DNA from: Rodentibacter pneumotropicus DSM 21403
Lineage (GTDB): Bacteria; Pseudomonadota; Gammaproteobacteria; Enterobacterales; Pasteurellaceae
Direction of reading: 5' to 3'
Assembly (NCBI RefSeq): GCF_000379905.1
Contig: NZ_KB904041.1
Location: 166,351-230,350 of the forward strand
DNA length: 64,000 nucleotides
In this document: positions 1 to 64,000 of the stretch, piece after piece
Layout of the letters: every line of letters begins with the position of its first letter
How positions within the stretch are numbered: the stretch's first letter is position 1
The notes under the pieces: generated by a model
Databases searched by the model: none
Told to the model about the DNA's origin: nothing
What the model saw: only the letters and a program-made list of their open reading frames with translations
Position numbers and translations under genes: made by a program

Positions 1-521
1 ATTTCTAAGGTTTGTCTAAAATAAGCTCGGACATAATAAGCACGAGAATGACAAAGACGAAAATGCGCGATATTTACCGTCGTTTCAACCCCATTTAACA
101 CCACTTTCTCAATACTCCAATCAAATTGATAAGACTCACCGAGTGGAAATTTTTGAGGAATAAAAATAGCCGTAGTGGGTGGGGAAAAAGACGATTTATA
201 ACGCTTAATAAAACGAGAAACACAAGGGTATTGCCCTTCAAAACCAAGGCTTTGCAAATACTCAAAATGACGTACTGCGGTTAAACGTTGAGAAGGTGGC
301 TTATCCATCTCCTCTTTGAGTCGTTCAATTAATAGTGCTTTATAAGGCCCTAATTTAGGTGAATCGGTGTGTTGACGTTGATAGTTGGGAATCTCAATCA
401 TATTGAGATATTTTTTGACGGTACGACGGCTGAGTCGAAGTTTTTCAGCGATTTTACGCTGAGAAAGCCCCTCTTTATGATAAAGGCGACGTATTTTTAA
501 GATGGTTTCCATGCAAAGCAT
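1..521 (-). CDS. istA: IS21-family transposase IstA, N-terminal part (cut by window edge)
   Basis: This is the first 173 or so codons of a transposase running off the left end of the window. Residues about 1-45 form a helix-turn-helix (KIRRLYHKEGLSQRKIAEKL, then RTVKKYL). About residue 130 the motif YQFDWS supplies the first Asp of the DDE/rve integrase fold, followed by the VNIAHF...SRAYYVRAYF strand pattern that I align with IS21 IstA. Two in-frame ATGs, at 521 and 512, are possible starts, and an in-frame TAA lies nine bases upstream of the first. The istB ATPase gene expected downstream is outside the window. The family assignment is from recognition of this pattern. Confidence 0.8.
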   Translation of the reverse strand, partial: MLCMETILKIRRLYHKEGLSQRKIAEKLRLSRRTVKKYLNMIEIPNYQRQHTDSPKLGPYKALLIERLKEEMDKPPSQRLTAVRHFEYLQSLGFEGQYPCVSRFIKRYKSSFSPPTTAIFIPQKFPLGESYQFDWSIEKVVLNGVETTVNIAHFRLCHSRAYYVRAYFRQTLE

Positions 522-563
522 ACCAGGTTATTCCCTGTTTAAATAACAAGGAGTTTATCAAAA

Positions 564-600
564 GATGCAGTGGATCACTTTTCGATGATCTTACTGCATC
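564..600. repeat. Palindrome at the end of the IS21-family element
   Basis: GATGCAGT (564-571) is mirrored by ACTGCATC (593-600), and an inner pair GATCA (573-577)/TGATC (586-590) has almost the same centre. IS21-family ends usually carry transposase-binding repeats, and this dyad just upstream of istA could be one. It could equally be a hairpin that limits read-through into the transposase. Confidence 0.55.
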
Positions 601-619
601 AGCCTGGCGCATTTTTGCA

Positions 620-1284
620 TGATCATTAACACGCTTGCCGATTCTCAGCAAGAGAAGTCAATTCAAGATGATGTTCGTTACAGCTTGAACGAAAATTCAG
701 ATTCTGACTTTGCGAAAGCGGTGGATACCGTAGCAAATGGAGGAAATGTTAATGGTTATGTCAATGTTGGCACAACGCCAGATGTGTTGAAAATGCTTGG
801 TTTGCCTGATGTTAATGTCACTATTCACGGCTCAACCTTTAAAAAAGTAATGCAAGACAAGCATAATGTTACGCCTGAAACCTTAAAGCAGTTACCAAAG
901 CAGATTAATAATCCTGTTGCGGTAATGAAATCTGCACCACAGTCAACACAACAAGGCTATGTTGTTTTAACAGAGTTAGTGGAGCAGGAAAATGATTGGG
1001 ATAAACCAGTCATTGCTGCACTTCATTTAAAGCAAGACACCACAAATGGACTAGAGTTAATCAACATTGCAAGTGTTTATGGCAGAAGTAAATCACAGGT
1101 TCAGCGTGGTTTGAATGATGATTTGCTTTATTGGAACAATAAAAAAGGGACTGAATTTGTAAATACCTTTGGGCTTCAATTGCCCGCATATGTATCTCAA
1201 GAACAGTCCACAGGCTCTAATGTTAAAACAGAAACCGATCTAAGTCAATATCAATCTGAAAATGCAGAAGAGATATTGAGGTAA
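620..1284 (+). pseudogene. 3' fragment of a phage MuF-type protein with MuF C-terminal (toxin-like) domain
   Basis: An open frame of about 221 residues begins right at the IS junction and has no ribosome binding site of its own. It is therefore read as the severed C-terminal part of a larger phage gene. The segment from about residue 20 (RYSLNENSDSDFAKAVD) through GYVNVGTTPDVLKMLGLPDV to ASVYGRSKSQVQRGLND matches my memory of the 'phage MuF C-terminal domain', a predicted nuclease-fold domain found at the end of phage head-morphogenesis/polymorphic toxin proteins. The MuF capsid domain that should precede it is missing here. The ATG at 619-621 spans the junction and could in principle start translation. 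The next gene follows after 42 bases. Confidence 0.6.
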
Positions 1285-1326
1285 GTTCAGAGAGGCGGTT
1301 TTTTCTTACCCACAAACAGGAGAACT

Positions 1327-1542
1327 ATGGCAAATCAATTTGAGCCTATCATCAACGAATTAAAAGACAAGTCGGATAAAGACGGTAGTAAAAAGCTACT
1401 TTATCAAGAATACAAAAAATACACAGCACCACAACTTACCGCACTTAGGGATAAGTTTGTGGAAGAATTGATTCACCAAATGATGGAATATAAAGAAAAA
1501 GCGGAATATCTTTACTTACATTACTACAATGAGGAGGCTTAA
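1327..1542 (+). CDS. Small phage-associated hypothetical protein; possible partner of the MuF toxin domain
   Basis: A 71-residue, charged, probably all-helical protein with no signal peptide or membrane segment. A clear ribosome binding site (AGGAG at 1318-1322) precedes the ATG. It sits 42 bases after the MuF C-terminal fragment and two bases before the next gene, so the three were probably one phage transcript. I do not recognise a family. In MuF-type toxin loci the immunity gene often follows the toxin directly, and this gene has the right size and place for that role. That is inference from position only. It may simply be a small virion or assembly protein. Confidence 0.6.
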   Translation: MANQFEPIINELKDKSDKDGSKKLLYQEYKKYTAPQLTALRDKFVEELIHQMMEYKEKAEYLYLHYYNEEA

Positions 1543-1544
1543 TT

Positions 1545-2426
1545 ATGCCGGATACCCCACTTACACACGATAAAATAATGGAAATCTTTGATACGAAAGA
1601 AAGTGATTGTGACAAAGTTAAGAGTGATATAAAAGCACTTCCCGATGATAATAAATTAACAAATGCTTCGGCTAAAGCAAGAGCGTTAGCAATGGCAGAT
1701 TATGCTTGTAAGTATTTTGAAGCAGTTCAACAAAATGCCCGAGCCAATATGATTATCGCCCTGATTCAACAAGCGGCATCATTTTATTTTGCCGACAAAC
1801 AACACGATGTCGCAAAACAGGCACAAAATCGTTTTGATGAAATCTGGAACGATCAGAAAGACAAATCGGATAAGTTTTTCAATCATTGGTACGACAATTC
1901 ACGACTGATTGAAATCCGAATGTTGAACGACGCATCAGCACGTGAGCAGGCAGGGTATCAAGTCGATTATGAAACGGCAAAAAATAGAGCAGTGACCCAA
2001 GCTCGTAGTGAGTTTTCACGGGCAAGAGATAAGGTTCAACGGGAAAGTAATATTCACTGCGTTGGCGCAACTCGCACCGCATTACGCCAACTTCAAGTGG
2101 CAGAGGCAAAGGCTGTGGTACTAGCCACTAACCAAGCCATTCGTTTTGAAGAAGAACGCAAACATCAACGTGAAAGCCAGTATCGAGAAGAAATGTACAA
2201 ATGGAATGCGATGTTCCAAGGTCGAATTGCGGATAGTCTTCGCTCGTTAAGCACTGCCCAACAAGCCGCTGCCGCCGCAAGTCAAATCAAACCATATGAG
2301 GGTTGGACACACGCCGTAGGGCAGTTAAGCCATATTGGTAGACATCTTGGCACAATGAACACGGCAGAATTTGGATTATTAAATTCCCATAGAGTACCGG
2401 CATTTGCGAATAATTTGTGGGGGTAA
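1545..2426 (+). CDS. Phage-type hypothetical protein, Ala/Gln-rich and helical
   Basis: A 293-residue soluble protein. The N-terminal 60 residues are acidic. The middle and C-terminal parts (about 100-250) are rich in Ala, Gln, Arg and Glu with coiled-coil spacing, and contain runs such as STAQQAAAAASQ. There is no signal peptide. The start is two bases after the previous stop, preceded by GGAGG (1532-1536), which supports translational coupling. A strong terminator follows the stop directly, so this ends the phage operon. The composition would suit an internal virion or DNA-ejection protein, but no signature supports this and I leave the function open. Confidence 0.65.
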   Translation: MPDTPLTHDKIMEIFDTKESDCDKVKSDIKALPDDNKLTNASAKARALAMADYACKYFEAVQQNARANMIIALIQQAASFYFADKQHDVAKQAQNRFDEIWNDQKDKSDKFFNHWYDNSRLIEIRMLNDASAREQAGYQVDYETAKNRAVTQARSEFSRARDKVQRESNIHCVGATRTALRQLQVAEAKAVVLATNQAIRFEEERKHQRESQYREEMYKWNAMFQGRIADSLRSLSTAQQAAAAASQIKPYEGWTHAVGQLSHIGRHLGTMNTAEFGLLNSHRVPAFANNLWG

Positions 2427-2455
2427 ACCGCTTGCTTTGCCAAGCGGTTTATTTT
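2425..2455 (+). terminator. Intrinsic terminator of the phage operon
   Basis: AAACCGCTTG (2425-2434) pairs perfectly with CAAGCGGTTT (2441-2450) around a 6-base loop and is followed by ATTTTTATT. Confidence 0.85.
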
Positions 2456-2527
2456 TATTGCTAATCTTAGGGATCATGTCAAATCTTAGTGTAGAATAGT
2501 GATGGGTTTATTTTATGGAGATTGGTT

Positions 2528-2899
2528 GTGAAAAAGTTAGTTGTAGGATTAGCTATTATTTTGTTGTCTGGTGTTGCTAATGCAAAATGTTATGGAACAA
2601 AATCTAATAAGGTTTGTTATAGTAACAATGGAAATACCCACCATGTTAGTAAAAGTGGTAACTATACAAATGTAAGTAGCTATAATAGTAGAACAGGAGC
2701 TAGATGGTCATCTAACTATTCTAGCTACGGCAATACCACATATGCTACGGGTAGATCAAAAAAAGGTAGCCCTTGGAACGAAACGATGGTTAGACATCGT
2801 AATTCTACGCATTACTATGGAACAAACTCTAGGGGTAAAAAATTTGATTCTTATGGGATAAGTTCAAAGCCTTGTCGTAAGAAAAATGATTGCTATTAG
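2528..2899 (+). CDS. Small secreted protein, Ser/Asn/Tyr-rich
   Basis: The GTG at 2528 is the likely start: GGAG (2517-2520) lies seven bases upstream. An in-frame TTG at 2522 is too close to it. The product of about 123 residues has a textbook signal peptide (MKKLVVGLAIILLSGVANA, cut before KCYG). The mature part is small, basic and rich in Ser, Asn, Tyr and Gly, with four cysteines, two near each end (KCYGTKSNKVC and CRKKNDC). This suggests a disulfide-closed periplasmic or secreted protein. No family is recognised. It lies between phage genes and precedes a second exported protein, so it looks like phage cargo. An outside-acting or exclusion role is only a guess. Confidence 0.65.
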   Translation: MKKLVVGLAIILLSGVANAKCYGTKSNKVCYSNNGNTHHVSKSGNYTNVSSYNSRTGARWSSNYSSYGNTTYATGRSKKGSPWNETMVRHRNSTHYYGTNSRGKKFDSYGISSKPCRKKNDCY

Positions 2900-2911
2900 T
2901 TGAGGTTAATT

Positions 2912-3262
2912 ATGAAGAAGTTTGTATTTGGATTGTTTACCCTATTTTTATCTATGTATGTAAATGCGTATGAAGTAAAAGATGTTTGTATTAAATATCA
3001 AGTAAAAGGAAACGCTGATACAATACCTCATTGGTCGCAAGGTTATAAAGTACAAGCGAATATTATAGATGGTCAAGAATTATCTCAGAGGACAAGGTGT
3101 TATACTTGCTATGATCCATTGGATAAATACGTCGTTGTATTTTGGGGAGATGGGCAATCGACTGTAATTGATACAGATTCACCTTTCTTGAGTTTATATA
3201 CAGAGGGGAGAGATCAGCAAGGTCGTATTTGGGAAGTATCTGATTCACCAGTATGTATGTAA
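2912..3262 (+). CDS. Small exported protein, Cys-containing
   Basis: The ATG at 2912 has TGAGG (2901-2905) six bases upstream. A TTG at 2900 is in frame but lacks a site. The 116-residue product starts with a signal peptide (MKKFVFGLFTLFLSMYVNA) and gives a mature domain of about 97 residues with four Cys, including the pair CYTC and a C-terminal CM. The start is twelve bases after the preceding stop, so the two exported proteins are probably made together. A terminator follows at once. The family is not recognised. The pattern of tandem small exported proteins inside phage DNA is typical of lysogen-expressed accessory genes. Confidence 0.65.
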   Translation: MKKFVFGLFTLFLSMYVNAYEVKDVCIKYQVKGNADTIPHWSQGYKVQANIIDGQELSQRTRCYTCYDPLDKYVVVFWGDGQSTVIDTDSPFLSLYTEGRDQQGRIWEVSDSPVCM

Positions 3263-3269
3263 ACTCATA

Positions 3270-3297
3270 AACCCTATTGACAACCAATAGGGTTTTA
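3270..3297 (+). terminator. Intrinsic terminator after the exported-protein pair
   Basis: AACCCTATTG (3270-3279) pairs with CAATAGGGTT (3285-3294) around a 5-base loop and runs into TTTT. The structure also faces the minus-strand HTH gene ending at 3335. Confidence 0.8.
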
Positions 3298-3334
3298 CTT
3301 TCCACATTACTTGGAACATACTGAAAAGAGCCGT

Positions 3335-3598
3335 CTAAGGCTTGGGCGTAGCGAATGAGAGTATCGGTTTTAGGGACAAGCCACGCTCAATACGACTAAT
3401 ATTTTGTGTCTTAATACCGGTACGCTGTGCAATATCCTGTTGAGAGAGTTTTTTAGCAATGCGATCGGCTTTTAACTGTCTTACCATAGCTTGCTGAATC
3501 TTGTGTGCTGTTAGGCGATCTGCAAAAGTAGGATCTTGGTCGATTAAATCTTGTTTTAATTCATCGAGTGAAACAAATTCAAGTCTTTCGGTTTTCAT
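3335..3598 (-). pseudogene. XRE-family HTH protein with a damaged C-terminus
   Basis: The 87-residue frame contains a Cro/C1 helix-turn-helix (about 48-75: RIAKKLSQQDIAQRTGIKTQNISRIERG, split by me as KKLSQQDIAQRTG and QNISRIERG). After RIERGL the frame turns to SLKPILSFATPKP and stops. One base shifted, the same DNA reads PKTDTLIRYAQALDG and then FQYVP, the normal ending of this antitoxin-like family. A one-base loss near 3370 is therefore likely. In the restored frame there is no early stop, and it runs on antisense to the exported-protein gene, so the native end may also be lost. It is the third gene behind higBA, ten bases after higA. Confidence 0.6.
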
Positions 3599-3608
3599 TC
3601 ATTATTAT

Positions 3609-3920
3609 CTAAATTTTAAAGATACGGCTATTTCCCGTTGGCATTTCGACCGCGAGGCTTAATTTACCACCCATTGTCTCGACATAGCGTTTTAGAGTAG
3701 AGAGCCGAATATCATTGCCTCTTTGCTCAATTTGTGCGACAGCCGGTTGAGAAATACCTAACGAGGCTGCTAAATCTTTTTGTGAAAGCTCTAAGTCCTC
3801 ACGTAATTTAGAAAGACCGGCTTCTAGAATAAGCTCTTCTGCCATTTCTTGTATTTTAGTTTGTCTGTCCCGTGGCAACTCTGCAAGAAAGTCATCAAGG
3901 TTTGTGAGTTTTTTTGCCAT
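3609..3920 (-). CDS. higA: Type II antitoxin, HigA-like XRE protein
   Basis: A 103-residue protein with a helix-turn-helix at about 44-75 (SQKDLAASLGISQPAVAQIEQ), followed by a stretch (LSTLKRYVETMGGKLSLAVEMP) typical of HigA/VapI antitoxins. It starts two bases after the stop of the toxin gene, so the two are translationally coupled in the HigB-first order characteristic of this family. It should neutralise the toxin by binding it, and repress the operon through the palindrome over the promoter. Symbol and pairing are by family and context. Confidence 0.8.
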   Translation of the reverse strand: MAKKLTNLDDFLAELPRDRQTKIQEMAEELILEAGLSKLREDLELSQKDLAASLGISQPAVAQIEQRGNDIRLSTLKRYVETMGGKLSLAVEMPTGNSRIFKI

Positions 3921-3922
3921 TA

Positions 3923-4282
3923 TTATTTCTCCAGATTATCTAAGTAGAGCGTAAATTCTTCGTCAGCCAGGCGAATCATTCTTTCATAAAATTTTTTATC
4001 GTTACTTTTATCGCCAGCACATAGAACAATAGCCTGCCGAAGCGGATCAAATGCAAAAAATGCACGCAATGGTTTCCGTTGATGTTGAATGCGTAATTCT
4101 TTCATATTGGCATATTTCGATCCTTGAATGGTATCCGCATAAGGACGAGATAATTGCGGACCACCTATTTTTAAACGTTGTAAAGCCGCTAATATAGAAT
4201 CTTGAGCTTCTTCATCTTGCTCAAGCAACCAATTGTGAAAGCAATCAGTAAAAAGCACCGTCCATTGAGTTATTTTCGTCAT
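3923..4282 (-). CDS. higB: Type II toxin, HigB-like (RelE superfamily, DUF891 type)
   Basis: A 119-residue basic protein whose core (MKELRIQHQRKPLRAFFAFDP, then AIVLCAGDKSNDKKFYERMI) is the phage-Gp49/HigB signature. These toxins are ribosome-dependent mRNA endonucleases. The conserved pattern of basic residues ahead of a K-x(4)-FYERM helix is present, so the gene appears intact. It is the first gene of the operon, with its own promoter and operator upstream at 4303-4336. Activity is inferred from the family. Confidence 0.8.
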   Translation of the reverse strand: MTKITQWTVLFTDCFHNWLLEQDEEAQDSILAALQRLKIGGPQLSRPYADTIQGSKYANMKELRIQHQRKPLRAFFAFDPLRQAIVLCAGDKSNDKKFYERMIRLADEEFTLYLDNLEK

Positions 4283-4302
4283 ATTGTTCTTAATAAGTTT
4301 TG

Positions 4303-4336
4303 ACTTATATTCTATAAGTTATCGATTATTTGTCAA
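4303..4336 (-). promoter_or_regulatory. higBA promoter with perfect operator palindrome
   Basis: On the minus strand TTGACA (4336-4331) is followed after 16 bases by TAGAAT (4314-4309). Over the -10 box lies a perfect dyad, ACTTATA (4303-4309) TTC TATAAGT (4313-4319). This is the expected layout for autorepression by HigA. Confidence 0.75.
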
Positions 4337-4359
4337 TACCTGACGAAAGGTTAATTTAA

Positions 4360-4665
4360 GGTAAGAAAGGATTAATCTATTCAGAGGCTTATTCACTCAT
4401 TCATCAGCGTTTTAATGTTGAACATATTGACGAACTCACACCGGAACAAATCGGAATGGCGGTGGAATATATGCATAAAATCGTACTTGAGGGGGAGTTG
4501 ATTACAGAAGTGAAAGAAAATGAAAGTTTAGATGCAGGGTTGACCGAACAAGCGCTTCAAGCGTCAAACTTACTCAGCATATCCAAACCGACAAATTAAA
4601 TAGCAATGGGTGGAGCAGTGTTCTCCATGAGTTATGCAAAGGCAAAACCAATATGCTGTATTAAA
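4360..4665 (+). pseudogene. Remnant of a phage antirepressor (ORF6C-type C-terminal domain)
   Basis: The frame from about 4363 reads [20 protein letters not shown], then [20 protein letters not shown], which I recognise as the C-terminal ORF6C/KilAC-like part of phage antirepressors. There is an in-frame TAA just upstream, no start codon and no BRO/KilA N-terminal domain, so the 5' part is gone. Near 4565 a second frame opens ([20 protein letters not shown] to NMLY, stop at about 4665), which suggests a frameshift as well. It is clearly nonfunctional and marks this segment as a decayed prophage. Confidence 0.6.
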
Positions 4666-4682
4666 ATTTAACTAAAAAACCG

Positions 4683-4713
4683 ACCGCACTTTCGCAAGAT
4701 TGTGCGGTTTTTT
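4683..4713 (+). terminator. Terminator built on an uptake signal
   Basis: ACCGCAC (4683-4689) pairs with GTGCGGT (4702-4708), followed by a T run. The left arm is part of an ACCGCACTT uptake signal. Confidence 0.7.
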
Positions 4714-4732
4714 CATTTAATAAGGAGCAAAA

Positions 4733-5059
4733 ATGCGACCAATACATATTAACAAAAAAGTGGCAAAAACCACCTTTCAAATTGACAACTGCGGTAATGT
4801 AACCGAAGCCACGATTGAAATTACCCGTGTAGGCGGTAGCGATACCATTGTTTATCCGTCTTTAGAAATGACGGCAGACAAGGTAACTTTTATGTGGGAC
4901 GATGCACTTTATAAAGCACGTTCAGGGCGTTATCAAGGGATTATCCGTATTGAAGGCTGTCAGCCTTTCTGCGTGCCGTTACATCTTGGCTGCAAGTGTA
5001 ATATCGGCAGCAGTGAAAACGGTTATTTTACTTCTTCAGAATGTTTGGGGTGCAAATAA
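4733..5059 (+). CDS. Phage-type hypothetical protein, Cys-rich C-terminus
   Basis: A 108-residue protein with AAGGAG (4721-4726) ahead of the ATG. It appears beta-rich (alternating Thr/Val/Ile strands) and ends in a cysteine-dense tail with two CxC/CxxC clusters (GCKCNIG, ECLGCK). There is no signal peptide. Its stop overlaps the next start by one base (TAATG), so the two genes are coupled. I believe similar pairs occur among small virion genes of Pasteurellaceae prophages but cannot name a family. The cysteines hint at metal binding or disulfides. Confidence 0.6.
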   Translation: MRPIHINKKVAKTTFQIDNCGNVTEATIEITRVGGSDTIVYPSLEMTADKVTFMWDDALYKARSGRYQGIIRIEGCQPFCVPLHLGCKCNIGSSENGYFTSSECLGCK

Positions 5060-5391
5060 TGGCAACAAAATACAAATGGCTCAACGGCTATACAACGAGC
5101 TTAAACGCAAAACTATCATCAACTGATGGGATTTTACCGATTGATGATGCAGCATTATTGGCAAGTAAATTAGATACCGATCATAGTTACTTGGTGATCA
5201 ATGATGGAAACGGTGCTGAAATTGTCAAAGCCATTGCGTTTGGCAATCAGGTGAAAATTGAGCGGGGCAAAGATGGAACAGAAGCCAAAGCATTCCCTGC
5301 CGGTTCCTGTGTGAAATGGGAATTTACCGAATCTGCATTTAACGATCTGGGTTGTCCAAGTGAAGAAAAAAGTGATTGTTGCTGTGAATAA
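5059..5391 (+). CDS. Phage-type hypothetical protein coupled to the preceding gene
   Basis: Translation from the ATG at 5059, overlapping the previous stop, gives 110 residues. A longer reading from 5041 would lie inside the upstream gene and is not supported. The protein is soluble and beta-rich, and ends in EKSDCCCE, a triple-cysteine tail echoing the cysteine-rich end of its partner. No family is recognised. Shared cysteine tails and coupling suggest that the two products associate, perhaps as small structural or tail-associated proteins. That is inference. Confidence 0.6.
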   Translation: MATKYKWLNGYTTSLNAKLSSTDGILPIDDAALLASKLDTDHSYLVINDGNGAEIVKAIAFGNQVKIERGKDGTEAKAFPAGSCVKWEFTESAFNDLGCPSEEKSDCCCE

Positions 5392-5412
5392 AAGAAGGGA
5401 GGTATAGGATAA

Positions 5413-5440
5413 AAGTGCGGTAGTTTTGCCGTGCTTTTTT
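5413..5440 (+). terminator. Terminator using an uptake signal arm with wobble pairs
   Basis: AAGTGCGG (5413-5420) can pair as RNA with CCGTGCTT (5429-5436) through two G-U pairs, followed by TTTT. It closes the 4733-5391 gene pair. Confidence 0.6.
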
Positions 5441-5496
5441 CTTTGATAATTCAACCTTGTCACTTTGGCTAAAAATAGCAAATTAGCTTCAAAAAA

Positions 5497-5570
5497 CGTT
5501 CCGAAACTAAATTGTTGAATATTGATTTATAAAGGAAAATGTATATCAAAATCGCAGTAATTTCGGAACG
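5497..5570. repeat. 10-bp perfect inverted repeat with 54-base spacer
   Basis: CGTTCCGAAA (5497-5506) recurs as TTTCGGAACG (5561-5570). It lies at the edge between phage DNA and core genome. No gene is seen from 5392 to 5620 otherwise. It could be a structural RNA arm pair, a regulatory site or a trace of the prophage boundary. Confidence 0.5.
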
Positions 5571-5620
5571 GAAAACAGCCATCAAGCCTTGAAAAGGCTG
5601 AAAGTATTAGTTTTGTGAAT

Positions 5621-5712
5621 AAAAAAACGCCTATTTGTGGGGAAATAGGCGGGAATGTTGGAGTGATTATTGCTGAGAGTTTTTAATTGAAAATCAGCTT
5701 GTTATTGGAATA
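5621..5712 (-). ncRNA. Candidate Fur-repressed small RNA (RyhB/HrrF-like in design)
   Basis: A minus-strand transcript starting about 5711-5713, six to eight bases after a TATCAT -10 box, would be about 90 nt long. It would end in a strong intrinsic terminator: CGCCTATTT (minus-strand stem, 5651-5643), a CCCCAC loop, AAATAGGCG (5636-5628) and seven T (5627-5621). The region has no open reading frame with a ribosome binding site. An unstructured A/C-rich stretch in the middle (CAATAATCACTCCAACATT) is suitable for pairing with mRNAs. Two Fur boxes sit at the promoter. This is the architecture of iron-starvation small RNAs such as RyhB, and of HrrF reported in H. influenzae. I cannot confirm sequence identity to HrrF. 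Confidence 0.7.
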
Positions 5713-5717
5713 TCTAG

Positions 5718-5769
5718 ATGATAATTGTTATCAAAAATGTTGTCAATAAATAAATGAAAATAATTATCA
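5718..5769 (-). promoter_or_regulatory. Promoter with two Fur boxes driving the small RNA
   Basis: On the minus strand TTGACA (5746-5741), a 17-base spacer and TATCAT (5723-5718) form a near-consensus sigma-70 promoter. TGATAATTGTTATCA (5719-5733) covers the -10 region and differs by one base from the 7-1-7 Fur motif. A second site, TGAAAATAATTATCA (5755-5769), also one base off, lies upstream of the -35. No protein gene starts in this direction, so the target is the noncoding transcript. Confidence 0.75.
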
Positions 5770-5777
5770 AAATTTTA

Positions 5778-6494
5778 TTATTTAATATAAGGTACAGATT
5801 TCGTCAATGAAAGTGCGGTAGGAATTCCCTGTAAAATTTCAAATTCACCGGCATAGGCATAAGCTTCCACGCTTTGTTCTATCGCGTCTTTTAACAATCT
5901 ATCATACTCAGGATCGATATATTCGGCGATTTTAAAACGATCAAATCCATTGTGCAGACCGGCAAACAACACGACAGCGCGATGACCTTGTTTTTTCATC
6001 GCCAATAATTCCCTCACGTGTTTTTGCCCGCGTGTGGTGACGGCATCAGGAAACATACCGAGATTGCCTTTCACTAAAGTAATAGATTTCACTTCTACAT
6101 AGCAATCCGGCAGTCCTTCGCCTTTAAGTAAAAAATCAATACGGCTATTTTCTTCACCATATTTGACTTCAGGATATATTTCATCATACATCGCTAGTTC
6201 TTTAATTTGTTTGTTTTGTAATGCTTCAAACACAAGTTGATTAGAACGATGGGTATTAATACAGCAAAGTTGTCCGTTAGCCAGTTGGGTGAGTTCCCAT
6301 GAATGGGGATATTTTCGAGTTTGGCTACCGGAATGAGAATACCAGACGATATCCCCTTTCTCGCCACAACCCGTCATCGCTCCTGTGTTGGCACAGTGAA
6401 TCGTCATCACTTCACCGTTCGGTAATTCAATATCAGCGAGAAAACGTTTGTAGCGGCGAATTAATTTTGCAGATTGAAGAGTGGGAAGTTGCAT
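5778..6494 (-). CDS. sfsA: Sugar fermentation stimulation protein SfsA
   Basis: The 238-residue protein matches SfsA along its length: N-terminal OB-like half ([26 protein letters not shown]) and C-terminal PD-(D/E)XK-like half with ENSRIDFLL and YVEVKSITL, whose D, E and K fit the nuclease-fold core. SfsA was named from E. coli effects on maltose fermentation. Its biochemical role is unsettled, though nucleic-acid binding is suggested. It stands alone, divergent from nothing close by, with the small RNA promoter directly downstream. Confidence 0.93.
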
Positions 6495-6672
6495 ACTATT
6501 CCTTATTAAAGTGCGATCGATATATTATGAGTTTTTAGGTGAGCATTATATACTTTTTTTTCATGAATATTTCACGCCGCCTTTATGAAAGAACACATTG
6601 CATGTATCCCTACAAATAAACCCCAAATTAGGTTTGTACAACGGCTACATAATGTTGTATTTCGAGAGCCTA

Positions 6673-6942
6673 TTACCGTTGAATCAAATATCTCAGCTTT
6701 GTTCCGTCTTGTTCAACGCTAAGTAGCGTATAGCCATGGTTTTTTGTATCTACCGGAATGTTATTGATGGATTGGGCACAATCACTTAATAATTCCAAAA
6801 TTTCACCTTTTTGTAATTGTGGCATGGTTTCAAGCATGGCAATCGCCGGATAAGGGCAAGGTTCGCCTAGTGTGTCTAAGGTATAATCCGGGGCGATATC
6901 TTTCGGCTCTTTATCTAATTTTTGAACAACGGTAAATGCCAT
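6673..6942 (-). CDS. TusA/YedF-family sulfur carrier
   Basis: An 89-residue TusA-fold protein with the hallmark GEPCPYPAIAML, whose CPxP cysteine (about residue 29) carries sulfur or selenium as a persulfide or perselenide. The N-terminal 20 residues extend beyond plain TusA, as in YeeD/YedF partners. It lies 33 bases downstream of the YeeE-type transporter gene on the same strand. That pairing is known both for thiosulfate uptake (YeeE-YeeD) and for selenium handling (YedE-YedF). The sequence alone does not settle which. Confidence 0.85.
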   Translation of the reverse strand: MAFTVVQKLDKEPKDIAPDYTLDTLGEPCPYPAIAMLETMPQLQKGEILELLSDCAQSINNIPVDTKNHGYTLLSVEQDGTKLRYLIQR

Positions 6943-6975
6943 AATGATTTCCTTTTTTTGATGAATGAATAAGGA

Positions 6976-8199
6976 TTAACAACCGCAAGATTGTTGTGAG
7001 CTTGCTGCAATTTTTGCTTTGGCTCTTGCGATGAAACGACCTTCCCACCAAATCACCGCAATTAAGCAGAGAATTAATAAACTGTAGTTTACTAATAAGC
7101 CCCCCACAGGGCCGAAAGCCTTAAGTAGGTTGAGTTTTTCATAATCTAAGGCGAGTGCTGGGGCGATATCGTCCCAAACGTAAGCTAAATAGGTTGAGCC
7201 GATAACATTACCTAATCCCACCCACATAAAGTGAACCTGACCTTCCATTGAACGATACATCCAACCGGTTTCACAGCCTCCTGCCAGTACGATACCAAAA
7301 CCGAATAATAATCCGCCGACAATTGCATTTGGACCAGCCCACATGATTTTTGGTGAAACGCCTAATTGGATATAAGAGAAAATACCGATTGTTCCCACCA
7401 TAATTCCGAAAATAATCGCTTTTGCCATATAGGCACGACCGGTTACCCATAAATCGCGGAAAGCAGAGGTAAAGCAAATTTGCGCGCGTTCGATTAATAA
7501 CCCGAAAGTTAAACCGCAAAACATGGCAAAACCCAATTTAATAGAGTAGGTCATCACATAAAATGATGAGATGAGATAGGCACAGAAAATGATCATTCCA
7601 ATCCAAAAACGGCGGAAGGCTTGTTTAGGATTGGTTTCTTCTAATTTTGCCGCCCCTTTTTTGAGTTCCAATTTAATGCGGAACATCGGAAGTAGGGTAA
7701 ATTTCACGCCAAAATAAGTACCGATTGCCGTAGCAATAGTAAAAAACCACGCATGAACAGAGAATTGTGGAATGCCGGTAAAAAGGGAGGCGAGGTTACA
7801 CCCCATAGCAAGACGAGCGCCAAATCCGGCTAAAGCTCCACCAATTAAGGCTTGAATAATGCGACGTTTATATGGTTGGTTACGCCACTTCACGTTATTT
7901 GCCCATAAAGCGGCAGAAATACAGCCGGCGAACATCCCCAAAATCATCACACCATCAATGCGGGTAAAAATGATTCCTTCCATTCCGATAATTTTATAAT
8001 AGCGCCACTCGCTCACATCCACCCCTAGGATTTGTAAGGCGTGTCCGCCCCAACGGGTGAATTCGCCCGTTACTGCCCAGTAGGTGCCGGTTACACCGAA
8101 ATAATAAGCAGAAAGCAAACCTGCTGCGATTACTGTGGCGACAGGGTTCCAATATTTAATGAGATAGTTTTGTTTGAATTGTTGCCAAATCTCTAACAT
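6976..8199 (-). CDS. YeeE/YedE-family sulfur- or selenium-compound transporter
   Basis: A 407-residue inner-membrane protein with about nine or ten hydrophobic segments in two related halves. Each half has the family's small-residue/cysteine signature: ARLAMGCNLASLF near residue 135 and VLAGGCETGWMYR near 315. These cysteines guide thiosulfate or a similar anion in YeeE. The C-terminus ends in SCGC, a possible extra thiol site. It forms an operon with the downstream TusA-like carrier. In E. coli nomenclature it could be YeeE or YedE, and I give no symbol because the substrate is uncertain. Confidence 0.85.
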   Translation of the reverse strand: MLEIWQQFKQNYLIKYWNPVATVIAAGLLSAYYFGVTGTYWAVTGEFTRWGGHALQILGVDVSEWRYYKIIGMEGIIFTRIDGVMILGMFAGCISAALWANNVKWRNQPYKRRIIQALIGGALAGFGARLAMGCNLASLFTGIPQFSVHAWFFTIATAIGTYFGVKFTLLPMFRIKLELKKGAAKLEETNPKQAFRRFWIGMIIFCAYLISSFYVMTYSIKLGFAMFCGLTFGLLIERAQICFTSAFRDLWVTGRAYMAKAIIFGIMVGTIGIFSYIQLGVSPKIMWAGPNAIVGGLLFGFGIVLAGGCETGWMYRSMEGQVHFMWVGLGNVIGSTYLAYVWDDIAPALALDYEKLNLLKAFGPVGGLLVNYSLLILCLIAVIWWEGRFIARAKAKIAASSQQSCGC

Positions 8200-8249
8200 A
8201 GGTTCTTAAATCCTTAAGAAAGTTAATGATTTGCAAGCGGAGGTATATG

Positions 8250-8348
8250 ATGAAAAATAGAATTGAGGATCCAATCAGATTTGTTCATTTCCTATACACA
8301 AACTTGCGATATATGAATGAATATGCTGTTAAAGCGCTGAGAGTATAA
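8250..8348 (+). CDS. Possible 32-residue small ORF upstream of ppk
   Basis: GGAGG (8239-8243) lies six bases before the ATG at 8250, a better site than many real genes have. The 32-residue product is basic and contains no signal peptide or membrane helix. It ends 37 bases before the Pho box. No homologue is recognised. It may be a chance ORF in the 260-base gap between the yeeE and ppk starts. Confidence 0.3.
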   Translation: MKNRIEDPIRFVHFLYTNLRYMNEYAVKALRV

Positions 8349-8385
8349 ACAAAAATATGAGGGAAAACAAAGAGGATTAATATTT

Positions 8386-8419
8386 CTGTCACGTTCCTGT
8401 CATTTTTATCGGTTATTTT
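8386..8419 (+). promoter_or_regulatory. Pho box and promoter of ppk
   Basis: CTGTCAC GTTC CTGTCAT (8386-8403) is two 7-base PhoB half-sites at the standard 11-base period. An AT-rich -10 candidate (TATTTT, 8414-8419) lies about ten bases after it, where PhoB-activated promoters have theirs. The ppk start is 41 bases further on. Confidence 0.75.
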
Positions 8420-8459
8420 TTCCATTCGAAATGTAATAGTAAAAATAGGGATAATTACA

Positions 8460-10526
8460 ATGACTGATAATAATCGTTTTCTTTGTCGAGAAATGAGCCT
8501 ACTGGCTTTTAACCGTCGGGTTTTAGCTCAAGCACAAGATCCGAATACCCCTTTGTTAGAACGCCTACGTTTTGTCTGTATTGTTTCATCAAATTTAGAT
8601 GAATTTTTTGAGGTTCGTGTTGCGGGTCTGAAACGTGAAAGTAAACTATATCCTTATGCCTTGTTAGACTGTGGTAAAACTGCAGAGGAGATTATTGCTG
8701 TTGTTTCAAAGGAAGCCCATAATTTAATTAATGAACAATATGCTTTATTTAATGATGTACTTCAGCCGGAATTAGCAAAAGAAGGCATTCATTTTTATCG
8801 TCGTCGAAATTGGACGGAGGCACAACGTGAGTGGGTGAGTCAGTATTTTGATCGTGAATTACTCCCTATATTAACGCCAATAGGGCTTGATCCTTCTCAT
8901 CCTTTTCCACGTCTATTGAATAAATCGCTTAATTTTGCGGTGGAACTTGATGGCAATGATGCCTTTGGCAGACCCTCCAGTATGGCAATCGTACAGGCTC
9001 CGCGTATTTTGCCTCGTGTAGTAAAAATGCCGCCGGATCTTTGCCAAGGAGAAAATGGCTTTGTTTTTCTCTCTTCTATTTTACATTCCAATGTACATAA
9101 ATTATTTTTAGGTATGACAGTGAAAGGCTGCCATCAATTTCGTCTTACTCGAGACAGTGATCTTAGTGTGGAATCGGATAGAGAACAGTTGGATAATTTA
9201 CGAACGGCAATACAGAGTGAATTACATGATCGTGAATATGGTGACGGAGTACGTTTAGAAGTTGCTGATCTTTGCCCTGCACATATTTATGATTTTTTAC
9301 TGGCGCAATTTAAGCTCAGTTCCCATGAACTTTATCGTGTGAAAGGTCCGGTAAATCTTATCCGTTTGAATGCTATTCCTGATTTAGTTGAGCGACCTGA
9401 TTTAAAATTTCCTTCAGTTACGCCTAGTCCTTTATCCAAGCAAACAAAGATTAATTCGATTTTGAACTATGTCAGGCAAACACCTCTCTTGTTGCATCAC
9501 CCTTATCAGTCGTTTGAACCGGTGGTTCAAATGATCAGTGAAGCTGCCAGTGATCCTTCGGTATTAGCTATCAAAATGACGATTTATCGCACAGGAAGCC
9601 GCTCAGAACTGGTCAATGCATTGATGCAAGCTGCATTATCAGGTAAGCAAGTGACCGTTGTCGTTGAGTTAATGGCTCGTTTTGATGAGGCTAATAATGT
9701 CAACTGGGCACAACAGCTTGAAGATGCCGGGGCCCACGTCGTTTATGGTGTCTTTGGTTATAAAGTACACGCCAAAATGGTGCTGATTATCCGTCGTGAA
9801 CAAGGAGTACTTAAACGTTACGCCCATTTAGGCACAGGGAATTATCATCAAGGAACGTCCCGCATTTATACGGACTTTGGCTTAATTACCTCCGATGAAC
9901 AGATTACCTATGATGTGAATACTTTATTTATGGAAATTACAGGGTTAGGAAGACCGGTAAAATTAAACAAGCTCTATCAAAGCCCCTTCACTTTACATCA
10001 ATCAGTTCTGGCTCACATCAAGCAAGAAACTCGAAATGCACATGCGGGTAGGATGGGAAGAATTATTGCAAAAATGAATTCTTTGGTCGATACCGGTGTT
10101 ATTGAGGCTTTATACGAAGCCAGTCAAGCCGGCGTACAAATTGATTTAATTGTTCGGGGAATGTGTACTTTGCGTCCTGGTGTAGAAGGGCTTTCCGAGA
10201 ATATCCGTGTGCGTTCTATTGTTGGGCGTCAACTTGAACACGCTCGAGTTTATTATTTCTATAATAATGGTGCAGAAAATACCTATATTTCTAGTGCAGA
10301 TTGGATGGGACGTAATTTTTTCCGCCGAATTGAAACTGCCACACCGATTGAATCCCCTGAGCTCAAAGCCCGTGTGATTGAAGAAAGTCTCACAATGGCA
10401 TTAAAAGATAATACGAAAGCATGGGAAATGCTGCCTGATGGCAGCTATAAAAAAATTGTTCCTGCAGAAAATGAAGTACCTTTTAGCTTACAAAATGCTT
10501 TATGGGAAAAGTACGGGCATTTATAG
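8460..10526 (+). CDS. ppk: Polyphosphate kinase 1
   Basis: The 688-residue protein has the usual PPK1 length and order: N domain (NRFLCREMSLLAFNRRVL, SSNLDEFFEVRVAG), head domain, and two phospholipase-D-like C domains. YKVHAKMVLI carries the histidine that is autophosphorylated, and the HLGTGNYHQ motif follows it. It polymerises the gamma-phosphate of ATP into polyphosphate at the membrane. No ppx follows, so it is monocistronic and closed by the palindromic terminator at 10584. The Pho box upstream predicts induction in phosphate starvation. Confidence 0.97.
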   Translation: MTDNNRFLCREMSLLAFNRRVLAQAQDPNTPLLERLRFVCIVSSNLDEFFEVRVAGLKRESKLYPYALLDCGKTAEEIIAVVSKEAHNLINEQYALFNDVLQPELAKEGIHFYRRRNWTEAQREWVSQYFDRELLPILTPIGLDPSHPFPRLLNKSLNFAVELDGNDAFGRPSSMAIVQAPRILPRVVKMPPDLCQGENGFVFLSSILHSNVHKLFLGMTVKGCHQFRLTRDSDLSVESDREQLDNLRTAIQSELHDREYGDGVRLEVADLCPAHIYDFLLAQFKLSSHELYRVKGPVNLIRLNAIPDLVERPDLKFPSVTPSPLSKQTKINSILNYVRQTPLLLHHPYQSFEPVVQMISEAASDPSVLAIKMTIYRTGSRSELVNALMQAALSGKQVTVVVELMARFDEANNVNWAQQLEDAGAHVVYGVFGYKVHAKMVLIIRREQGVLKRYAHLGTGNYHQGTSRIYTDFGLITSDEQITYDVNTLFMEITGLGRPVKLNKLYQSPFTLHQSVLAHIKQETRNAHAGRMGRIIAKMNSLVDTGVIEALYEASQAGVQIDLIVRGMCTLRPGVEGLSENIRVRSIVGRQLEHARVYYFYNNGAENTYISSADWMGRNFFRRIETATPIESPELKARVIEESLTMALKDNTKAWEMLPDGSYKKIVPAENEVPFSLQNALWEKYGHL

Positions 10527-10583
10527 TTCAATAAGGGGAAATATCCTCTTATTCATTTCACACATATCTTCTTAGATAAATAG

Positions 10584-10613
10584 AAAAAGCATTTTGAATT
10601 CAAAATGCTTTTT
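10584..10613. terminator. Perfect 30-base palindromic bidirectional terminator
   Basis: AAAAAGCATTTTGAA is followed by its exact complement TTCAAAATGCTTTTT. The A and T runs at either end make it work for ppk on the plus strand and the FkbM gene on the minus strand. Confidence 0.85.
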
Positions 10614-10626
10614 AAATATTCTTTAT

Positions 10627-11460
10627 TTAATTTTGATATGTTAGTCGTGGTACTTGAGATAAATCCATTTCAGGTTTGGCTAATGTTTCTATAGGTAAAG
10701 TTGAGGTTTTTGTGCGATGAAAACAGGCTAGGTTATAGTCTAAACCGGAAATGGTTTTTTCCTGATTGAAATAATTATTAGGCTGATAGCGATCAGAAAT
10801 AAACCAGAAACATTGATAATCAAGTTGATTTAAATAATTCAATATTGCCTCGGATTTATGGGGATGGGCTTCAATAAAAATAACAGGTTTGTATTGGTTA
10901 ATAATATTGGTCGCTCCTTTTAATACATTGAGATCAAATCCTTCCGCATCAATTTTCAGTAAGGATAGCTCCGTTAATTTTTGAATCTCGGGATGTTTAT
11001 CCAAAGTAACAACTTGAACCCATTCGTTATGCGTAGATCCTTGAAAATTCCCTTCCGTATCAAATCCTTTATCCAAAGAAAAGCTGCCATAATTCCAAAC
11101 CGTATCATAATTTGATGAGGGGATTTCAATCTCTTCTTTTTGATTACTTACGCCTTGGTGATAAGCGTAAACATTAGTGAGATGATTTAATGAAATATTG
11201 GCACAGAGAGTTTGGAAAATAATACGTTGGGGCTCAAAGCAAAATAATTTACCTTGTGGCGCAAATTTTGCAAGTGGGACGGAGTGTATCCCGATATTTG
11301 CTCCCACTTCAATAATATTACTGTGGCTAGACAAAATGCTCCGGAAAAATTGCACTTCAACTTCCGACCATTCACCATAAGCTTTGACAAATTGACTAAT
11401 AAAATCACCTTCAATGAGATTAAATAGTCCCCATTTTGTTTGTTGTAATGAAGTACGCAT
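10627..11460 (-). CDS. FkbM-family methyltransferase
   Basis: A 277-residue soluble Rossmann-fold enzyme. The SAM-binding motif IIEVGANIGIHSVPLAKFA is at about 52-70, followed by the acidic strand GKLFCFEPQ, and later LLKIDAEGFDLNVLKG and PVIFIEAHP, the standard FkbM order. FkbM enzymes O-methylate sugars or polyketide-like substrates. The target here is unknown. It stands alone, with no polysaccharide genes nearby. The 340 bases upstream (11461-11802) contain one uptake signal at about 11560 and no convincing gene. Confidence 0.85.
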   Translation of the reverse strand: MRTSLQQTKWGLFNLIEGDFISQFVKAYGEWSEVEVQFFRSILSSHSNIIEVGANIGIHSVPLAKFAPQGKLFCFEPQRIIFQTLCANISLNHLTNVYAYHQGVSNQKEEIEIPSSNYDTVWNYGSFSLDKGFDTEGNFQGSTHNEWVQVVTLDKHPEIQKLTELSLLKIDAEGFDLNVLKGATNIINQYKPVIFIEAHPHKSEAILNYLNQLDYQCFWFISDRYQPNNYFNQEKTISGLDYNLACFHRTKTSTLPIETLAKPEMDLSQVPRLTYQN

Positions 11461-11802
11461 AAATTGAACCTATGCTCATGAAATTAGTATGAGGTATTAT
11501 AAATCGTTTTTTTGGAGGGGAGAGCAATTTTTGCGTATTTTTTATTCTTGATGCTTATAAAGTGCGGTTAATTTTATGCGAATTTTTATTTTTATCCGTC
11601 AATGTTGAATTGATAAGATATTGTATGTACTTTGAAAACGATATTCTCGAAATGGAGAAAGATATTGATTCAAAATGAGATGCCTGAATAGACTAATGAT
11701 GGGGACCGAGATTATTGACGGAGTTTTATCAACCCGCTTTAATTGAGGTTTAGATGTACCCACGTTTAGTTTAGCTTGTGGCAATTATAACAAGGAGAAA
11801 AA

Positions 11803-12614
11803 ATGAAAATGAACCTACTCAAAACTTTAACGCCCGAACTTAGTGTAGTTTTGCAAAATGATATTCCCGTACTGTATTTAAAGCATCAAATTGGCACAGC
11901 AAAGATTGCATTACAGGGAGCGCAATTGTTAAGTTGGCAACCAGGAGGGCAAAGCAAGACGTATTATGGTTGAGCGAAATTGAGCCTTTTCAAATGGCGA
12001 CGGCAATCCGTGGCGGCATACCGATTTGTTATCCATGGTTTGGTAGCGTGAAACAACCTGCGCATGGTACGGCTCGAATTCGTCTCTGGCAGTTAAGCCA
12101 TTATGCTTTGACTAAAGACAAAGTGCGGTTGGAATTTTCGTTATTTTCCGATTTAAATGTTATTGAAGCAAAAATGGCGATGGTTTTTACGGATAAGTGC
12201 CATATCAGTTTTACCCATTATGGTGAACAACCGGCACAAGTGGCATTACACAGTTATTTTAATGTGGGCGATATTGCTCAAGTTGAAATCGTGAACTTGC
12301 CCGAAACCTGTTTTAACAGTTTGACTCAGCAACAAGAAAATGTACCCTCACCACGTTCCATCACGGAAAATGTAGATTGTATTTATTCAGCGGAGAAAAA
12401 ACAAAACCAAATTGTTGATAAAGTATTAAATCGTACTATTCAATTACATCATCATGATGCAAGCCAACTTGTCCTTTGGAATCCGTGGCATAAATCCACC
12501 AGTGCGATGAGTGAGAAGGCTTATCAACATATGGTTTGCTTGGAAACTGCAAGAATCGATCATTTGCTAGAATTTGGCGAAAGTGTCAGTGTAGAAATTT
12601 GTGTGAATGGCTAA
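11803..12614 (+). pseudogene. yeaD: yeaD (D-hexose-6-phosphate mutarotase), frameshifted
   Basis: Translation from ATG 11803 (AAGGAG at 11792-11797) gives the YeaD N-terminus (VLYLKHQIGTAKIALQGAQL, SWQP) and then stops at about 11973. The remainder continues in another frame from AKQDVLWLSEIEPF through TAIRGGIPICYPWFG and HGTARIRLW to the end at 12614. The shift lies in CCAGGAGGGC (11941-11950), where one base appears to be missing. Restored length is about 270 residues, the family norm. YeaD interconverts glucose-6-phosphate anomers. The gene order yeaD-infC-rpmI-rplT matches H. influenzae. This is either a real pseudogene or a sequence error. Confidence 0.85.
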
Positions 12615-12617
12615 ATT

Positions 12618-12649
12618 TTGTTGCATAAAATTGGTGGATACTATAAAAT
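12618..12649 (+). promoter_or_regulatory. Possible infC promoter
   Basis: TTGTTG (12618-12623), an 18-base spacer and TATAAA (12642-12647, within TATAAAAT) lie about 100 bases before infC. The match is only moderate. Confidence 0.4.
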
Positions 12650-12746
12650 CCGCGCGTTTTGCTCATTTTTATAAATAAGTGAGAGAATTTGGAATCTTTT
12701 GCGTGTTGTGAAAGTTTTTGCATAAACCAATAGAAGGAATACGATT

Positions 12747-13289
12747 ATTAAAACCGTAAAAAAAGCGCCGGCAGTAAATCGCCCGAATCGCATTAATGAT
12801 GAAATTCGTGTAAAAGAAGTTCGTTTAATAGACCAAGATGGTGAACAATTAGGGATTGTTTCCATTCAACAAGCATTAGAAATGGCGGAGCAAGCGGAGC
12901 TCGATCTTGTTGAAATTAGTCCAAATGCAGAGCCTCCGGTTTGTCGCATTATGAATTACGGTAAATTCCTCTACGAGAAAAGCAAAACCGCAAAAGAGCA
13001 GAAGAAAAAACAAAAAGTCGTACAAGTGAAGGAAATTAAATTCCGTCCGGGTACAGACGAGGGTGATTACCAAGTTAAGTTACGCAGTCTTATCCGTTTC
13101 TTGGAAGACGGTGATAAAGCAAAGATTACTGTGCGTTTCCGTGGTCGTGAGATGGCACACCAAGACATTGGTTTAGAAGTGTTGGAACGTGTGAAAAACG
13201 ATTTGGCTGAAATTTCAGTGGTTGAATCCGCACCGGGTAAGTTAGAAGGTCGTCAAGCCGTAATGGTATTAGCGCCGAAGAAAAAATAA
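12747..13289 (+). CDS. infC: Translation initiation factor IF-3, starting at ATT
   Basis: The conserved protein begins well upstream of any ATG: ATT-AAA-ACC-GTA at 12747 gives (M)[18 protein letters not shown], the family N-terminus, 180 residues in all. AAGGA (12734-12738) is eight bases before it. A second ATT sits at 12744. A start at AUU is the classic infC feature by which IF-3 limits its own synthesis through rejecting non-standard start codons. The N domain, basic linker ([13 protein letters not shown]) and C domain ending in VMVLAPKKK are all intact. IF-3 binds the 30S subunit and checks initiator tRNA pairing. Confidence 0.95.
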
Positions 13290-13510
13290 GAATTTTTTGT
13301 TGAGATTTTAGGGTATAACCTCTGGTCTCAATGAAAATCTTTTCACTTAGGTGAAAAGTCATTGTAAGTTGGGCAGACTACGCAGCCTAACTACTTTGAG
13401 AAAAGGCAAATAAATTTGCCTTATGATGGAAATGATCAGCGCCTCCAAGTAACTTTTTTAGTTCGCCTGATTATGTTGTTTTAAACGAAAAATGCGGAGT
13501 TATTTTAACA
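13290..13510 (+). promoter_or_regulatory. infC-rpmI intercistronic leader, candidate L20 autoregulatory RNA
   Basis: The 221 bases without a gene form a chain of hairpins. They include CTTTTCAC/GTGAAAAG, AGTTGGGC/GCCTAACT (one G-U) and AAGGCAAA (13403-13410)/TTTGCCTT (13415-13422). None has a T tail, so these are not terminators. In gamma-proteobacteria ribosomal protein L20 represses rpmI-rplT by binding structured mRNA between infC and rpmI. The length and position fit that role. I have not matched the L20 binding core. Confidence 0.55.
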
Positions 13511-13708
13511 ATGCCTAAAATCAAAACAGTACGCGGCGCAGCTAAGCGTTTCAAAAAAACTGCTTCCGGCGGTTTCAAGCGTAAACAATCTCACTTACGT
13601 CATATTTTGACTAAAAAAACAACTAAGCGTAAACGTCATTTACGTCATAAATCCATGGTTGCGAAAGCAGACCAAGTTTTAGTCGTAGCTTGCTTACCGT
13701 ACGCATAA
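13511..13708 (+). CDS. rpmI: 50S ribosomal protein L35
   Basis: The 65-residue, highly basic protein starts [20 protein letters not shown] and ends in [14 protein letters not shown], the conserved L35 ends. It is the middle gene of infC-rpmI-rplT and should be regulated with rplT by L20. Confidence 0.97.
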
Positions 13709-13770
13709 GCCGTTATTTAAGCGAAACGTACGATTAGTTCATTTAGTAGAAAATAGACATAGGAGATTAA

Positions 13771-14127
<357 letters not shown>

Positions 14128-14148
14128 TTTTTAAAGTTTAGAGAATGG

Positions 14149-14172
14149 GGACGCTGAAAGGCGTCCTTTTTT
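14149..14172 (+). terminator. Terminator of infC-rpmI-rplT
   Basis: GGACGC (14149-14154) pairs with GCGTCC (14161-14166), followed by TTTTTT. Confidence 0.9.
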
Positions 14173-14342
14173 CTTATATTCATTTTCATCTTTTCGCTTT
14201 TATTTCCAAACCGTATAAAATAGTGCGGTCACAAAAAAAGCAAGGTTTTTTGAATATTGGCTTTTCCAACGGCTCCAAAGGAGTGAATAAATCACTTTAG
14301 TGATTTATGAATAATTTTAGTGAAATTTTTTACGAGGTTACA

Positions 14343-16277
14343 GTGGCATTAATCAGCTTAACAAATGGCTATCTTTCTTTTAGTGACGCACCATTATTAG
14401 ATCATAGCGAACTTCATATTGAACCTAACGAACGTGTTTGTTTGGTTGGGCGAAATGGCGCAGGCAAATCAACATTACTCAAAATTATTGCCGGTGATAT
14501 ATTGTTAGACGACGGTAAGATCCAATATGAAAAAGATTTGGTTGTATCCAGACTTGAACAGGATCCACCACGCAATACGGAAGGTAATGTATTTGATTAT
14601 GTGGCAGAAGGAATTGGTCATTTAACGGATTTATTAAAAGAATATCATCGAATTTCCGTTGAGCTTGAAGAAAATTATACGGAGCAAATTCTAAGCCGGC
14701 TAGAACAAATTCAAACGAAGCTAGAACACGCAGACGGTTGGCGATTTGAAAATAAAATTAATGAAGTGCTACTCAAGTTAGGCTTAAATCCTAATACAAA
14801 ACTGACCGCACTTTCCGGTGGCTGGTTGCGTAAAGCGGCATTAGCACGTGCCTTAGTTAGCGATCCTGATGTGCTATTACTTGATGAGCCGACCAACCAT
14901 TTGGATGTGGAGGCGATTGAATGGCTGGAAAATTTTCTCTTAGAATTTAGCGGTAGCATTGTATTTATTTCCCATGATCGTTCTTTCATCCGAAAAATGG
15001 CGACACGTATTGTGGATTTAGATCGCGGAAAACTGGTTTCTTATCCGGGGAATTATGATTTATATCTCACTACAAAAGAAGAAAATCTCCGTGTTGAAGC
15101 CCTTCAAAATGAATTGTTTGATAAGCGGTTGGCTCAGGAAGAAGTATGGATTCGCCAAGGTATAAAAGCACGTCGTACCCGTAATGAAGGGCGTGTTCGC
15201 GCATTAAAGGCAATGCGTGAGGAACGCCGCCAACGTCGTGATGTGATGGGAACGGCAAAATTACAACTTGATACTTCAAGCCGTTCCGGAAAGATCGTGT
15301 TTGAAATGGAAAATGTGAGTTATGAGGTGGCGGGTAAGCAATTATTAAAAGATTTCAGTACCACCATTTTACGAGGGGATAAGATTGCTTTAGTCGGGCC
15401 AAATGGCTGTGGAAAAACCACCTTTATTAAATTATTACTCGGTGAAATTCAACCGACAGGTGGAAAAATTCATACCGGAACAAAATTAGAAATCGCCTAT
15501 TTTGACCAATACCGAGCGGATCTTGATCCGGAAAAAAGCGTAATGGATAATGTTGCCGATGGTAAGCAAGATATCGAAGTGAACGGCGTAAAACGCCATG
15601 TATTGGGCTATTTGCAAGATTTCTTATTTCCGCCTAAACGGGCAATGATCCCGGTGAAAGCCTTATCAGGTGGGGAACGTAACCGCTTGTTATTAGCAAA
15701 ACTATTACTTAAACCGAATAATTTACTGATTCTTGATGAACCTACGAATGATTTAGATGTGGAAACTTTAGAGCTGTTAGAAGAAATTCTGACGGACTAT
15801 CAAGGCACTTTATTGATCGTGAGCCATGACCGCCAATTTATTGATAATACTGCCACAGAGTGTTATTTGTTTGAGGGAAATGGAATTGTCAATAAGTATG
15901 TAGGCGGTTTCTTTGATGCTAAACAGCAGCAAGCAAACTTTTGGGCAAGCAAAGCTGTGCAAGAAAACATGAAAAAATCACCGGCTAAACCGCAAGAAAA
16001 TACGGTAAAAACCGACCGCACTTCTAGGCCCAAATCCGTTAAATTATCCTATAAAGAGCAGCGAGAATTGGAACAGCTCCCACAGCAATTGGAAGAATTA
16101 GAGGAAAAATTGACGGTACTTCAAGCGGAGGTCAGTGAATCTGGCTTTTTCCAACAATCCCATGAAATAACCGATGCGAAACTAAAAGAATTGGCGGATA
16201 CGGAATCGCTTCTTGAACAAATATTCTTGCGTTGGGAAGAATTGGAAGAGAAAAAAAGTATTGCAGAAAGTAAGTGA
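14343..16277 (+). CDS. uup: ABC-F ATPase Uup
   Basis: I choose the GTG at 14343, because GAGG (14334-14337) precedes it and MALISLTNGYLSF is the family N-terminus. An upstream in-frame ATG at 14307 would add 12 atypical residues. The 644-residue protein has two ABC domains: Walker A GRNGAGKST and GPNGCGKTT, signatures LSGGWLRKAALARAL and LSGGERNRLLLAKLL, Walker B LLLDEPTNHLD and LILDEPTNDLD. The final 75 residues form the coiled coil typical of Uup. There is no membrane domain. ABC-F proteins act on ribosomes, and Uup is also linked to precise excision of transposons and DNA branch processing. Confidence 0.93.
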   Translation: MALISLTNGYLSFSDAPLLDHSELHIEPNERVCLVGRNGAGKSTLLKIIAGDILLDDGKIQYEKDLVVSRLEQDPPRNTEGNVFDYVAEGIGHLTDLLKEYHRISVELEENYTEQILSRLEQIQTKLEHADGWRFENKINEVLLKLGLNPNTKLTALSGGWLRKAALARALVSDPDVLLLDEPTNHLDVEAIEWLENFLLEFSGSIVFISHDRSFIRKMATRIVDLDRGKLVSYPGNYDLYLTTKEENLRVEALQNELFDKRLAQEEVWIRQGIKARRTRNEGRVRALKAMREERRQRRDVMGTAKLQLDTSSRSGKIVFEMENVSYEVAGKQLLKDFSTTILRGDKIALVGPNGCGKTTFIKLLLGEIQPTGGKIHTGTKLEIAYFDQYRADLDPEKSVMDNVADGKQDIEVNGVKRHVLGYLQDFLFPPKRAMIPVKALSGGERNRLLLAKLLLKPNNLLILDEPTNDLDVETLELLEEILTDYQGTLLIVSHDRQFIDNTATECYLFEGNGIVNKYVGGFFDAKQQQANFWASKAVQENMKKSPAKPQENTVKTDRTSRPKSVKLSYKEQRELEQLPQQLEELEEKLTVLQAEVSESGFFQQSHEITDAKLKELADTESLLEQIFLRWEELEEKKSIAESK

Positions 16278-16283
16278 TAAAAA

Positions 16284-16308
16284 AACCGAGCATGGGCTCG
16301 GTTTTTTA
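16284..16308. terminator. Bidirectional terminator between uup and the Na+ symporter gene
   Basis: AACCGAGC (16284-16291) pairs with GCTCGGTT (16296-16303). An A run precedes it and a T run follows, serving both convergent genes. Confidence 0.85.
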
Positions 16309-16312
16309 TAGA

Positions 16313-17686
16313 TTAAAATAAGTTACTGATGAAAATAACGATAATAATCACAGGCACAACAAATTTTACATAATTAAACCAAATTTTGGTGAAAGTCGAA
16401 TCCGGTGTCGGAGAGAGTTCTTTTTTCGCTTCATCTTTTAGGATAAAACCCACGAAAATTGCACAACCTAATGCGGTGAGCATAAATAAAATATTGCCGC
16501 TTGCATAATCATAAAAATCAAAAATACTTTTACCGAAAATGGTGAAGTTTTTCCAAAGATTATCCCCTAAAATGGCCGGAATATTACCGAGTAAGAAGAT
16601 CCCCCCTAAAACGAAAGCAATCGCTTTTCCACGACGCATACGAAGTTTTTCTTGCAATGCCGTGATGAGGACTTCATAAATAGTAATAGATGTGGTGAGA
16701 GCGGCAATTAATAATAAACTAAAGAAAACAATTGCAAAGAACTTGCCTGCCCATAAATGGGAAAATACGATGGGCAAACTTTGGAAAACTAATGTTGGAC
16801 CTGCATTCGGTTCGATGCCGAAAGTAAATAAAGAAGGGAAAATCATAAAGCCGGCAAGTACAGCAATGATAGTATTGGTAAAACCGGTAATCACCGCTGT
16901 TTGAATAAGATTTTCTTCTTTATTAAGATAGCTTGAAAGGGTGATTAGAACCCCAAAGCCAAGGCTTAAGGCGAAAAACACTTGCCCTAATACAAAAATG
17001 AAAAGTTGGGGCGTGATTTTGCTGAAATCCGGTTTTAAATAGAAGGTAATTCCTTCCATTGCGCCCGGCAAGGTGATATTACGGATCACCATACCGATGA
17101 GGAAAATAAAGAGCAGTGGCATTAAATATTTAACTGAACGCTCAATGCCGCCAATAATGCCTTTTGCCAAAATAATATAATTCACCACGACAAAGAGAAA
17201 GGTGTAGAACATGATTTCATAAGGGCTATTGCCGATATGAAGATCGTAGAAGTTTTTGGCGACATCCTTTGTAATCGGCGTTGAAATATCAAGCGTGCCG
17301 CTGATTAAACTTACGATATAGGAAATAACCCAGCCACCCAGCACCATATAATAAGCCATAATACCAAATGCACCGAGCAATCCCGTATAACCGATGATCT
17401 TCCAATATTTTGAAATATGTTTGCCTTTATCAAGAATTTTATCGCCAAAAGCATCAATCGAATTGACACGTAAACGGCGACCAATCACATTTTCTACTAA
17501 AATCATGGGAATGCCGATTACCATCATGGCAAGACAAAAAAGCAGTACATAAGCACCGCCGCCATTTTCACCCACCAGATAGGGGAATCGCCAAGTTGCC
17601 CCGAAACCCACGGTTGCACCGGCAACCGTCATCACATAAGTTAATCGGCTCGACCAAGTTTGACGTTGTTGTTTATTCGTTGTCAT
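16313..17686 (-). CDS. Neurotransmitter:sodium symporter (SNF) family transporter
   Basis: The ATG at 17686 has AGGA six bases upstream and gives 457 residues (MTTNKQQRQTWSSRL). An upstream start would add ten atypical residues. The first helix contains the NSS motif GATVGFGATWRFPYLVGENG, with the unwound Gly-rich ion/substrate region, as in LeuT-type carriers. Around 11-12 membrane segments follow. These carriers import amino acids with Na+. The substrate is not deducible. It follows nth by 44 bases on the same strand, as in H. influenzae (HI1690-type gene), and may share the rnf transcript. Confidence 0.9.
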   Translation of the reverse strand: MTTNKQQRQTWSSRLTYVMTVAGATVGFGATWRFPYLVGENGGGAYVLLFCLAMMVIGIPMILVENVIGRRLRVNSIDAFGDKILDKGKHISKYWKIIGYTGLLGAFGIMAYYMVLGGWVISYIVSLISGTLDISTPITKDVAKNFYDLHIGNSPYEIMFYTFLFVVVNYIILAKGIIGGIERSVKYLMPLLFIFLIGMVIRNITLPGAMEGITFYLKPDFSKITPQLFIFVLGQVFFALSLGFGVLITLSSYLNKEENLIQTAVITGFTNTIIAVLAGFMIFPSLFTFGIEPNAGPTLVFQSLPIVFSHLWAGKFFAIVFFSLLLIAALTTSITIYEVLITALQEKLRMRRGKAIAFVLGGIFLLGNIPAILGDNLWKNFTIFGKSIFDFYDYASGNILFMLTALGCAIFVGFILKDEAKKELSPTPDSTFTKIWFNYVKFVVPVIIIVIFISNLF

Positions 17687-17730
17687 TGTTTTTCCTATTA
17701 ATAAAAGTGCGGTCAAAAATTTAATTATTT

Positions 17731-18366
17731 TTAATATTCGGTTTTTTCTTTATATTCGCAGAGATCTTCGATAATGCAGGAACCGCAGCGGGGCTTTCTT
17801 GCCACACAAGTATAGCGACCATGTAAAATGAGCCAATGGTGCACATCCACTTTAAATTCATCAGGCACTACTTTTAAGAGTTTTTCTTCCACTTTTACAA
17901 CATCTTTACCGGGGGCAAAATTAGTGCGATTGCATACCCGAAATATATGGGTATCGACAGCAATAGTGGGATGACCAAAGGCGGTATTTAGCACTACGTT
18001 AGCCGTTTTCCGCCCAACACCGGCAAGGGCTTCTAAGGCTTCACGATTTTCAGGTACTTCACCGTTGTGTTTTTCGATGAGATCGCGGCAGGTTTTGATG
18101 ATATTTTCAGCCTTACTATTATAGAGTCCGATGGTTTTGATATAGCTTTTTAGACCATCTAAGCCTAAATCCAAAATCGCTTGCGGCGTATTGGCAACAG
18201 GAAAAAGTTTTTCTGTCGCTTTATTTACCCCTTTATCCGTGGCTTGTGCCGATAAAATCACGGCGATTAATAATTCAAAAGGCGAATTATACTGTAATTC
18301 GGTGGTAGGGTGGGGATTTTGATCCCGCAATCGGGTCAATATTTCAACTCTTTTCTTTTTATTCAT
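17731..18366 (-). CDS. nth: Endonuclease III
   Basis: From the ATG at 18366 the protein is 211 residues (MNKKKRVEILTRL). Seven codons upstream another ATG overlaps rnfE and is not preferred. The HhH motif LAGVGRKTANVV has the catalytic Lys120, and VDTH supplies Asp138. The C-terminal Cys-x6-Cys-x2-Cys-x5-Cys (CVARKPRCGSCIIEDLC) holds the 4Fe-4S cluster. It removes oxidised pyrimidines and nicks at abasic sites. It follows rnfE with a one-base gap, the conserved rnf-nth order. Confidence 0.97.
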   Translation of the reverse strand: MNKKKRVEILTRLRDQNPHPTTELQYNSPFELLIAVILSAQATDKGVNKATEKLFPVANTPQAILDLGLDGLKSYIKTIGLYNSKAENIIKTCRDLIEKHNGEVPENREALEALAGVGRKTANVVLNTAFGHPTIAVDTHIFRVCNRTNFAPGKDVVKVEEKLLKVVPDEFKVDVHHWLILHGRYTCVARKPRCGSCIIEDLCEYKEKTEY

Positions 18367-18367
18367 G

Positions 18368-19081
18368 TTATTTTTTCCGATTATCAATTCTGTTTTTTAG
18401 TGCAAGGAGTAATCCCAATCCAATAAACGCACCCGGAGGCAGGATGAAGAGTAAAAAGCTGCTATCCGTTTGGTAAATATGGAAGGTGAGAAATTTTGCT
18501 TGTTCACCAAAAAGATTTTCAATCCCTTCAAAAATCGTACCCTGTCCGAGAATCTCACGGATAGCGCCAAGCACAACAAGACTCAATGCCATACCACATC
18601 CCATAGAAAAACCATCCCATATAGAATGTAAGAGGTTGTTTTTTGAGGCAAAGGCTTCCGCACGACCAATGACAATACAGTTTGTCACAATGAGAGGGAT
18701 AAAAATCCCTAAGGATTGATAAAGCGCATAGGTGTAAGCATTCATCAATAATTGCACAACGGTTACTGTCGTTGCGATAATCATCACATAAATTGGAATA
18801 CGAATTTCATGGGGAATTTGTTTCCGAAATAAAGAAATGACCGTGTTGGTACAAGTTAAAACCAACATCGTAGCAAGTCCTAAACCGAGCGCATTTGTGG
18901 CGGTACTGGAAACAGCCAACAAGGGGCAAAGACCGAGTAGTTGAACAATAGCAGGGTTATTTTTCCAAATACCTTGAGTGAAAATGGGTTTCCACTCGGA
19001 TGGTTTTATTTGCGTTTTAACCTCCTGTTGAGAAGGTGCATCTTCAAGAAGTGCGGTCGTTTTTTCGGTTAAATTTGTCAT
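18368..19081 (-). CDS. rnfE: Ion-translocating oxidoreductase subunit RnfE
   Basis: A 237-residue inner-membrane protein with about six helices and the RnfA/E-type repeats ([35 protein letters not shown]). With RnfA it forms the membrane core that holds an iron-sulfur cluster in related complexes. Last of the six rnf genes, ten bases after rnfG. The N-terminal 30 residues contain an uptake signal (about 19050). Confidence 0.97.
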
Positions 19082-19091
19082 ATCACACTCC

Positions 19092-19709
19092 TTATTGGAT
19101 AGCGAGTTGTTGTAGTGTTGCTTGATTGTTAAGCATCACTAAAGCAGAGCGTTTTACTTGATTAACGATGGCACGAGGCGTAATGGTTGCACCGGAAAAT
19201 TGATCAAATTTCCCGCCGTCTTTTTTTACTGCCCAATCATTTAGGTTTGTTTCATTAATTAATTTATGGTTGAAACTTAAAATCCAATTGGAAATACGTA
19301 ATTCTATTTTATCGCCCAATCCCGGTGTTTCATGGTGTTCAATAACACGCACACCGAGTACTTCACCTTCCGGCGTTAAGCCCACAAGTAATCGGATATC
19401 GCCGGAATAGCCATCCGGTGCGGTGGTTTCATAGGCATAAGCGGAAATTTTTTGTCCTTTTTTAGCGAAATAAATTTTTTGAATTCCCTTTAAATTTTCA
19501 TTCTTTGGAACGATCGCACTTTCCACAAGATTATTATCAAAATAGTCATGGGGGATTACTTCTAATAGGCGTTCACGTTGTTGTGCCGCCATAGTTTCGT
19601 CAATTTTCTCTTTTGTGAGGAAAAAGATACCCGAGGAAATAGCGGTGCAGATTAAGGCGACTAATCCTAAAATAACCGCATAGCGTGAGGTGATTTTAAA
19701 AATGCCCAT
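19092..19709 (-). CDS. rnfG: Ion-translocating oxidoreductase subunit RnfG
   Basis: The start is the ATG at 19709, overlapping the rnfD stop by one base (TAATG), giving 205 residues ([16 protein letters not shown]). The longer frame reading into rnfD is an artefact. One N-terminal membrane anchor precedes a periplasmic FMN-binding domain. The motif [18 protein letters not shown] includes the S(T)GAT-type Thr to which FMN is covalently bound. Confidence 0.96.
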
Positions 19710-20788
19710 TATTTTCTTCCTTTTATGCCATAACCAGCAACACGAGGACGTGTGTAATGATCGATGAGTGGGACGCAAATGTTACTTAATAAAATAGCAA
19801 ATGCCACGCCATCAGGGAAATTGCCATGATATCGAATGAGATAGACAAAAAGCCCGACCAATACTCCAAAAACAATTTTTCCACGTGGCGTGATTGAAGC
19901 AGTGACAGGGTCGGTAGCAATGAAAAATGCACCGAACATCATCGCACCACTCACCATTTGGCTTATCACACTTAAATGTGTTCCGCCGGCAAGTGCAGTG
20001 ACGGTTGCTAAACAGAAAAACGTCAGGAGCATGGCTATGGGAATATGCCAGTGAATAGTCCGTTTTACAATTAAAAATAGTCCACCCAGTAGAAATGCAA
20101 CATTCACTTGCCACCAACCCTGTGCGAAATCTGTACCGTTACCCATAAAAATTGGCATTTTAACGAGCTCATAGAAATCTGTTAATTCTTTGTGACCTGA
20201 ATAAAAGATTTTTGCACTATCTAATGGTGTAGCTTGTGCAATACCGTCAATACTGTGAGTAAGTTGTGACAGGGTAAATCCATCGGTGGTTAAACCGGAA
20301 AAAATTAGTGTGATAGCATCAGAGAATGTGGGCGGTTCTTGCAATAAATGAATTGGAGGAAGCCATGTTGTCATTTGTAATGGGAAAGAAATGAGCAATA
20401 CGACATAGCCAATCATTGCCGGATTAAATAAATTTTGCCCTAGACCGCCATAAACATGTTTACCTAGCAATACGGCACAAAGTGTACCGATAATAATGAT
20501 CCAATAAGGCGCATAGGGTGGAATTGCCGTGGCTAAAATTAAGGCAGTTAATACCACGCTAAAATCAGAAAGCGCAGATAATGGTTTTTTACCACGTAAT
20601 TTCATTGCTAAAAATTCAGCAAGTAATGCAACGATGATTGCCAATGCGGACTGAATCAGTACACCGAAACCAAAATAATAAATTTGTGTAAACAAAGCCG
20701 GTATCATGGCTAAGATAACCCAAAGCATAATACGTGCTGTTAATTTCCCCGAATGTGTGTGAGGAGAACTGACCATTTTAAACATCAT
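19709..20788 (-). CDS. rnfD: Ion-translocating oxidoreductase subunit RnfD
   Basis: A 359-residue protein with about nine to ten membrane helices. FDP-type flavinylation is expected near [12 protein letters not shown] (about residues 190-200), where a Thr carries FMN in this family. The downstream [20 protein letters not shown] signature is present. The first codon follows the rnfC stop directly (TAA ATG ATG), and the second ATG may be the actual start. It is related to NqrB. Confidence 0.96.
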
Positions 20789-22981
20789 TTATTCCTGAGA
20801 GTTGCCTGATTGTTGTTGAGTTTGTGCTAATTTCTTTGCTTTTGCCCGAGCGATAGCCGCAGCCACCGCCGCTTTTTTCGGATCAAGTGCGGTCGGATTT
20901 TCCTCTGTTTTTCCTACTGCATTTTCGCTTTCGGTGGTTACCGTATCTGTAACTTGAGCAAGCTTTTTGGCTTTTGCCCGAGCGATAGCCGAAGCCACCG
21001 CCGCTTTTTTCGGATCAAGTGCGGTCGGATTTTCCTCTGTTTTTCCTACTGCATTTTCGCTTTCGGTGGTTGCCGTATCTTTGACTTGAGCAAGCTTTTT
21101 AGCTTTTGCCCGAGCAATCGCTGCAGCTACCGCCGCTTTTTTCGGATCAAGTGCGGTCGGATTTTCCTTTGTTTTTTCCACTGTGCTTTCGCTTTCGGTG
21201 GTTACCGCATCTTTGACTTGAGCAAGCCTTTTAGCTTTTGCTCGAGCAATCGCGGCAGCTACGGCAGACTTTTGAGGTTCTGCTGTCGGTGCTTCTTCTA
21301 TACGATTTTCAAGATTTTCTGTTTTCACCTCATTTTGTTGGCGAGCCAAGCGACGTGCTTTACGCAACGCCATCATATCGCTATTGTCCGGTAAAACTTC
21401 ACCTTTTTCTGTTGTTAATGTTTTCTGTTGATTGGTTTCTTCTGTGCCGATTTTCTTTGCCTTGAGACGCGCTAATGCTGCTTTTACCGGATCTTCACCT
21501 TTTGTTTTAGCTAATTCCTCACGGCGAGCTTCCGCAGCGCGTTGAGAACGGGCTTTACGTTCCTGTTCTTCGCGTTCCATACGGGCTTGTTTCGCTTCAA
21601 AGCGAATTTTTGCTTCATCCGATTTCTTCTGTTTCTCTTTTATTTGCCAAATTTTTGCTTTTTCTTGGCGGAAATATTGAATAAGTGGGATATGGCTTGG
21701 ACAAACATAAGCACATATGCCACATTCAATACAATCTTTTAAAGCATATTCTTCCGATTTTTTGTGATCCTCACTGCGGGCGAACCAGTAGAGTTGCTGT
21801 GGCATTAAATTCACCGGACAGGCATCCGAACAGCTTGAGCAACGAATACAGGCTTGCTCCGGTTCAGGTTCGGTATATTCAAAATGATCCGGTGCAAGTA
21901 AGCAGTTGACGATTTTGGTTATCGGTGCATTTAAATTCGGGAGTTCCAATCCCATCATTGGACCGCCGGCAAATACAGGAAAGCGTTCATCAAATTGATA
22001 ACCTGTATAGGTTAAGGCATGGTAAATTGGCGTGCCGAGGCGTATCAGGTAATTGCCTTTTTCTTGAATTTTATCGCCGGTTAATGTGACTATGCGTTCG
22101 ATTAAAGGCTCGTCATTTATAACCGCTCTTTTTATGGCAAAAGCCGTTCCCACGTTATGCATCAAAACGCCAATGCTGGAGGAGCGGGCACCGCTCGGCA
22201 CTTCCATTCCGGTGAGTAAATAAATCAGCTGTTTCGCCGCTCCGGAAGGGTATTTGGTTGGGATTACACGTACATCAATATCATTTGCCCCATGTAGTGC
22301 GGCGTTGATCGCTTCAATAGCTTTAGGTTTGTTATCTTCAATGGCGATCACCACTTTTTCAGGGCGTAGGATATAGCGTAAAATACGCACACCTTCAATA
22401 ATTTCATCGGCACGTTCACGCATCAGACGGTCATCACAAGTGATGTAAGGTTCACACTCCGCACCATTAATAATTAGTAATTTGACTTTTTTATCTGCAG
22501 ACTGAATTTTAGCGGCGGTAGGGAAGACTGCACCTCCCAAACCTGCAATACCGGCAAGATAAATTTTTTCGATAAGTTGTTCGGCTGTAAGACTAAGAAA
22601 ATCCTCAATAGGGTGCTGTGCAATGCTTTGATCCAACCCATCCGCTTGCAAATGAATAGTCATTTCATCAAGCCCTGAAGGATGAGCTGCGACATAAGGT
22701 GCAATATTTTTAATTGTACCGGATGTTGGCGCATGAACAGGCAGTACGCGTAAACCATCTCCTTGTGTTAAAGGTTGCCCTTTTAAAACATAATCGCCAA
22801 CTTTTACTAAAACCTCACCCGCCAAACCTGAGTGCTGTTTGAGCGGAATATAAAAATCCTCGCTTAGCGGAAGAGTTTTGATTGGTTGATGGTTAGATTG
22901 ATCTTTCATTTCCGGAGGATGAATTCCTCCTTTGAAATCCCATAGTTTATCGGAATTAAAACGAGATAATATGTCCGCCAT
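20789..22981 (-). CDS. rnfC: Ion-translocating oxidoreductase subunit RnfC, with expanded C-terminal repeats
   Basis: The 730-residue protein has the RnfC core: a Gly-rich NADH/FMN region ([16 protein letters not shown]), then two 4Fe-4S motifs [12 protein letters not shown] and [12 protein letters not shown] at about 375-425. Beyond residue 440 the sequence becomes a long, charged Ala/Lys/Glu tail with four or more copies of the [17 protein letters not shown] unit, the last three in near-identical 44-residue repeats. RnfC is the NADH- or ferredoxin-interacting peripheral subunit. The tail is variable in the family. Here each repeat also carries a DNA uptake signal, see separate entry. Confidence 0.95.
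20830..21240 (-). repeat. 132-bp tandem repeats in rnfC, each with an uptake signal
   Basis: Three near-identical units have AAGTGCGGT at 20885, 21017 and 21149, exactly 132 bases apart. A fourth, more diverged Ala/Lys unit lies upstream in the gene (about 21220-21270). Unit ends differ mainly by single substitutions, implying recent duplication. Confidence 0.9.
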
Positions 22982-23563
22982 TTATTTCCCCACAACCAAT
23001 TTTTTTTCGCTACCGTTTACATTCACCACTGGAATGACTAATTTCGCATCAAATTTCCAATCCCAACTCTCAATATTTTTTTTAACCGGAATCATTGAAA
23101 TGCAGTCTGTCGGGCAAGGTGCTACACAAAGTTCACAGCCGGTGCAAAGATCAGGAATAATCGTATGCATGACTTTATTTGTTCCGATAATGGCATCTAC
23201 CGGACAGGCCTGAATACATTTTGTGCAACCGATACACATATTTTCATCAATAAATGCGACCATTTCGACAGGTTCTTCCATACCATCGACAGACGGTATA
23301 TCAACGCCTAGAATTTCAGAAATTTTCACAACGGTTTCTCGTCCACCCGGAACACATTTTGTGATCTCATCACCGTTACAAATGGCTTCCGCATAGGGTT
23401 TACAGCCGGGATAACCGCATTGACCACATTGACTTTGTGGCAATATGGCATCGATTTTTTCTACAATGGGATCGGCTTCCACTTTGAGTTTTAAGGACGC
23501 AAACCCTAAAATCGCACCAAAAATGAGTGCGAGTAGAGTAATAACAGTGAGTAAAATAGTCAT
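22982..23563 (-). CDS. rnfB: Ion-translocating oxidoreductase subunit RnfB
   Basis: A 193-residue protein: an N-terminal membrane helix, then the [16 protein letters not shown] cluster-binding domain, then two ferredoxin motifs ([24 protein letters not shown]) for 4Fe-4S clusters. It relays electrons between the soluble donor and the membrane subunits. Its ATG overlaps by one base the stop of a 27-residue ORF on the same strand. Confidence 0.97.
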
Positions 23564-23646
23564 TATTTCTTTGTTTTTCCTGAAAATCTTTGATAGAGCC
23601 CAATTAATAAAACTAACAGGGTAATTGCCATTAAAAAGTAGATCAT
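23563..23646 (-). CDS. Candidate 27-residue membrane miniprotein between rnfA and rnfB
   Basis: An ATG at 23646 opens a 27-codon frame ([20 protein letters not shown] then FSGKTKK) whose stop overlaps the rnfB start as TAATG. The product would be a single hydrophobic helix with a basic cytoplasmic tail, obeying the positive-inside rule. It fills the otherwise unexplained 98-base rnfA-rnfB gap. No clear Shine-Dalgarno precedes it, which weakens the case. It lies in the same frame as the end of rnfA, six codons past that stop. Confidence 0.45.
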
Positions 23647-23661
23647 AATTGACGATTTGTG

Positions 23662-24279
<618 letters not shown>

Positions 24280-24304
24280 TTATGGGCGGAAGAACAATAG
24301 GAAA

Positions 24305-24328
24305 TTTGGGGTAAGGCATTACCCCAAA
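24305..24328 (-). terminator. Hairpin after yccS
   Basis: TTTGGGGTAA (24305-24314) pairs perfectly with TTACCCCAAA (24319-24328). On the minus strand only a short T run follows, so termination may be partial and rnf could receive read-through. An uptake signal lies directly beside it (24331). Confidence 0.55.
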
Positions 24329-24348
24329 ATAAGTGCGGTCAAAAAATC

Positions 24349-26502
24349 CTATTTTTTCTCAATCAGCATATTTAAATCATTATTGAGAGTTTTATGAAAA
24401 TAACCATAAATTTGTGGCAATAGCTGAGCAATTAAATTTAATTGCTGATAGGGGAGAATAAATGCCGTATTTTCAGAGACTTGAATCTCTTTCAAACTGA
24501 ATTCAATGTTCTCAAATAATTTATTGAAAACTTCCGGAGTAAGTTTTTCGATGTTTTCAAGAGCGTAAATAATTTTTTTGGCGGTTGGGTAGAAGCCTGA
24601 TAAAAACCCCGTGGTTTGCTGTAATTCACGCATTTTATAGCGGTATGAACCCAATGCTGAAATATAGCTCAGTAAAGAATAATTGATTTTGAGTAAATCA
24701 AAGCCTTCTTGTAGATGTGCTTGATATTTCATCGGTTCGCTGTTCATATTTGAAATAGTCGTACTGAGTGCAGCGTTGTATTCGTGTGCATTACGGCGGG
24801 CAATACGATATTTGAGATCATCGCTTTTGCTAAATTGTAGCTGGCTGGTGATATGTAACAAATACCGGGCATCACTTTTAATAGCCAGCCGGCTGACTTT
24901 ATCAAGTTGTAAATATTTCCAATCCGGCCATAAATAAGAGACGCCAAACCAAGCGATAGCTGAACCTAGAAGTGTGTCGAGTATACGGGGAATAAGTGCT
25001 GATTCCGTGCTAAACCCCATAACGTCAAAGCTTAATAATACTTGTAGGGTAATGAAAAAAGTTGAAAAACTGTAATTATTACTGCGAAAGAAGAAAAATA
25101 ATGTACTAGTCAGGACTATTAGACCGAGTTTTAATTCAAGGGTTGGATTTAAATAAGGTAATAATAACCCTACAACTACACCTAAAATTGTGCCGATAAT
25201 ACGTTGGCGTAATCTTGTCTTCGTCGCAGAGTAATTAGGCTGACAAACAAAAATTGCCGTGAGTAAGATCCAATAACCTAAATTGAATTGGAAGAAATCC
25301 ACGATGGTACAGCAAAGAAAAACTATGATAGATAATCGTACAGCGTGACGGAATAATTGGGATTCAAAGGTGAAATGTCCAACAATGGTGGAAAGAATGT
25401 TTTTCAATCCTGTTACTTGAACAGTATGGATCTGAGCAAGTGGTTCATTGATATTTGATTCTTGTTCTAATTGATTCATTTGCCAGTTGATATTTTGCAA
25501 GTTATCCAATAAACCTTGGATGTCGATAATCAAATCTTTATCATCGGGCGATTTTTGACGATATAACTCGAAAGATTGCAATGTGCCTAGGAGCGCTTTT
25601 TCTACCCGTTTATTATAATGGTAAGGGCGGTTATGGCGTAAACTTTCTTTAATTTCTTGACAGGATTGTGCCTGTAATTCTAATAGCCGCTGAATACGAA
25701 AAATCAGATCTGTATTTTTAAGTTTTTCAGAAATTTGTTGATAGTCAAAATGGGTAGAATTGGCACGTTCGTGGATTTCTTGAGCGGCAAAATAATAGCG
25801 CACCATTTTTTGTGTGCGGATATGGCGATGTTGCCCTCTAATACGGTAGAAAAGAGCCGTTCGGGCAAGGTTAAAAGCATTAATGACGTTGGCATTTTTA
25901 AGGGCGAAATTGAGGTGTTTTTTCTCGATTTCATCAATTTCATCGGGATCAAAAAACACGGATTTGGCATCTAAATATTCTCCTAATGCACAAAAGGCTT
26001 TGGCAATACTTTCCTGCACTGGGCGATTAGGAAAAAAGAGATGAACAATTAGGGTTACCACACTATAAATTAGCGTACCGAACAAAATCATTGTTGGGTT
26101 AATAAACCAACTTCCTGTGGAATTTTGATCATAAGTGAGGGTTGTATAGAGTGCGACGACAAGTGAACCGAAAGCAATGGTGCTATAACGTTGTCCAACC
26201 GCACCTATCATTGTAAAGATGAAGGTAAGCGAGGTCATTAACGCAATGTATTGAATCGGTTTACCGATATTAAGTTGCACGACAAAAGAAGAAATGGTAA
26301 AAGCAATTAATGTGTAAAAAATATTTTTTAAACGACCGGTTAAACGGTTATCTAAGTCCACTAACCCTCCAGCCATAATCCCTAAAATTAATGGTATGGA
26401 TTGGCTGGAAATATCAAAGAACCAAACACCGAAAGCAGCGAGATTAACGCTAATAAATATTGGAATGGCTGCGATGACTTTTGCGTTTAACCAGTTATTC
26501 AT
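24349..26502 (-). CDS. yccS: YccS/YhfK-family (FUSC-like) inner-membrane protein
   Basis: A 717-residue protein with two blocks of about six membrane helices each (residues 10-160 and 385-520) separated by a large cytoplasmic helical domain, the FUSC layout. The second block has PRILDTLLGSAIAWFGVSYLWPDW, characteristic of this aromatic-acid-exporter-like family. The function of YccS is not established. It may export small organic acids. The position directly upstream of rnfABCDGE is conserved in H. influenzae. Confidence 0.88.
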   Translation of the reverse strand: MNNWLNAKVIAAIPIFISVNLAAFGVWFFDISSQSIPLILGIMAGGLVDLDNRLTGRLKNIFYTLIAFTISSFVVQLNIGKPIQYIALMTSLTFIFTMIGAVGQRYSTIAFGSLVVALYTTLTYDQNSTGSWFINPTMILFGTLIYSVVTLIVHLFFPNRPVQESIAKAFCALGEYLDAKSVFFDPDEIDEIEKKHLNFALKNANVINAFNLARTALFYRIRGQHRHIRTQKMVRYYFAAQEIHERANSTHFDYQQISEKLKNTDLIFRIQRLLELQAQSCQEIKESLRHNRPYHYNKRVEKALLGTLQSFELYRQKSPDDKDLIIDIQGLLDNLQNINWQMNQLEQESNINEPLAQIHTVQVTGLKNILSTIVGHFTFESQLFRHAVRLSIIVFLCCTIVDFFQFNLGYWILLTAIFVCQPNYSATKTRLRQRIIGTILGVVVGLLLPYLNPTLELKLGLIVLTSTLFFFFRSNNYSFSTFFITLQVLLSFDVMGFSTESALIPRILDTLLGSAIAWFGVSYLWPDWKYLQLDKVSRLAIKSDARYLLHITSQLQFSKSDDLKYRIARRNAHEYNAALSTTISNMNSEPMKYQAHLQEGFDLLKINYSLLSYISALGSYRYKMRELQQTTGFLSGFYPTAKKIIYALENIEKLTPEVFNKLFENIEFSLKEIQVSENTAFILPYQQLNLIAQLLPQIYGYFHKTLNNDLNMLIEKK

Positions 26503-26567
26503 TTTGAATCCTTATCAAAATAGAAAAGTGAGCTTGGATAGCTCACTCTTCGTTATAAGTGCGGTTA

Positions 26568-27233
26568 TTATTTATGGGATTTTGCCCAGTTTAAGAAACG
26601 GGTTTGGGTTTCTTTATCCGCCTGTTGGAACCAATACTGTAATTGCTGTTCTGCGATATTTTCGCCTTGAATGACGACTTTACCTTTGGTTGCTTTGCCA
26701 TTTGCCACAGGAATCATCCCCATCATTGGTTGCACGGTCGCCGTAGCTAATGCCGGAACGGCTGCAGTTGCGCCTGAAGCGTTATAGTTCGCTAAATCAC
26801 TAACAATATTTGCGGACGGAAATAGACCTTCTTGCTTTAACGTATCTATTTTTGCCGGAATTTCCTGACCGGAGGCTGTTTTTACGCTAATGGCTGTGCT
26901 ATTGAATTTTTCTGCCTCGGTTTTTGTGCGAATAGTAGGGGAGGAAATCACAATATCTTCAGCCGAACCTTGGAATGTAACAATAATTGGATCTGATTCA
27001 AAAAGAGATTGGCTTGAACCGCTACCAACGATTTCGCCCACTCGCACTACCACTTGGTGGGTATTGCTATCATTTATGTTGAATGAATTGTTTTTCTTTA
27101 GAAGGGATTTACTTGCTTTTTGACCATCAATCGCTAAAAAATCAATATTTGATGAGCTGGAAACCATACCTGCAAAACTTGCAGTGCTGACAAATAGTGT
27201 TGCGATACCGAAGACAGCTGTACGTAATTTCAT
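26568..27233 (-). CDS. UPF0319 (DUF2057) exported protein
   Basis: A 221-residue protein with a signal peptide (MKLRTAVFGIATLFVSTASFA). The mature part follows the UPF0319 plan: NIDFLAIDGQKA near the N-terminus, HQVVVRV, and a C-terminal LQYWFQQADKETQTRFLNWA segment. It is the YccT-type neighbour of yccS. The family has no assigned biochemistry, though YccT has been linked to curli control in E. coli. The upstream 340 bases (27234-27573) contain an uptake signal at about 27308 and no gene I can support. Confidence 0.85.
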   Translation of the reverse strand: MKLRTAVFGIATLFVSTASFAGMVSSSSNIDFLAIDGQKASKSLLKKNNSFNINDSNTHQVVVRVGEIVGSGSSQSLFESDPIIVTFQGSAEDIVISSPTIRTKTEAEKFNSTAISVKTASGQEIPAKIDTLKQEGLFPSANIVSDLANYNASGATAAVPALATATVQPMMGMIPVANGKATKGKVVIQGENIAEQQLQYWFQQADKETQTRFLNWAKSHK

Positions 27234-27573
27234 GATTACTCCTTTTATTATGATTGAAATAAGATTCGTTGCCTATGCTATGATAATTTCCACAAAATGA
27301 AAATAGAAAAGTGCGGTTAAAACTGAAAAAGTTTTTCAGTGTTATGTAGTTGATGCAAAATAGTGAGTAAGGTTTCGTGTGCAAGCATACCCATAATTAA
27401 TCACTGTTGAATAAAATGAATAGGGAGATTTTACCGCATGAAAGATAAATTTAAGGAATGGGCGAGGTTATATAGCAAATGCACAAGATAGTTATATCAA
27501 CGAAAGATGAGGGGATTGTCACTAAATAAACGAATTCAGATTTGTGTGACTGCTACATAATACCGGGAATAAT

Positions 27574-27604
27574 AAAAAGTGCGGTCAAATTAACCGCACT
27601 TTTA
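27574..27604 (-). terminator. Terminator made of two opposed uptake signals
   Basis: AAAAAGTGCGGT and ACCGCACTTTTA form a hairpin of at least ten pairs around a short loop. On the minus strand it follows the PTS permease gene by a few bases and ends in a T run. Confidence 0.85.
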
Positions 27605-27610
27605 TATAAC

Positions 27611-29275
27611 TTAGACTTTCGGAATTTCAGCACCGGAACCAAGCAGATCTTGAATATCGGATTTCAGTACATCGGCTTTAGGTCCGTAAATGGCTTGAAT
27701 GCCTGTCCCTTTGATAATAATCCCCATTGCACCTGCTTGTTTCCAACCTGCCTCATCACCGACTAAATCAGCGTTATGAACGGTAATACGTAGGCGTGTC
27801 ATACAGGCATCCACATCGGCGATATTATTGCGTCCGCCAAGTAAATTCACAATTTGTACTACTTGAGAGCTGGCATTGGCGACTTTGGGCTCATTAGATG
27901 TACTTTCATCGGCACTTTTCGCATCATAGTTACCATTCCGTCCTGCTGTTGCGAGATTGAATTTTTTAATCATGAAGTTTGCAATAAAGAACATTGCTAC
28001 TGCAAAGAGAATGGAAACCCAAATAAAGTTGATCACATCCATACCAATACCGGCTTTAATTGCCATTGGTGTACGGGTTAAAAATTCAATATTACCGAAG
28101 GAATGCATTCGTAAATTAACAATATCCGCCATGGAGAACGCTGCGCCTTGAACCAAAGCATATACAATATAAAGTGGCATTGCCGCAAACATAAACATAT
28201 ATTCAATCGGTTCTGTTACACCGGTTAGGAAAACCGCAAGGGCAGAAGAGAGGAAAATCCCTTTGTAGAGTTTTTTCTTATCTGCATCGACATTGACATA
28301 CATGGCAAGCGTGATACCCATCAAGATACCGCTTGAACCAATCATTTGTCCAACTTTGAAACGAGCCGGTGTCACTGTTGAAAGCAATTCATTATATTGT
28401 GTTAAATTACCCGCATCTTTTAAGTTAATTAAGTCGGAGATCCAGGCTAACCACAGCGGATCTTGTCCAAAGACTTGCACACCTTTTTGAGCTCCGGTTA
28501 AGAACTCATAAGTTCCGCCTAATGATGTATAGTTCATTGGAATAGTGAGCATATGGTGCAAACCGAAAGGTAATAAAAGACGTTCTAATGTACCGTAGAT
28601 GAATGGGGCAAGAATTGGGGCGCTATTTTGTGAACTGGCAATCCACTGACCGAAATGGTTGATTCCCGATTGTACTAAAGGCCAGAATAAGGCAAGGAGC
28701 AATGCCACTAATACGGAGCGATAAATTACCACAAAGGGGACGAAGCGTTTACCGTTAAAAAAGGTGAGAACTTCAGGTAATTTGCGGAAGTTGTAGTAGC
28801 GGTTGAAGGTTGTTGCACCAACAAAACCGGCAATGATCCCCACGAATACGCCCATATTTAATGCCGGCTGCCCAAGTATATTGACAAAGTAGTTCGCCAC
28901 AGGAATTTCACCGGCAAATAATGTACTAACATGAGCATTTGGATCTGCCAACATTTCAATTTTTACACCGAAAAAATGTCCGGTAATTAAGTTGATCAAA
29001 ATAAAAGCTAACCCTGCTGCAAATGCACCGCCTGCACGTTCATTAGCCCAGCTGCCGCCAATGGCTAAGGCGAATAAGAGATGGAGGTTACCGATGATCC
29101 CCCAACCAATTTGGGCAATAATGTTACCAATGCGAACGACCCATTCGGCGTCACTAAGCAAAGGTAACGAGTTACCGATACTGACCATTAATCCGGCAGC
29201 CGGCATGACAGCAATTACCACCATAAGGCACTTGCCAAATTTTTGCCAAAATTCAAAACTTAGCAATTTTTTCAT
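27611..29275 (-). CDS. malT: PTS EIICB permease, maltose/alpha-glucoside type
   Basis: From ATG 29275 (AGGAG eight bases upstream) the protein is 554 residues, MKKLLSFEFWQKFGKCLMVV. The EIIC domain (to about 440) has the GLHHMLTIPMNYTSLGG motif and the LTGVTEPIEYMFMFAAMPLY signature of the glucose/maltose superfamily. The EIIB domain holds the phosphocysteine in DACMTRLRI (Cys491). No EIIA domain is attached, so the general EIIA-Glc (Crr) would supply phosphate. It reads closest in memory to Gram-positive maltose permeases. The operon (phosphatase plus glucanotransferase-phosphorylase) supports maltose as substrate. The symbol is by context. Confidence 0.82.
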   Translation of the reverse strand: MKKLLSFEFWQKFGKCLMVVIAVMPAAGLMVSIGNSLPLLSDAEWVVRIGNIIAQIGWGIIGNLHLLFALAIGGSWANERAGGAFAAGLAFILINLITGHFFGVKIEMLADPNAHVSTLFAGEIPVANYFVNILGQPALNMGVFVGIIAGFVGATTFNRYYNFRKLPEVLTFFNGKRFVPFVVIYRSVLVALLLALFWPLVQSGINHFGQWIASSQNSAPILAPFIYGTLERLLLPFGLHHMLTIPMNYTSLGGTYEFLTGAQKGVQVFGQDPLWLAWISDLINLKDAGNLTQYNELLSTVTPARFKVGQMIGSSGILMGITLAMYVNVDADKKKLYKGIFLSSALAVFLTGVTEPIEYMFMFAAMPLYIVYALVQGAAFSMADIVNLRMHSFGNIEFLTRTPMAIKAGIGMDVINFIWVSILFAVAMFFIANFMIKKFNLATAGRNGNYDAKSADESTSNEPKVANASSQVVQIVNLLGGRNNIADVDACMTRLRITVHNADLVGDEAGWKQAGAMGIIIKGTGIQAIYGPKADVLKSDIQDLLGSGAEIPKV

Positions 29276-29285
29276 TTGTTTTCTC

Positions 29286-30077
29286 CTACAGTATGACATC
29301 CACTTCCAAGCCAAAATGGTCGGAAACCACAGGTTTATTTTTACCGTTAAAAATCACCTGACTGGATAACACCCTTTTTGCTTGATTTAAAAAAATATAA
29401 TCCAAACGCTTTTCTTCGCTATGACCACGCCAACCGTCAATGGCTTTTTCCACCGTAATACCTGAGTCTCTTTGCTCGGCAAGTTCGTAGCTATCAAGCA
29501 AACCTAATGATTTGATTTGCTGATAGGCTTGCGGATTACTGATTGCATCGGTATTAAAATCACCCATTAAGATTTTTAAATTTCCACTTCGGTTACGTTT
29601 AACGATATTCCGAATATTGTCGAGTTGATCTTCGCCTTCGCAATCGGGCAAATTAATATGGCAGGAATAACAATCGATAAGCTGATTCTGATATTCTACG
29701 GTTAAACCCAATATTTTACGTGAAAGAATGGAATCAAGGCGCTGATGTTGGCTACAGTAAAAAGGATCGACTTCATAAACAGGTAAGCGGGTTAAAAACG
29801 CGATACCTTCATCATATTTATCATAGCCAATATGTGAATTGCTCCAAAATAACGAATATTTTTGCTCAACTTGCCGGTTAATTTGGCGTAATAAGATTAC
29901 GCCATAATTATCCTGTTTTAAGGATTGAGCGATTGTCGGAGCTGTCATGAGTTGATTTACTTCCTGTAACGCAATAATGTCGTAACCCTTTTCCACTATC
30001 GTTTGAGCAAGAATTGCGATTTTTTCTGCTTGGTTATCTTCTAACCAAGCGTGTACGTTTAGGGTAAGTAGCTTCAT
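29286..30077 (-). CDS. mapP: EEP-fold phosphatase, probable MapP-type maltose 6'-phosphate phosphatase
   Basis: A 263-residue endonuclease/exonuclease/phosphatase-fold protein with metal-site motifs in order: LLTLNVHAW (Asn7), IIALQEVNQ (Glu39), CYSCHINLP, ILMGDFNTD, RLDYIFLN and VSDHFGLEV. There is no signal peptide, so it is cytoplasmic and unlikely to be a secreted nuclease. It lies between the glucanotransferase-phosphorylase gene (12 bases) and the PTS permease gene (10 bases). In Enterococcus faecalis the phosphatase MapP, encoded beside malT, converts PTS-made maltose 6'-phosphate to maltose. The same metabolic need exists here, since the downstream enzymes use unphosphorylated glucans. 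The assignment rests on fold plus context. Confidence 0.7.
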   Translation of the reverse strand: MKLLTLNVHAWLEDNQAEKIAILAQTIVEKGYDIIALQEVNQLMTAPTIAQSLKQDNYGVILLRQINRQVEQKYSLFWSNSHIGYDKYDEGIAFLTRLPVYEVDPFYCSQHQRLDSILSRKILGLTVEYQNQLIDCYSCHINLPDCEGEDQLDNIRNIVKRNRSGNLKILMGDFNTDAISNPQAYQQIKSLGLLDSYELAEQRDSGITVEKAIDGWRGHSEEKRLDYIFLNQAKRVLSSQVIFNGKNKPVVSDHFGLEVDVIL

Positions 30078-30089
30078 TTTGCTCTTTCC

Positions 30090-33000
30090 TTAGCTCTCAC
30101 AATGCCAAATATCTGCGTTGTATTGCGCAATAGTTCGGTCTGAGGAGAAGAAGCCTGCTTTGGCGATATTGTGAATCACTTTTTTATTCCAGCTATCTTG
30201 ATCTTCATAATCCGCTAAAATTTGTTCCTTCGCTTTTACGTAAGTGTTGAAGTCAATCAAGGTCATAAACCAGTCTTTATTCAATAATTCATTATAGAGA
30301 CGTTTCAAACGTACTGAATTACCGAGTTTTACTAATGCCGGATTAATAATAAAATCTACCGCACGTTTAATGTATTGATCATTATCGTAGTAATCTTTTG
30401 AAACATAGCCTGCCGTTTCATAAAGTTTAATGATACTTTGTGAATCTTTACCAAAGGTGTAAATATTTTCTGCGCCAGCAAGCTCTGCGATCTCAACATT
30501 TGCGCCATCCATTGTACCCAGTGTTAATGCACCATTAAGCATAAATTTCATATTGCCTGTACCGGAGGCTTCTTTGGATGCAAGGGAGATTTGTTCCGAA
30601 ATATCCGTCGCAGGAATTAATTTCTCAGCCACACTCACGTTATAGTTTTCCACTAAATAAACATTTAAATATTGATTGACTTCCGGATCGTTATTGATAA
30701 GTTCGGATAAACAAAGAATTAAATGAATAATATCTTGTGCAATCACATAAGCAGGCGCTGCTTTACCGCCAAAGATAACGGTGATTTTACGTTGAGGTAA
30801 TTTACCGGCTTTAATCTCAAGATATTTATGAATCACATAAAGTGCGTTCATTTGCTGACGCTTGTATTCATGGAAACGTTTAATTTGCGTATCAATAATT
30901 GAATTTTCATCTAATTCAATGCCTTTATTTTCTTTAAGATAGGTTTTTAACGCTAACTTATTGTTAAATTTAATTTCGGCAAGTTTTTGATGAACTTGTT
31001 TGTCATCGGCGAAAGCGAGTAATTTCTCTAACTGTGTGGCATCTTGTAAATAATTATCCCCAATGAGTTGTTTTAGATAAGCCGCCAACTCTTGATTGGA
31101 AAATTCTAACCAACGACGGAAGGTGATACCGTTTGTTTTATTATTAAATTTTTCAGGATAGAGGGCATAAAATGCTTTGAGTTCCGCATTTTTCAAAATT
31201 TCTGTGTGCAGTGCCGCAACACCGTTCACTGAGTTTGAAAAATGGATATCCATATTAGCCATATGTACACAATTACGTTCATCAATAATTTGTACCGTAG
31301 GATCTTTATATTCGCTACGTACTAATTCATCTAATTTTTTAATGATAACGACTAAATGTGGTACGACTTGCTGTAAATAATCAAGCGGCCATTTTTCCAA
31401 GGCTTCGGCAAGAATAGTGTGGTTGGTATAGCCCACCATATTACGTACGATTTCTACTGCTTCCAAAAATTTAAGATGATGTTTTTCGGTAAGTAAGCGA
31501 ATTAATTCAGGGATCACCATTGAGGGGTGAGTGTCATTAATTTGTACGTAAGCATAGTCAGCGAGGTCATGTATGTTACTCCCGCGTTCAATAGCTTCAT
31601 CAATTAATAATTGTGTCGCATTGGATACCATAAAATATTGTTGATAAATGCGTAATAATTCCCCATTTTTATCAGAATCATCAGGATAAAGAAATAAAGT
31701 TAAATTTTCTTTAATATTTGTTTTATCGAACTCAATTCCGTCTTTAATTAAGTGATAATTCACCGATTTAATATCAAATAAATTGAGATAATTTTTTGTT
31801 GATTTTTTATAACCTAAAATATCAATACGATCTAATTTTGAGGTTAAAGTAAAGGATTTAAATGGCACTTCATAGCTAACTTTTGTTGGGATTAGCCAAG
31901 AATTTTCTTCGATCCAATAATTCGGTTCAGCTTTTTGTTCGTTTTGTTTAAACACTTGTTTAAACAAACCACAATGATAATTTAAGCCCACGCCTTCGGC
32001 ATTTAAGCCAAGGGTCGCCATTGAATCAATAAAACAAGAGGCTAAACGCCCTAAGCCGCCGTTTCCTAAAGAGGGTTCAGGCTCAATATCTTCAATATGA
32101 CTTAATGATTTTCCGGCACGTGCCAATTCATCTTTAACTTCTTGATATACCCCAAGGTTAATGAGGTTGTTAGATAATAATTTACCAATCAAAAATTCGG
32201 CAGAAATATAATAAACTTTCCGTTTTCCGGTATTTTTTGATTTATCCGCAGAAAGGGTTTTTACATAGTTTAGCAACTGTGCATAAATAGCCTGATCGTT
32301 TAATTCTTCAAGAGACTTGTTTGTACTTGCTTGTACAAAATTACTAAATTTAATCATTGCTTTTTCCTTATTTGCTCTTTGATATAACGTGGTTATTTTC
32401 GTTAAGAAATCTTTTTTATCTTGGGTTAAATCGGTTTTTAGCATTCGCCATTGCCAGTTTCCACCAATGGTAGAAGGGATATTCATTCTTGAATAGGTTG
32501 GCAAATCTAAAATATCTTGCATGGTTGCAATCGCCGTATTACTTACCGTCGCGAATAATTGACGAATCACTGCCTGACAAACAGACTCATCTACGCCACG
32601 ATGCGTATAATCATTGACATATTGCTGCTGTTCCGCTGCCAAATTGTTATACCAACCATTGATAACATCATTATCGTGTGTACCAGTGTAGGCGATACAA
32701 TGAGGTATGCAATGGTGCGGGCTATCAAAACTTTCTCCTGTGGTATCTTCAAAACCGAATTGTAAAATTTTCATACCGGGATAACCGCAATCAGCTAACA
32801 ATTTTTTCGCTTTATCATCAATATTGCCTAGATCTTCAGCGATAATCGGTAAGTCGCCTAATTTTTGTTTTACGGCTTCAAATAGTTCATAACCTGGACC
32901 CGGTTGCCAGCTCCCGTACTTTGCAATTTCCGCTTTGCCGTCAACTTGCCAATAATCTGAGAACCCTTTGAAATGGTCGATACGAAGTACATCGTAAATT

Positions 33001-33863
33001 TTAAAGCTTTCTGCTATACGATAAATCCACCAAGCATAGCCTTGTTTTTTATGTTCATTCCAATCATAAAGCGGATTGCCCCAAAGTTGTCCGGTAGCAC
33101 TGAATTGATCAGCTGGCACACCGGCGACAAAAAGGGGATTACGTTCAGCATCAAGTTGGAAGAGCTCCGGTTTGGTCCATACTTCAACGCTATCAGCGGA
33201 AACATAAATAGGCATATCACCGATAATTTTAATGCCTTTTTGGTTGGCATAATCTTTCAAGGCTTGCCATTGTTTAAAGAAAAAATATTGTGTGACTTTA
33301 AAATATTGAATCTGCTGTGCCAGCATTGTGCGGTATTTTTTTAAGGTTTGGGGGTCACGTGCAATGATTTGTTTATCATCCCATTCTTGTAAAGCGTGAT
33401 TACCAAAATGCTCTTTAATTGCCATAAATTCCGCATAATCAGATAACCAAGTGCGGTTGTTTTTTTCAAAGTTTTCAAATGCGGGGTGGAATTCGTTATT
33501 TTCCACAAAATTTTTTACTGCAATTTCCAAAATTGGGCGTCTTGCGTAAAAAATACGCTCATAATCAACTTGTGTTGGGTCATCGCCAAAATTGGTAGAA
33601 AGATAATCTTCTTCTTTTAAAAGCCCCATTTGTGCCAATAGATCAAAATCAATCAAATGCGGGTTGCCGGCAATGGCTGAAAAAGACTGATAGGGTGAGT
33701 CGCCGTAACTTGTTGTAGTTAATGGAAGGATTTGCCAATAAGTTTGTTTAGTTTCAACCAAAAAATCCACAAAATCATAGGCGGATTGTCCAAAACTACC
33801 GATACCAAATGAATTAGGTAATGAGGTGATGTGCATTAAAACGCCGCTTGAACGAGTAAGCAT
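30090..33863 (-). CDS. MalQ-GlgP fusion: 4-alpha-glucanotransferase joined to maltodextrin phosphorylase
   Basis: One 1257-residue frame. Residues 1-502 are Mal[17 protein letters not shown], nucleophile Asp296 (LRIDHFKGF), acid Glu343 (IIAEDLGN) and Asp397 (YTGTHDND). Residues 503-1257 are a full-length GT35 phosphorylase ([16 protein letters not shown]; pyridoxal-phosphate Lys1106 in GTGNMKF). The phosphorylase half resembles streptococcal maltodextrin phosphorylase more than enterobacterial MalP. At the junction AAGGA (32369-32365) stands seven bases before Met503, exactly a ribosome binding site and start codon, so phosphorylase may also be made alone. MalQ makes longer dextrins from maltose, and GlgP cleaves them to glucose 1-phosphate. 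The fusion could channel substrate or could be a recent stop loss. Confidence 0.9.
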
Positions 33864-33914
33864 AATTTTTCCTTATGGAAACCAGAACTGTCACCAATTT
33901 TAGCTAAAATTTCT

Positions 33915-33977
33915 CGTTACGCAATATCTTTTACGTAAAAGTGATATCATTAACGTAAAAGTGTGATTTAAATCACA
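33915..33977. promoter_or_regulatory. Divergent control region: CRP site and repeated GntR-type operators
   Basis: TGTGATTTAAATCACA (33962-33977) is a perfect CRP site. Two copies of the ACGTAAAA element, TTTTACGTAAAA (33929-33940, a perfect palindrome) and ATTAACGTAAAA (33949-33960), are 20 bases apart, two helical turns. A weaker TTACGCAA lies at 33917. The region separates malQ-glgP from the GntR gene and should set glucose repression and inducer response. Confidence 0.75.
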
Positions 33978-34044
33978 GTTTATAAGTATAGCTTTAGGTG
34001 ATTTATGCTATCCTATTCACTAAGTAGGCAAGGTGGAATGAAGA

Positions 34045-34776
34045 ATGAGTAAATATAAAAAAGTCTATAACGATATAAAAACTAAAATCAGCAAGGGTGT
34101 TTTAACGAAAAATCAGGAATTACCCAGTGAAAATGAACTCATGCAACATTATGGTTTTTCTAAAGATACTATTCGTAAGGCACTTCTATTACTCGAAATG
34201 GATGGCTATATTCAAAAGCAACAGGGAAGAAATTCTATTGTTTTAGAACAGAATCTATTAAAACCTCAGCAGCTTTCTGAAATTAAAACACAGAGAGAAT
34301 TGGATTATTCTTCAACCCATCAAGTGAAAACAACGTTAACGAGTCTATATATTGTGCAAGGGGAAGAAAAATTAATGGATATCTTTAACGTAAATGAGCA
34401 AATTGATTTTTACCGTATCGGTCGGGTACGTGAAATTGATGGAGAAAATGTTGAGTACGAACTCTCTTATTTTGACCGTCGTATTGTGCCTTTTATTAGT
34501 CGTGACATTGCGGAGCAATCTATTTACCACTATTTAGAAAACGAATTAGGTTTGAAAATTAGTCATTCACAACGGAAAATTACCTTTCGTTATGCTAATG
34601 AAGAAGAAAAAAATGTCTTGGATCTTGGCGGGTACGAGATGGTTGTTAGTGTAACCAGTACAACTTATTTAGCGGATGGGCGCCCGTTTCAGTACGGGAG
34701 TATTAGTTATCGTCCTGATAAAATTATCTTTGCCACTACGGCGAAACGGGAGATAAAACATTCATCATCAGAGTAG
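34045..34776 (+). CDS. GntR-family repressor with UTRA domain (TreR-like)
   Basis: A 243-residue regulator. The winged HTH (residues 1-70: SKYKKVYNDIKTKISKGVL, LPSENELMQHYGFSKDTIRKAL) is followed by a UTRA effector domain (FYRIGRVREIDGENVEYELS, ending RPFQYGSISYRPDKIIF). This is the TreR type, which usually senses a phosphorylated disaccharide. It is divergent from the maltose operon, so maltose 6'-phosphate or a similar sugar phosphate is the likely inducer. The ATG at 34045 has GGTGG about ten bases upstream. Confidence 0.85.
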   Translation: MSKYKKVYNDIKTKISKGVLTKNQELPSENELMQHYGFSKDTIRKALLLLEMDGYIQKQQGRNSIVLEQNLLKPQQLSEIKTQRELDYSSTHQVKTTLTSLYIVQGEEKLMDIFNVNEQIDFYRIGRVREIDGENVEYELSYFDRRIVPFISRDIAEQSIYHYLENELGLKISHSQRKITFRYANEEEKNVLDLGGYEMVVSVTSTTYLADGRPFQYGSISYRPDKIIFATTAKREIKHSSSE

Positions 34777-34925
34777 CGATTATGGTGACGTTTTATCTGA
34801 GTTTCATTGATTTTGATGGAATGGGTGGTTTAACCGATTATGGAATCAAATTTTTGCCATAAAAAACTACTATGGTGATCAAAATCAAGGAAAATACCGA
34901 GTAAGAGTTGGTTTGGGAGGGTTAT

Positions 34926-35195
34926 ATGACAAAACAATTTTTCATTTATGGGCTAGTACAAGGTGTTGGGTTTCGCTATTTTACTTGGAAAGAAGCGAAA
35001 AAATTAGGTATTAAAGGCTCGGTCAGAAATCGGACTGATGGTTCGGTGGAAGCTACTGCTCAGGGGAGTGAAGAGCAGTTGGAGGCTTTTGAGCAATGGC
35101 TAAAGTTAGGCCCTAGAACGGCAAAAGTTGAGAGAGTGATGATAAATATTCATAAAGAAATCTCAGTTGAAGATTTTTCCATAATTCATGGTTAA
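34926..35195 (+). CDS. yccX: Acylphosphatase
   Basis: The start is the ATG at 34926 (GGGAGG just upstream), 89 residues. The motif GLVQGVGFRYFTWKEA holds the catalytic Arg, and GSVRNRTDGSVE the Asn. It hydrolyses acyl phosphates such as carbamoyl phosphate. It is a lone small gene. The 130 bases before it carry nothing I recognise. Confidence 0.95.
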   Translation: MTKQFFIYGLVQGVGFRYFTWKEAKKLGIKGSVRNRTDGSVEATAQGSEEQLEAFEQWLKLGPRTAKVERVMINIHKEISVEDFSIIHG

Positions 35196-35284
35196 AAATG
35201 ACCGCACTTTTTGCGTAGCCACTCGGTTTTACGTAGAATACAGCACTTTTCTAAGTAGTTGCAAATTTCATAATAGGGAGGATT

Positions 35285-35599
35285 ATGCGTAACCAAACTA
35301 AACTTCATCTTGAGCAGCTTCAGCAAACCATGCAAAGTTTGAATGTGTGGCAATCAGTACCACCGGCACAGGAAGCATTTTTAAGTGAAGAACCTTTTTC
35401 GCTTGATACGATGACACCGGAAGAATGGCTACAATGGGTTTTTATTCCGCGTATGTACGCTTTGCTAGAAAGTGGTGCGCCGCTACCAAACCAAATTGCT
35501 ATTTCGCCTTACATTGAAGAAGCGCTAAAAGAATTTGATGGGCTTACGTTATTACTTGCTCCCTTATTGGAATTAGAAAAATTATTACATAATCAATGA
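35285..35599 (+). CDS. yqcC: YqcC-family (DUF446) protein
   Basis: A 104-residue acidic helical protein with the DUF446 pattern WQSVPPAQEAFLSEEPFSLDT and TPEEWLQWVFIPRMYALLES. Function unknown. Its stop overlaps the truC start as ATGA, and this yqcC-truC pair is conserved in gamma-proteobacteria, so it probably supports the same process. GGGAGG precedes the ATG. Confidence 0.92.
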   Translation: MRNQTKLHLEQLQQTMQSLNVWQSVPPAQEAFLSEEPFSLDTMTPEEWLQWVFIPRMYALLESGAPLPNQIAISPYIEEALKEFDGLTLLLAPLLELEKLLHNQ

Positions 35600-36309
35600 T
35601 CCTAGAGATTTTATATCAAGATAAATGGCTGGTTGCCGTGAATAAGCCTGCCGGAATGTTAGTGCATCGTAGTTGGTTAGATCCACATGAAACACAATTT
35701 GTCATGCAAAGGTTACGGGATCAAATCGGGCAGCATGTCTTTCCTATTCATCGTTTAGATCGTCCTACATCCGGTGTGTTGCTGTTTGCCTTAAGTAGTG
35801 AAATTGCAAATTTGATGTGTCAGCAATTTGAGCAAAAAAAGGTGAAAAAATTCTATTTAGCGGTATTGCGTGGTTATTTAGAAGGGGCGAATAGAATTGA
35901 TTATCCGTTGAAAATTCAGCTTGATAAAATTGCTGATAAATTTGCAAAAGAAGACAATATCGCTCAAGAGGCGGTAACGGATTATGAATGCCTAAAAATT
36001 ATAGAAATGCCTTATCCGGCAGGACGTTATGAGACTTCTCGTTATTCTTTGGTGCGTTTAATTCCACATACGGGGAGAAAACATCAATTACGCCGCCATT
36101 GCAAACATATTTTTCATCCTATTTTAGGTGACACGCAATATGGGGATTTGCATCAAAATCGGGCTTTAACGGAAAATATAGGCTGTAAACGTTTATTGTT
36201 GCATGCGGAAACGTTATGTTTTATCCATCCTATTTCACAGGCAACAATCACAATTCACGCGCCATTGGATGAGCAATGGCAAGATTTAATGACAAAATTC
36301 GGCTGGTAA
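35596..36309 (+). CDS. truC: tRNA pseudouridine(65) synthase TruC
   Basis: A 237-residue RluA-type synthase. [16 protein letters not shown] contains the catalytic Asp, and [20 protein letters not shown] and [10 protein letters not shown] are the other family motifs. Without an S4 domain and at this length it matches TruC, which modifies U65 of tRNA-Ile1 and tRNA-Asp. Translationally coupled to yqcC. Confidence 0.95.
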
Positions 36310-36313
36310 ATTT

Positions 36314-36472
36314 ATGTTAGATATACAATTAACGCACGAAGAACAACAAAGAGCGGTTGAAAAAATTCAAGAATTAATGGCAAAAGGCATAAATAGTGGT
36401 GAAGCAATTCAAATTGTGGCAAGAGAATTGCGTGAATTATATGAAAAATCAGCAAAAAATACTGAAAAATAA
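36314..36472 (+). CDS. yoaH: YoaH-family UPF0181 small protein
   Basis: A 52-residue protein starting at ATG 36314, five bases after the truC stop: [20 protein letters not shown] followed by [15 protein letters not shown], the UPF0181 signature. Small, soluble and helical, of unknown function. Same position as in H. influenzae. Confidence 0.88.
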
Positions 36473-36480
36473 AAATATTT

Positions 36481-36496
36481 TGTGATCTCTATAACA
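36481..36496 (+). promoter_or_regulatory. CRP-like site upstream of cspD
   Basis: TGTGA-TCTCTA-TAACA matches nine of the ten consensus CRP positions. It lies 128 bases before the cspD ATG. The leader in between holds two hairpins, AAGGCATATGCCTT (36562-36575) and TATAGGC/GCCTATA (36593-36609). Confidence 0.45.
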
Positions 36497-36623
36497 TTTT
36501 TAAATATTGCTTGTTGCATAAAAAAACAAAATATTTAAATATAGCGACCAATTAAGGTGATAAGGCATATGCCTTGTTTGTTTTATGGTTGTATAGGCGA
36601 AGCCTATATATAAGAGGTCAATA

Positions 36624-36833
36624 ATGGAAATCGGTATTGTTAAGTGGTTTAATAACGCAAAAGGATTTGGTTTTATTTCCGCAGAAGGCGTGGAAGCTGA
36701 CATCTTCGCACATTACTCTGTGATTGAGATGGATGGTTATCGTTCATTAAAAGCAGGGCAAAAAGTGCAATTTGAAGTGATTCACGGTGATAAAGGATCT
36801 CATGCCACAAAAATTATTCCAATTGTGGAATAA
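36624..36833 (+). CDS. cspD: Cold-shock-domain protein CspD
   Basis: A 69-residue single cold-shock domain with RNP1 KGFGFIS and RNP2-like DIFAHYS. The closing residues follow CspD rather than CspA. CspD binds single-stranded DNA/RNA and in E. coli blocks replication in stationary phase. It follows yoaH after a 151-base leader and is closed by two terminators. Confidence 0.88.
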   Translation: MEIGIVKWFNNAKGFGFISAEGVEADIFAHYSVIEMDGYRSLKAGQKVQFEVIHGDKGSHATKIIPIVE

Positions 36834-36836
36834 GAT

Positions 36837-36917
36837 AAGAGCGTGAATTAAACTGCGCTCTTAAAATTTCTCTATTTAGTTTAATTAAAAGACAAGGTTT
36901 GCAGCCTTGTCTTTTTT
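36837..36917. terminator. Double terminator between cspD and matP
   Basis: AAGAGCG/CGCTCTT (36837-36862) is followed by a stronger hairpin, AAAGACAAGG (36888-36897) with CCTTGTCTTT (36905-36914), and a T run. The second also faces matP on the minus strand. Confidence 0.85.
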
Positions 36918-36918
36918 A

Positions 36919-37365
36919 TTATTTTAATAAATTTTTGAGGCTATCTTTCATTGCTGACATTTGGCTTTCATATAGCGCTTTGCTTTCTCGTTCATCAATC
37001 ATATAAGTGATTGTTTCTGAAAGAGTCATATTCATTTTGCGTGAATATTTTGAAAGTCGTAGCCAAACCGCATATTCCAAATCAATGGATTTCTTTTTTG
37101 TGGATTGTTTTTCGGCATTGAAAAAACGTTTTCTTCTTGCTCGAATAGCTTGATCCAGTTTAATAGGTAATACCGTAGAAAGGTGTTGCTTAATCCAATT
37201 TTCAATCTTTTGCGGATAATTCTGACTTTCTAATAGCTCTGCTACAACTGATTCTTGTAAGCTTTTTTCCTCGTAGCGGGTGATATTTTCACCTTCACGA
37301 TATTTTCGAATTAGGTAAATCCATTTCCAATTAGCTTCTTGGTTTTCTAACTTTTGATATTTCAT
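36919..37365 (-). CDS. matP: Macrodomain Ter protein MatP
   Basis: A 148-residue protein starting MKYQKLENQEANWKWIYLIR, with the basic DNA-contact stretch AIRARRKRFFNAEKQSTKKK and a C-terminal ribbon-helix-helix/coiled coil (SIDLEYAVWLRLSKYSRKM). MatP binds matS sites and condenses the replication terminus region. The matP/Lon-like/fabA arrangement is conserved in gamma-proteobacteria, with matP divergent from the protease gene as here. Confidence 0.95.
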   Translation of the reverse strand: MKYQKLENQEANWKWIYLIRKYREGENITRYEEKSLQESVVAELLESQNYPQKIENWIKQHLSTVLPIKLDQAIRARRKRFFNAEKQSTKKKSIDLEYAVWLRLSKYSRKMNMTLSETITYMIDERESKALYESQMSAMKDSLKNLLK

Positions 37366-37493
37366 GACATATAATATTTAGTGACGTGGTAACTCGTTTA
37401 ATATACGTGTTTTAAATTAATTTTTCCAGCTGATTTTTACAATATACATAAATATGAGATAATGCGGTCAATTTTACTAATGAGAAATCGCCA

Positions 37494-39257
37494 GTGAGTT
37501 CATCTTTTTTTCAAGAACAATTCCTTAATTGGGAATCGCTACAACCCCAATTAGGCTATACTGAACAACCCACTCAACCCCTTGATTTTTGGGCATTACA
37601 GCCGAATGCTAAAAATGCCCTTTCTTTGTTTTTGCGTAACCCACATCGTTCCCTCATGGTGCTAAAAGCAGATGATCAGATCGATTATGCTGTCTTGCTT
37701 ATGCCGCTAGTACGAAAAATGCTACCCCAAGTGCGGTTGATTTTTGGGGTAAATTATATTGTGGAACAGGGGGATTCTTTTTCATTTCCTCGGATAGTGG
37801 TTGAGCCGGCACAATCTTTAGAAGATAATTTCTCTGCTTCAGGCGAGGTGGTAACTGCATTATATTGCGATCAATTTCAGCTCTTTGGTAGTGTGAAAGT
37901 GCACCCGGGTTCGCAAGATATTCAACTTCATCCGGGATTAATTCACCGTGCTAATGGAGGCGTATTGATTTTGAGCGCTTCAACATTATTGGCACAATTT
38001 GATTTGTGGCAGCGTTTAAAACATATTTTACAAACCAAACGATTCGATTGGTATTCTGCACATCCCTTTAAAACATTACCTTGTGAAATCCCAAGCTATC
38101 CGCTTGATACCAAAGTGATTGTATTAGGCAATCGTACGGAACTTGCTACCTTAGGTGAGTTGGAAGAAAATTTGTACAATTTTGCAGATTATGCCGAAAT
38201 TGAAAGTTATCTTTCAGTGGCCGATATCAATGAACAAAAAAATTGGGTAGGTTATGTCCATGGTTTAGCAGAAGAAAATCACTTAGCTTTAGATTTTTCT
38301 GCATTGCATAAATTGTATCAATTTCTTGTGAGAGAAAGTGAGAATCGATTTTTAATTAATACTTCACCTACGATATTGAAGAATATATTGCTTAATACTG
38401 CAACACTTGCACAAAAAACATCACTAAGTGCGGTTGATTTTGAAGCATTTTTTCAACAGCAAAGAACACAACACGGTTTTTTAAAAGAACAAACCTATGC
38501 CGATATTCTCAATGAACAGGTGTATGTAGAAACAGCAGGTGAAATTGTCGGGCAGATTAATGGCTTATCGGTGATTGAATACCCCGGTACACCGGTAGTA
38601 TTTGGTGAACCTTCACGCATTAGTTGTGTGGTGCAATTTGGTGAAGGGGAAGTGGTGGACGTAGAACGTAAAAATGAGCTTGCCGGAAATTTACACGGTA
38701 AAGGAATGATGATTGCGCAAGCCTGCCTATCGAATATTTTAGAATTACCTTCACAACTACCATTCTCCGCCTCTCTTGTTTTTGAACAATCTTATGGTGA
38801 AATTGATGGAGACAGTGCATCGCTGGCAATTTTTTGCGTACTTGTCAGTGCATTGGCTGAATTACCTTTACCGCAGCATATTGCAGTAACCGGTTCGATT
38901 GATCAATTTGGGCTTGTTCATGCGGTAGGCGGTGTAAACGATAAAATTGAGGGATTTTTCACCATTTGCCAACGGCGAGGGCTTACCGGAAAGCAAGGGG
39001 TAATTATTCCGGCAACAACCATTCAGCAGTTGAGTCTTTCCGATGAAGTAGTAAGTGCGGTCAAAAATGGCGAGTTTTTTATTTTTCCGGTAGAAGATAT
39101 TTATCAAACCTGTGAATTGATTTTCCAACGTGATCTATTGGAAGAAGAAAATAAAATTTACGAAGATCGCAAAATGCCGATTTCCCGCCTAATCCAACGG
39201 AGAATTGATTTTCGTGCAGAACCACCGAAAAAAGGTCTGTTGAATTTTTTCAGATAG
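37494..39257 (+). CDS. Lon-family ATP-independent-type protease (YcbZ-like)
   Basis: A 587-residue protein starting at GTG 37494. The N-terminal two thirds is a degenerate AAA+ region without a clear Walker A. The C-terminal Lon protease domain (about 340-560) has catalytic Ser in EIDGDSASLA and Lys in GGVNDKIEGFF. This matches YcbZ/LonH-type proteins of unknown substrate. Its partner fabA follows after 185 bases behind a terminator. The coding region carries three exact uptake signals (about 37730, 38427 and 39054), a high density. Confidence 0.9.
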   Translation: MSSSFFQEQFLNWESLQPQLGYTEQPTQPLDFWALQPNAKNALSLFLRNPHRSLMVLKADDQIDYAVLLMPLVRKMLPQVRLIFGVNYIVEQGDSFSFPRIVVEPAQSLEDNFSASGEVVTALYCDQFQLFGSVKVHPGSQDIQLHPGLIHRANGGVLILSASTLLAQFDLWQRLKHILQTKRFDWYSAHPFKTLPCEIPSYPLDTKVIVLGNRTELATLGELEENLYNFADYAEIESYLSVADINEQKNWVGYVHGLAEENHLALDFSALHKLYQFLVRESENRFLINTSPTILKNILLNTATLAQKTSLSAVDFEAFFQQQRTQHGFLKEQTYADILNEQVYVETAGEIVGQINGLSVIEYPGTPVVFGEPSRISCVVQFGEGEVVDVERKNELAGNLHGKGMMIAQACLSNILELPSQLPFSASLVFEQSYGEIDGDSASLAIFCVLVSALAELPLPQHIAVTGSIDQFGLVHAVGGVNDKIEGFFTICQRRGLTGKQGVIIPATTIQQLSLSDEVVSAVKNGEFFIFPVEDIYQTCELIFQRDLLEEENKIYEDRKMPISRLIQRRIDFRAEPPKKGLLNFFR

Positions 39258-39267
39258 TTACAGGTTA

Positions 39268-39298
39268 AAGAGCGAACAAATGTTCGCTCTTCTTTTTT
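39268..39298 (+). terminator. Terminator after the Lon-like gene
   Basis: AAGAGCGAACA (39268-39278) pairs with TGTTCGCTCTT (39281-39291) and is followed by CTTTTTTAT. Confidence 0.9.
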
Positions 39299-39328
39299 AT
39301 ATAATGCTCCATAGTTCAGTTATTAGGA

Positions 39329-39345
39329 AACTGATCGGACAAGTT
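39329..39345 (+). promoter_or_regulatory. FadR box (and possible FabR box) upstream of fabA
   Basis: AACTGATCGGACAAGTT (39329-39345) agrees with the 17-base FadR palindrome at all but two positions. Just after it, AGCTAACAAGTGTTTTCT (39348-39365) is a weaker dyad in the place where FabR binds in E. coli. FadR activates and FabR represses fabA. Confidence 0.65.
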
Positions 39346-39442
39346 CAGCTAACAAGTGTTTTCTATTTACAGTCTTTCTTATTCCTTTTAGAATGCTTAG
39401 CCTCAGTGATTTACTGGAATAAAATAAATTAAGGGAAGAAAA

Positions 39443-39976
39443 ATGCAAAACACTTGTACACCAAATAAAAAAGAAAGTTACAGTTATGAAGATTTGCTGG
39501 CATCCGGTCGTGGTGAGCTATTTGGTGTTGAGGGGCCACAACTCCCCGCCCCAACAATGTTAATGATGGATCGTATTGTGAAAATGACGGAAGACGGCGG
39601 CACTTTCGGAAAAGGCTATATTGAGGCAGAATTGGATATTCATCCGGATTTACCTTTTTTTAGCTGCCATTTTATTGGCGATCCGGTGATGCCGGGATGT
39701 TTAGGTTTAGATGCTATGTGGCAGTTGGTCGGCTTTTTTCTAGGCTGGATCGGCGGTAAAGGAAAAGGTCGTGCATTAGGTGTAGGGGAAGTCAAATTTA
39801 CCGGTCAGGTTTTACCCACAGCAAAAAAAGTGATTTACCGGATTAATATGAAGCGGGTGATTAATCGTAAATTAGTCATGGGAATGGCAGACGGTGAAGT
39901 CGAAGTCGATGGACGGATTATTTATACCGCAACGGATTTGAAAGTCGGATTGTTTCAAGACACTTCTGCTTTTTAA
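39443..39976 (+). CDS. fabA: 3-hydroxydecanoyl-ACP dehydratase/isomerase FabA
   Basis: A 177-residue hot-dog enzyme. His76 in [10 protein letters not shown] and Asp90 in [12 protein letters not shown], 14 residues apart, form the active site. The latter helix is specific to FabA rather than FabZ. It dehydrates 3-hydroxydecanoyl-ACP and isomerises the product, starting unsaturated fatty-acid synthesis. It is a single-gene unit with its own control region and terminator. Confidence 0.98.
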
Positions 39977-40043
39977 TGATGAGTAGCCGACAAAAATATT
40001 AGTCGTAGCAGTTTAAAAAACGGGATATGCGTAATTAATTTTT

Positions 40044-40072
40044 AGGGACAGGTTGATTGCTTGTCCCTTTTT
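40044..40072. terminator. Terminator between fabA and ybaK
   Basis: AGGGACA (40044-40050) pairs with TGTCCCT (40062-40068), followed by TTTTT. The two flanking genes converge here. Confidence 0.75.
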
Positions 40073-40079
40073 ATTGTTC

Positions 40080-40559
40080 TTATTCTTCATCAATGATATC
40101 CACGAACTTGGCATTCAATAAATTTGCCAAATCTTTGGGAGCAAGTTCTACACTTAATCCTCGCTTTCCTCCCGAAACATAAATGGTGTCAAATTCAAGT
40201 GCGGTTGAATTTATCACTGTTTTTAGCCGTTTCTTTTGCCCAAGAGGGCTAATTCCTCCTACTAAATATCCACTGCTTTTTTGAGCAAAATCTTTGTCTG
40301 CCATTTCTACTTTTTTGACATCAACTGCTTTGGCGGCTTTTTTTAAATTCAACATATTAGATGTAGGTAAAACAAAGCAGGCGAGCTTTTTTTGATCGCC
40401 ATTTTCGGCGACAAGTAAGGTTTTGAAGGAACGATGGGGATCGATACCTAATTTTTCTGCAGCCTCATCACCAAAATGGATATTATTTGGGTCATGCTCA
40501 TAAGTATGAAGGGTAAAAGGAATTTTCTGTTTTTTGAGTAAATCGATTGCAGGTGTCAT
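40080..40559 (-). CDS. ybaK: Cys-tRNA(Pro) deacylase YbaK
   Basis: The 159-residue protein matches Yba[21 protein letters not shown], conserved Lys in [23 protein letters not shown], and the C-terminal ISVSGG-like strand [15 protein letters not shown]. It hydrolyses Cys-tRNA(Pro), a ProRS mischarging product. Divergent from the next gene, with only 57 bases between the starts. Confidence 0.95.
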
Positions 40560-40616
40560 TTTATTTCTAGCCCTTTTTTTGTAGAATAGACCGCTTATTT
40601 TATAGCGGAGAAAAAA

Positions 40617-41570
40617 ATGGATGCAAGCCTAAATATTGCCATTGCGGCAGAATTTGAATTATGTGAGAAAATTGCTGAAGCCCTTGAGGAAAGTAGATTT
40701 GCAATCGGTAAATTGTCAATTGTAGAAATTTATCCTTTTGATGAGGAACAAGGCGTTCGTTTTAACAATAAAAGTGTTGTGCAATGTTCGCCGGAAAAAG
40801 TGGATTGGTCCGAGATTAATTATCTTTTTTTTGCAGGTGATGTTGAACAATTAACCTCCGTTGCGATTGCCGCTGAAAGTGGCTGTGTCATTATTGATAT
40901 GAAAGGCATATGCGCTGCACTTTCCGATGTGCCGGTTGTTGTACCCACAATTAATGAGGGCGATTTAGTTGAATTAAGACAACGTAACATTGTCAGCTTG
41001 CCGGATCCTCAAGTTAGTCAGCTTGCTTTGGCGATTTCTCCGTTACTACAAACAACCAATATCACACAAATTTTCACGACATCTTTGCTTCCTGCTTCTT
41101 ATCAAAACGGTGAAACTGTCAATAAACTTGCGGGACAAACGGCACGTTTATTGAATGGTATTCCGTTAGATGAAGAGGAAAAACGTTTAGCATTTGACGT
41201 TTATCCACAAAAAACAATGGCACTGTCAGCACAATTTCAAAAGATTTTTCCTCAATGTAACTCGGTGATCTTTCATGTCGTGCAAGTGCCGGTATTTTAC
41301 GGAATGGCGCAAAAAGTGACCGCACTTTGGGATTATGAGACGGATTTTCAACAGCAAGATAATGAACTTATACAATATCATGATATGAATATCACACCGG
41401 TAATAAATGGTGAACAAGAAAGTGGTGAAACACAGGTAAAATTACATATCAATCCGTTAAGTGCGGTTGAAAACGGTATTGAATTTTGGACGGTTGCAGA
41501 CGAGCAGCGTTTTAATCTCGCTCATCTTTCAGTGAAATTACTCGAAGCGATTTATCATCAAGGTTATTAA
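40617..41570 (+). CDS. usg: USG-1/Asd-like protein lacking the catalytic cysteine
   Basis: A 317-residue aspartate-semialdehyde-dehydrogenase-fold protein. The dimerisation domain is clear ([32 protein letters not shown]). The segment that should carry the active-site GNCST instead reads [12 protein letters not shown], so the acyl-enzyme cysteine is absent and dehydrogenase activity is unlikely. This is the USG-1 branch of unknown function. Its usual neighbour truA is not here. A purine permease gene follows after 15 bases and may share the transcript. Confidence 0.85.
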
Positions 41571-41585
41571 TTTTAAGGAACAATT

Positions 41586-42881
41586 ATGTTAGAACGACTT
41601 TTCAAATTGCGTGAAAAAGGCTCGAATACGAAAACCGAAATTATCGCTGGTATCACTACCTTTTTTACCATGGTTTATATTGTATTTGTGAACCCGTCAA
41701 TTTTGGGAGATGCGGGGATGGATAAACAGGTTGTGTTTGTCACCACCTGTTTAATTGCCGGCATTGGTACGATGGCGATGGGGCTATTCAGTAACCTGCC
41801 TATCGCTCTTGCACCTGCAATGGGATTGAATGCCTTCTTTGCTTATGTAGTCGTTGGAAAATTGGGCTATTCTTGGGAAATCGGAATGGGAACAATTTTT
41901 TGGGGTTCTGTTGGTTTATTCGTGCTGACGCTTTTTCAAATTCGTTATTGGTTAATGGCGTCCATTCCGTTAAGTATTCGCGTGGGAATTGGTGCAGGGA
42001 TTGGTTTTTTCATTGCTTTGATTGGTTTTAAAAATATGGGGCTTGTGGTGGCGAACCCCGCTACATTAGTAGCACTGGGGGATCTGCATGATCCTAAAGT
42101 TCTACTTGGTGTACTGGGTTTTTTCATTATTGTTGTATTGGCTGCCCGTAATATTTTTTCCGGTGTATTGATTTCCATTGCAGTTGTAACGGGGCTTACC
42201 CTTTGGTTGGATGAAACGGTGATGTTCCAAGGGATTATTTCTATGCCACCGGCATTAGACACCGTGGTTGGTAAAGTCGATATTGCGGGCGCATTAGATA
42301 CCGCATTGCTCGGCATTATTTTTTCATTTTTATTAGTCAATTTATTTGATTCTTCCGGAACATTATTAGGTGTGACGGATAAAGCCGGCATTAGTGATGA
42401 AAAAGGGCGTTTCCCAAAAATGAAACAAGCTTTATTGGTTGATAGTATCAGTGCGGTAGGTGGCTCTTATATTGGTACTTCTGCAATTAGTACTTATATT
42501 GAAAGCGGTGCGGGTGTTTCTGTAGGGGGACGTACGGGATTGACTGCTGTGACAGTCGGCCTGTTATTTTTACTGACGATTTTTTTCTCGCCGCTCACCG
42601 CCGTCGTGCCAACTTATGCTACCGCCGGTGCATTGGTTTATGTGGGGATTTTAATGGCATCCAGCTTAATTCGTGTATCTTGGGATGATTTAACGGAGGC
42701 CACACCGGCATTTATTACCGCAGCCATGATGCCTTTCACATATTCCATCACGGAAGGGATCGCCTTTGGTTTTATCAGCTACTGTATTATGAAAACCTGT
42801 ACCGGTCGTATTAAGGAAATCAATGCACCGGTTTGGGTGGTTTCCCTTTTATTTATTGCGAAATTTGTTTGGGTGGGATAA
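41586..42881 (+). CDS. NCS2-family purine permease (AzgA/GhxP/AdeP subgroup)
   Basis: A 431-residue membrane protein of about 12-14 helices. The family motifs are AGITTFFTMVYIVFVNPSIL at the N-terminus, PAMGLNAFFAYVVV, and GTSAISTYIESGAGVSVGGR in the substrate region. Members of this subgroup import adenine, guanine or hypoxanthine with protons. The precise purine cannot be told from sequence by eye. Confidence 0.93.
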   Translation: MLERLFKLREKGSNTKTEIIAGITTFFTMVYIVFVNPSILGDAGMDKQVVFVTTCLIAGIGTMAMGLFSNLPIALAPAMGLNAFFAYVVVGKLGYSWEIGMGTIFWGSVGLFVLTLFQIRYWLMASIPLSIRVGIGAGIGFFIALIGFKNMGLVVANPATLVALGDLHDPKVLLGVLGFFIIVVLAARNIFSGVLISIAVVTGLTLWLDETVMFQGIISMPPALDTVVGKVDIAGALDTALLGIIFSFLLVNLFDSSGTLLGVTDKAGISDEKGRFPKMKQALLVDSISAVGGSYIGTSAISTYIESGAGVSVGGRTGLTAVTVGLLFLLTIFFSPLTAVVPTYATAGALVYVGILMASSLIRVSWDDLTEATPAFITAAMMPFTYSITEGIAFGFISYCIMKTCTGRIKEINAPVWVVSLLFIAKFVWVG

Positions 42882-42887
42882 TTTTAT

Positions 42888-42912
42888 GGGCGAGCGAAAG
42901 TTCGCCCTTTTT
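42888..42912 (+). terminator. Terminator after the purine permease gene
   Basis: GGGCGA (42888-42893) pairs with TCGCCC (42902-42907), followed by TTTTT. Confidence 0.75.
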
Positions 42913-42941
42913 GTATTTGAAAGAAAACTAAGAGAGTTATT

Positions 42942-43298
42942 ATGCAGAATATTCTTTTCATTATTCATTCTTCGCCTTATGGGGATGAACATTTTTTTAG
43001 TGCATTACGCCTTGCTTTGCAGTTACAAGAAAAGCATAAAAGTGCGGTCAATTTGAAATTATTTTTAATGTCCGATGCGGTGAGCGGGGCATTGGCAAAA
43101 CAAAATCCGGCGGAAGGGTATCATTTACAACAAATGTTAGAAATTTTAACCTCACAGGGGGCGACCGTAAAACTTTGCAAAACCTGTACCAATGCAAGGG
43201 GTATAACGGATTTATCTTTGACGGAAGGGGTAGAAATCGGCACATTGGCAGAGCTTGCCGATTGGACGATAGAAGCGGATAAAGTGCTAAATTTTTAA
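42942..43298 (+). CDS. ychN: YchN-like DsrE/F-family protein
   Basis: A 118-residue DsrE-fold protein: SSPYGDEHFFSALRLALQLQ, FLMSDAVSGALA, and the cysteine-bearing loop KLCKTCTNARGI at about 78-90, where DsrE/TusD relatives hold sulfur. YchN forms hexamers. Its role in sulfur transfer is not established. GAGAG precedes the start, and a terminator follows. Confidence 0.85.
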   Translation: MQNILFIIHSSPYGDEHFFSALRLALQLQEKHKSAVNLKLFLMSDAVSGALAKQNPAEGYHLQQMLEILTSQGATVKLCKTCTNARGITDLSLTEGVEIGTLAELADWTIEADKVLNF

Positions 43299-43305
43299 GA
43301 AATGA

Positions 43306-43336
43306 AATGGCTTACGAGGTAAGCCATTATTTTTTT
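43306..43336. terminator. Terminator between ychN and ynbE
   Basis: AATGGCTTAC (43306-43315) pairs with GTAAGCCATT (43319-43328) and runs into ATTTTTTT on the plus strand. It ends at the ynbE stop codon, so it also marks the end of the converging minus-strand unit. Confidence 0.85.
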
Positions 43337-43530
43337 CCATGTTCTCCTACCACAGTCCTCGTTTTTTCATCCATTGTGACATTAATATTATGATCCACCA
43401 CCACATTCATATTAATTGTGATGCCTTCTTTTGGTGTATCAAGCTGAATGGTGGGGGTACAGCTTGTCAGCAAGCTAAACGCAGCTAAAAGAAATAAAAA
43501 GTGCGGTCGATTTTTAAGGTGTTTTTTCAT
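43327..43530 (-). CDS. ynbE: YnbE-like lipoprotein
   Basis: A 67-residue precursor with a lipobox LLTSC (Cys24) after a hydrophobic signal, then TPTIQLDTPKEGITINMNVV, diagnostic of YnbE. The start lies inside the 3' end of ydbH (17-base overlap). YnbE with YdbH is implicated in phospholipid movement between the envelope membranes in E. coli. The usual third gene, ydbL, is not present downstream. Confidence 0.88.
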   Translation of the reverse strand: MKKHLKNRPHFLFLLAAFSLLTSCTPTIQLDTPKEGITINMNVVVDHNINVTMDEKTRTVVGEHGKK

Positions 43531-46235
43531 GTTCTAAATTTTGGTAAAGCCGATATTGTAAATTTTGTTCAAACTGAGCGCCGTAGTCAATCATATTCCA
43601 TAATTCAAACATATTTTCTTGGTGATTATAGTTCAATGTAATAGGGTTATGCGTCGGGTTATTTACGTTGAAGCCTTTAATTGTAGCACGTAAATTCATT
43701 TGCCCGTTCGGGGTGAGATTAATACTCGCATGGGTGTTTTGTAGTTCCATTTCTTTTAATAAATCAACCAGAATGCTTTCGGTCAAACCGCCTTTTTTTA
43801 GCCCTTTAGCTACCTCATCATTCAATTTAATTCGCATTTTATCGGCTTGTTGTAATGTCCCGCCACAAATTAAACAGGCGGAATGATTGAGCCAAAAAGG
43901 CAAGGCTGCATTGACACGTCCTTCCAAATGAACTTGATTATATTGCGCCATTTCCATCACGCGTCGGAGATCAATATTATGAAATTTTAGCGTCGCAATT
44001 TTATGTTGCGGCAAATTCAGTTTGTCTATGGTTAATTCACCGTCAAATAAACCGATTCTCACATTACTCAGGGTGAGCGGTTTTGCCCTAGAATTAGGAT
44101 AAGTGCCGGATAAATTAAATACGGCATCATTCAGGAATAATGCCCCTTTACGCATATTACGAACAGAAACCTTAATCGGATTTTTAGTGGAATTTTGTAA
44201 AGCATTATTTTGATAATTAAGTGGGAAACGAATGTCTAAATCTTCAATTTCACCATCAGGAAAGGAAAGACCGACATGATAAAGTTGTAGATTCCCTTTC
44301 ATCGTAATCCCTTTTTGATCAATATTGAAATTGCCGATGCCTTTAATATGTCCATTATGGATTAACCAGCCCCATTGTTGAGGAAAAAGCGATTGGAATA
44401 TGCTTGCCGATTGTTTTTTCCAACTGATTTTTCCTATTAACTTTTGATTTTCATAACGGGCGAGCAGATCAATCGGACCTAATGTACCCGCCTTTAAATC
44501 ACCGGCAATATTAAAACGTTCAATACTTTCCCCATCAATACCAACAGCAAAAACAGGTTGAGTGAAACCGCCGCCGTAATCAAAGGCAATCTGATCGCTC
44601 TTGATTTGCAACAAACCTCGAATATGGGATTTTTCATAATCCCAACGTAAACGATCTTTTAATTCTAACGAGAGAGGCGCTATGGTTATGCCGTTTGTTT
44701 GAATCTTATCAGAATGGGCAGTGAGTTGATTTAATTCAATATGATCCCCTTGCCAAAATCCGATACCTTGTAGTTTGATCGGTGTTTTTAAGGTATTCGA
44801 ATAGGCGTTACCATTAATTGTCCAATCCCAACGGTTATCAGCATTCAGTTCGGCATCGCGTAATTTTTGTTGTGGATCACGTAATTCAAAGACGGTTTTG
44901 ATCCCTGCAATAAATTCGTCCGCTTGTCCGTCCAGTTTTAAATCAATGCCGGAAAATTGTGGCGTAAAACCTTGTAATGTTGCCTGTAATCGCCCATTTA
45001 AGCCGTATTTACCAATTTGAATATGATCTAATGGCAAACGAACGTGAATATTGGTGTCTTGTTGTTGATTATCCATTTTGAAAATAGAGCCTTCGTTAAA
45101 ACGAAGTAAGGGGTTATCAAACGAACCGCTGAGATGATAACTTAAATTCGTGTGTGCAACCGTATTGTTCACCGCGCGTTTTTAAATTAAAATGGATCTG
45201 ATCTTGTTTTTCTCCCCCTCCAATTTCGCCATTTTCGCCGGAAATTACAATCTCGCCTTTACCATACTCACCAAAGGTTTGTACGATTATGTTGGTATCA
45301 ATACCAAAGGGAAGCCAGCCTTTTTGTGGTGTGCGTAACGACAAGCCTAAAAATCCTTTAATAGGTTGATAACCGTCAAACGTCCAATAAAATGTTCCCC
45401 AAGAAATTTCCAGACCGTTCTGAGTAAAAATAAACGGCACGTCCAATAATGGTGATTTTCGTGCAAGATCTTGTGCCTTAATCACGCCATTTTCTCCTTC
45501 CCAAGACAATCTTGCTTCTCCGTTATTGACGGAAAAATGAGGGTTTTGCCATGTTAAGATAATTTCTCCTTTTGGCTGTATCCGGAGAATTTCATCATTT
45601 AATTGAAGGTTAAAATGTGACTGATAAGATTGTTTTTCTTCCGGTTGATAATCGATTTTCCCCCGCCAAATAAAGTGATTATCCTGAGAGGAAAGGGTGG
45701 ATTGGTGCTGTAATATTAATCCTTTGTCATTTTGGGCGGATAAATTCAGCTGAAATTGATCGTGGTTACCATTTGCCGTTGCGGAAATATCGGCATTGAG
45801 AATATCCTGAAAAACAGGCGGAACAAGATTGTTAGCATTTGAGAGTTGAAGTTGCTTAATATTAATTTCAAAGGTCGGCATTGTCGCAAAAAGTGCGGTC
45901 AATTTTATCGATGTTTTGTCATAACGGCTTGGCATAGTTTGAATACAGGCGTAATCGACCACTGCATTTTCAACCGCTAAATGGGGAGAAAACCAACCAT
46001 TAAGTTGAATATCATGTAGCTCTGCCAGCGTGCATTTTTCTGAATTTACTTGCAAAGTAGGGAGTTTTAATCCTTCACTATTTATCGTCCAATCGGATAA
46101 TTGCACGGAATAATCCGGCGCCAAGAAATAATTGACCGTACGCTCGATTTGTTTTGGTGAAATCCACCATGGCAAAGAAATCATTCCGATTAAAAGCATC
46201 AATGCCAACAAGGCACAACCACGACCCTTTCGCAT
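43514..46235 (-). pseudogene. ydbH: ydbH (AsmA-like envelope lipid-transfer protein), frameshifted
   Basis: Two overlapping frames together cover a normal YdbH. The first (46235-45117) has an N-terminal membrane anchor and 350 residues of beta-rich periplasmic sequence, ending abnormally after HFNLKTR. The second, in the next frame, continues AVNNTVAHTNLSYHLSGSFD to the stop at 43514. The break is at an A5 run on the coding strand (45179-45183). Removing one A restores an uninterrupted frame of about 906 residues, near the 880 typical of YdbH. YdbH is a bridge-like AsmA-clan protein between inner and outer membrane. It may be a pseudogene, a slippage site, or a sequencing error. Confidence 0.85.
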
Positions 46236-46369
46236 ATTTCCTCAATTATCCTGTTTTTTAGCGGCTTATTGTAACCGAAATAATCGTCATTAAAAAATTA
46301 CTTAATACATAGCCAAAGCGATAATTCCCCCCTAAAATAGTGTCTATTTAATCCCTCATTTGCGAAACT

Positions 46370-49300
46370 ATGACAAAATCAACGCCGCTTAATCCCGTCG
46401 AATTACCCTTAAATCAAGTGAGTTTGATTGAGGCATCAGCCGGAACAGGGAAAACTTACACCATTGGTTCCCTTTATCTTCGCCTTTTGTTGCAAGCAGG
46501 AGAGCAAAATTTTTCACGTCCGTTGAATGTTGAAGAAATTTTGGTGGTCACCTTTACGGAAATGGCGACGGAAGAATTAAAGCAAAAAATTCGTGAACGC
46601 ATTACAGATGCCATTCAGAAATTGTCTACTTATGTGGAAACACAATCGAAAAGCGCTTTTAAAAATGATGAATTTCTGACCGCACTTTCTCACACTATTA
46701 ATGATTTTCCTCTTGCTATTCAGCGATTAAAATTGGCAGAGCAAAATACAGATCTTGCCGCTATTTTTACCATTCATGGTTTTTGTCGCCGAATGTTGAT
46801 GCAATATGCCTTTCATTCCGGTGTACATTTCAATTTGGAATTAGTAAAAGACCCGTCGGATTTGCTCAAACAATTTGCGAATGAATTTTGGCGCGAGCAT
46901 TTTTATCCCCAACCTTTTGAGATAGCGAGTTTTATTGCACAAGAATTGAAATCACCGGATAACGTGTTAGCAGTGCTTAAAAATGATATTGGCAAAAACT
47001 TCGATGCTGAATTGGAAAATAGGGATCTTCTCAGCTTACCCCTTGAAACACTTTTAGAGAAAGTGGCGGCGCAACGCAATATCATTGATAAATTAAAACA
47101 AACATGGCAAGAAAATGAGGCTGAAATTAAGCATTTCATCGCACAGGAACTTCAAAATAAACGATTAAACGGTAATAAATATCGCTCCAACCATTTACCC
47201 GGTTATTATAAGCGTGTAGCCTCTTGGACGAAGAATGTTACACAACATTCATTAAGCGAAGATATTATCAAATATTTCACACAATCTGCGGTGAATAGCA
47301 ATGCGGCAAAGGACAAAAAGCCAAATCACTCCACTGTTTTAGAAGAATTGGATCGCTTGGTTGAAGAATTTCAACAAACGATTTCTCCCGATTTACTTCG
47401 AAAACTTATCTTTTTCCATTACCGTCAAGGCATTCAACAAAAACTCCTTGAGTATAAACGTAATCATCAAGAAAAATCTTTTGACGATTTATTGCAATTA
47501 CTTTGCGAAGCCTTACAAAATGAGCAGGGCGATCAACTCGCCGAAATGATCCGTTTTCAATATCCTTTTGCCATGATCGATGAATTTCAGGATACGGATG
47601 CGCAACAGTATGGGATTTTTTCCAAAATTTACCGAGAAAATCAATCAAACAATACCGGTTTTATTATGATTGGCGATCCTAAACAGGCGATTTATCGTTT
47701 CCGTGGTGCGGATATCTTTACTTATCTAAAGGCGGCGGATCAGGCGGATAAACGTTTTAATTTAATGAAAAACTATCGTTCCGAACAACGGGTGGTGGAG
47801 GGCGTAAATCAATTATTCGATTTTCCTAAATCGCCATTTATTTATGACAATATTGAATTTACTCCGGTTAGTGCAAGAAAGGATCATCGCCAATTTTATT
47901 TAAATGGTGAACAGGAACCTGCTTATCGGTTTTATTTGACAGAAGAAAAGGGCGGAAAATTAGATAAAACCGAGCTTGCCCAGACTTGTGCGGTTTCAAT
48001 TCAACATTGGCTAAAAAGTGCGGCTGAAAATCAGGCTGTTTTTAAGGGCGATAAGGATAGTCAAACTTTGCAGGCTGCTAGTATCGCCGTGTTAGTGCGT
48101 GACAGACATGAAGCGGCATTTGTGAAAACGGCATTACAGCAACGGGGCATTGCTTCGGTGTTTCTTTCAGATCAAAGCAGTGTGTTTGACAGTCGGATTG
48201 CGAAAGAATTGGTGCTGGTTTTGAAAGCCTGCTTGAATGTGGCGGAACGCCCTATTTTAAATGCCATTGCTACTGCACTTCTCGGTTTGACGGCAGCAGA
48301 AATTCACCAAATCCATCATAATGAACAAGATTGGCAACGTTGGGCGGATAGTTTTGCACAATATCAACAAACTTGGCAACGACAAGGCGTACTGCCCATG
48401 TTGCACCGACTTTTACTTGAACAGGGTATCGCAGAGCGTTTATTAGGCGTACCGAGTGGCGAGCGTGATTTAACGGATTTTTTACACCTTGCCGAGATTT
48501 TACAACAAGCTTCCACATTAAATAACAGTGAAGCAGCATTACTGAGTTGGTTAGAAAAACAAATTCAAGGCGAGGGCAGACAAGAGGCGCAAATTCGTTT
48601 GGAAAGCGAACGTCAGTTAGTCAAAATTGTCACCATTCATAAATCCAAAGGGTTGGAATATGATTTAGTTTGGTTACCGTTTTTAGCCGTGCCAAGCCGT
48701 GATCCTAATCAATCCGCTGATATTAATCTCTATTACTCGCAGGATAAAAAGACCGTTTTATGGGATATGGAAAATCGCCATTTAGATGAATTGACAGAAG
48801 AGACCTTTGCGGAAGAATTGCGTTTGCTTTATGTGGCATTAACGCGGGCTAAATACCAAATGGCGTTTGCCTTGCCGGAACAATTTGATAAAAAATGGAA
48901 TCCGCTTCTTTACGTGCTTAGCCGTGGGGAAATTGGTAAAAATTTAGCTTTGCTACAAACCTATTCAACACACTCATTACTTAATGAATTTAAAGCAAAT
49001 GTGCCGAGCGTAACTATTGAATCGGCAAACCAATTAAATGAATTGCCACCGTTAGCTTTTTCTTTAGTGCAAGATGATCTTTCTGTCTCTTCCTTTCATG
49101 GGGAGATCGAACAAAATTGGCATATCACCAGTTTTACCGGCATTGAACAAAAACACCGTAGAATGAACTATTTCAACGAAAGTGCAGTAGAAAAAAAACT
49201 TGTTTTTGATGAAGCAAAAGATTATGACACACAACTGTCAGCACAATATTCTCCGGAAATATTGACCGCACTTTCCAATGACAACCTGCCGATCATTGCT

Positions 49301-49984
49301 GAGCTTCCACGCGGCACACAAGTGGGAACGTTGCTACATCGTTATTTAGAAAAAAATGATTTTAATGCACTGACTAATGACATTGCCCTTGAAAAACTTT
49401 GCCAAGAATTGCAGATGGATGTGGAATTTATTACATCATTACAGCAATGGTTTGAGCAAATTGTGCAAACGCCTTTAACCAAAGCATTCCCTTTAAAATT
49501 AATTGATTTGGCAAAATCCGATTGTATCAAAGAGATGTCTTTTTATTTATCCATTCGAGAGCATTTTGATGTGGTGGGCTTCAATCAAGCATTACAAGCC
49601 CATCATCATTTGCCAAGTGAAATGCTGCAGTTTGAGGATATTCAAGGGATGATACGTGGCACAATTGATTTGGTTTTTCGCTATCAAGGCAAGTATTATT
49701 TATTGGATTATAAATCTAATTTTCTTGGTGAAAATTGGGAGGATTATGCGCCTTCTACCTTAGCAAAAGCGATGTTACATCATCACTATGATTGGCAATA
49801 TTTGCTTTATACCTTAGCGTTACACCGTTATTTAAAAACCGTAGATAGCGATTATGACTATGAACGTGATTTTGGCGGTGTGTTTTACCTTTTCTTAAGG
49901 GGAATGAATGGTGAACCGCAATCCGGCGTGTTTTTTGATCGCCCAAGTACACAACTCATCAATGAATTAGAGGAGGTGTTTTAA
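46370..49984 (+). CDS. recB: RecBCD subunit RecB, helicase-nuclease
   Basis: A 1204-residue protein. Walker A IEASAGTGKTYTIGSLY is at residues about 20-36. UvrD-type motifs follow (FAMIDEFQDTDAQQY, MIGDPKQAIYRFRGAD, ...TIHKSKGLEYDLVWLPF, LYVALTRAKY). The C-terminal nuclease domain has GTIDLVFRYQGKYYLLDYKSN, with the Asp and Lys of the RecB active site. It is a 3'-5' helicase and the nuclease of the double-strand-break repair complex. Its stop overlaps recD by one base. recC is not in the window. Confidence 0.98.
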   Translation: MTKSTPLNPVELPLNQVSLIEASAGTGKTYTIGSLYLRLLLQAGEQNFSRPLNVEEILVVTFTEMATEELKQKIRERITDAIQKLSTYVETQSKSAFKNDEFLTALSHTINDFPLAIQRLKLAEQNTDLAAIFTIHGFCRRMLMQYAFHSGVHFNLELVKDPSDLLKQFANEFWREHFYPQPFEIASFIAQELKSPDNVLAVLKNDIGKNFDAELENRDLLSLPLETLLEKVAAQRNIIDKLKQTWQENEAEIKHFIAQELQNKRLNGNKYRSNHLPGYYKRVASWTKNVTQHSLSEDIIKYFTQSAVNSNAAKDKKPNHSTVLEELDRLVEEFQQTISPDLLRKLIFFHYRQGIQQKLLEYKRNHQEKSFDDLLQLLCEALQNEQGDQLAEMIRFQYPFAMIDEFQDTDAQQYGIFSKIYRENQSNNTGFIMIGDPKQAIYRFRGADIFTYLKAADQADKRFNLMKNYRSEQRVVEGVNQLFDFPKSPFIYDNIEFTPVSARKDHRQFYLNGEQEPAYRFYLTEEKGGKLDKTELAQTCAVSIQHWLKSAAENQAVFKGDKDSQTLQAASIAVLVRDRHEAAFVKTALQQRGIASVFLSDQSSVFDSRIAKELVLVLKACLNVAERPILNAIATALLGLTAAEIHQIHHNEQDWQRWADSFAQYQQTWQRQGVLPMLHRLLLEQGIAERLLGVPSGERDLTDFLHLAEILQQASTLNNSEAALLSWLEKQIQGEGRQEAQIRLESERQLVKIVTIHKSKGLEYDLVWLPFLAVPSRDPNQSADINLYYSQDKKTVLWDMENRHLDELTEETFAEELRLLYVALTRAKYQMAFALPEQFDKKWNPLLYVLSRGEIGKNLALLQTYSTHSLLNEFKANVPSVTIESANQLNELPPLAFSLVQDDLSVSSFHGEIEQNWHITSFTGIEQKHRRMNYFNESAVEKKLVFDEAKDYDTQLSAQYSPEILTALSNDNLPIIAELPRGTQVGTLLHRYLEKNDFNALTNDIALEKLCQELQMDVEFITSLQQWFEQIVQTPLTKAFPLKLIDLAKSDCIKEMSFYLSIREHFDVVGFNQALQAHHHLPSEMLQFEDIQGMIRGTIDLVFRYQGKYYLLDYKSNFLGENWEDYAPSTLAKAMLHHHYDWQYLLYTLALHRYLKTVDSDYDYERDFGGVFYLFLRGMNGEPQSGVFFDRPSTQLINELEEVF

Positions 49985-51924
49985 TGCTAATACTCTTACA
50001 AACATTGAATGAACAAAATATTATCAGTTTAGGCGACTATTATTTTGCAAAACTTATTGCGGATAAGCAGCAGGAAGATCTCCCCGAACCGACTAAAAAT
50101 TTAGCCGTTTTACTGGCAGCACTTTGTAGTTGGCACTACGCGCAAGGTAATACCTGCGTTGAGTTGGATAAAGCATTGGAACGGAATTTATTCGGTTTGG
50201 CATATCGTGCCACAGAAAAAGATTATCTTGCAGAGATTCAACAAAAAATAGATTTTCTCTCGGTCGAGCAATGGCAATCTCATTTACGAGGGCATCTTGC
50301 ATTTACGCAAGATCCGATTTCACACATTGCTCCGATAGTTTTTCAATTTAATGCCTTGTATTTTTATCGTATTTGGCAAGATGAATATCGTGTTGCACAA
50401 TATATTAAAAACACCTTAAAAAATCACCGCACTTTAGCTTTTTCACCTGATGAAATTCGAGAAAATTTAGCGCGTTATTTTCCACAACAAACAGAAGAAA
50501 TCGACTGGCAAAAGGTCGCGGTTGCGACGGCTATTAAAAATCCGTTCACGGTTATTACAGGTGGTCCCGGCACCGGAAAAACCACCACTGTGACAAGGCT
50601 GTTATTAGTATTACAAGAATTATATGAACATAGGTTACACATCAAATTAGTTGCCCCTACGGGTAAAGCGGCGTCACGACTGGAAGAATCCATCCAAAAT
50701 GCTTTAGTTTTTTTACAACAATCCATGGGATTATCTGAGGTATTAGTACAATCTATTCCGCAAAAAGCCGAAACATTACATCGTTTGCTTGGTGTCAATG
50801 CTTTTAATGAGCATACTCACCATAATGAGAGAAATCCATTACAACTTGATGTTTTGGTGGTGGATGAAACTTCAATGATCGATTTACCCTTAATGGCGAA
50901 ACTCATCAATGCACTAAAACCGGAAAGCCGTTTGATTTTATTAGGTGATCAAGCACAACTTGCTTCTGTGGAGGCAGGAGCGGTACTAGGTGAATTAGCA
51001 CAATGGGTAGAAGAGCCTTATAGTGAGGAACAAGCAGATTATTTATGCCAAACCACAGGGTATAATGTGCCAAGTGCAGCGGTTGCCAACCCGATGCGTG
51101 ATAGTTTGTGTCATCTCACCTTCAGCCGCCGCTTTGATAAAGATTCCGGTATTGGCAAACTCGCCGAGCAAATTCAGCGTGGTAATGGGGAAGAAAGCCT
51201 TAAGCTATTTTCAGCGTTCCCTCAGGAATTATATTTTAATCGGCTCAATGCCGAACAAAGTGAAAAGGATTGGGTACACCAAGTAGTGGAAAGTGCGGTT
51301 GAAAATTATCGTCTTTATTTAACGGAATTACGGGAATTACAAGAGCTGGGTGTGGATTTTAATCAATTAAATGAAGAAGGTAAAACCTATGCGGAGGTGA
51401 TTCAAGCCCGTTTTAATTCGATCCGATTTTTGACCGCACTTCGTAATAGCCCATTAGGTGTGGAAAATCTGAATAAAGAAATCGCTTTAGCATTGCGTCG
51501 AGAACATTTGCTTTGGTTTCGAAATGAGCAAGATTGGTATCTTGGCAAACCGATTATGATCACAGAAAACGATCATAATGTACGTTTGTATAATGGTGAT
51601 ATTGGTTTGTGTTTGGCAAATGGCAAAGTATGGTTTGGGAATCGTGAAGTATTAACCAGCCGTATTCCTGCCCATGAACCGGCATTTATTATGACGATTC
51701 ATAAATCGCAAGGCTCAGAATTTGATCACACGCTAATGGTACTACCGACGGAGCCTAATCCGGTGCTTTCCCGCGAATTGGTGTTTACCGGTGTAACTCG
51801 AGCCAAAAAATCACTCACCGTTTTTGCCGATGAAAAAATCTGGAAAATAGCAGTACGACAGACCGTAAAACGGCAGAGTGGGTTAGGCAAATTATTAGAA
51901 AATTTCACTCAAACAGGAGACTAA
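49984..51924 (+). CDS. recD: RecBCD subunit RecD, 5'-3' helicase
   Basis: A 646-residue SF1B helicase. Walker A is VITGGPGTGKTTTVTRLLL (about 190-208), Walker B VVDETSMIDLPLMAKL, and motif VI region MTIHKSQGSEFDHTL. The N-terminal 170 residues form the RecB-binding domain. Coupled to recB by TAATG. Confidence 0.97.
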   Translation: MLILLQTLNEQNIISLGDYYFAKLIADKQQEDLPEPTKNLAVLLAALCSWHYAQGNTCVELDKALERNLFGLAYRATEKDYLAEIQQKIDFLSVEQWQSHLRGHLAFTQDPISHIAPIVFQFNALYFYRIWQDEYRVAQYIKNTLKNHRTLAFSPDEIRENLARYFPQQTEEIDWQKVAVATAIKNPFTVITGGPGTGKTTTVTRLLLVLQELYEHRLHIKLVAPTGKAASRLEESIQNALVFLQQSMGLSEVLVQSIPQKAETLHRLLGVNAFNEHTHHNERNPLQLDVLVVDETSMIDLPLMAKLINALKPESRLILLGDQAQLASVEAGAVLGELAQWVEEPYSEEQADYLCQTTGYNVPSAAVANPMRDSLCHLTFSRRFDKDSGIGKLAEQIQRGNGEESLKLFSAFPQELYFNRLNAEQSEKDWVHQVVESAVENYRLYLTELRELQELGVDFNQLNEEGKTYAEVIQARFNSIRFLTALRNSPLGVENLNKEIALALRREHLLWFRNEQDWYLGKPIMITENDHNVRLYNGDIGLCLANGKVWFGNREVLTSRIPAHEPAFIMTIHKSQGSEFDHTLMVLPTEPNPVLSRELVFTGVTRAKKSLTVFADEKIWKIAVRQTVKRQSGLGKLLENFTQTGD

Positions 51925-51925
51925 T

Positions 51926-52573
51926 ATGAAATTATATGCTTATGATCATTGTCCGTTTTGTGTCCGTGCAAGAATGATCTTTGGGTTAAAAAATCTGCCT
52001 TTTGAACTTGTTATTCTTGCCAATGATGATGAAACGACGCCAATCGGTTTGGTGGGGAAAAAAGTCGTACCGATTTTAATTAAAGAAGATGGCACGGCAA
52101 TGCCGGAAAGTTTGGATATTGTCCGTTATGTGGATGAAAACTTCGGTGAGAGAATTCTTTCTGAACAAATTCGTCCTGAAATTGAGGAATGGGTAAAAAA
52201 GCTCGGTCATTACTATAATCATTTGCTCATTCCACGTTTTGTAAAAATGGATCTGGCGGAATTTAAAACCCAAAGTGCGGTGGATTATTTTACTAAAAAG
52301 AAAACCGAATCTATCGGAGATTTTCAACAGAATTTAGATGAAACGGCAAATTATCTTGTTCGCTTACATCAAGATCTTGAAAATCTTGTGCCACTAATTC
52401 AATCCGTTGCAACGTTGAATGATGGGCTTTCATTGGAAGATATTATTGTTTTCCCTATGCTGCGTAATTTAACGTGCGTACGTGATATCCAGTTTCCACC
52501 GGAAGTGCGGGCATATTTAGAAAAAATGTCTGAACAGAGTGGTGTGGATTTGTATTTTGATAAGGCGATTTAA
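51926..52573 (+). CDS. grxB: Glutaredoxin 2
   Basis: A 215-residue GST-like glutaredoxin with the active site C9-P-F-C12 (YAYDHCPFCVRARM), the cis-Pro loop KKVVPILI, and PESLDIVRYVDE. The all-helical C-terminal domain makes it GrxB rather than a small glutaredoxin. It reduces disulfides and mixed glutathione disulfides. It begins one base after recD, an unusual but close coupling, and ends at a terminator. Confidence 0.95.
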   Translation: MKLYAYDHCPFCVRARMIFGLKNLPFELVILANDDETTPIGLVGKKVVPILIKEDGTAMPESLDIVRYVDENFGERILSEQIRPEIEEWVKKLGHYYNHLLIPRFVKMDLAEFKTQSAVDYFTKKKTESIGDFQQNLDETANYLVRLHQDLENLVPLIQSVATLNDGLSLEDIIVFPMLRNLTCVRDIQFPPEVRAYLEKMSEQSGVDLYFDKAI

Positions 52574-52580
52574 TAACAAA

Positions 52581-52610
52581 AAACCTGCCAATTGGCAGGT
52601 TTTCTTTTCA
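52581..52610. terminator. Terminator between grxB and dps
   Basis: AAACCTGCCA (52581-52590) pairs with TGGCAGGTTT (52593-52602). It sits between converging genes and has a T run on the plus side. Confidence 0.85.
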
Positions 52611-52620
52611 TCATCTTTAA

Positions 52621-53103
52621 TTATGCATGGCAAGTCTGGCAAGCAGCTTGGAACATCCATACCAGTTTTTCTTGCTCTTTGATGTAATCGCTCATTTGAG
52701 ATGCCGTACCTTCATCATCAGCATCACCTGCAATGGCGAGAATTTCACGTTGTTGCTCAAGCAATACTTTTAAGCCTGATAATGTGCCGGATAAACATTC
52801 TTGCGCTCCGCTTACGGCGATGTCTTCTTGAATGCGAGAGACTTTTAAGTATTGGCTGTAAGCATTGTTTGGGGTATGACCTAAAGTGAGGATACGTTCT
52901 GCGAGCTCATCAATTTTAGTAATTAAATCTGTATAAATTTCCTCAAATTTTGCATGTAATTCAAAGAAGTTTACGCCTTTAATATTCCAGTGATAACCAC
53001 GCACATTGGTGTAGAAAATTTGGTAAGTAGCAAGTAAATCGTTTAATTTTTGTGCTAATTCTGCGGATTGTTCTTTATCTAAACCGATAGATGTTTTTGA
53101 CAT
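52621..53103 (-). CDS. dps: Dps ferritin-like DNA-protection protein
   Basis: A 160-residue protein with the Dps ferroxidase motif: YHWNIKGVNFFELHAKFEE followed by YTDLITKIDELAERI. The residues bridge two subunits of the dodecamer, which oxidises and stores iron with H2O2 and shields DNA. A C-terminal CQTCHA is unusual, with two cysteines. The 294-base gap to cdd carries the promoters for both divergent genes. Confidence 0.93.
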   Translation of the reverse strand: MSKTSIGLDKEQSAELAQKLNDLLATYQIFYTNVRGYHWNIKGVNFFELHAKFEEIYTDLITKIDELAERILTLGHTPNNAYSQYLKVSRIQEDIAVSGAQECLSGTLSGLKVLLEQQREILAIAGDADDEGTASQMSDYIKEQEKLVWMFQAACQTCHA

Positions 53104-53294
53104 AATATTTTCCTCTACGTTGTTGATGGTTTTTTAGAGATAGAAGCTATCTTGCTTCAAGTATGTCTATTATACATAATAAAAGTAGGGAATAAAGCCA
53201 CTTTATTAGATAAAATTGATAGGTTATTTATATCAAAATCAATTTTTTTGAAAGATTTAACGATTAATTAACAAAATTTCTGTATAGACTAACT

Positions 53295-53310
53295 TGTGAT
53301 CTTTTTTACA
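53295..53310 (+). promoter_or_regulatory. CRP site upstream of cdd
   Basis: TGTGA-TCTTTT-TTACA matches nine of ten consensus positions. It lies about 88 bases before the cdd ATG. In E. coli cdd is under CRP control. Confidence 0.6.
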
Positions 53311-53397
53311 GATTTTATAAAGTAAGCGACTGGAGTAACCCGATTTTGATCTACAATAAGTGCGGTTAAATTTTAAGATATTTTTTAAGGAGAGAAT

Positions 53398-54276
53398 ATG
53401 CAAGAATTAATTAAGCATGCACTGCCACTGGATGTGGCATTGAATCAGGCAATTGTAAACGAATTGGAAGAGGGAAATTGGGCTGGCTTTTTGACTGCTC
53501 AACAAGTGGAGCGACTTTGTTTGGACTTTAGATTAGAGTCCTTGCAATTAGCCATACATCTACTTCCTATCGCTGCTTGTTATAGTCATACAGCCGTTTC
53601 CCACTTTAATGTCGGCGCAGTGGCAATTGGTCAAAAGGGGGATTTTTATTTTGGGGCGAATCAAGAATTTGCGAATGTAGAAATTCAACAGACTATTCAT
53701 GCCGAACAAAGTGCGATTAGCCACGCGTGGTTGCGCGGTGAAACACAAATTGCTCATCTGGCGGTTAATTACACACCTTGTGGACATTGCCGTCAATTTA
53801 TGAATGAATTGCAAGGTGCTGAAAAGTTGCAAATTCATCTTCCCCATTGTTTAAATAACCCTTTATATCATTATTTGCCGGATTCTTTCGGACCAAAAGA
53901 TCTTGATATTACGGCTCATTTATTGGCAAAAGAAGATCATCATTTGATTGCCAATCATTCTGATGAATTGATTAATCAGGCGATCTTAGCGGCGAACCAA
54001 TCCCATTGCCCCTATTCCGAAAGCCCGCACGGTGTTGCTATGTTGTTCAAAAATGGGGAAATCATTAGCGGGCGATATGCGGAAAATGCAGCGTTTAATC
54101 CAAGTTTACCGGCATTACAAACCGCACTGAATTTTTCCTATTTGAATGACAAAATATTAACGGATATTCAGCGTATTGTGATGGTGGAAAAACCGGCAAA
54201 ATTGAGCCATAAATCAATGACCGGGAAACTTTTGCAGGCATTGAATCTGCCTGTTTTAGAATATGTAGAGGTATAA
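53398..54276 (+). CDS. cdd: Cytidine deaminase
   Basis: A 292-residue, two-domain enzyme of the enterobacterial dimeric type. His101 and Glu103 (TIHAEQSAI) with Cys128 and Cys131 ([10 protein letters not shown]) make the zinc and proton-shuttle site. The second half is the degenerate domain. It turns cytidine and deoxycytidine into uridine forms for salvage. AAGGAGAG precedes the start. Confidence 0.97.
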
Positions 54277-54302
54277 CAATAGGGCAGAGTAATCTGCCCG
54301 TT

Positions 54303-55124
54303 TTATATGCTTTCTCTTTGAAAATATTTGGCAAAAGTTTGAAATAGCTCTTGAATTTGCTCGGCACGATGCCCGAGTACACGTACCATTATTCCGCCAC
54401 TGTTCAAAAGGGAAGCCCCAACCAGCATGGTTTTTTCCTCTGCAATATGCGTGTGAATGGTTTGTAAAATTACCTTTAATTCGACCGCACTTTTACCTAG
54501 GTTTAGATAGATTAATGATCCTTGATGGGAATAGTTTTCCATTTGGCTTAATGCGGTGAGATTCATTGATGAAGGCAACCATTGAATACAATCCGACACA
54601 AGCGGACGTTTTTGACCATTATTTTGTAATTCATAAATTTTCAAATGAGATGAAAACTGGCGGAAAGCAAAACGTTCATTATTTAGCACACGCCCAATGG
54701 CGACAATCTCACCGTAGATCAGTTCACTGTTCGGCTGCATTTCAATGATTGTTTTCTGTTTGAAAGCAGAATCTTTATGCAGCACCAAGGGATGTGGCAA
54801 GTAGAACAAGCGGCTACATTCAGCTAAGTCAATTTTCGTGATTTGTTCTGCACTTTCGCTTTCATTCATTGCTTGTACACGAGTGAATGCTTGCGTATTA
54901 AGTGAAAGTGCGGTGGATTTTGCCAGTGAAATTTGAATATCCAGCACATCACCGGCCAGTACACCGGGTGAGGACGACATTTGCATTGCATTTAACCCCT
55001 GGTGCCAAATACCCGCATAATGAGGCAAAACCATCACTTTAAAGGGCGATGTGGCAAAATATTCGGCAAGTTGGGTCTTGCCGTTTGGGGAGAGTTTGGT
55101 AGAAAGTTTGAGTTTACTGTTCAT
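54303..55124 (-). CDS. ureD: Urease accessory protein UreD (UreH)
   Basis: A 273-residue protein with the UreD pattern LVGASLLNSGGIMVRVLGHRA at the C-terminal end and MSSSPGVLAGDVLDIQISL near residue 50. It forms the scaffold with UreF and UreG that loads nickel and CO2 into urease. Last gene of ureABCEFGD on the minus strand, 95 bases after ureG, across a hairpin-rich spacer. Confidence 0.95.
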   Translation of the reverse strand: MNSKLKLSTKLSPNGKTQLAEYFATSPFKVMVLPHYAGIWHQGLNAMQMSSSPGVLAGDVLDIQISLAKSTALSLNTQAFTRVQAMNESESAEQITKIDLAECSRLFYLPHPLVLHKDSAFKQKTIIEMQPNSELIYGEIVAIGRVLNNERFAFRQFSSHLKIYELQNNGQKRPLVSDCIQWLPSSMNLTALSQMENYSHQGSLIYLNLGKSAVELKVILQTIHTHIAEEKTMLVGASLLNSGGIMVRVLGHRAEQIQELFQTFAKYFQRESI

Positions 55125-55160
55125 TGTTCAAGTCTTAACCCTCTCTATTTTGAAAAGTCT

Positions 55161-55210
55161 GGGAGATTTTACTTCGGTCAAATCTCCCTCGCGCCTCTTT
55201 ACTAAAGAGG
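55161..55210. repeat. Hairpin-rich spacer between ureG and ureD
   Basis: GGGAGATTT (55161-55169) pairs exactly with AAATCTCCC (55180-55188), and CCTCTTT/AAAGAGG follows at about 55194-55210. It looks like a dispersed intergenic palindrome; a similar CTCC/GGAG-type spacer lies upstream of ureG. Confidence 0.5.
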
Positions 55211-55219
55211 AGAATGGCT

Positions 55220-55855
55220 TTATCTCACTAACGCTTTGGGCTCTTCTATATTTTGCAGTAACGCATATTTCTCGATCCAACCAATTACACCATCTAAATT
55301 TTCTTTTTTCATTAGATCGGTGAAAATAAACGGCTGACCGTTACGCATACGGCGGGCATCACGTTCCATTATGCTTAAATCTGCACCTACGAATGGGGCA
55401 AGGTCGGTTTTATTAATCACCAATAAATCCGAACGGGTGATACCCGGCCCGCCTTTGCGTGGAATTTTTTCGCCTTGTGCCACGTCGATGACGAAAATGG
55501 TCACATCTGCCAAATCCGGGCTAAAGGTGGCTGAAAGATTGTCACCACCCGATTCGATAAAGATAATTTCCACATCAGGAAAACGGGCTACCATTTCATC
55601 TACGGCTTCAAGATTCATTGAGGCATCTTCACGGATTGCGGTATGAGGGCAGCCGCCGGTTTCTACGCCCATAATACGCTCTGGTGGAAGCAGGCTGTTT
55701 TTGGTTAAAAATTCTGCATCTTCTTGCGTGTAAATATCATTGGTGATCACCGCCACACTGTATTTGTTGGCGATTTCGCGAGTGAGTTTTTCAATTAATG
55801 CGGTTTTACCTGCCCCAACAGGGCCGGCTACGCCGATTTTAATGTAATTACGCAT
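55220..55855 (-). CDS. ureG: Urease accessory GTPase UreG
   Basis: A 211-residue SIMIBI GTPase. The P-loop is [17 protein letters not shown], followed by [11 protein letters not shown], the nickel site pair in [19 protein letters not shown] (Cys-Pro-His) and the NKTDLAP base-recognition motif. It delivers nickel to apo-urease with GTP hydrolysis. AAGGAA precedes its start. Upstream is a 154-base spacer (55856-56009) with an uptake signal and imperfect hairpins, and no gene. Confidence 0.97.
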
Positions 55856-56009
55856 TTTATTTCCTTTTTCTAATTATTCCCCACCTCCTATTTACAGGAG
55901 AGGGGATTGTAAAATCTTTGTGAAAAATGACCGCACTTTCCCTCTCTCTGACGAAAATTGCCGAACGCAATTTCCGTCCCTTTCCCTCAAATGGGCGAGA
56001 GGATAATTT

Positions 56010-56717
56010 TTACGACATATAAAGCCTTGTATAGAGTTGTTCGTGTTGCATTGCCCGAATATCGTTGGCGAGTGTAGCTGCACCGAGCCAGTCAGGATTT
56101 GGATTGAGGCTTAATTCTACCGCTTGTTGTAAGGGCTGGCGTAAGCTGAATAAAATATCCTGTCCGTCCATTTGGCTTAACGGGATCAGTTTCACCCCAT
56201 TGGTGATCGCCCCAACTGCCGCATTGTAATAAAAAGCATAGAGCGTATCTGCTTTGTTAAGCCCCATTGCTCGGGCAATCATAGCGAATACGATAGGAAA
56301 GTAGCCTTGCACTCGTTTTTCGGTGATAGCTTGCTGATATGCCATGAGAACAGGATGATTTTCATAGCGAATGAAAATTTTGAGCAATCGCACGCCGAGT
56401 TTAAAACTTCCTTCACGGCTTTCACGAGCTACTTTCATGGCGGAAAGTTCCCAATCCAATTCGCATAAGCGGTCAAAATTGCAACTTTCCATGGCATTAA
56501 AGGCAAGAGAGAGATATGCCCCGTCATTGTAAATCCAGTTTTGTAACAGCTGGGTTTGCACATAGTCTTCAAGTGTGGCTTTACTGTCCACAATGCGTTG
56601 TTGGACGAAGGTTTCTAAGCCGTTGGAATGGTTGAAGCCACCAATAGGCAAGGTTGGATCAACCAAGTGTAGCAATGCACCTAAATCAGCCAAACTACGG
56701 TTTAATGTTGATGCCAA
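56010..56717 (-). CDS. ureF: Urease accessory protein UreF
   Basis: A 235-residue helical protein with the UreF hallmarks TLPIGGFNHSNGLETFVQ and FPIVFAMIARAMGL. It acts as the GTPase-timing partner of UreG in nickel insertion. Its start overlaps the end of ureE by 16 bases. Confidence 0.95.
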   Translation of the reverse strand: MASTLNRSLADLGALLHLVDPTLPIGGFNHSNGLETFVQQRIVDSKATLEDYVQTQLLQNWIYNDGAYLSLAFNAMESCNFDRLCELDWELSAMKVARESREGSFKLGVRLLKIFIRYENHPVLMAYQQAITEKRVQGYFPIVFAMIARAMGLNKADTLYAFYYNAAVGAITNGVKLIPLSQMDGQDILFSLRQPLQQAVELSLNPNPDWLGAATLANDIRAMQHEQLYTRLYMS

Positions 56718-57265
56718 TTCCCGTCTCCGTGGTGATGATAGCTACCGTGTGAGTGGACGTGATCGAGGCTGTGAGAATGATTGTGTCCTTGTGCGGAGTT
56801 GGCCCGTAGCGCTTGGCTTAAACGGCGTTCTGCTTTTTGCGGGTTAACGCCTGCCGCTTGTAGCCATTCAAACATCGGTTTGTCGTAAGGTAAGGTGACT
56901 TCATCGCCATCTAAAAAGAGCGGTGAATGTTTATTGCCGATTTCATAACAGGCTCGTGCCATTTCCGGTAGTGTTTTTGGCGAAAGGACGATGACTTCAC
57001 TCGGCAAAATTTCGATTGCTATCACCAGTTCAGCGCTAATAAACACCACATCATCATGTTTTAAACGCTGTCCTTCTTTGAGCAAACGAAATGCCACTTC
57101 ACGTCCTGTATCGGTAGCTTTTCGTAAAATATTGCGTTCGCTTTCATACCACTGCAAGGACACACGTTCAATGGTTTGCGTGGTGATTTTGCCCTCTGTG
57201 CGAAGGTCATCTAAATTGCCCAAGATGCTTTCCATGATGGGCAGGATTGGGTTAAGAATTTTCAT
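56702..57265 (-). CDS. ureE: Urease nickel metallochaperone UreE
   Basis: A 187-residue protein: N-terminal peptide-binding domain (RVSLQWYESERNILRKATD), metal-binding domain with GNKHSPLFLDGDEVTLPYDKPM, and a strongly His-rich tail (HNHSHSLDHVHSHGSYHHHG) for binding several Ni ions. The 217-base gap before it (57266-57482) lacks a gene. It holds the hairpin GAGGGTAA/TTACCCTC just after ureC, and possibly an extra promoter. Confidence 0.95.
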   Translation of the reverse strand: MKILNPILPIMESILGNLDDLRTEGKITTQTIERVSLQWYESERNILRKATDTGREVAFRLLKEGQRLKHDDVVFISAELVIAIEILPSEVIVLSPKTLPEMARACYEIGNKHSPLFLDGDEVTLPYDKPMFEWLQAAGVNPQKAERRLSQALRANSAQGHNHSHSLDHVHSHGSYHHHGDGNWHQH

Positions 57266-57482
57266 TTTTGTTATCGACCTTAGGTAATATTTTGGCTAAT
57301 TATTTTTCTGTTCCGTTTAGCCTTGTAAATTAGCTTGTTACGTATTCTGATTTGTCATTTCTATCGAAAATTATTTTGGAAGTACTCGTTAAACATAATT
57401 GAACCTCTTTGGGTTGTTATTACTGCTTTCCCAAAAGGGAGCAACTATGCCTAACTGAGGGTAAATTCTTACCCTCTAGTCA

Positions 57483-59201
57483 TTAGAACATAAAATAGCG
57501 CTGTGCCAGTGGCACTTTTTCTGCCGGTTCACAGGTGATAAGTTCGCCATTAACTCGGACTTCGTAACGTTCAGGATCCACGGTGATTTCAGGTGTGGCA
57601 TCATTATGAACCAAGTCTTTTTTGCCAATATTACGGCAGCCTTTCACGGCAATAAGTTCTTTTTGTACCCCGTATTGAGCTTGAATATCCGCTTGTTTAC
57701 TTGCTTCAGATACAAACACTACAGCAGTTTCAGTTGCTGCTTTGCCTTGGTTACCAAACATCGGGCGGTAGAATACCGGCTGTGGTGTTGGAATAGAAGC
57801 ATTTGGGTCACCCATTTTCGCGTAGCTAATAAAGCCTTTTTTAATGACTGTTTCGGGTTTCACACCGAAAAACATAGGCTTCCATAATACAATATCAGCG
57901 ATTTTTCCGACTTCCAATGAACCGACGTGATCAGCAATACCGTGTGCAATAGCGGGGTTGATTGTGTATTTGGCAATGTAGCGTTTAATACGGAAGTTAT
58001 CGTTGCCTTCAGTGCCTAATTCACCTCGTTGTGCCTTCATTTTATCCGCTGTTTGCCAAGTACGGGTGACGACTTCGCCTACACGTCCCATTGCTTGCGA
58101 GTCTGAACTCATAATTGAGAACACACCGATATCGTGTAAAATATCTTCTGCCGCAATGGTTTCAGGGCGGATACGGCTGTCAGCGAACTCCACATCTTCC
58201 GGTACGCATTTATCCAGATGGTGGCAAACCATCAACATATCTAAATGTTCATCAATAGTATTAATGGTAAATGGACGGGTTGGGTTTGTTGAAGCCGGTA
58301 ATACATTTGGATACATTGCCGCTTTAATAATATCGGGTGCGTGTCCACCGCCTGCGCCTTCAGTATGGAAAGTGTGGATAACACGTCCGTCAATCGCCTT
58401 CATTGTATCTTCCAAGAAACCGCTTTCGTTGAGAGTATCCGTGTGGATCGCCACTTGAACATCCATTTCGTCTGCGACTTTTAAGGCTGCATCAATCACT
58501 GCGGGTGTTGCTCCCCAGTCTTCATGGATTTTTAAGCCTAACGCTCCTGCTCGAATCTGCTCTCTTAACGGCTCAAGGGTAGAGCAGTTGCCTTTACCGA
58601 AAAAGCCCACATTGACAGGCAATGCCTCTGCGGCTTGGAACATTCGTTGTAGATTCCAGGCGCCAGATGTACAAGTTGTGGCATGCGTACCATCAGCCGG
58701 GCCGGTACCGCCACCAATCAATGTCGTTGTTCCGTTTTCAAGGGCGTGTTGAGCTTGTTGTGGGCAGATAAAGTGAATGTGGGTATCAATTCCACCGGCA
58801 GTCGCGATTAAGTGAGCAGCATTGTGCACTTCCGTGCTAACGCCAATAATCATATTTGGAGTGACACCATCCATTGTATCAGGATTGCCGGCTTGACCGA
58901 TGCCGACAATACGTCCGTCACGAATACCAATATCGGCTTTGATAATGCCAAGTTTCGCATCAATAATCATCACGTTAGTAATGACAAAATCCAGTACATT
59001 GGGATTGTCGCGCGTTTCTGTGCCGGATTGTGCCATACCGTCACGCACACTTTTTCCTCCACCAAACTTACATTCATCGCCTTTGGTGAGTAAATCTTGT
59101 TCAATGGTTGCCCATAAATCGGTGTCGCCTAATCTCACACTATCGCCTACGGTTGGACCATAAGTTGCAACATATTGGGCTCTTGGTATAGTTAATGCCA
59201 T
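57483..59201 (-). CDS. ureC: Urease alpha subunit
   Basis: The ATG at 59201 has AAGGAAG upstream and gives 572 residues ([20 protein letters not shown]); longer readings overlap ureB. Nickel ligands and the carbamylated lysine are visible: [54 protein letters not shown] and the catalytic MVCHHLDK. It hydrolyses urea to ammonia and carbamate in the cytoplasm. Confidence 0.98.
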
Positions 59202-59211
59202 TGTTTCTTCC

Positions 59212-59517
59212 TTATAATTTTCCGTCAATTTTGTTATGGAAACCGTAAATAATTTTGTTTCCGCCAAATTCTACTAATTCTACGGTTTTAGCCTCACCCG
59301 GTTCAAAACGAACTGCATTGCCTGAAGGAACGTTTAAACGCATTCCACGAGCTAAAGTGCGGTCAAATTCAAGGGCATTATTTGTTTCAAAAAAGTGGTA
59401 ATGGGAGCCGACTTGGATTGGGCGATCGCCCTTATTCACTACATCAATTTTCACGGTTTTTCGCCCAATATTGGCGTGAATATCACCGTTTGCTAATTTG
59501 TATTCGCCTGGGATCAT
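59212..59517 (-). CDS. ureB: Urease beta subunit
   Basis: The start at ATG 59517 gives the conventional 101-residue subunit [20 protein letters not shown]. An ATG at 59562 would add 15 atypical residues. [18 protein letters not shown] and [16 protein letters not shown] are the family motifs. Ten bases before ureC. Confidence 0.97.
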
Positions 59518-59641
59518 TTGATTTATTTCCTGTATTTTGTAGGGTGTGTGAACAACATTCACGCAGTTTTTTTATGATTTTATATGTTATGAAAAATCAG
59601 CTGCTTGCGTGCATGGATTTTTAATTCTTACACTCTGCCGA

Positions 59642-59944
59642 TTATCTAATCGGATTATGCACTGTCACTAACTTAGTGCCATCGGGGAAGGTTGCTTCAA
59701 TTTGTACTTCATGTACCATTTCGGGGATGCCTTCCATGACATCATCAATAGTTAAAAGTGTTGCGCCATATTCCATCACTTCTGCTACCGTCATACCATC
59801 ACGGGCGGCTTCTTGCAAATGACTGGCTATGTAGGCAATGGATTCTGGGTAGTTTAATTTTACGCCGCGAGCTTTGCGTTTTGCCGCTAGCTCACCTGCA
59901 AGAAAAAGCATGAGCTTTTCTTGTTCTCTTGATGTTAAATGCAT
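59642..59944 (-). CDS. ureA: Urease gamma subunit
   Basis: The start is ATG 59944, since the upstream ATG (59959) encodes the Shine-Dalgarno AAGGAA itself. The 100-residue protein [20 protein letters not shown] contains [21 protein letters not shown] and ends in LVTVHNPIR. First gene of the urease operon. The promoter must lie in 59945-60130, where I see no NikR-type site. The ureA-ureB spacer is 124 bases. Confidence 0.97.
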
Positions 59945-60130
59945 TTTTAGTTCCTTCAATTAAAATGACTTGACACTAAGTGAATAGCCAAGTTTTCAGA
60001 ATTTCGATTGGGATGATTGATTTGATTTTCTATCTAGAATGAAGGTGCGTAGTATAAAGTGCAATGTTAATTTTTGCTATATTAAATTGAATGAAAATTG
60101 CATACCTTTGTTTGTGTTTTATTTCGGAAT

Positions 60131-60157
60131 AAAAAGCGCACACATGATGCGCTTTTT
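60131..60157. terminator. Bidirectional-type terminator after aspC
   Basis: AAAAAGCGCA (60131-60140) pairs exactly with TGCGCTTTTT (60148-60157). On the minus strand it terminates aspC 20 bases after its stop. Confidence 0.9.
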
Positions 60158-60177
60158 ACTTAAGTCACGAATGAGGA

Positions 60178-61368
60178 TTAAAGCACTTTCACAATACTTT
60201 CACATAAATAACGGATGTTGTCTTCTGTAATGCCCGCTACATTAATGCGACCTGAACGTACTGCATAAATAGCGAATTCTTCTTTTAAGCGATCTACTTG
60301 TTCAGGGCTTAAACCACTGAAAGAAAACATGCCGTTTTGTTCAATGATGAAACTAAAATCTTGTTGGGCACCGAATTCTTTCAATAACTGTACAAATAAA
60401 TGACGCATTTTTTTGATTCGCTCACGCATTTCGGTTAGTTCATCATCCCAAGATTGACGAAGTTGTGGCTCGCTTAGCACTTGTACAACTGTTGCAGCGC
60501 CGTGAGATGCCGGGTTAGAGTAAAGTGTGCGGATAATGGATTTTACTTGAGTTAATGCAGTTGAAGCAATATCTGAGTTTTCCGCCACTAAGGTAAATGC
60601 ACCTACGCGTTCATTATATAAACCGAAGTTTTTCGAGAAAGAGCTGGCAACGAGTAATTCTTTGTGATTTGCAGCAAAGGTGCGTAAACCGAGAGCATCT
60701 TCATCTAAGCCGTTTGCTAAACCTTGGTAAGCAAAATCAAATAATGGTAGCCAACCGTTTTTTGCAGAAAGATCAGCAAGTTGTTTCCATTGTTCCACTG
60801 TTGGATCAATACCTGTCGGATTGTGGCAGCAACCGTGGAGAAGCACTACATCGCCTTCGTTTGCATTGCTTAAATCGCTGATTAAGTTATCCCAATCTAG
60901 CGTTTTATTTTCTGCATCATAATAACGATACTCACGAATTGTCATTCCCACTGCATTAAAAATAGCATTGTGGTTTGGCCAAGTCGGCGTGCTGATCCAC
61001 ACGTTTTGCGCTTTTGTTTGGCGTTTGATAAATTCAGCTGCAATGCGTAATGCACCGGTTCCGCCAAGGCTTTGAACTGTTTTGGCACGTTGTTGTTTAA
61101 CAATATCATTGTTTGCACCAAAAAGAAGCTCTTGAGTTAAGCGGTTGTACTCTGCGATACCATCTATGGTGAGATAATTTTTGGTATTTTCTTTATCAAG
61201 TAAGCGTTTTTCTGCTTCTTTTACGGCACGCATAATGGGGGTGGCACCTTGTGCATCTTTATATACGCCAATGCCAAGGTTGATTTTATTTGCACGGGTT
61301 TCGGTTTTGAATGCTTCGCCTAAGCCAAGGATTGGATCGGCAGGTGCGGCTTTGATATTTTCAAACAT
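60178..61368 (-). CDS. aspC: Aspartate/aromatic aminotransferase
   Basis: A 396-residue fold-type I PLP enzyme: [54 protein letters not shown] and [16 protein letters not shown], whose Lys binds PLP. Length and motifs are those of AspC/TyrB. The purE-purK-aspC order matches H. influenzae. It transfers amino groups between aspartate and 2-oxoglutarate. Confidence 0.96.
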
Positions 61369-61454
61369 AGCGTTTTCCTTTTTTTAATGGGATTAGTCGA
61401 TCGTTTTATACTGCAAGCCTTAATGTTTAGCAAGTAAAAACACTCCTAAAATTA

Positions 61455-61496
61455 ACCGCACTTTTATGTTTTGCGGATTACATCAAAAAGTGCGGT
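61455..61496 (-). terminator. Opposed uptake signals between purK and aspC
   Basis: ACCGCACTTTT (61455-61465) and AAAAGTGCGGT (61486-61496) form an 11-bp stem with a 20-base loop just after the purK stop on the minus strand. A plausible purEK terminator, although the T tract is weak. Confidence 0.5.
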
Positions 61497-61507
61497 AAAA
61501 AATGAAT

Positions 61508-62596
61508 TTATTTTAATTGGTCAACCGTCCAATTTAGTCCGGATTGATAATCCTCCGGCAAGGTATCTTGAAGTTTTCTCAGTTGTTGAATAATAACGGA
61601 TTTATCAGGGTGAGAAATATTAATATGACCGACTTTCCGTCCCGGGCGTACTTCCTTACCATACCAGTGAAGTTGCGCAAATGCGGTGTTTAACCATTGT
61701 GCATTATGCTCTGTACCAATTAAATTCACCATTACGCTAGGCGCAAAGGTTGCTAAATTTGGAGTCGGTAAATCCAGTAAGGCACGTAAATGCAATTCAA
61801 ATTGGCTAATGGAACAACCAAGCTGTGTCCAGTGGCCGCTGTTGTGTACACGTGGGGCAAGTTCATTGATCAGCAGTTTATTGCCCACCACAAAGCATTC
61901 CATCGCCATTACACCCACATAATTGAGCCTATCCATGATTTTACCCAACATCGTTTCAGCTTGTATTTTCTGATGGGGCTGCTGAGGGAAGGCGGTATCC
62001 ACCACGCTATAACGTAAAATGCCATTTTGTTGAAGATTGTGTGTCACAGGATAAAAGCGTTTTTCACCATTTTTGAAACGTGCGCCGACAAGGGACACCT
62101 CATAATCAAAAGGAATAAACTTTTCCGTAATCACTTCACCGAATAAATCATCACTAATCTCACTTTTGTTTTCATTCGTGATAATCCATTGTCCACGTCC
62201 GTCGTAACCGCCGGTACGGCGTTTTACCACGACTTTTTCACCTAGGTTTTGGAACACATCTTGCCATTGATCTTTATTTTCCAATAAACACCAAGGCGAG
62301 GTGGAAAGCCCAAGTTCATCCAAGAGTGATTTTTGCGTTAAACGATCAGCTAAAAAGCCAAAGATACTTTGATTGACAAAATGAGGATGGTTGCCGAGTA
62401 ATTCGGTGAGAGGCGTTTTTTCCCAACGTTCGATTTCTGCCGTAATAATCGCATTTTTCGGCAAGTCAAAAACGGGGGCATTAAATGCCAAAGGTTCCAC
62501 TTGAATATCTAAAGGTGCGCCGGCATAGCGTAGCATTCTGCCTAATTGACCATTGCCAAGCACATAAACCGTAGGGTAGAGGGAGGACTGTTGCAT
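61508..62596 (-). CDS. purK: N5-carboxyaminoimidazole ribonucleotide synthase PurK
   Basis: The ATG at 62596 gives 362 residues, MQQSSLYPTVYVLGNGQLGR, with the nucleotide-binding GNGQLGRML. ATP-grasp features follow: VVKRRTGGYDGRGQWII, VMAMECFVVGNKLLINELAPRVHNSGHWT (in two parts), and VNLIGT. It carboxylates AIR to N5-CAIR with ATP. It follows purE after a 72-base spacer that contains an uptake-signal hairpin. Confidence 0.97.
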   Translation of the reverse strand: MQQSSLYPTVYVLGNGQLGRMLRYAGAPLDIQVEPLAFNAPVFDLPKNAIITAEIERWEKTPLTELLGNHPHFVNQSIFGFLADRLTQKSLLDELGLSTSPWCLLENKDQWQDVFQNLGEKVVVKRRTGGYDGRGQWIITNENKSEISDDLFGEVITEKFIPFDYEVSLVGARFKNGEKRFYPVTHNLQQNGILRYSVVDTAFPQQPHQKIQAETMLGKIMDRLNYVGVMAMECFVVGNKLLINELAPRVHNSGHWTQLGCSISQFELHLRALLDLPTPNLATFAPSVMVNLIGTEHNAQWLNTAFAQLHWYGKEVRPGRKVGHINISHPDKSVIIQQLRKLQDTLPEDYQSGLNWTVDQLK

Positions 62597-62630
62597 TTTA
62601 TTTCTCGTCAAAAAAATAATCGAAAAAACA

Positions 62631-62652
62631 ACCGCACTTTAAAAAGTGCGGT
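62631..62652 (-). repeat. Uptake-signal inverted pair inside the purE-purK operon
   Basis: ACCGCACTTT (62631-62640), two bases, AAAGTGCGGT (62643-62652): a perfect hairpin between two genes of one operon. It might cause partial termination or protect the purE message end. Confidence 0.85.
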
Positions 62653-62668
62653 GGGATTTTAAGTGGTT

Positions 62669-63166
62669 TTATACGCGTGGATCAGGATTATTCAATACTG
62701 CGTTTGTTTGTTTTTCACGAAAAGCCTGTAAACGTGAGAGCAAATCCTGATCCCAAGCTGCCAGAATTTGTGCTGCAAGCAAGGCGGCATTTGCTGCACC
62801 GGCCGGTCCAATCGCCAAAGTGCCAACAGGAATACCTTTTGGCATTTGTACAATGGAATGGAGGCTATCCACACCACTTAATATGGAACTTTTCACGGGT
62901 ACACCAAGTACGGGAACTAAGGTTTTTGCCGCAATCATACCGGGTAAATGAGCGGCACCGCCTGCGCCGGCAATAATCACTTTATAGCCGTTTTTCTGCG
63001 CATCTTCGGCAAAACTAAAAAGTTTATCAGGAGTACGGTGAGCAGAAACAATTTCAACGTGATAAGACACATTGAGCTCATCTAAAATTTGTGTGCTTTC
63101 TTGCATGGTTGCCCAATCACTTTTGGAGCCCATTACAATGGCAATTTGTGCTTGTGTTGCAGACAT
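62669..63166 (-). CDS. purE: N5-CAIR mutase PurE
   Basis: The ATG at 63166 gives 165 residues ([20 protein letters not shown]). The class I PurE motifs are all present: [29 protein letters not shown] and GVPVKSS. It moves the carboxyl group of N5-CAIR to make CAIR, the step after PurK. Longer readings up to 63220 lack a ribosome binding site. Confidence 0.97.
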
Positions 63167-63225
63167 TTTTTGCTCGCAAATAAAATTAAAAACGGTGCGT
63201 AGGATAGCATAATTTAACAATCCTA

Positions 63226-63239
63226 AGCAAACGTTTGCT
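63226..63239. promoter_or_regulatory. PurR operator between purE and pepN
   Basis: AGCAAACGTTTGCT is a perfect 14-base palindrome and matches the PurR consensus core. On the minus strand it is followed by TATGCT/TATCCT -10 candidates (about 63202-63210), so it overlaps the -35 region of purEK. Confidence 0.9.
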
Positions 63240-63326
63240 CGGTTGTTGTGAGAGAAAATTCCATTGCAACTTTTGCCGTAAAATCATATCCTAGTGGGCG
63301 ATTTTTTCTTAAAAAAAGAGCCGATT

Positions 63327-64000
63327 ATGTTAGCCAAAGCAAAATATCGAAAAGATTATAAAAAACCGGATTTTACTGTTACGGACATTTATTTGGATTT
63401 TCAGTTAGATCCGAATCACACCGTGGTGACTGCAACCACAACATTCCAACGGTTAAATGACGAAGCAACCAGTTTGCGTTTAGACGGTCATAGTTTCCAA
63501 TTTTCTTCCATTAAATTTAACGGCGAGTCTTTCACCGATTATCAGCAGGATGGCGAAGGTTTAACCTTGAATCTGAGCAATAAAAGTGCGGTTGAATTTG
63601 AGCTGGAAATTGTCACCATTCTTGTTCCGGCAGAAAATACGTCGTTACAAGGGCTGTATCAATCGGGCGAGGGTATTTGCACACAATGTGAAGCGGAAGG
63701 CTTCCGCCAAATTACTTATACGCTGGATCGCCCCGATGTCTTGGCACGTTACACCACAAAAATCACCGCAGATAAAACGAAATATCCTTACTTGCTTTCT
63801 AATGGTAATCGTATCGCCGGAGGCGAGTTAGACAAGGGGCGTCATTGGGTTGAGTGGAGTGATCCGTTTCCGAAACCAAGTTATTTGTTTGCTTTAGTAG
63901 CAGGGGATTTTGATTTATTACGGGATAAATTCATCACCAAAAGTGGTCGGGAAGTGGCATTAGAACTTTATGTGGATCGTGGTAATCTTGATCGTGCAGA
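63327..64000 (+). CDS. pepN: Aminopeptidase N, N-terminal part (cut by window edge)
   Basis: The frame from ATG 63327 (MLAKAKYRKDYKKPDFTVTD) is open to the window end, about 224 codons. It holds the N-terminal beta domain of M1 aminopeptidase: GLYQSGEGICTQCEAEGFRQ, TYTLDRPDVLARYTT, and SDPFPKPSYLFALVAGDFD. The GAMEN and HEXXH zinc motifs lie beyond the window. The position divergent from purEK matches H. influenzae. An uptake signal lies at about 63582. Confidence 0.95.
   Translation, partial: MLAKAKYRKDYKKPDFTVTDIYLDFQLDPNHTVVTATTTFQRLNDEATSLRLDGHSFQFSSIKFNGESFTDYQQDGEGLTLNLSNKSAVEFELEIVTILVPAENTSLQGLYQSGEGICTQCEAEGFRQITYTLDRPDVLARYTTKITADKTKYPYLLSNGNRIAGGELDKGRHWVEWSDPFPKPSYLFALVAGDFDLLRDKFITKSGREVALELYVDRGNLDRA

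Follow-up and report, generated by a model that had tools for sequence, protein, structure and literature searches.

What does the intergenic stretch downstream of sfsA in Rodentibacter pneumotropicus encode? A sequence-only reading of the window (the whole stretch of DNA that was analysed, 64,000 nucleotides) had proposed a probable iron-responsive small RNA gene, either HrrF or a functional equivalent, next to a prophage scar. Our best reading is that the element is a Fur-repressed, RyhB-like iron-sparing RNA, separate from HrrF in sequence and in locus; we infer its transcription, Fur binding, pairing and repression from sequence.

Anatomy of the locus

The features of the locus, in the order of the minus strand, are as follows.

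5778..6494, minus strand: sfsA (Pfam SfsA), the upstream neighbour in part of Pasteurellaceae
5755..5769, minus strand: distal Fur box, 13/14 fixed positions of the 7-1-7 consensus
5741..5746, minus strand: -35 hexamer TTGACA, conserved well across the aligned Rodentibacter and Haemophilus loci
5719..5733, minus strand: proximal Fur box, overlapping the -10 hexamer, 13/14 fixed positions of the 7-1-7 consensus
5718..5723, minus strand: -10 hexamer TATCAT, from promoter sequence and locus alignment
5621..5711, minus strand: predicted small RNA of 91 nt, its start taken from the promoter
5672..5698, minus strand: optional 5' hairpin, from single folds of 10 sequences and alignments
5657..5669, minus strand: single-stranded core UAAUCACUCCAAC, nearly invariant and predicted unpaired, the proposed seed
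5628..5651, minus strand: terminator hairpin with the loop CCCCAC at 5637-5642
5621..5627, minus strand: terminator U tract, from the sequence

The sfsA gene ends at 5778 and the element lies downstream of it. All the elements that had been read from the letters are present. The promoter, TTGACA (5746-5741) and TATCAT (5723-5718) separated by 17 nt, scores 11/12. The two Fur boxes (5719-5733 and 5755-5769) carry one mismatch each, one lying over the promoter and one upstream, and a Fur consensus scan of the 64-kb window returned no other site of at least 13/14. The terminator stem at 5651-5628 has the nine base pairs described, including four G-C pairs, and seven T come after it; the position of the hairpin had to be corrected, as it begins about 60 nt from the predicted start and not about 90 nt after it, the length of the transcript being about 91 nt. 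The absence of a protein gene also holds, with zero ORFs of at least 30 aa in the ORF list overlapping 5621-5711.

The 91-nt transcript folds at -15.9 kcal/mol (z-scores of -6.2 and -7.0 in two runs), and none of 200 shuffled sequences was equally stable. In the predicted fold the 5' hairpin (5698-5672) comes first, then a stretch without pairs, and last the terminator. The A/U-rich single-stranded stretch and the U tail are compatible with Hfq; HrrF is described as Hfq-independent (PMC4144887).

The window remains homologous to three Rodentibacter relatives only as far as about 5609, some 12 nt beyond the U tract of the terminator. Leftwards of this break, as far as about 3600, PHROGs identifies a toxin/HTH pair (3612-4282), and one ORF has a weak tail-fibre match (E 0.009). 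The proposed prophage scar fits these results only in part; 2 of the 5 ORFs tested on this side had no PHROGs match.

Conservation across Pasteurellaceae

The element was found in 139 of 140 Pasteurellaceae genomes, mostly as a single copy and often beside sfsA and/or tyrS. A plain DNA search gave matches in 122/140 genomes, the weaker ones spanning only part of the query. A first covariance model built from 17 sequences matched 138/140 genomes and 41/43 genera, and a wider model of 65 sequences added one genome of a further genus (G097), in which the core is without one C, a Fur box is present and tyrS is next. For the remaining genome, G013, no convincing copy was obtained; its best candidate had neither Fur box nor core and was taken as a chance match. 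The predicted RNA is about 66-98 nt long across the family, and 66-69 nt in the Haemophilus-type relatives.

Two genomes carry the element as tandem double copies, each copy with its own Fur box (G030, presumed Pasteurella bettyae, L091 1423-1656; and G104, L127 1416-1691), which is reminiscent of the PrrF1/PrrF2 pair. As a separate observation, G013 carries a pair of short, near-identical units (L225, L226) at a distance of 271 bp, whose sequence resembles a promoter and a terminator (TATGACTCCAAACTTTAGCCCC). A Fur box was not seen in them, and they are possibly an unrelated RNA pair.

Outside the family, 5 genomes gave matches at E 0.0016-0.008 when 394 genomes were searched at order level under stricter filters, which is about the chance level. 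The exact core-plus-loop pattern occurs in 79 stretches of the GTDB 220 species genomes, 78 of them from Pasteurellaceae and one from a Saprospiraceae MAG, and it was not found in viral contigs. The named carriers include H. influenzae, H. parainfluenzae, H. ducreyi, A. actinomycetemcomitans, P. canis and M. haemolytica. Judged by these searches, the element is confined to Pasteurellaceae apart from chance-level matches.

The Fur boxes follow the element. Within 110 nt upstream, a box of at least 12/14 is present in 91 of the 92 fetched copies, and for the sole copy without one (L018) the contig ends 59 nt upstream; the background for such a box is 46 of 1781 windows from the same loci. Among the named genomes the box accompanies 78/80 matches, the two misses being the Saprospiraceae match and a contig end. 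When separate boxes of at least 10/14 within 110 nt upstream are counted over the 92 copies, exactly two are found in 69, more in 5, one in 17 and none in 1.

Conservation within the RNA is concentrated in two places. Both AATCACTCCA and the loop CCCAC are invariant across the 65 distinct aligned sequences, and AATCACTCC together with a CCCAC-type loop is present in all 90 fetched loci, no locus failing in a scan that was defined by those words. The terminator stem, on the other hand, exists in 52 distinct versions among 91 with compensatory changes, while the C-rich loop and the core barely vary. In the stem alignment 81% of cells pair, and the covariation value is 0.607 compared with a shuffle mean of 0.254 (none of 500 shuffles as high) and at most 0.217 for slid controls; two of the five covariation measures, both-side changes and pair types, were not above the shuffles (194 and 217 of 500). 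The sequence result is that of a Rho-independent terminator under structural selection. We know of no role that would account for an invariant C-rich loop on a rewritten stem (window 5637-5642).

The 5' hairpin is kept in most Rodentibacter despite its rewritten sequence, as seen from individual folds. It is absent from the Haemophilus-type copies and from those in two genomes of the window's own genus (L022, L025), these RNAs being 66-69 nt long. RNAalifold did not recover it on the alignment, so that this hairpin rests on the individual folds.

The sequence-only reading had made its proposal depend on the conservation of the hairpin and boxes in related genomes; this was checked in the 140 Pasteurellaceae genomes and the finding survived. 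An iron-responsive small RNA gene is strongly supported by the comparative evidence, namely a Fur box at every copy with complete upstream DNA, the covariation of the terminator, a core with almost no variation and the iron proteins among the predicted targets.

Predicted targets and proposed mode of action

RyhB of E. coli, PrrF, NrrF and FsrA are Fur-repressed RNAs that lower iron-using proteins. The same working principle is proposed for the element, which has no Rfam sequence match to them at E up to 10; its C-rich, anti-Shine-Dalgarno-like region recalls that of FsrA. In the presence of iron, Fur-Fe(II) would occupy the two boxes over the promoter and keep the promoter off. Under iron starvation Fur would leave, and the short RNA would be made, ending at its own terminator. 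The single-stranded core would then pair with GGAGUGAU-type ribosome-binding sites, and mRNAs that encode iron, heme and Fe-S proteins which the cell can do without would be translated less, as under RyhB in enterobacteria. The chief targets would be anaerobic nitrate, nitrite, formate, hydrogen and TMAO respiration and Fe-S enzymes. We consider it very probable that the locus encodes such a Fur-repressed, trans-acting base-pairing small RNA, with the core pairing to ribosome sites, and that it is a second iron-sparing RNA of Pasteurellaceae besides HrrF.

A plain 12-mer search without a start codon in 7 genomes gave 98 matches (RNA genes included) compared with 65 for the reversed control, and fell below the control in two genomes. 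Of 40 regions fetched, L284 and L285 were left out because their site was off-centre. Since the 12-mer enrichment was mild and many matches were coding, the search was moved to sites with a start codon. The target pattern consisted of the 10-nt complement of the core followed by ATG within 9 nt, and it was applied to the 140 genomes. It gave 258 matches in 115/140 genomes. The reversed pattern gave 30, and a permuted one in which GGAG was retained gave 53, spread over 39/140 genomes. Among the 258, a few fall on the strand opposite the RNA gene itself or in coding sequence, as with ccmD. The recurrent ccmD and pilin-type matches were not counted, as their sites code for the conserved WSDF.

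The genes behind the 258 matches were identified among the matches listed (up to G080). In a tool-supplied sample of 30 loci per pattern, with 29 printed each (L307 and L403 left out), the core pattern yielded 15 ORFs of at least 60 aa at that ATG, of which 9 encode iron proteins (hcp 5, hybO 2, cyaY 1, fdnG 1). The permuted pattern yielded 21 ORFs with 6 iron proteins, these being radical-SAM genes of two kinds as judged by Cys motifs. Counted by gene kind, the iron share is 4/9 for the core pattern and 2/10 for the permuted control. A further 60 regions, hand-picked among the matches listed with recognisable ccmD and pilin types mostly left out and with at least one repeat (L386 = L312), added the lldE-like gene, cysI, ilvD, hemN, torC and an NADH-4Fe-4S protein. 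Families were assigned with NCBIfam and Pfam, several proteins being fragments below the full-length NCBIfam cut-offs, and the lldE-like protein was named by reading, Pfam showing only a cysteine-rich CCG domain.

When GTG starts or shorter matches are admitted, nrfA is added in A. actinomycetemcomitans, fdnG (with its SECIS element) and napB in the window's genome, and fdnG, napB, nrfA and a hemerythrin/ScdA_N protein in the presumed H. influenzae. Over several genera, ribosome-site matches were thus obtained for hcp, hybO, fdnG, nrfA, napB, torC, the lldE-like gene, cysI, ilvD, hemN and cyaY. For single genomes, the window's own has 21 target matches compared with 3 reversed, and H. influenzae has 9 matches to an 8-mer ribosome-site pattern compared with 8 for the reversed control. 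Among 19 computed duplexes the best pairing used the core and 9/19 beat 95% of shuffles; these pairs were chosen for complementarity and do not form an independent test.

The matches also include the non-iron genes SirB, glpF, recX and a topoisomerase zinc-ribbon protein. The recurrent sites in the leuA 5' region, SirB and EpmC were not counted as iron genes. The SirB-type membrane gene has an GGAGUGAUUAUG ribosome site in three genera (L434, L444, L371, L299; Pfam on L434 only), and its duplex is one of the nine above the shuffles; SirB is, to our knowledge, not an iron protein. In Rodentibacter and H. influenzae, UUUGGAGUGAUUUUAG lies in a leuA-like 5' region (L262, L260), which may be a further target because LeuCD is an Fe-S enzyme.

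The strongest rival accepts a Fur-controlled RNA and supposes that it acts mainly by another route, for example by protein binding through the C-rich loop, the complementarity to ribosome sites being largely a Shine-Dalgarno coincidence. Invariance is as complete in the loop as in the core, such complementarity is expected of any anti-Shine-Dalgarno-like sequence, and the iron excess by gene kind given above is small. However, iron, heme and Fe-S genes recur in several genera, the share by locus is 9/15 compared with 6/21 for the permuted pattern, and the total of 258 matches compares with 53 for that same pattern. GGAGUGAU does resemble a normal extended Shine-Dalgarno sequence, a bias which the permuted control retains. 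We judge this rival improbable, though the least so of the four considered here.

Base pairing by the core may have a more specific form. The 16S rRNA anti-Shine-Dalgarno tail is AUCACCUCC, and the core AUCAC-UCC reads like this tail minus one C; in the DNA fetched for the analysis the tail itself was not found. Perhaps, then, the element is a family-wide mimic of the ribosome tail, such that iron-costly mRNAs marked with GGAGUGAU would be bound better by the RNA than by the ribosome, with the C-rich loop as a second contact. We put this forward tentatively and as rather unlikely; if true, iron starvation would silence a whole gene class through a single 8-11 nt tag in the ribosome site.

Published expression data can be set beside the predicted targets. 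The genes that A. pleuropneumoniae expresses less under iron limitation include hcp, napB, hyaA, fdxG, torY, ykgE and nrfA, with log2 values of -1.0 to -2.6 (PMC3091793, Table 2). Seven target kinds obtained from sequence are therefore also on that list, where ykgE is taken for the lldE-like gene, and hyaA, fdxG and torY for hybO, fdnG and torC, by our reading of the names. The genes cysI, ilvD, hemN and cyaY are absent from the lowered list, and one gene, annotated as an oxygen-independent coproporphyrinogen III oxidase, rises under iron limitation. The lowered list could equally reflect other regulators. The authors of that array study suspected a RyhB-like RNA without having one (PMC3091793). 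The element, Fur-boxed and family-wide, with a core complementary to ribosome sites in nrfA, napB, fdnG, hybO, hcp, torC and the lldE-like gene, is a direct candidate for this missing RyhB-like link behind the many respiratory and Fe-S genes that iron limitation lowers in Pasteurellaceae.

Neighbouring genes and known RNAs

The second rival concerns the neighbours. The sfsA gene was found in 28/30 close loci, and it lies upstream on the same strand in 30/60 wider loci, 28 of which are the close loci. The tyrS gene follows on the same strand in 65/92 copies, and the element could accordingly be a cis-acting tyrS leader or attenuator (or an sfsA terminator), with the Fur boxes serving that gene. 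Several results speak against it: tyrS was not found in the available stretch for the other 27/92 copies, promoter-like sequence was read by eye between the terminator and tyrS, the element stands in tandem in two genomes, and its conserved core matches distant iron genes. Moreover, tyrS is absent from the window and from the 60 kb to its left though the element is intact there, so in this genome there is no tie between the two at the level of tyrS expression. A cis-acting role is, in our opinion, quite improbable.

A trans-acting RNA with paired ribosome sites, as preferred here, still has to be placed among the known RNAs. No family of Rfam 15 matches the element at the gathering cut-off. 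At E up to 10 over 5400-5900, twelve unrelated families appear, and HrrF and RyhB are not among them; the RyhB family (RF00057) gives neither a sequence nor a structure match.

JA01-JA04 (RF02729-RF02732) are iron- and Fur-regulated small RNAs of Aggregatibacter actinomycetemcomitans (PMC4144887, PMC5753348) and are present in Rfam (PMC5753348). They are alike in being iron/Fur-regulated RNAs of Pasteurellaceae and unlike in that their models do not match the element. The Aggregatibacter copies of the element closely resemble the Pasteurella copies, as is said of JA02 in PMC4144887. Identity with one of the four was nevertheless rejected as very improbable: no RF02729-RF02732 match at E up to 10 covers the copy in G014 (presumed A. 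actinomycetemcomitans DSM 8324), where JA02 (RF02730) lies at G014:C13:28231-28346 and the element on another contig, at G014:C5:133282.

HrrF (RF02728, about 97 nt) is likewise an intergenic RNA of Pasteurellaceae with Fur boxes over its promoter and a Rho-independent terminator; the Fur box at the promoter is an HrrF-like trait that the element shares through its two boxes of 13/14. The two differ in sequence and in locus, the HrrF of H. influenzae lying between pmbA and hpt (PMC4144887) and the element downstream of sfsA here. The window's genome has its own HrrF after pmbA, at G000:C18:37021-37138 (L045), with its own Fur box. That the element is HrrF or a moved HrrF copy is the weakest of the rivals and practically discarded: the design of Fur boxes over the promoter, short RNA and terminator is common to both, as is the octamer CTCCAACA in the window's genome, but a full HrrF stands at pmbA-hpt in that same genome (RF02728, 102.8 bits), the element has no RF02728 match even at E up to 10, blastn of the element against pmbA loci gave only short matches at E 0.08 or worse, and the coexistence of both RNAs in G000 and G062 (presumed H. 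influenzae) refutes it. The octamer was also dropped as a common seed, as the HrrF of other genera varies there. From the proposal of HrrF or a functional equivalent, the first half has thus fallen and the second is strongly supported by comparison.

The published targets of HrrF are modABC, asnA/asnC and nrdB, and of six such targets only modABC is lowered by HrrF (PMC4144887). Santana et al. describe HrrF there as the only Fur-regulated intergenic transcript in their H. influenzae study (PMC4144887). As a conjecture, an RNA of about 69 nt may have been lost in their library preparation. The presumed H. influenzae genome carries the element, and if it is expressed, the view of HrrF as the only such RNA in this species would be corrected.

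EvsRna13 of A. pleuropneumoniae is reported beside sfsA, between gloA2 and sfsA (PMC10708910). It resembles the element in this neighbour and differs in its 248 nt, its other listed promoter and its primers without the core. Two loci of genus g2 (presumed Actinobacillus, A. pleuropneumoniae itself not among them) have no sfsA near the element. No printed description of the element was found in the open-access papers searched, and a nameless entry in RNA-seq catalogues is possible (A. pleuropneumoniae APP-S, H. somni HS, M. haemolytica). By the Rfam models, the element belongs to none of RyhB, HrrF and JA, and we regard it as a new RNA family that would work on the known principle of RyhB.

Elsewhere in the window, Rfam places AaHKsRNA22 (RF02902), an Aggregatibacter-type small RNA, at 14223-14324 on the plus strand (73.7 bits). 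It also matches 5_ureB_sRNA (RF02514) at 58746-59048 on the plus strand (52.9 bits), which is perhaps urease-gene sequence.
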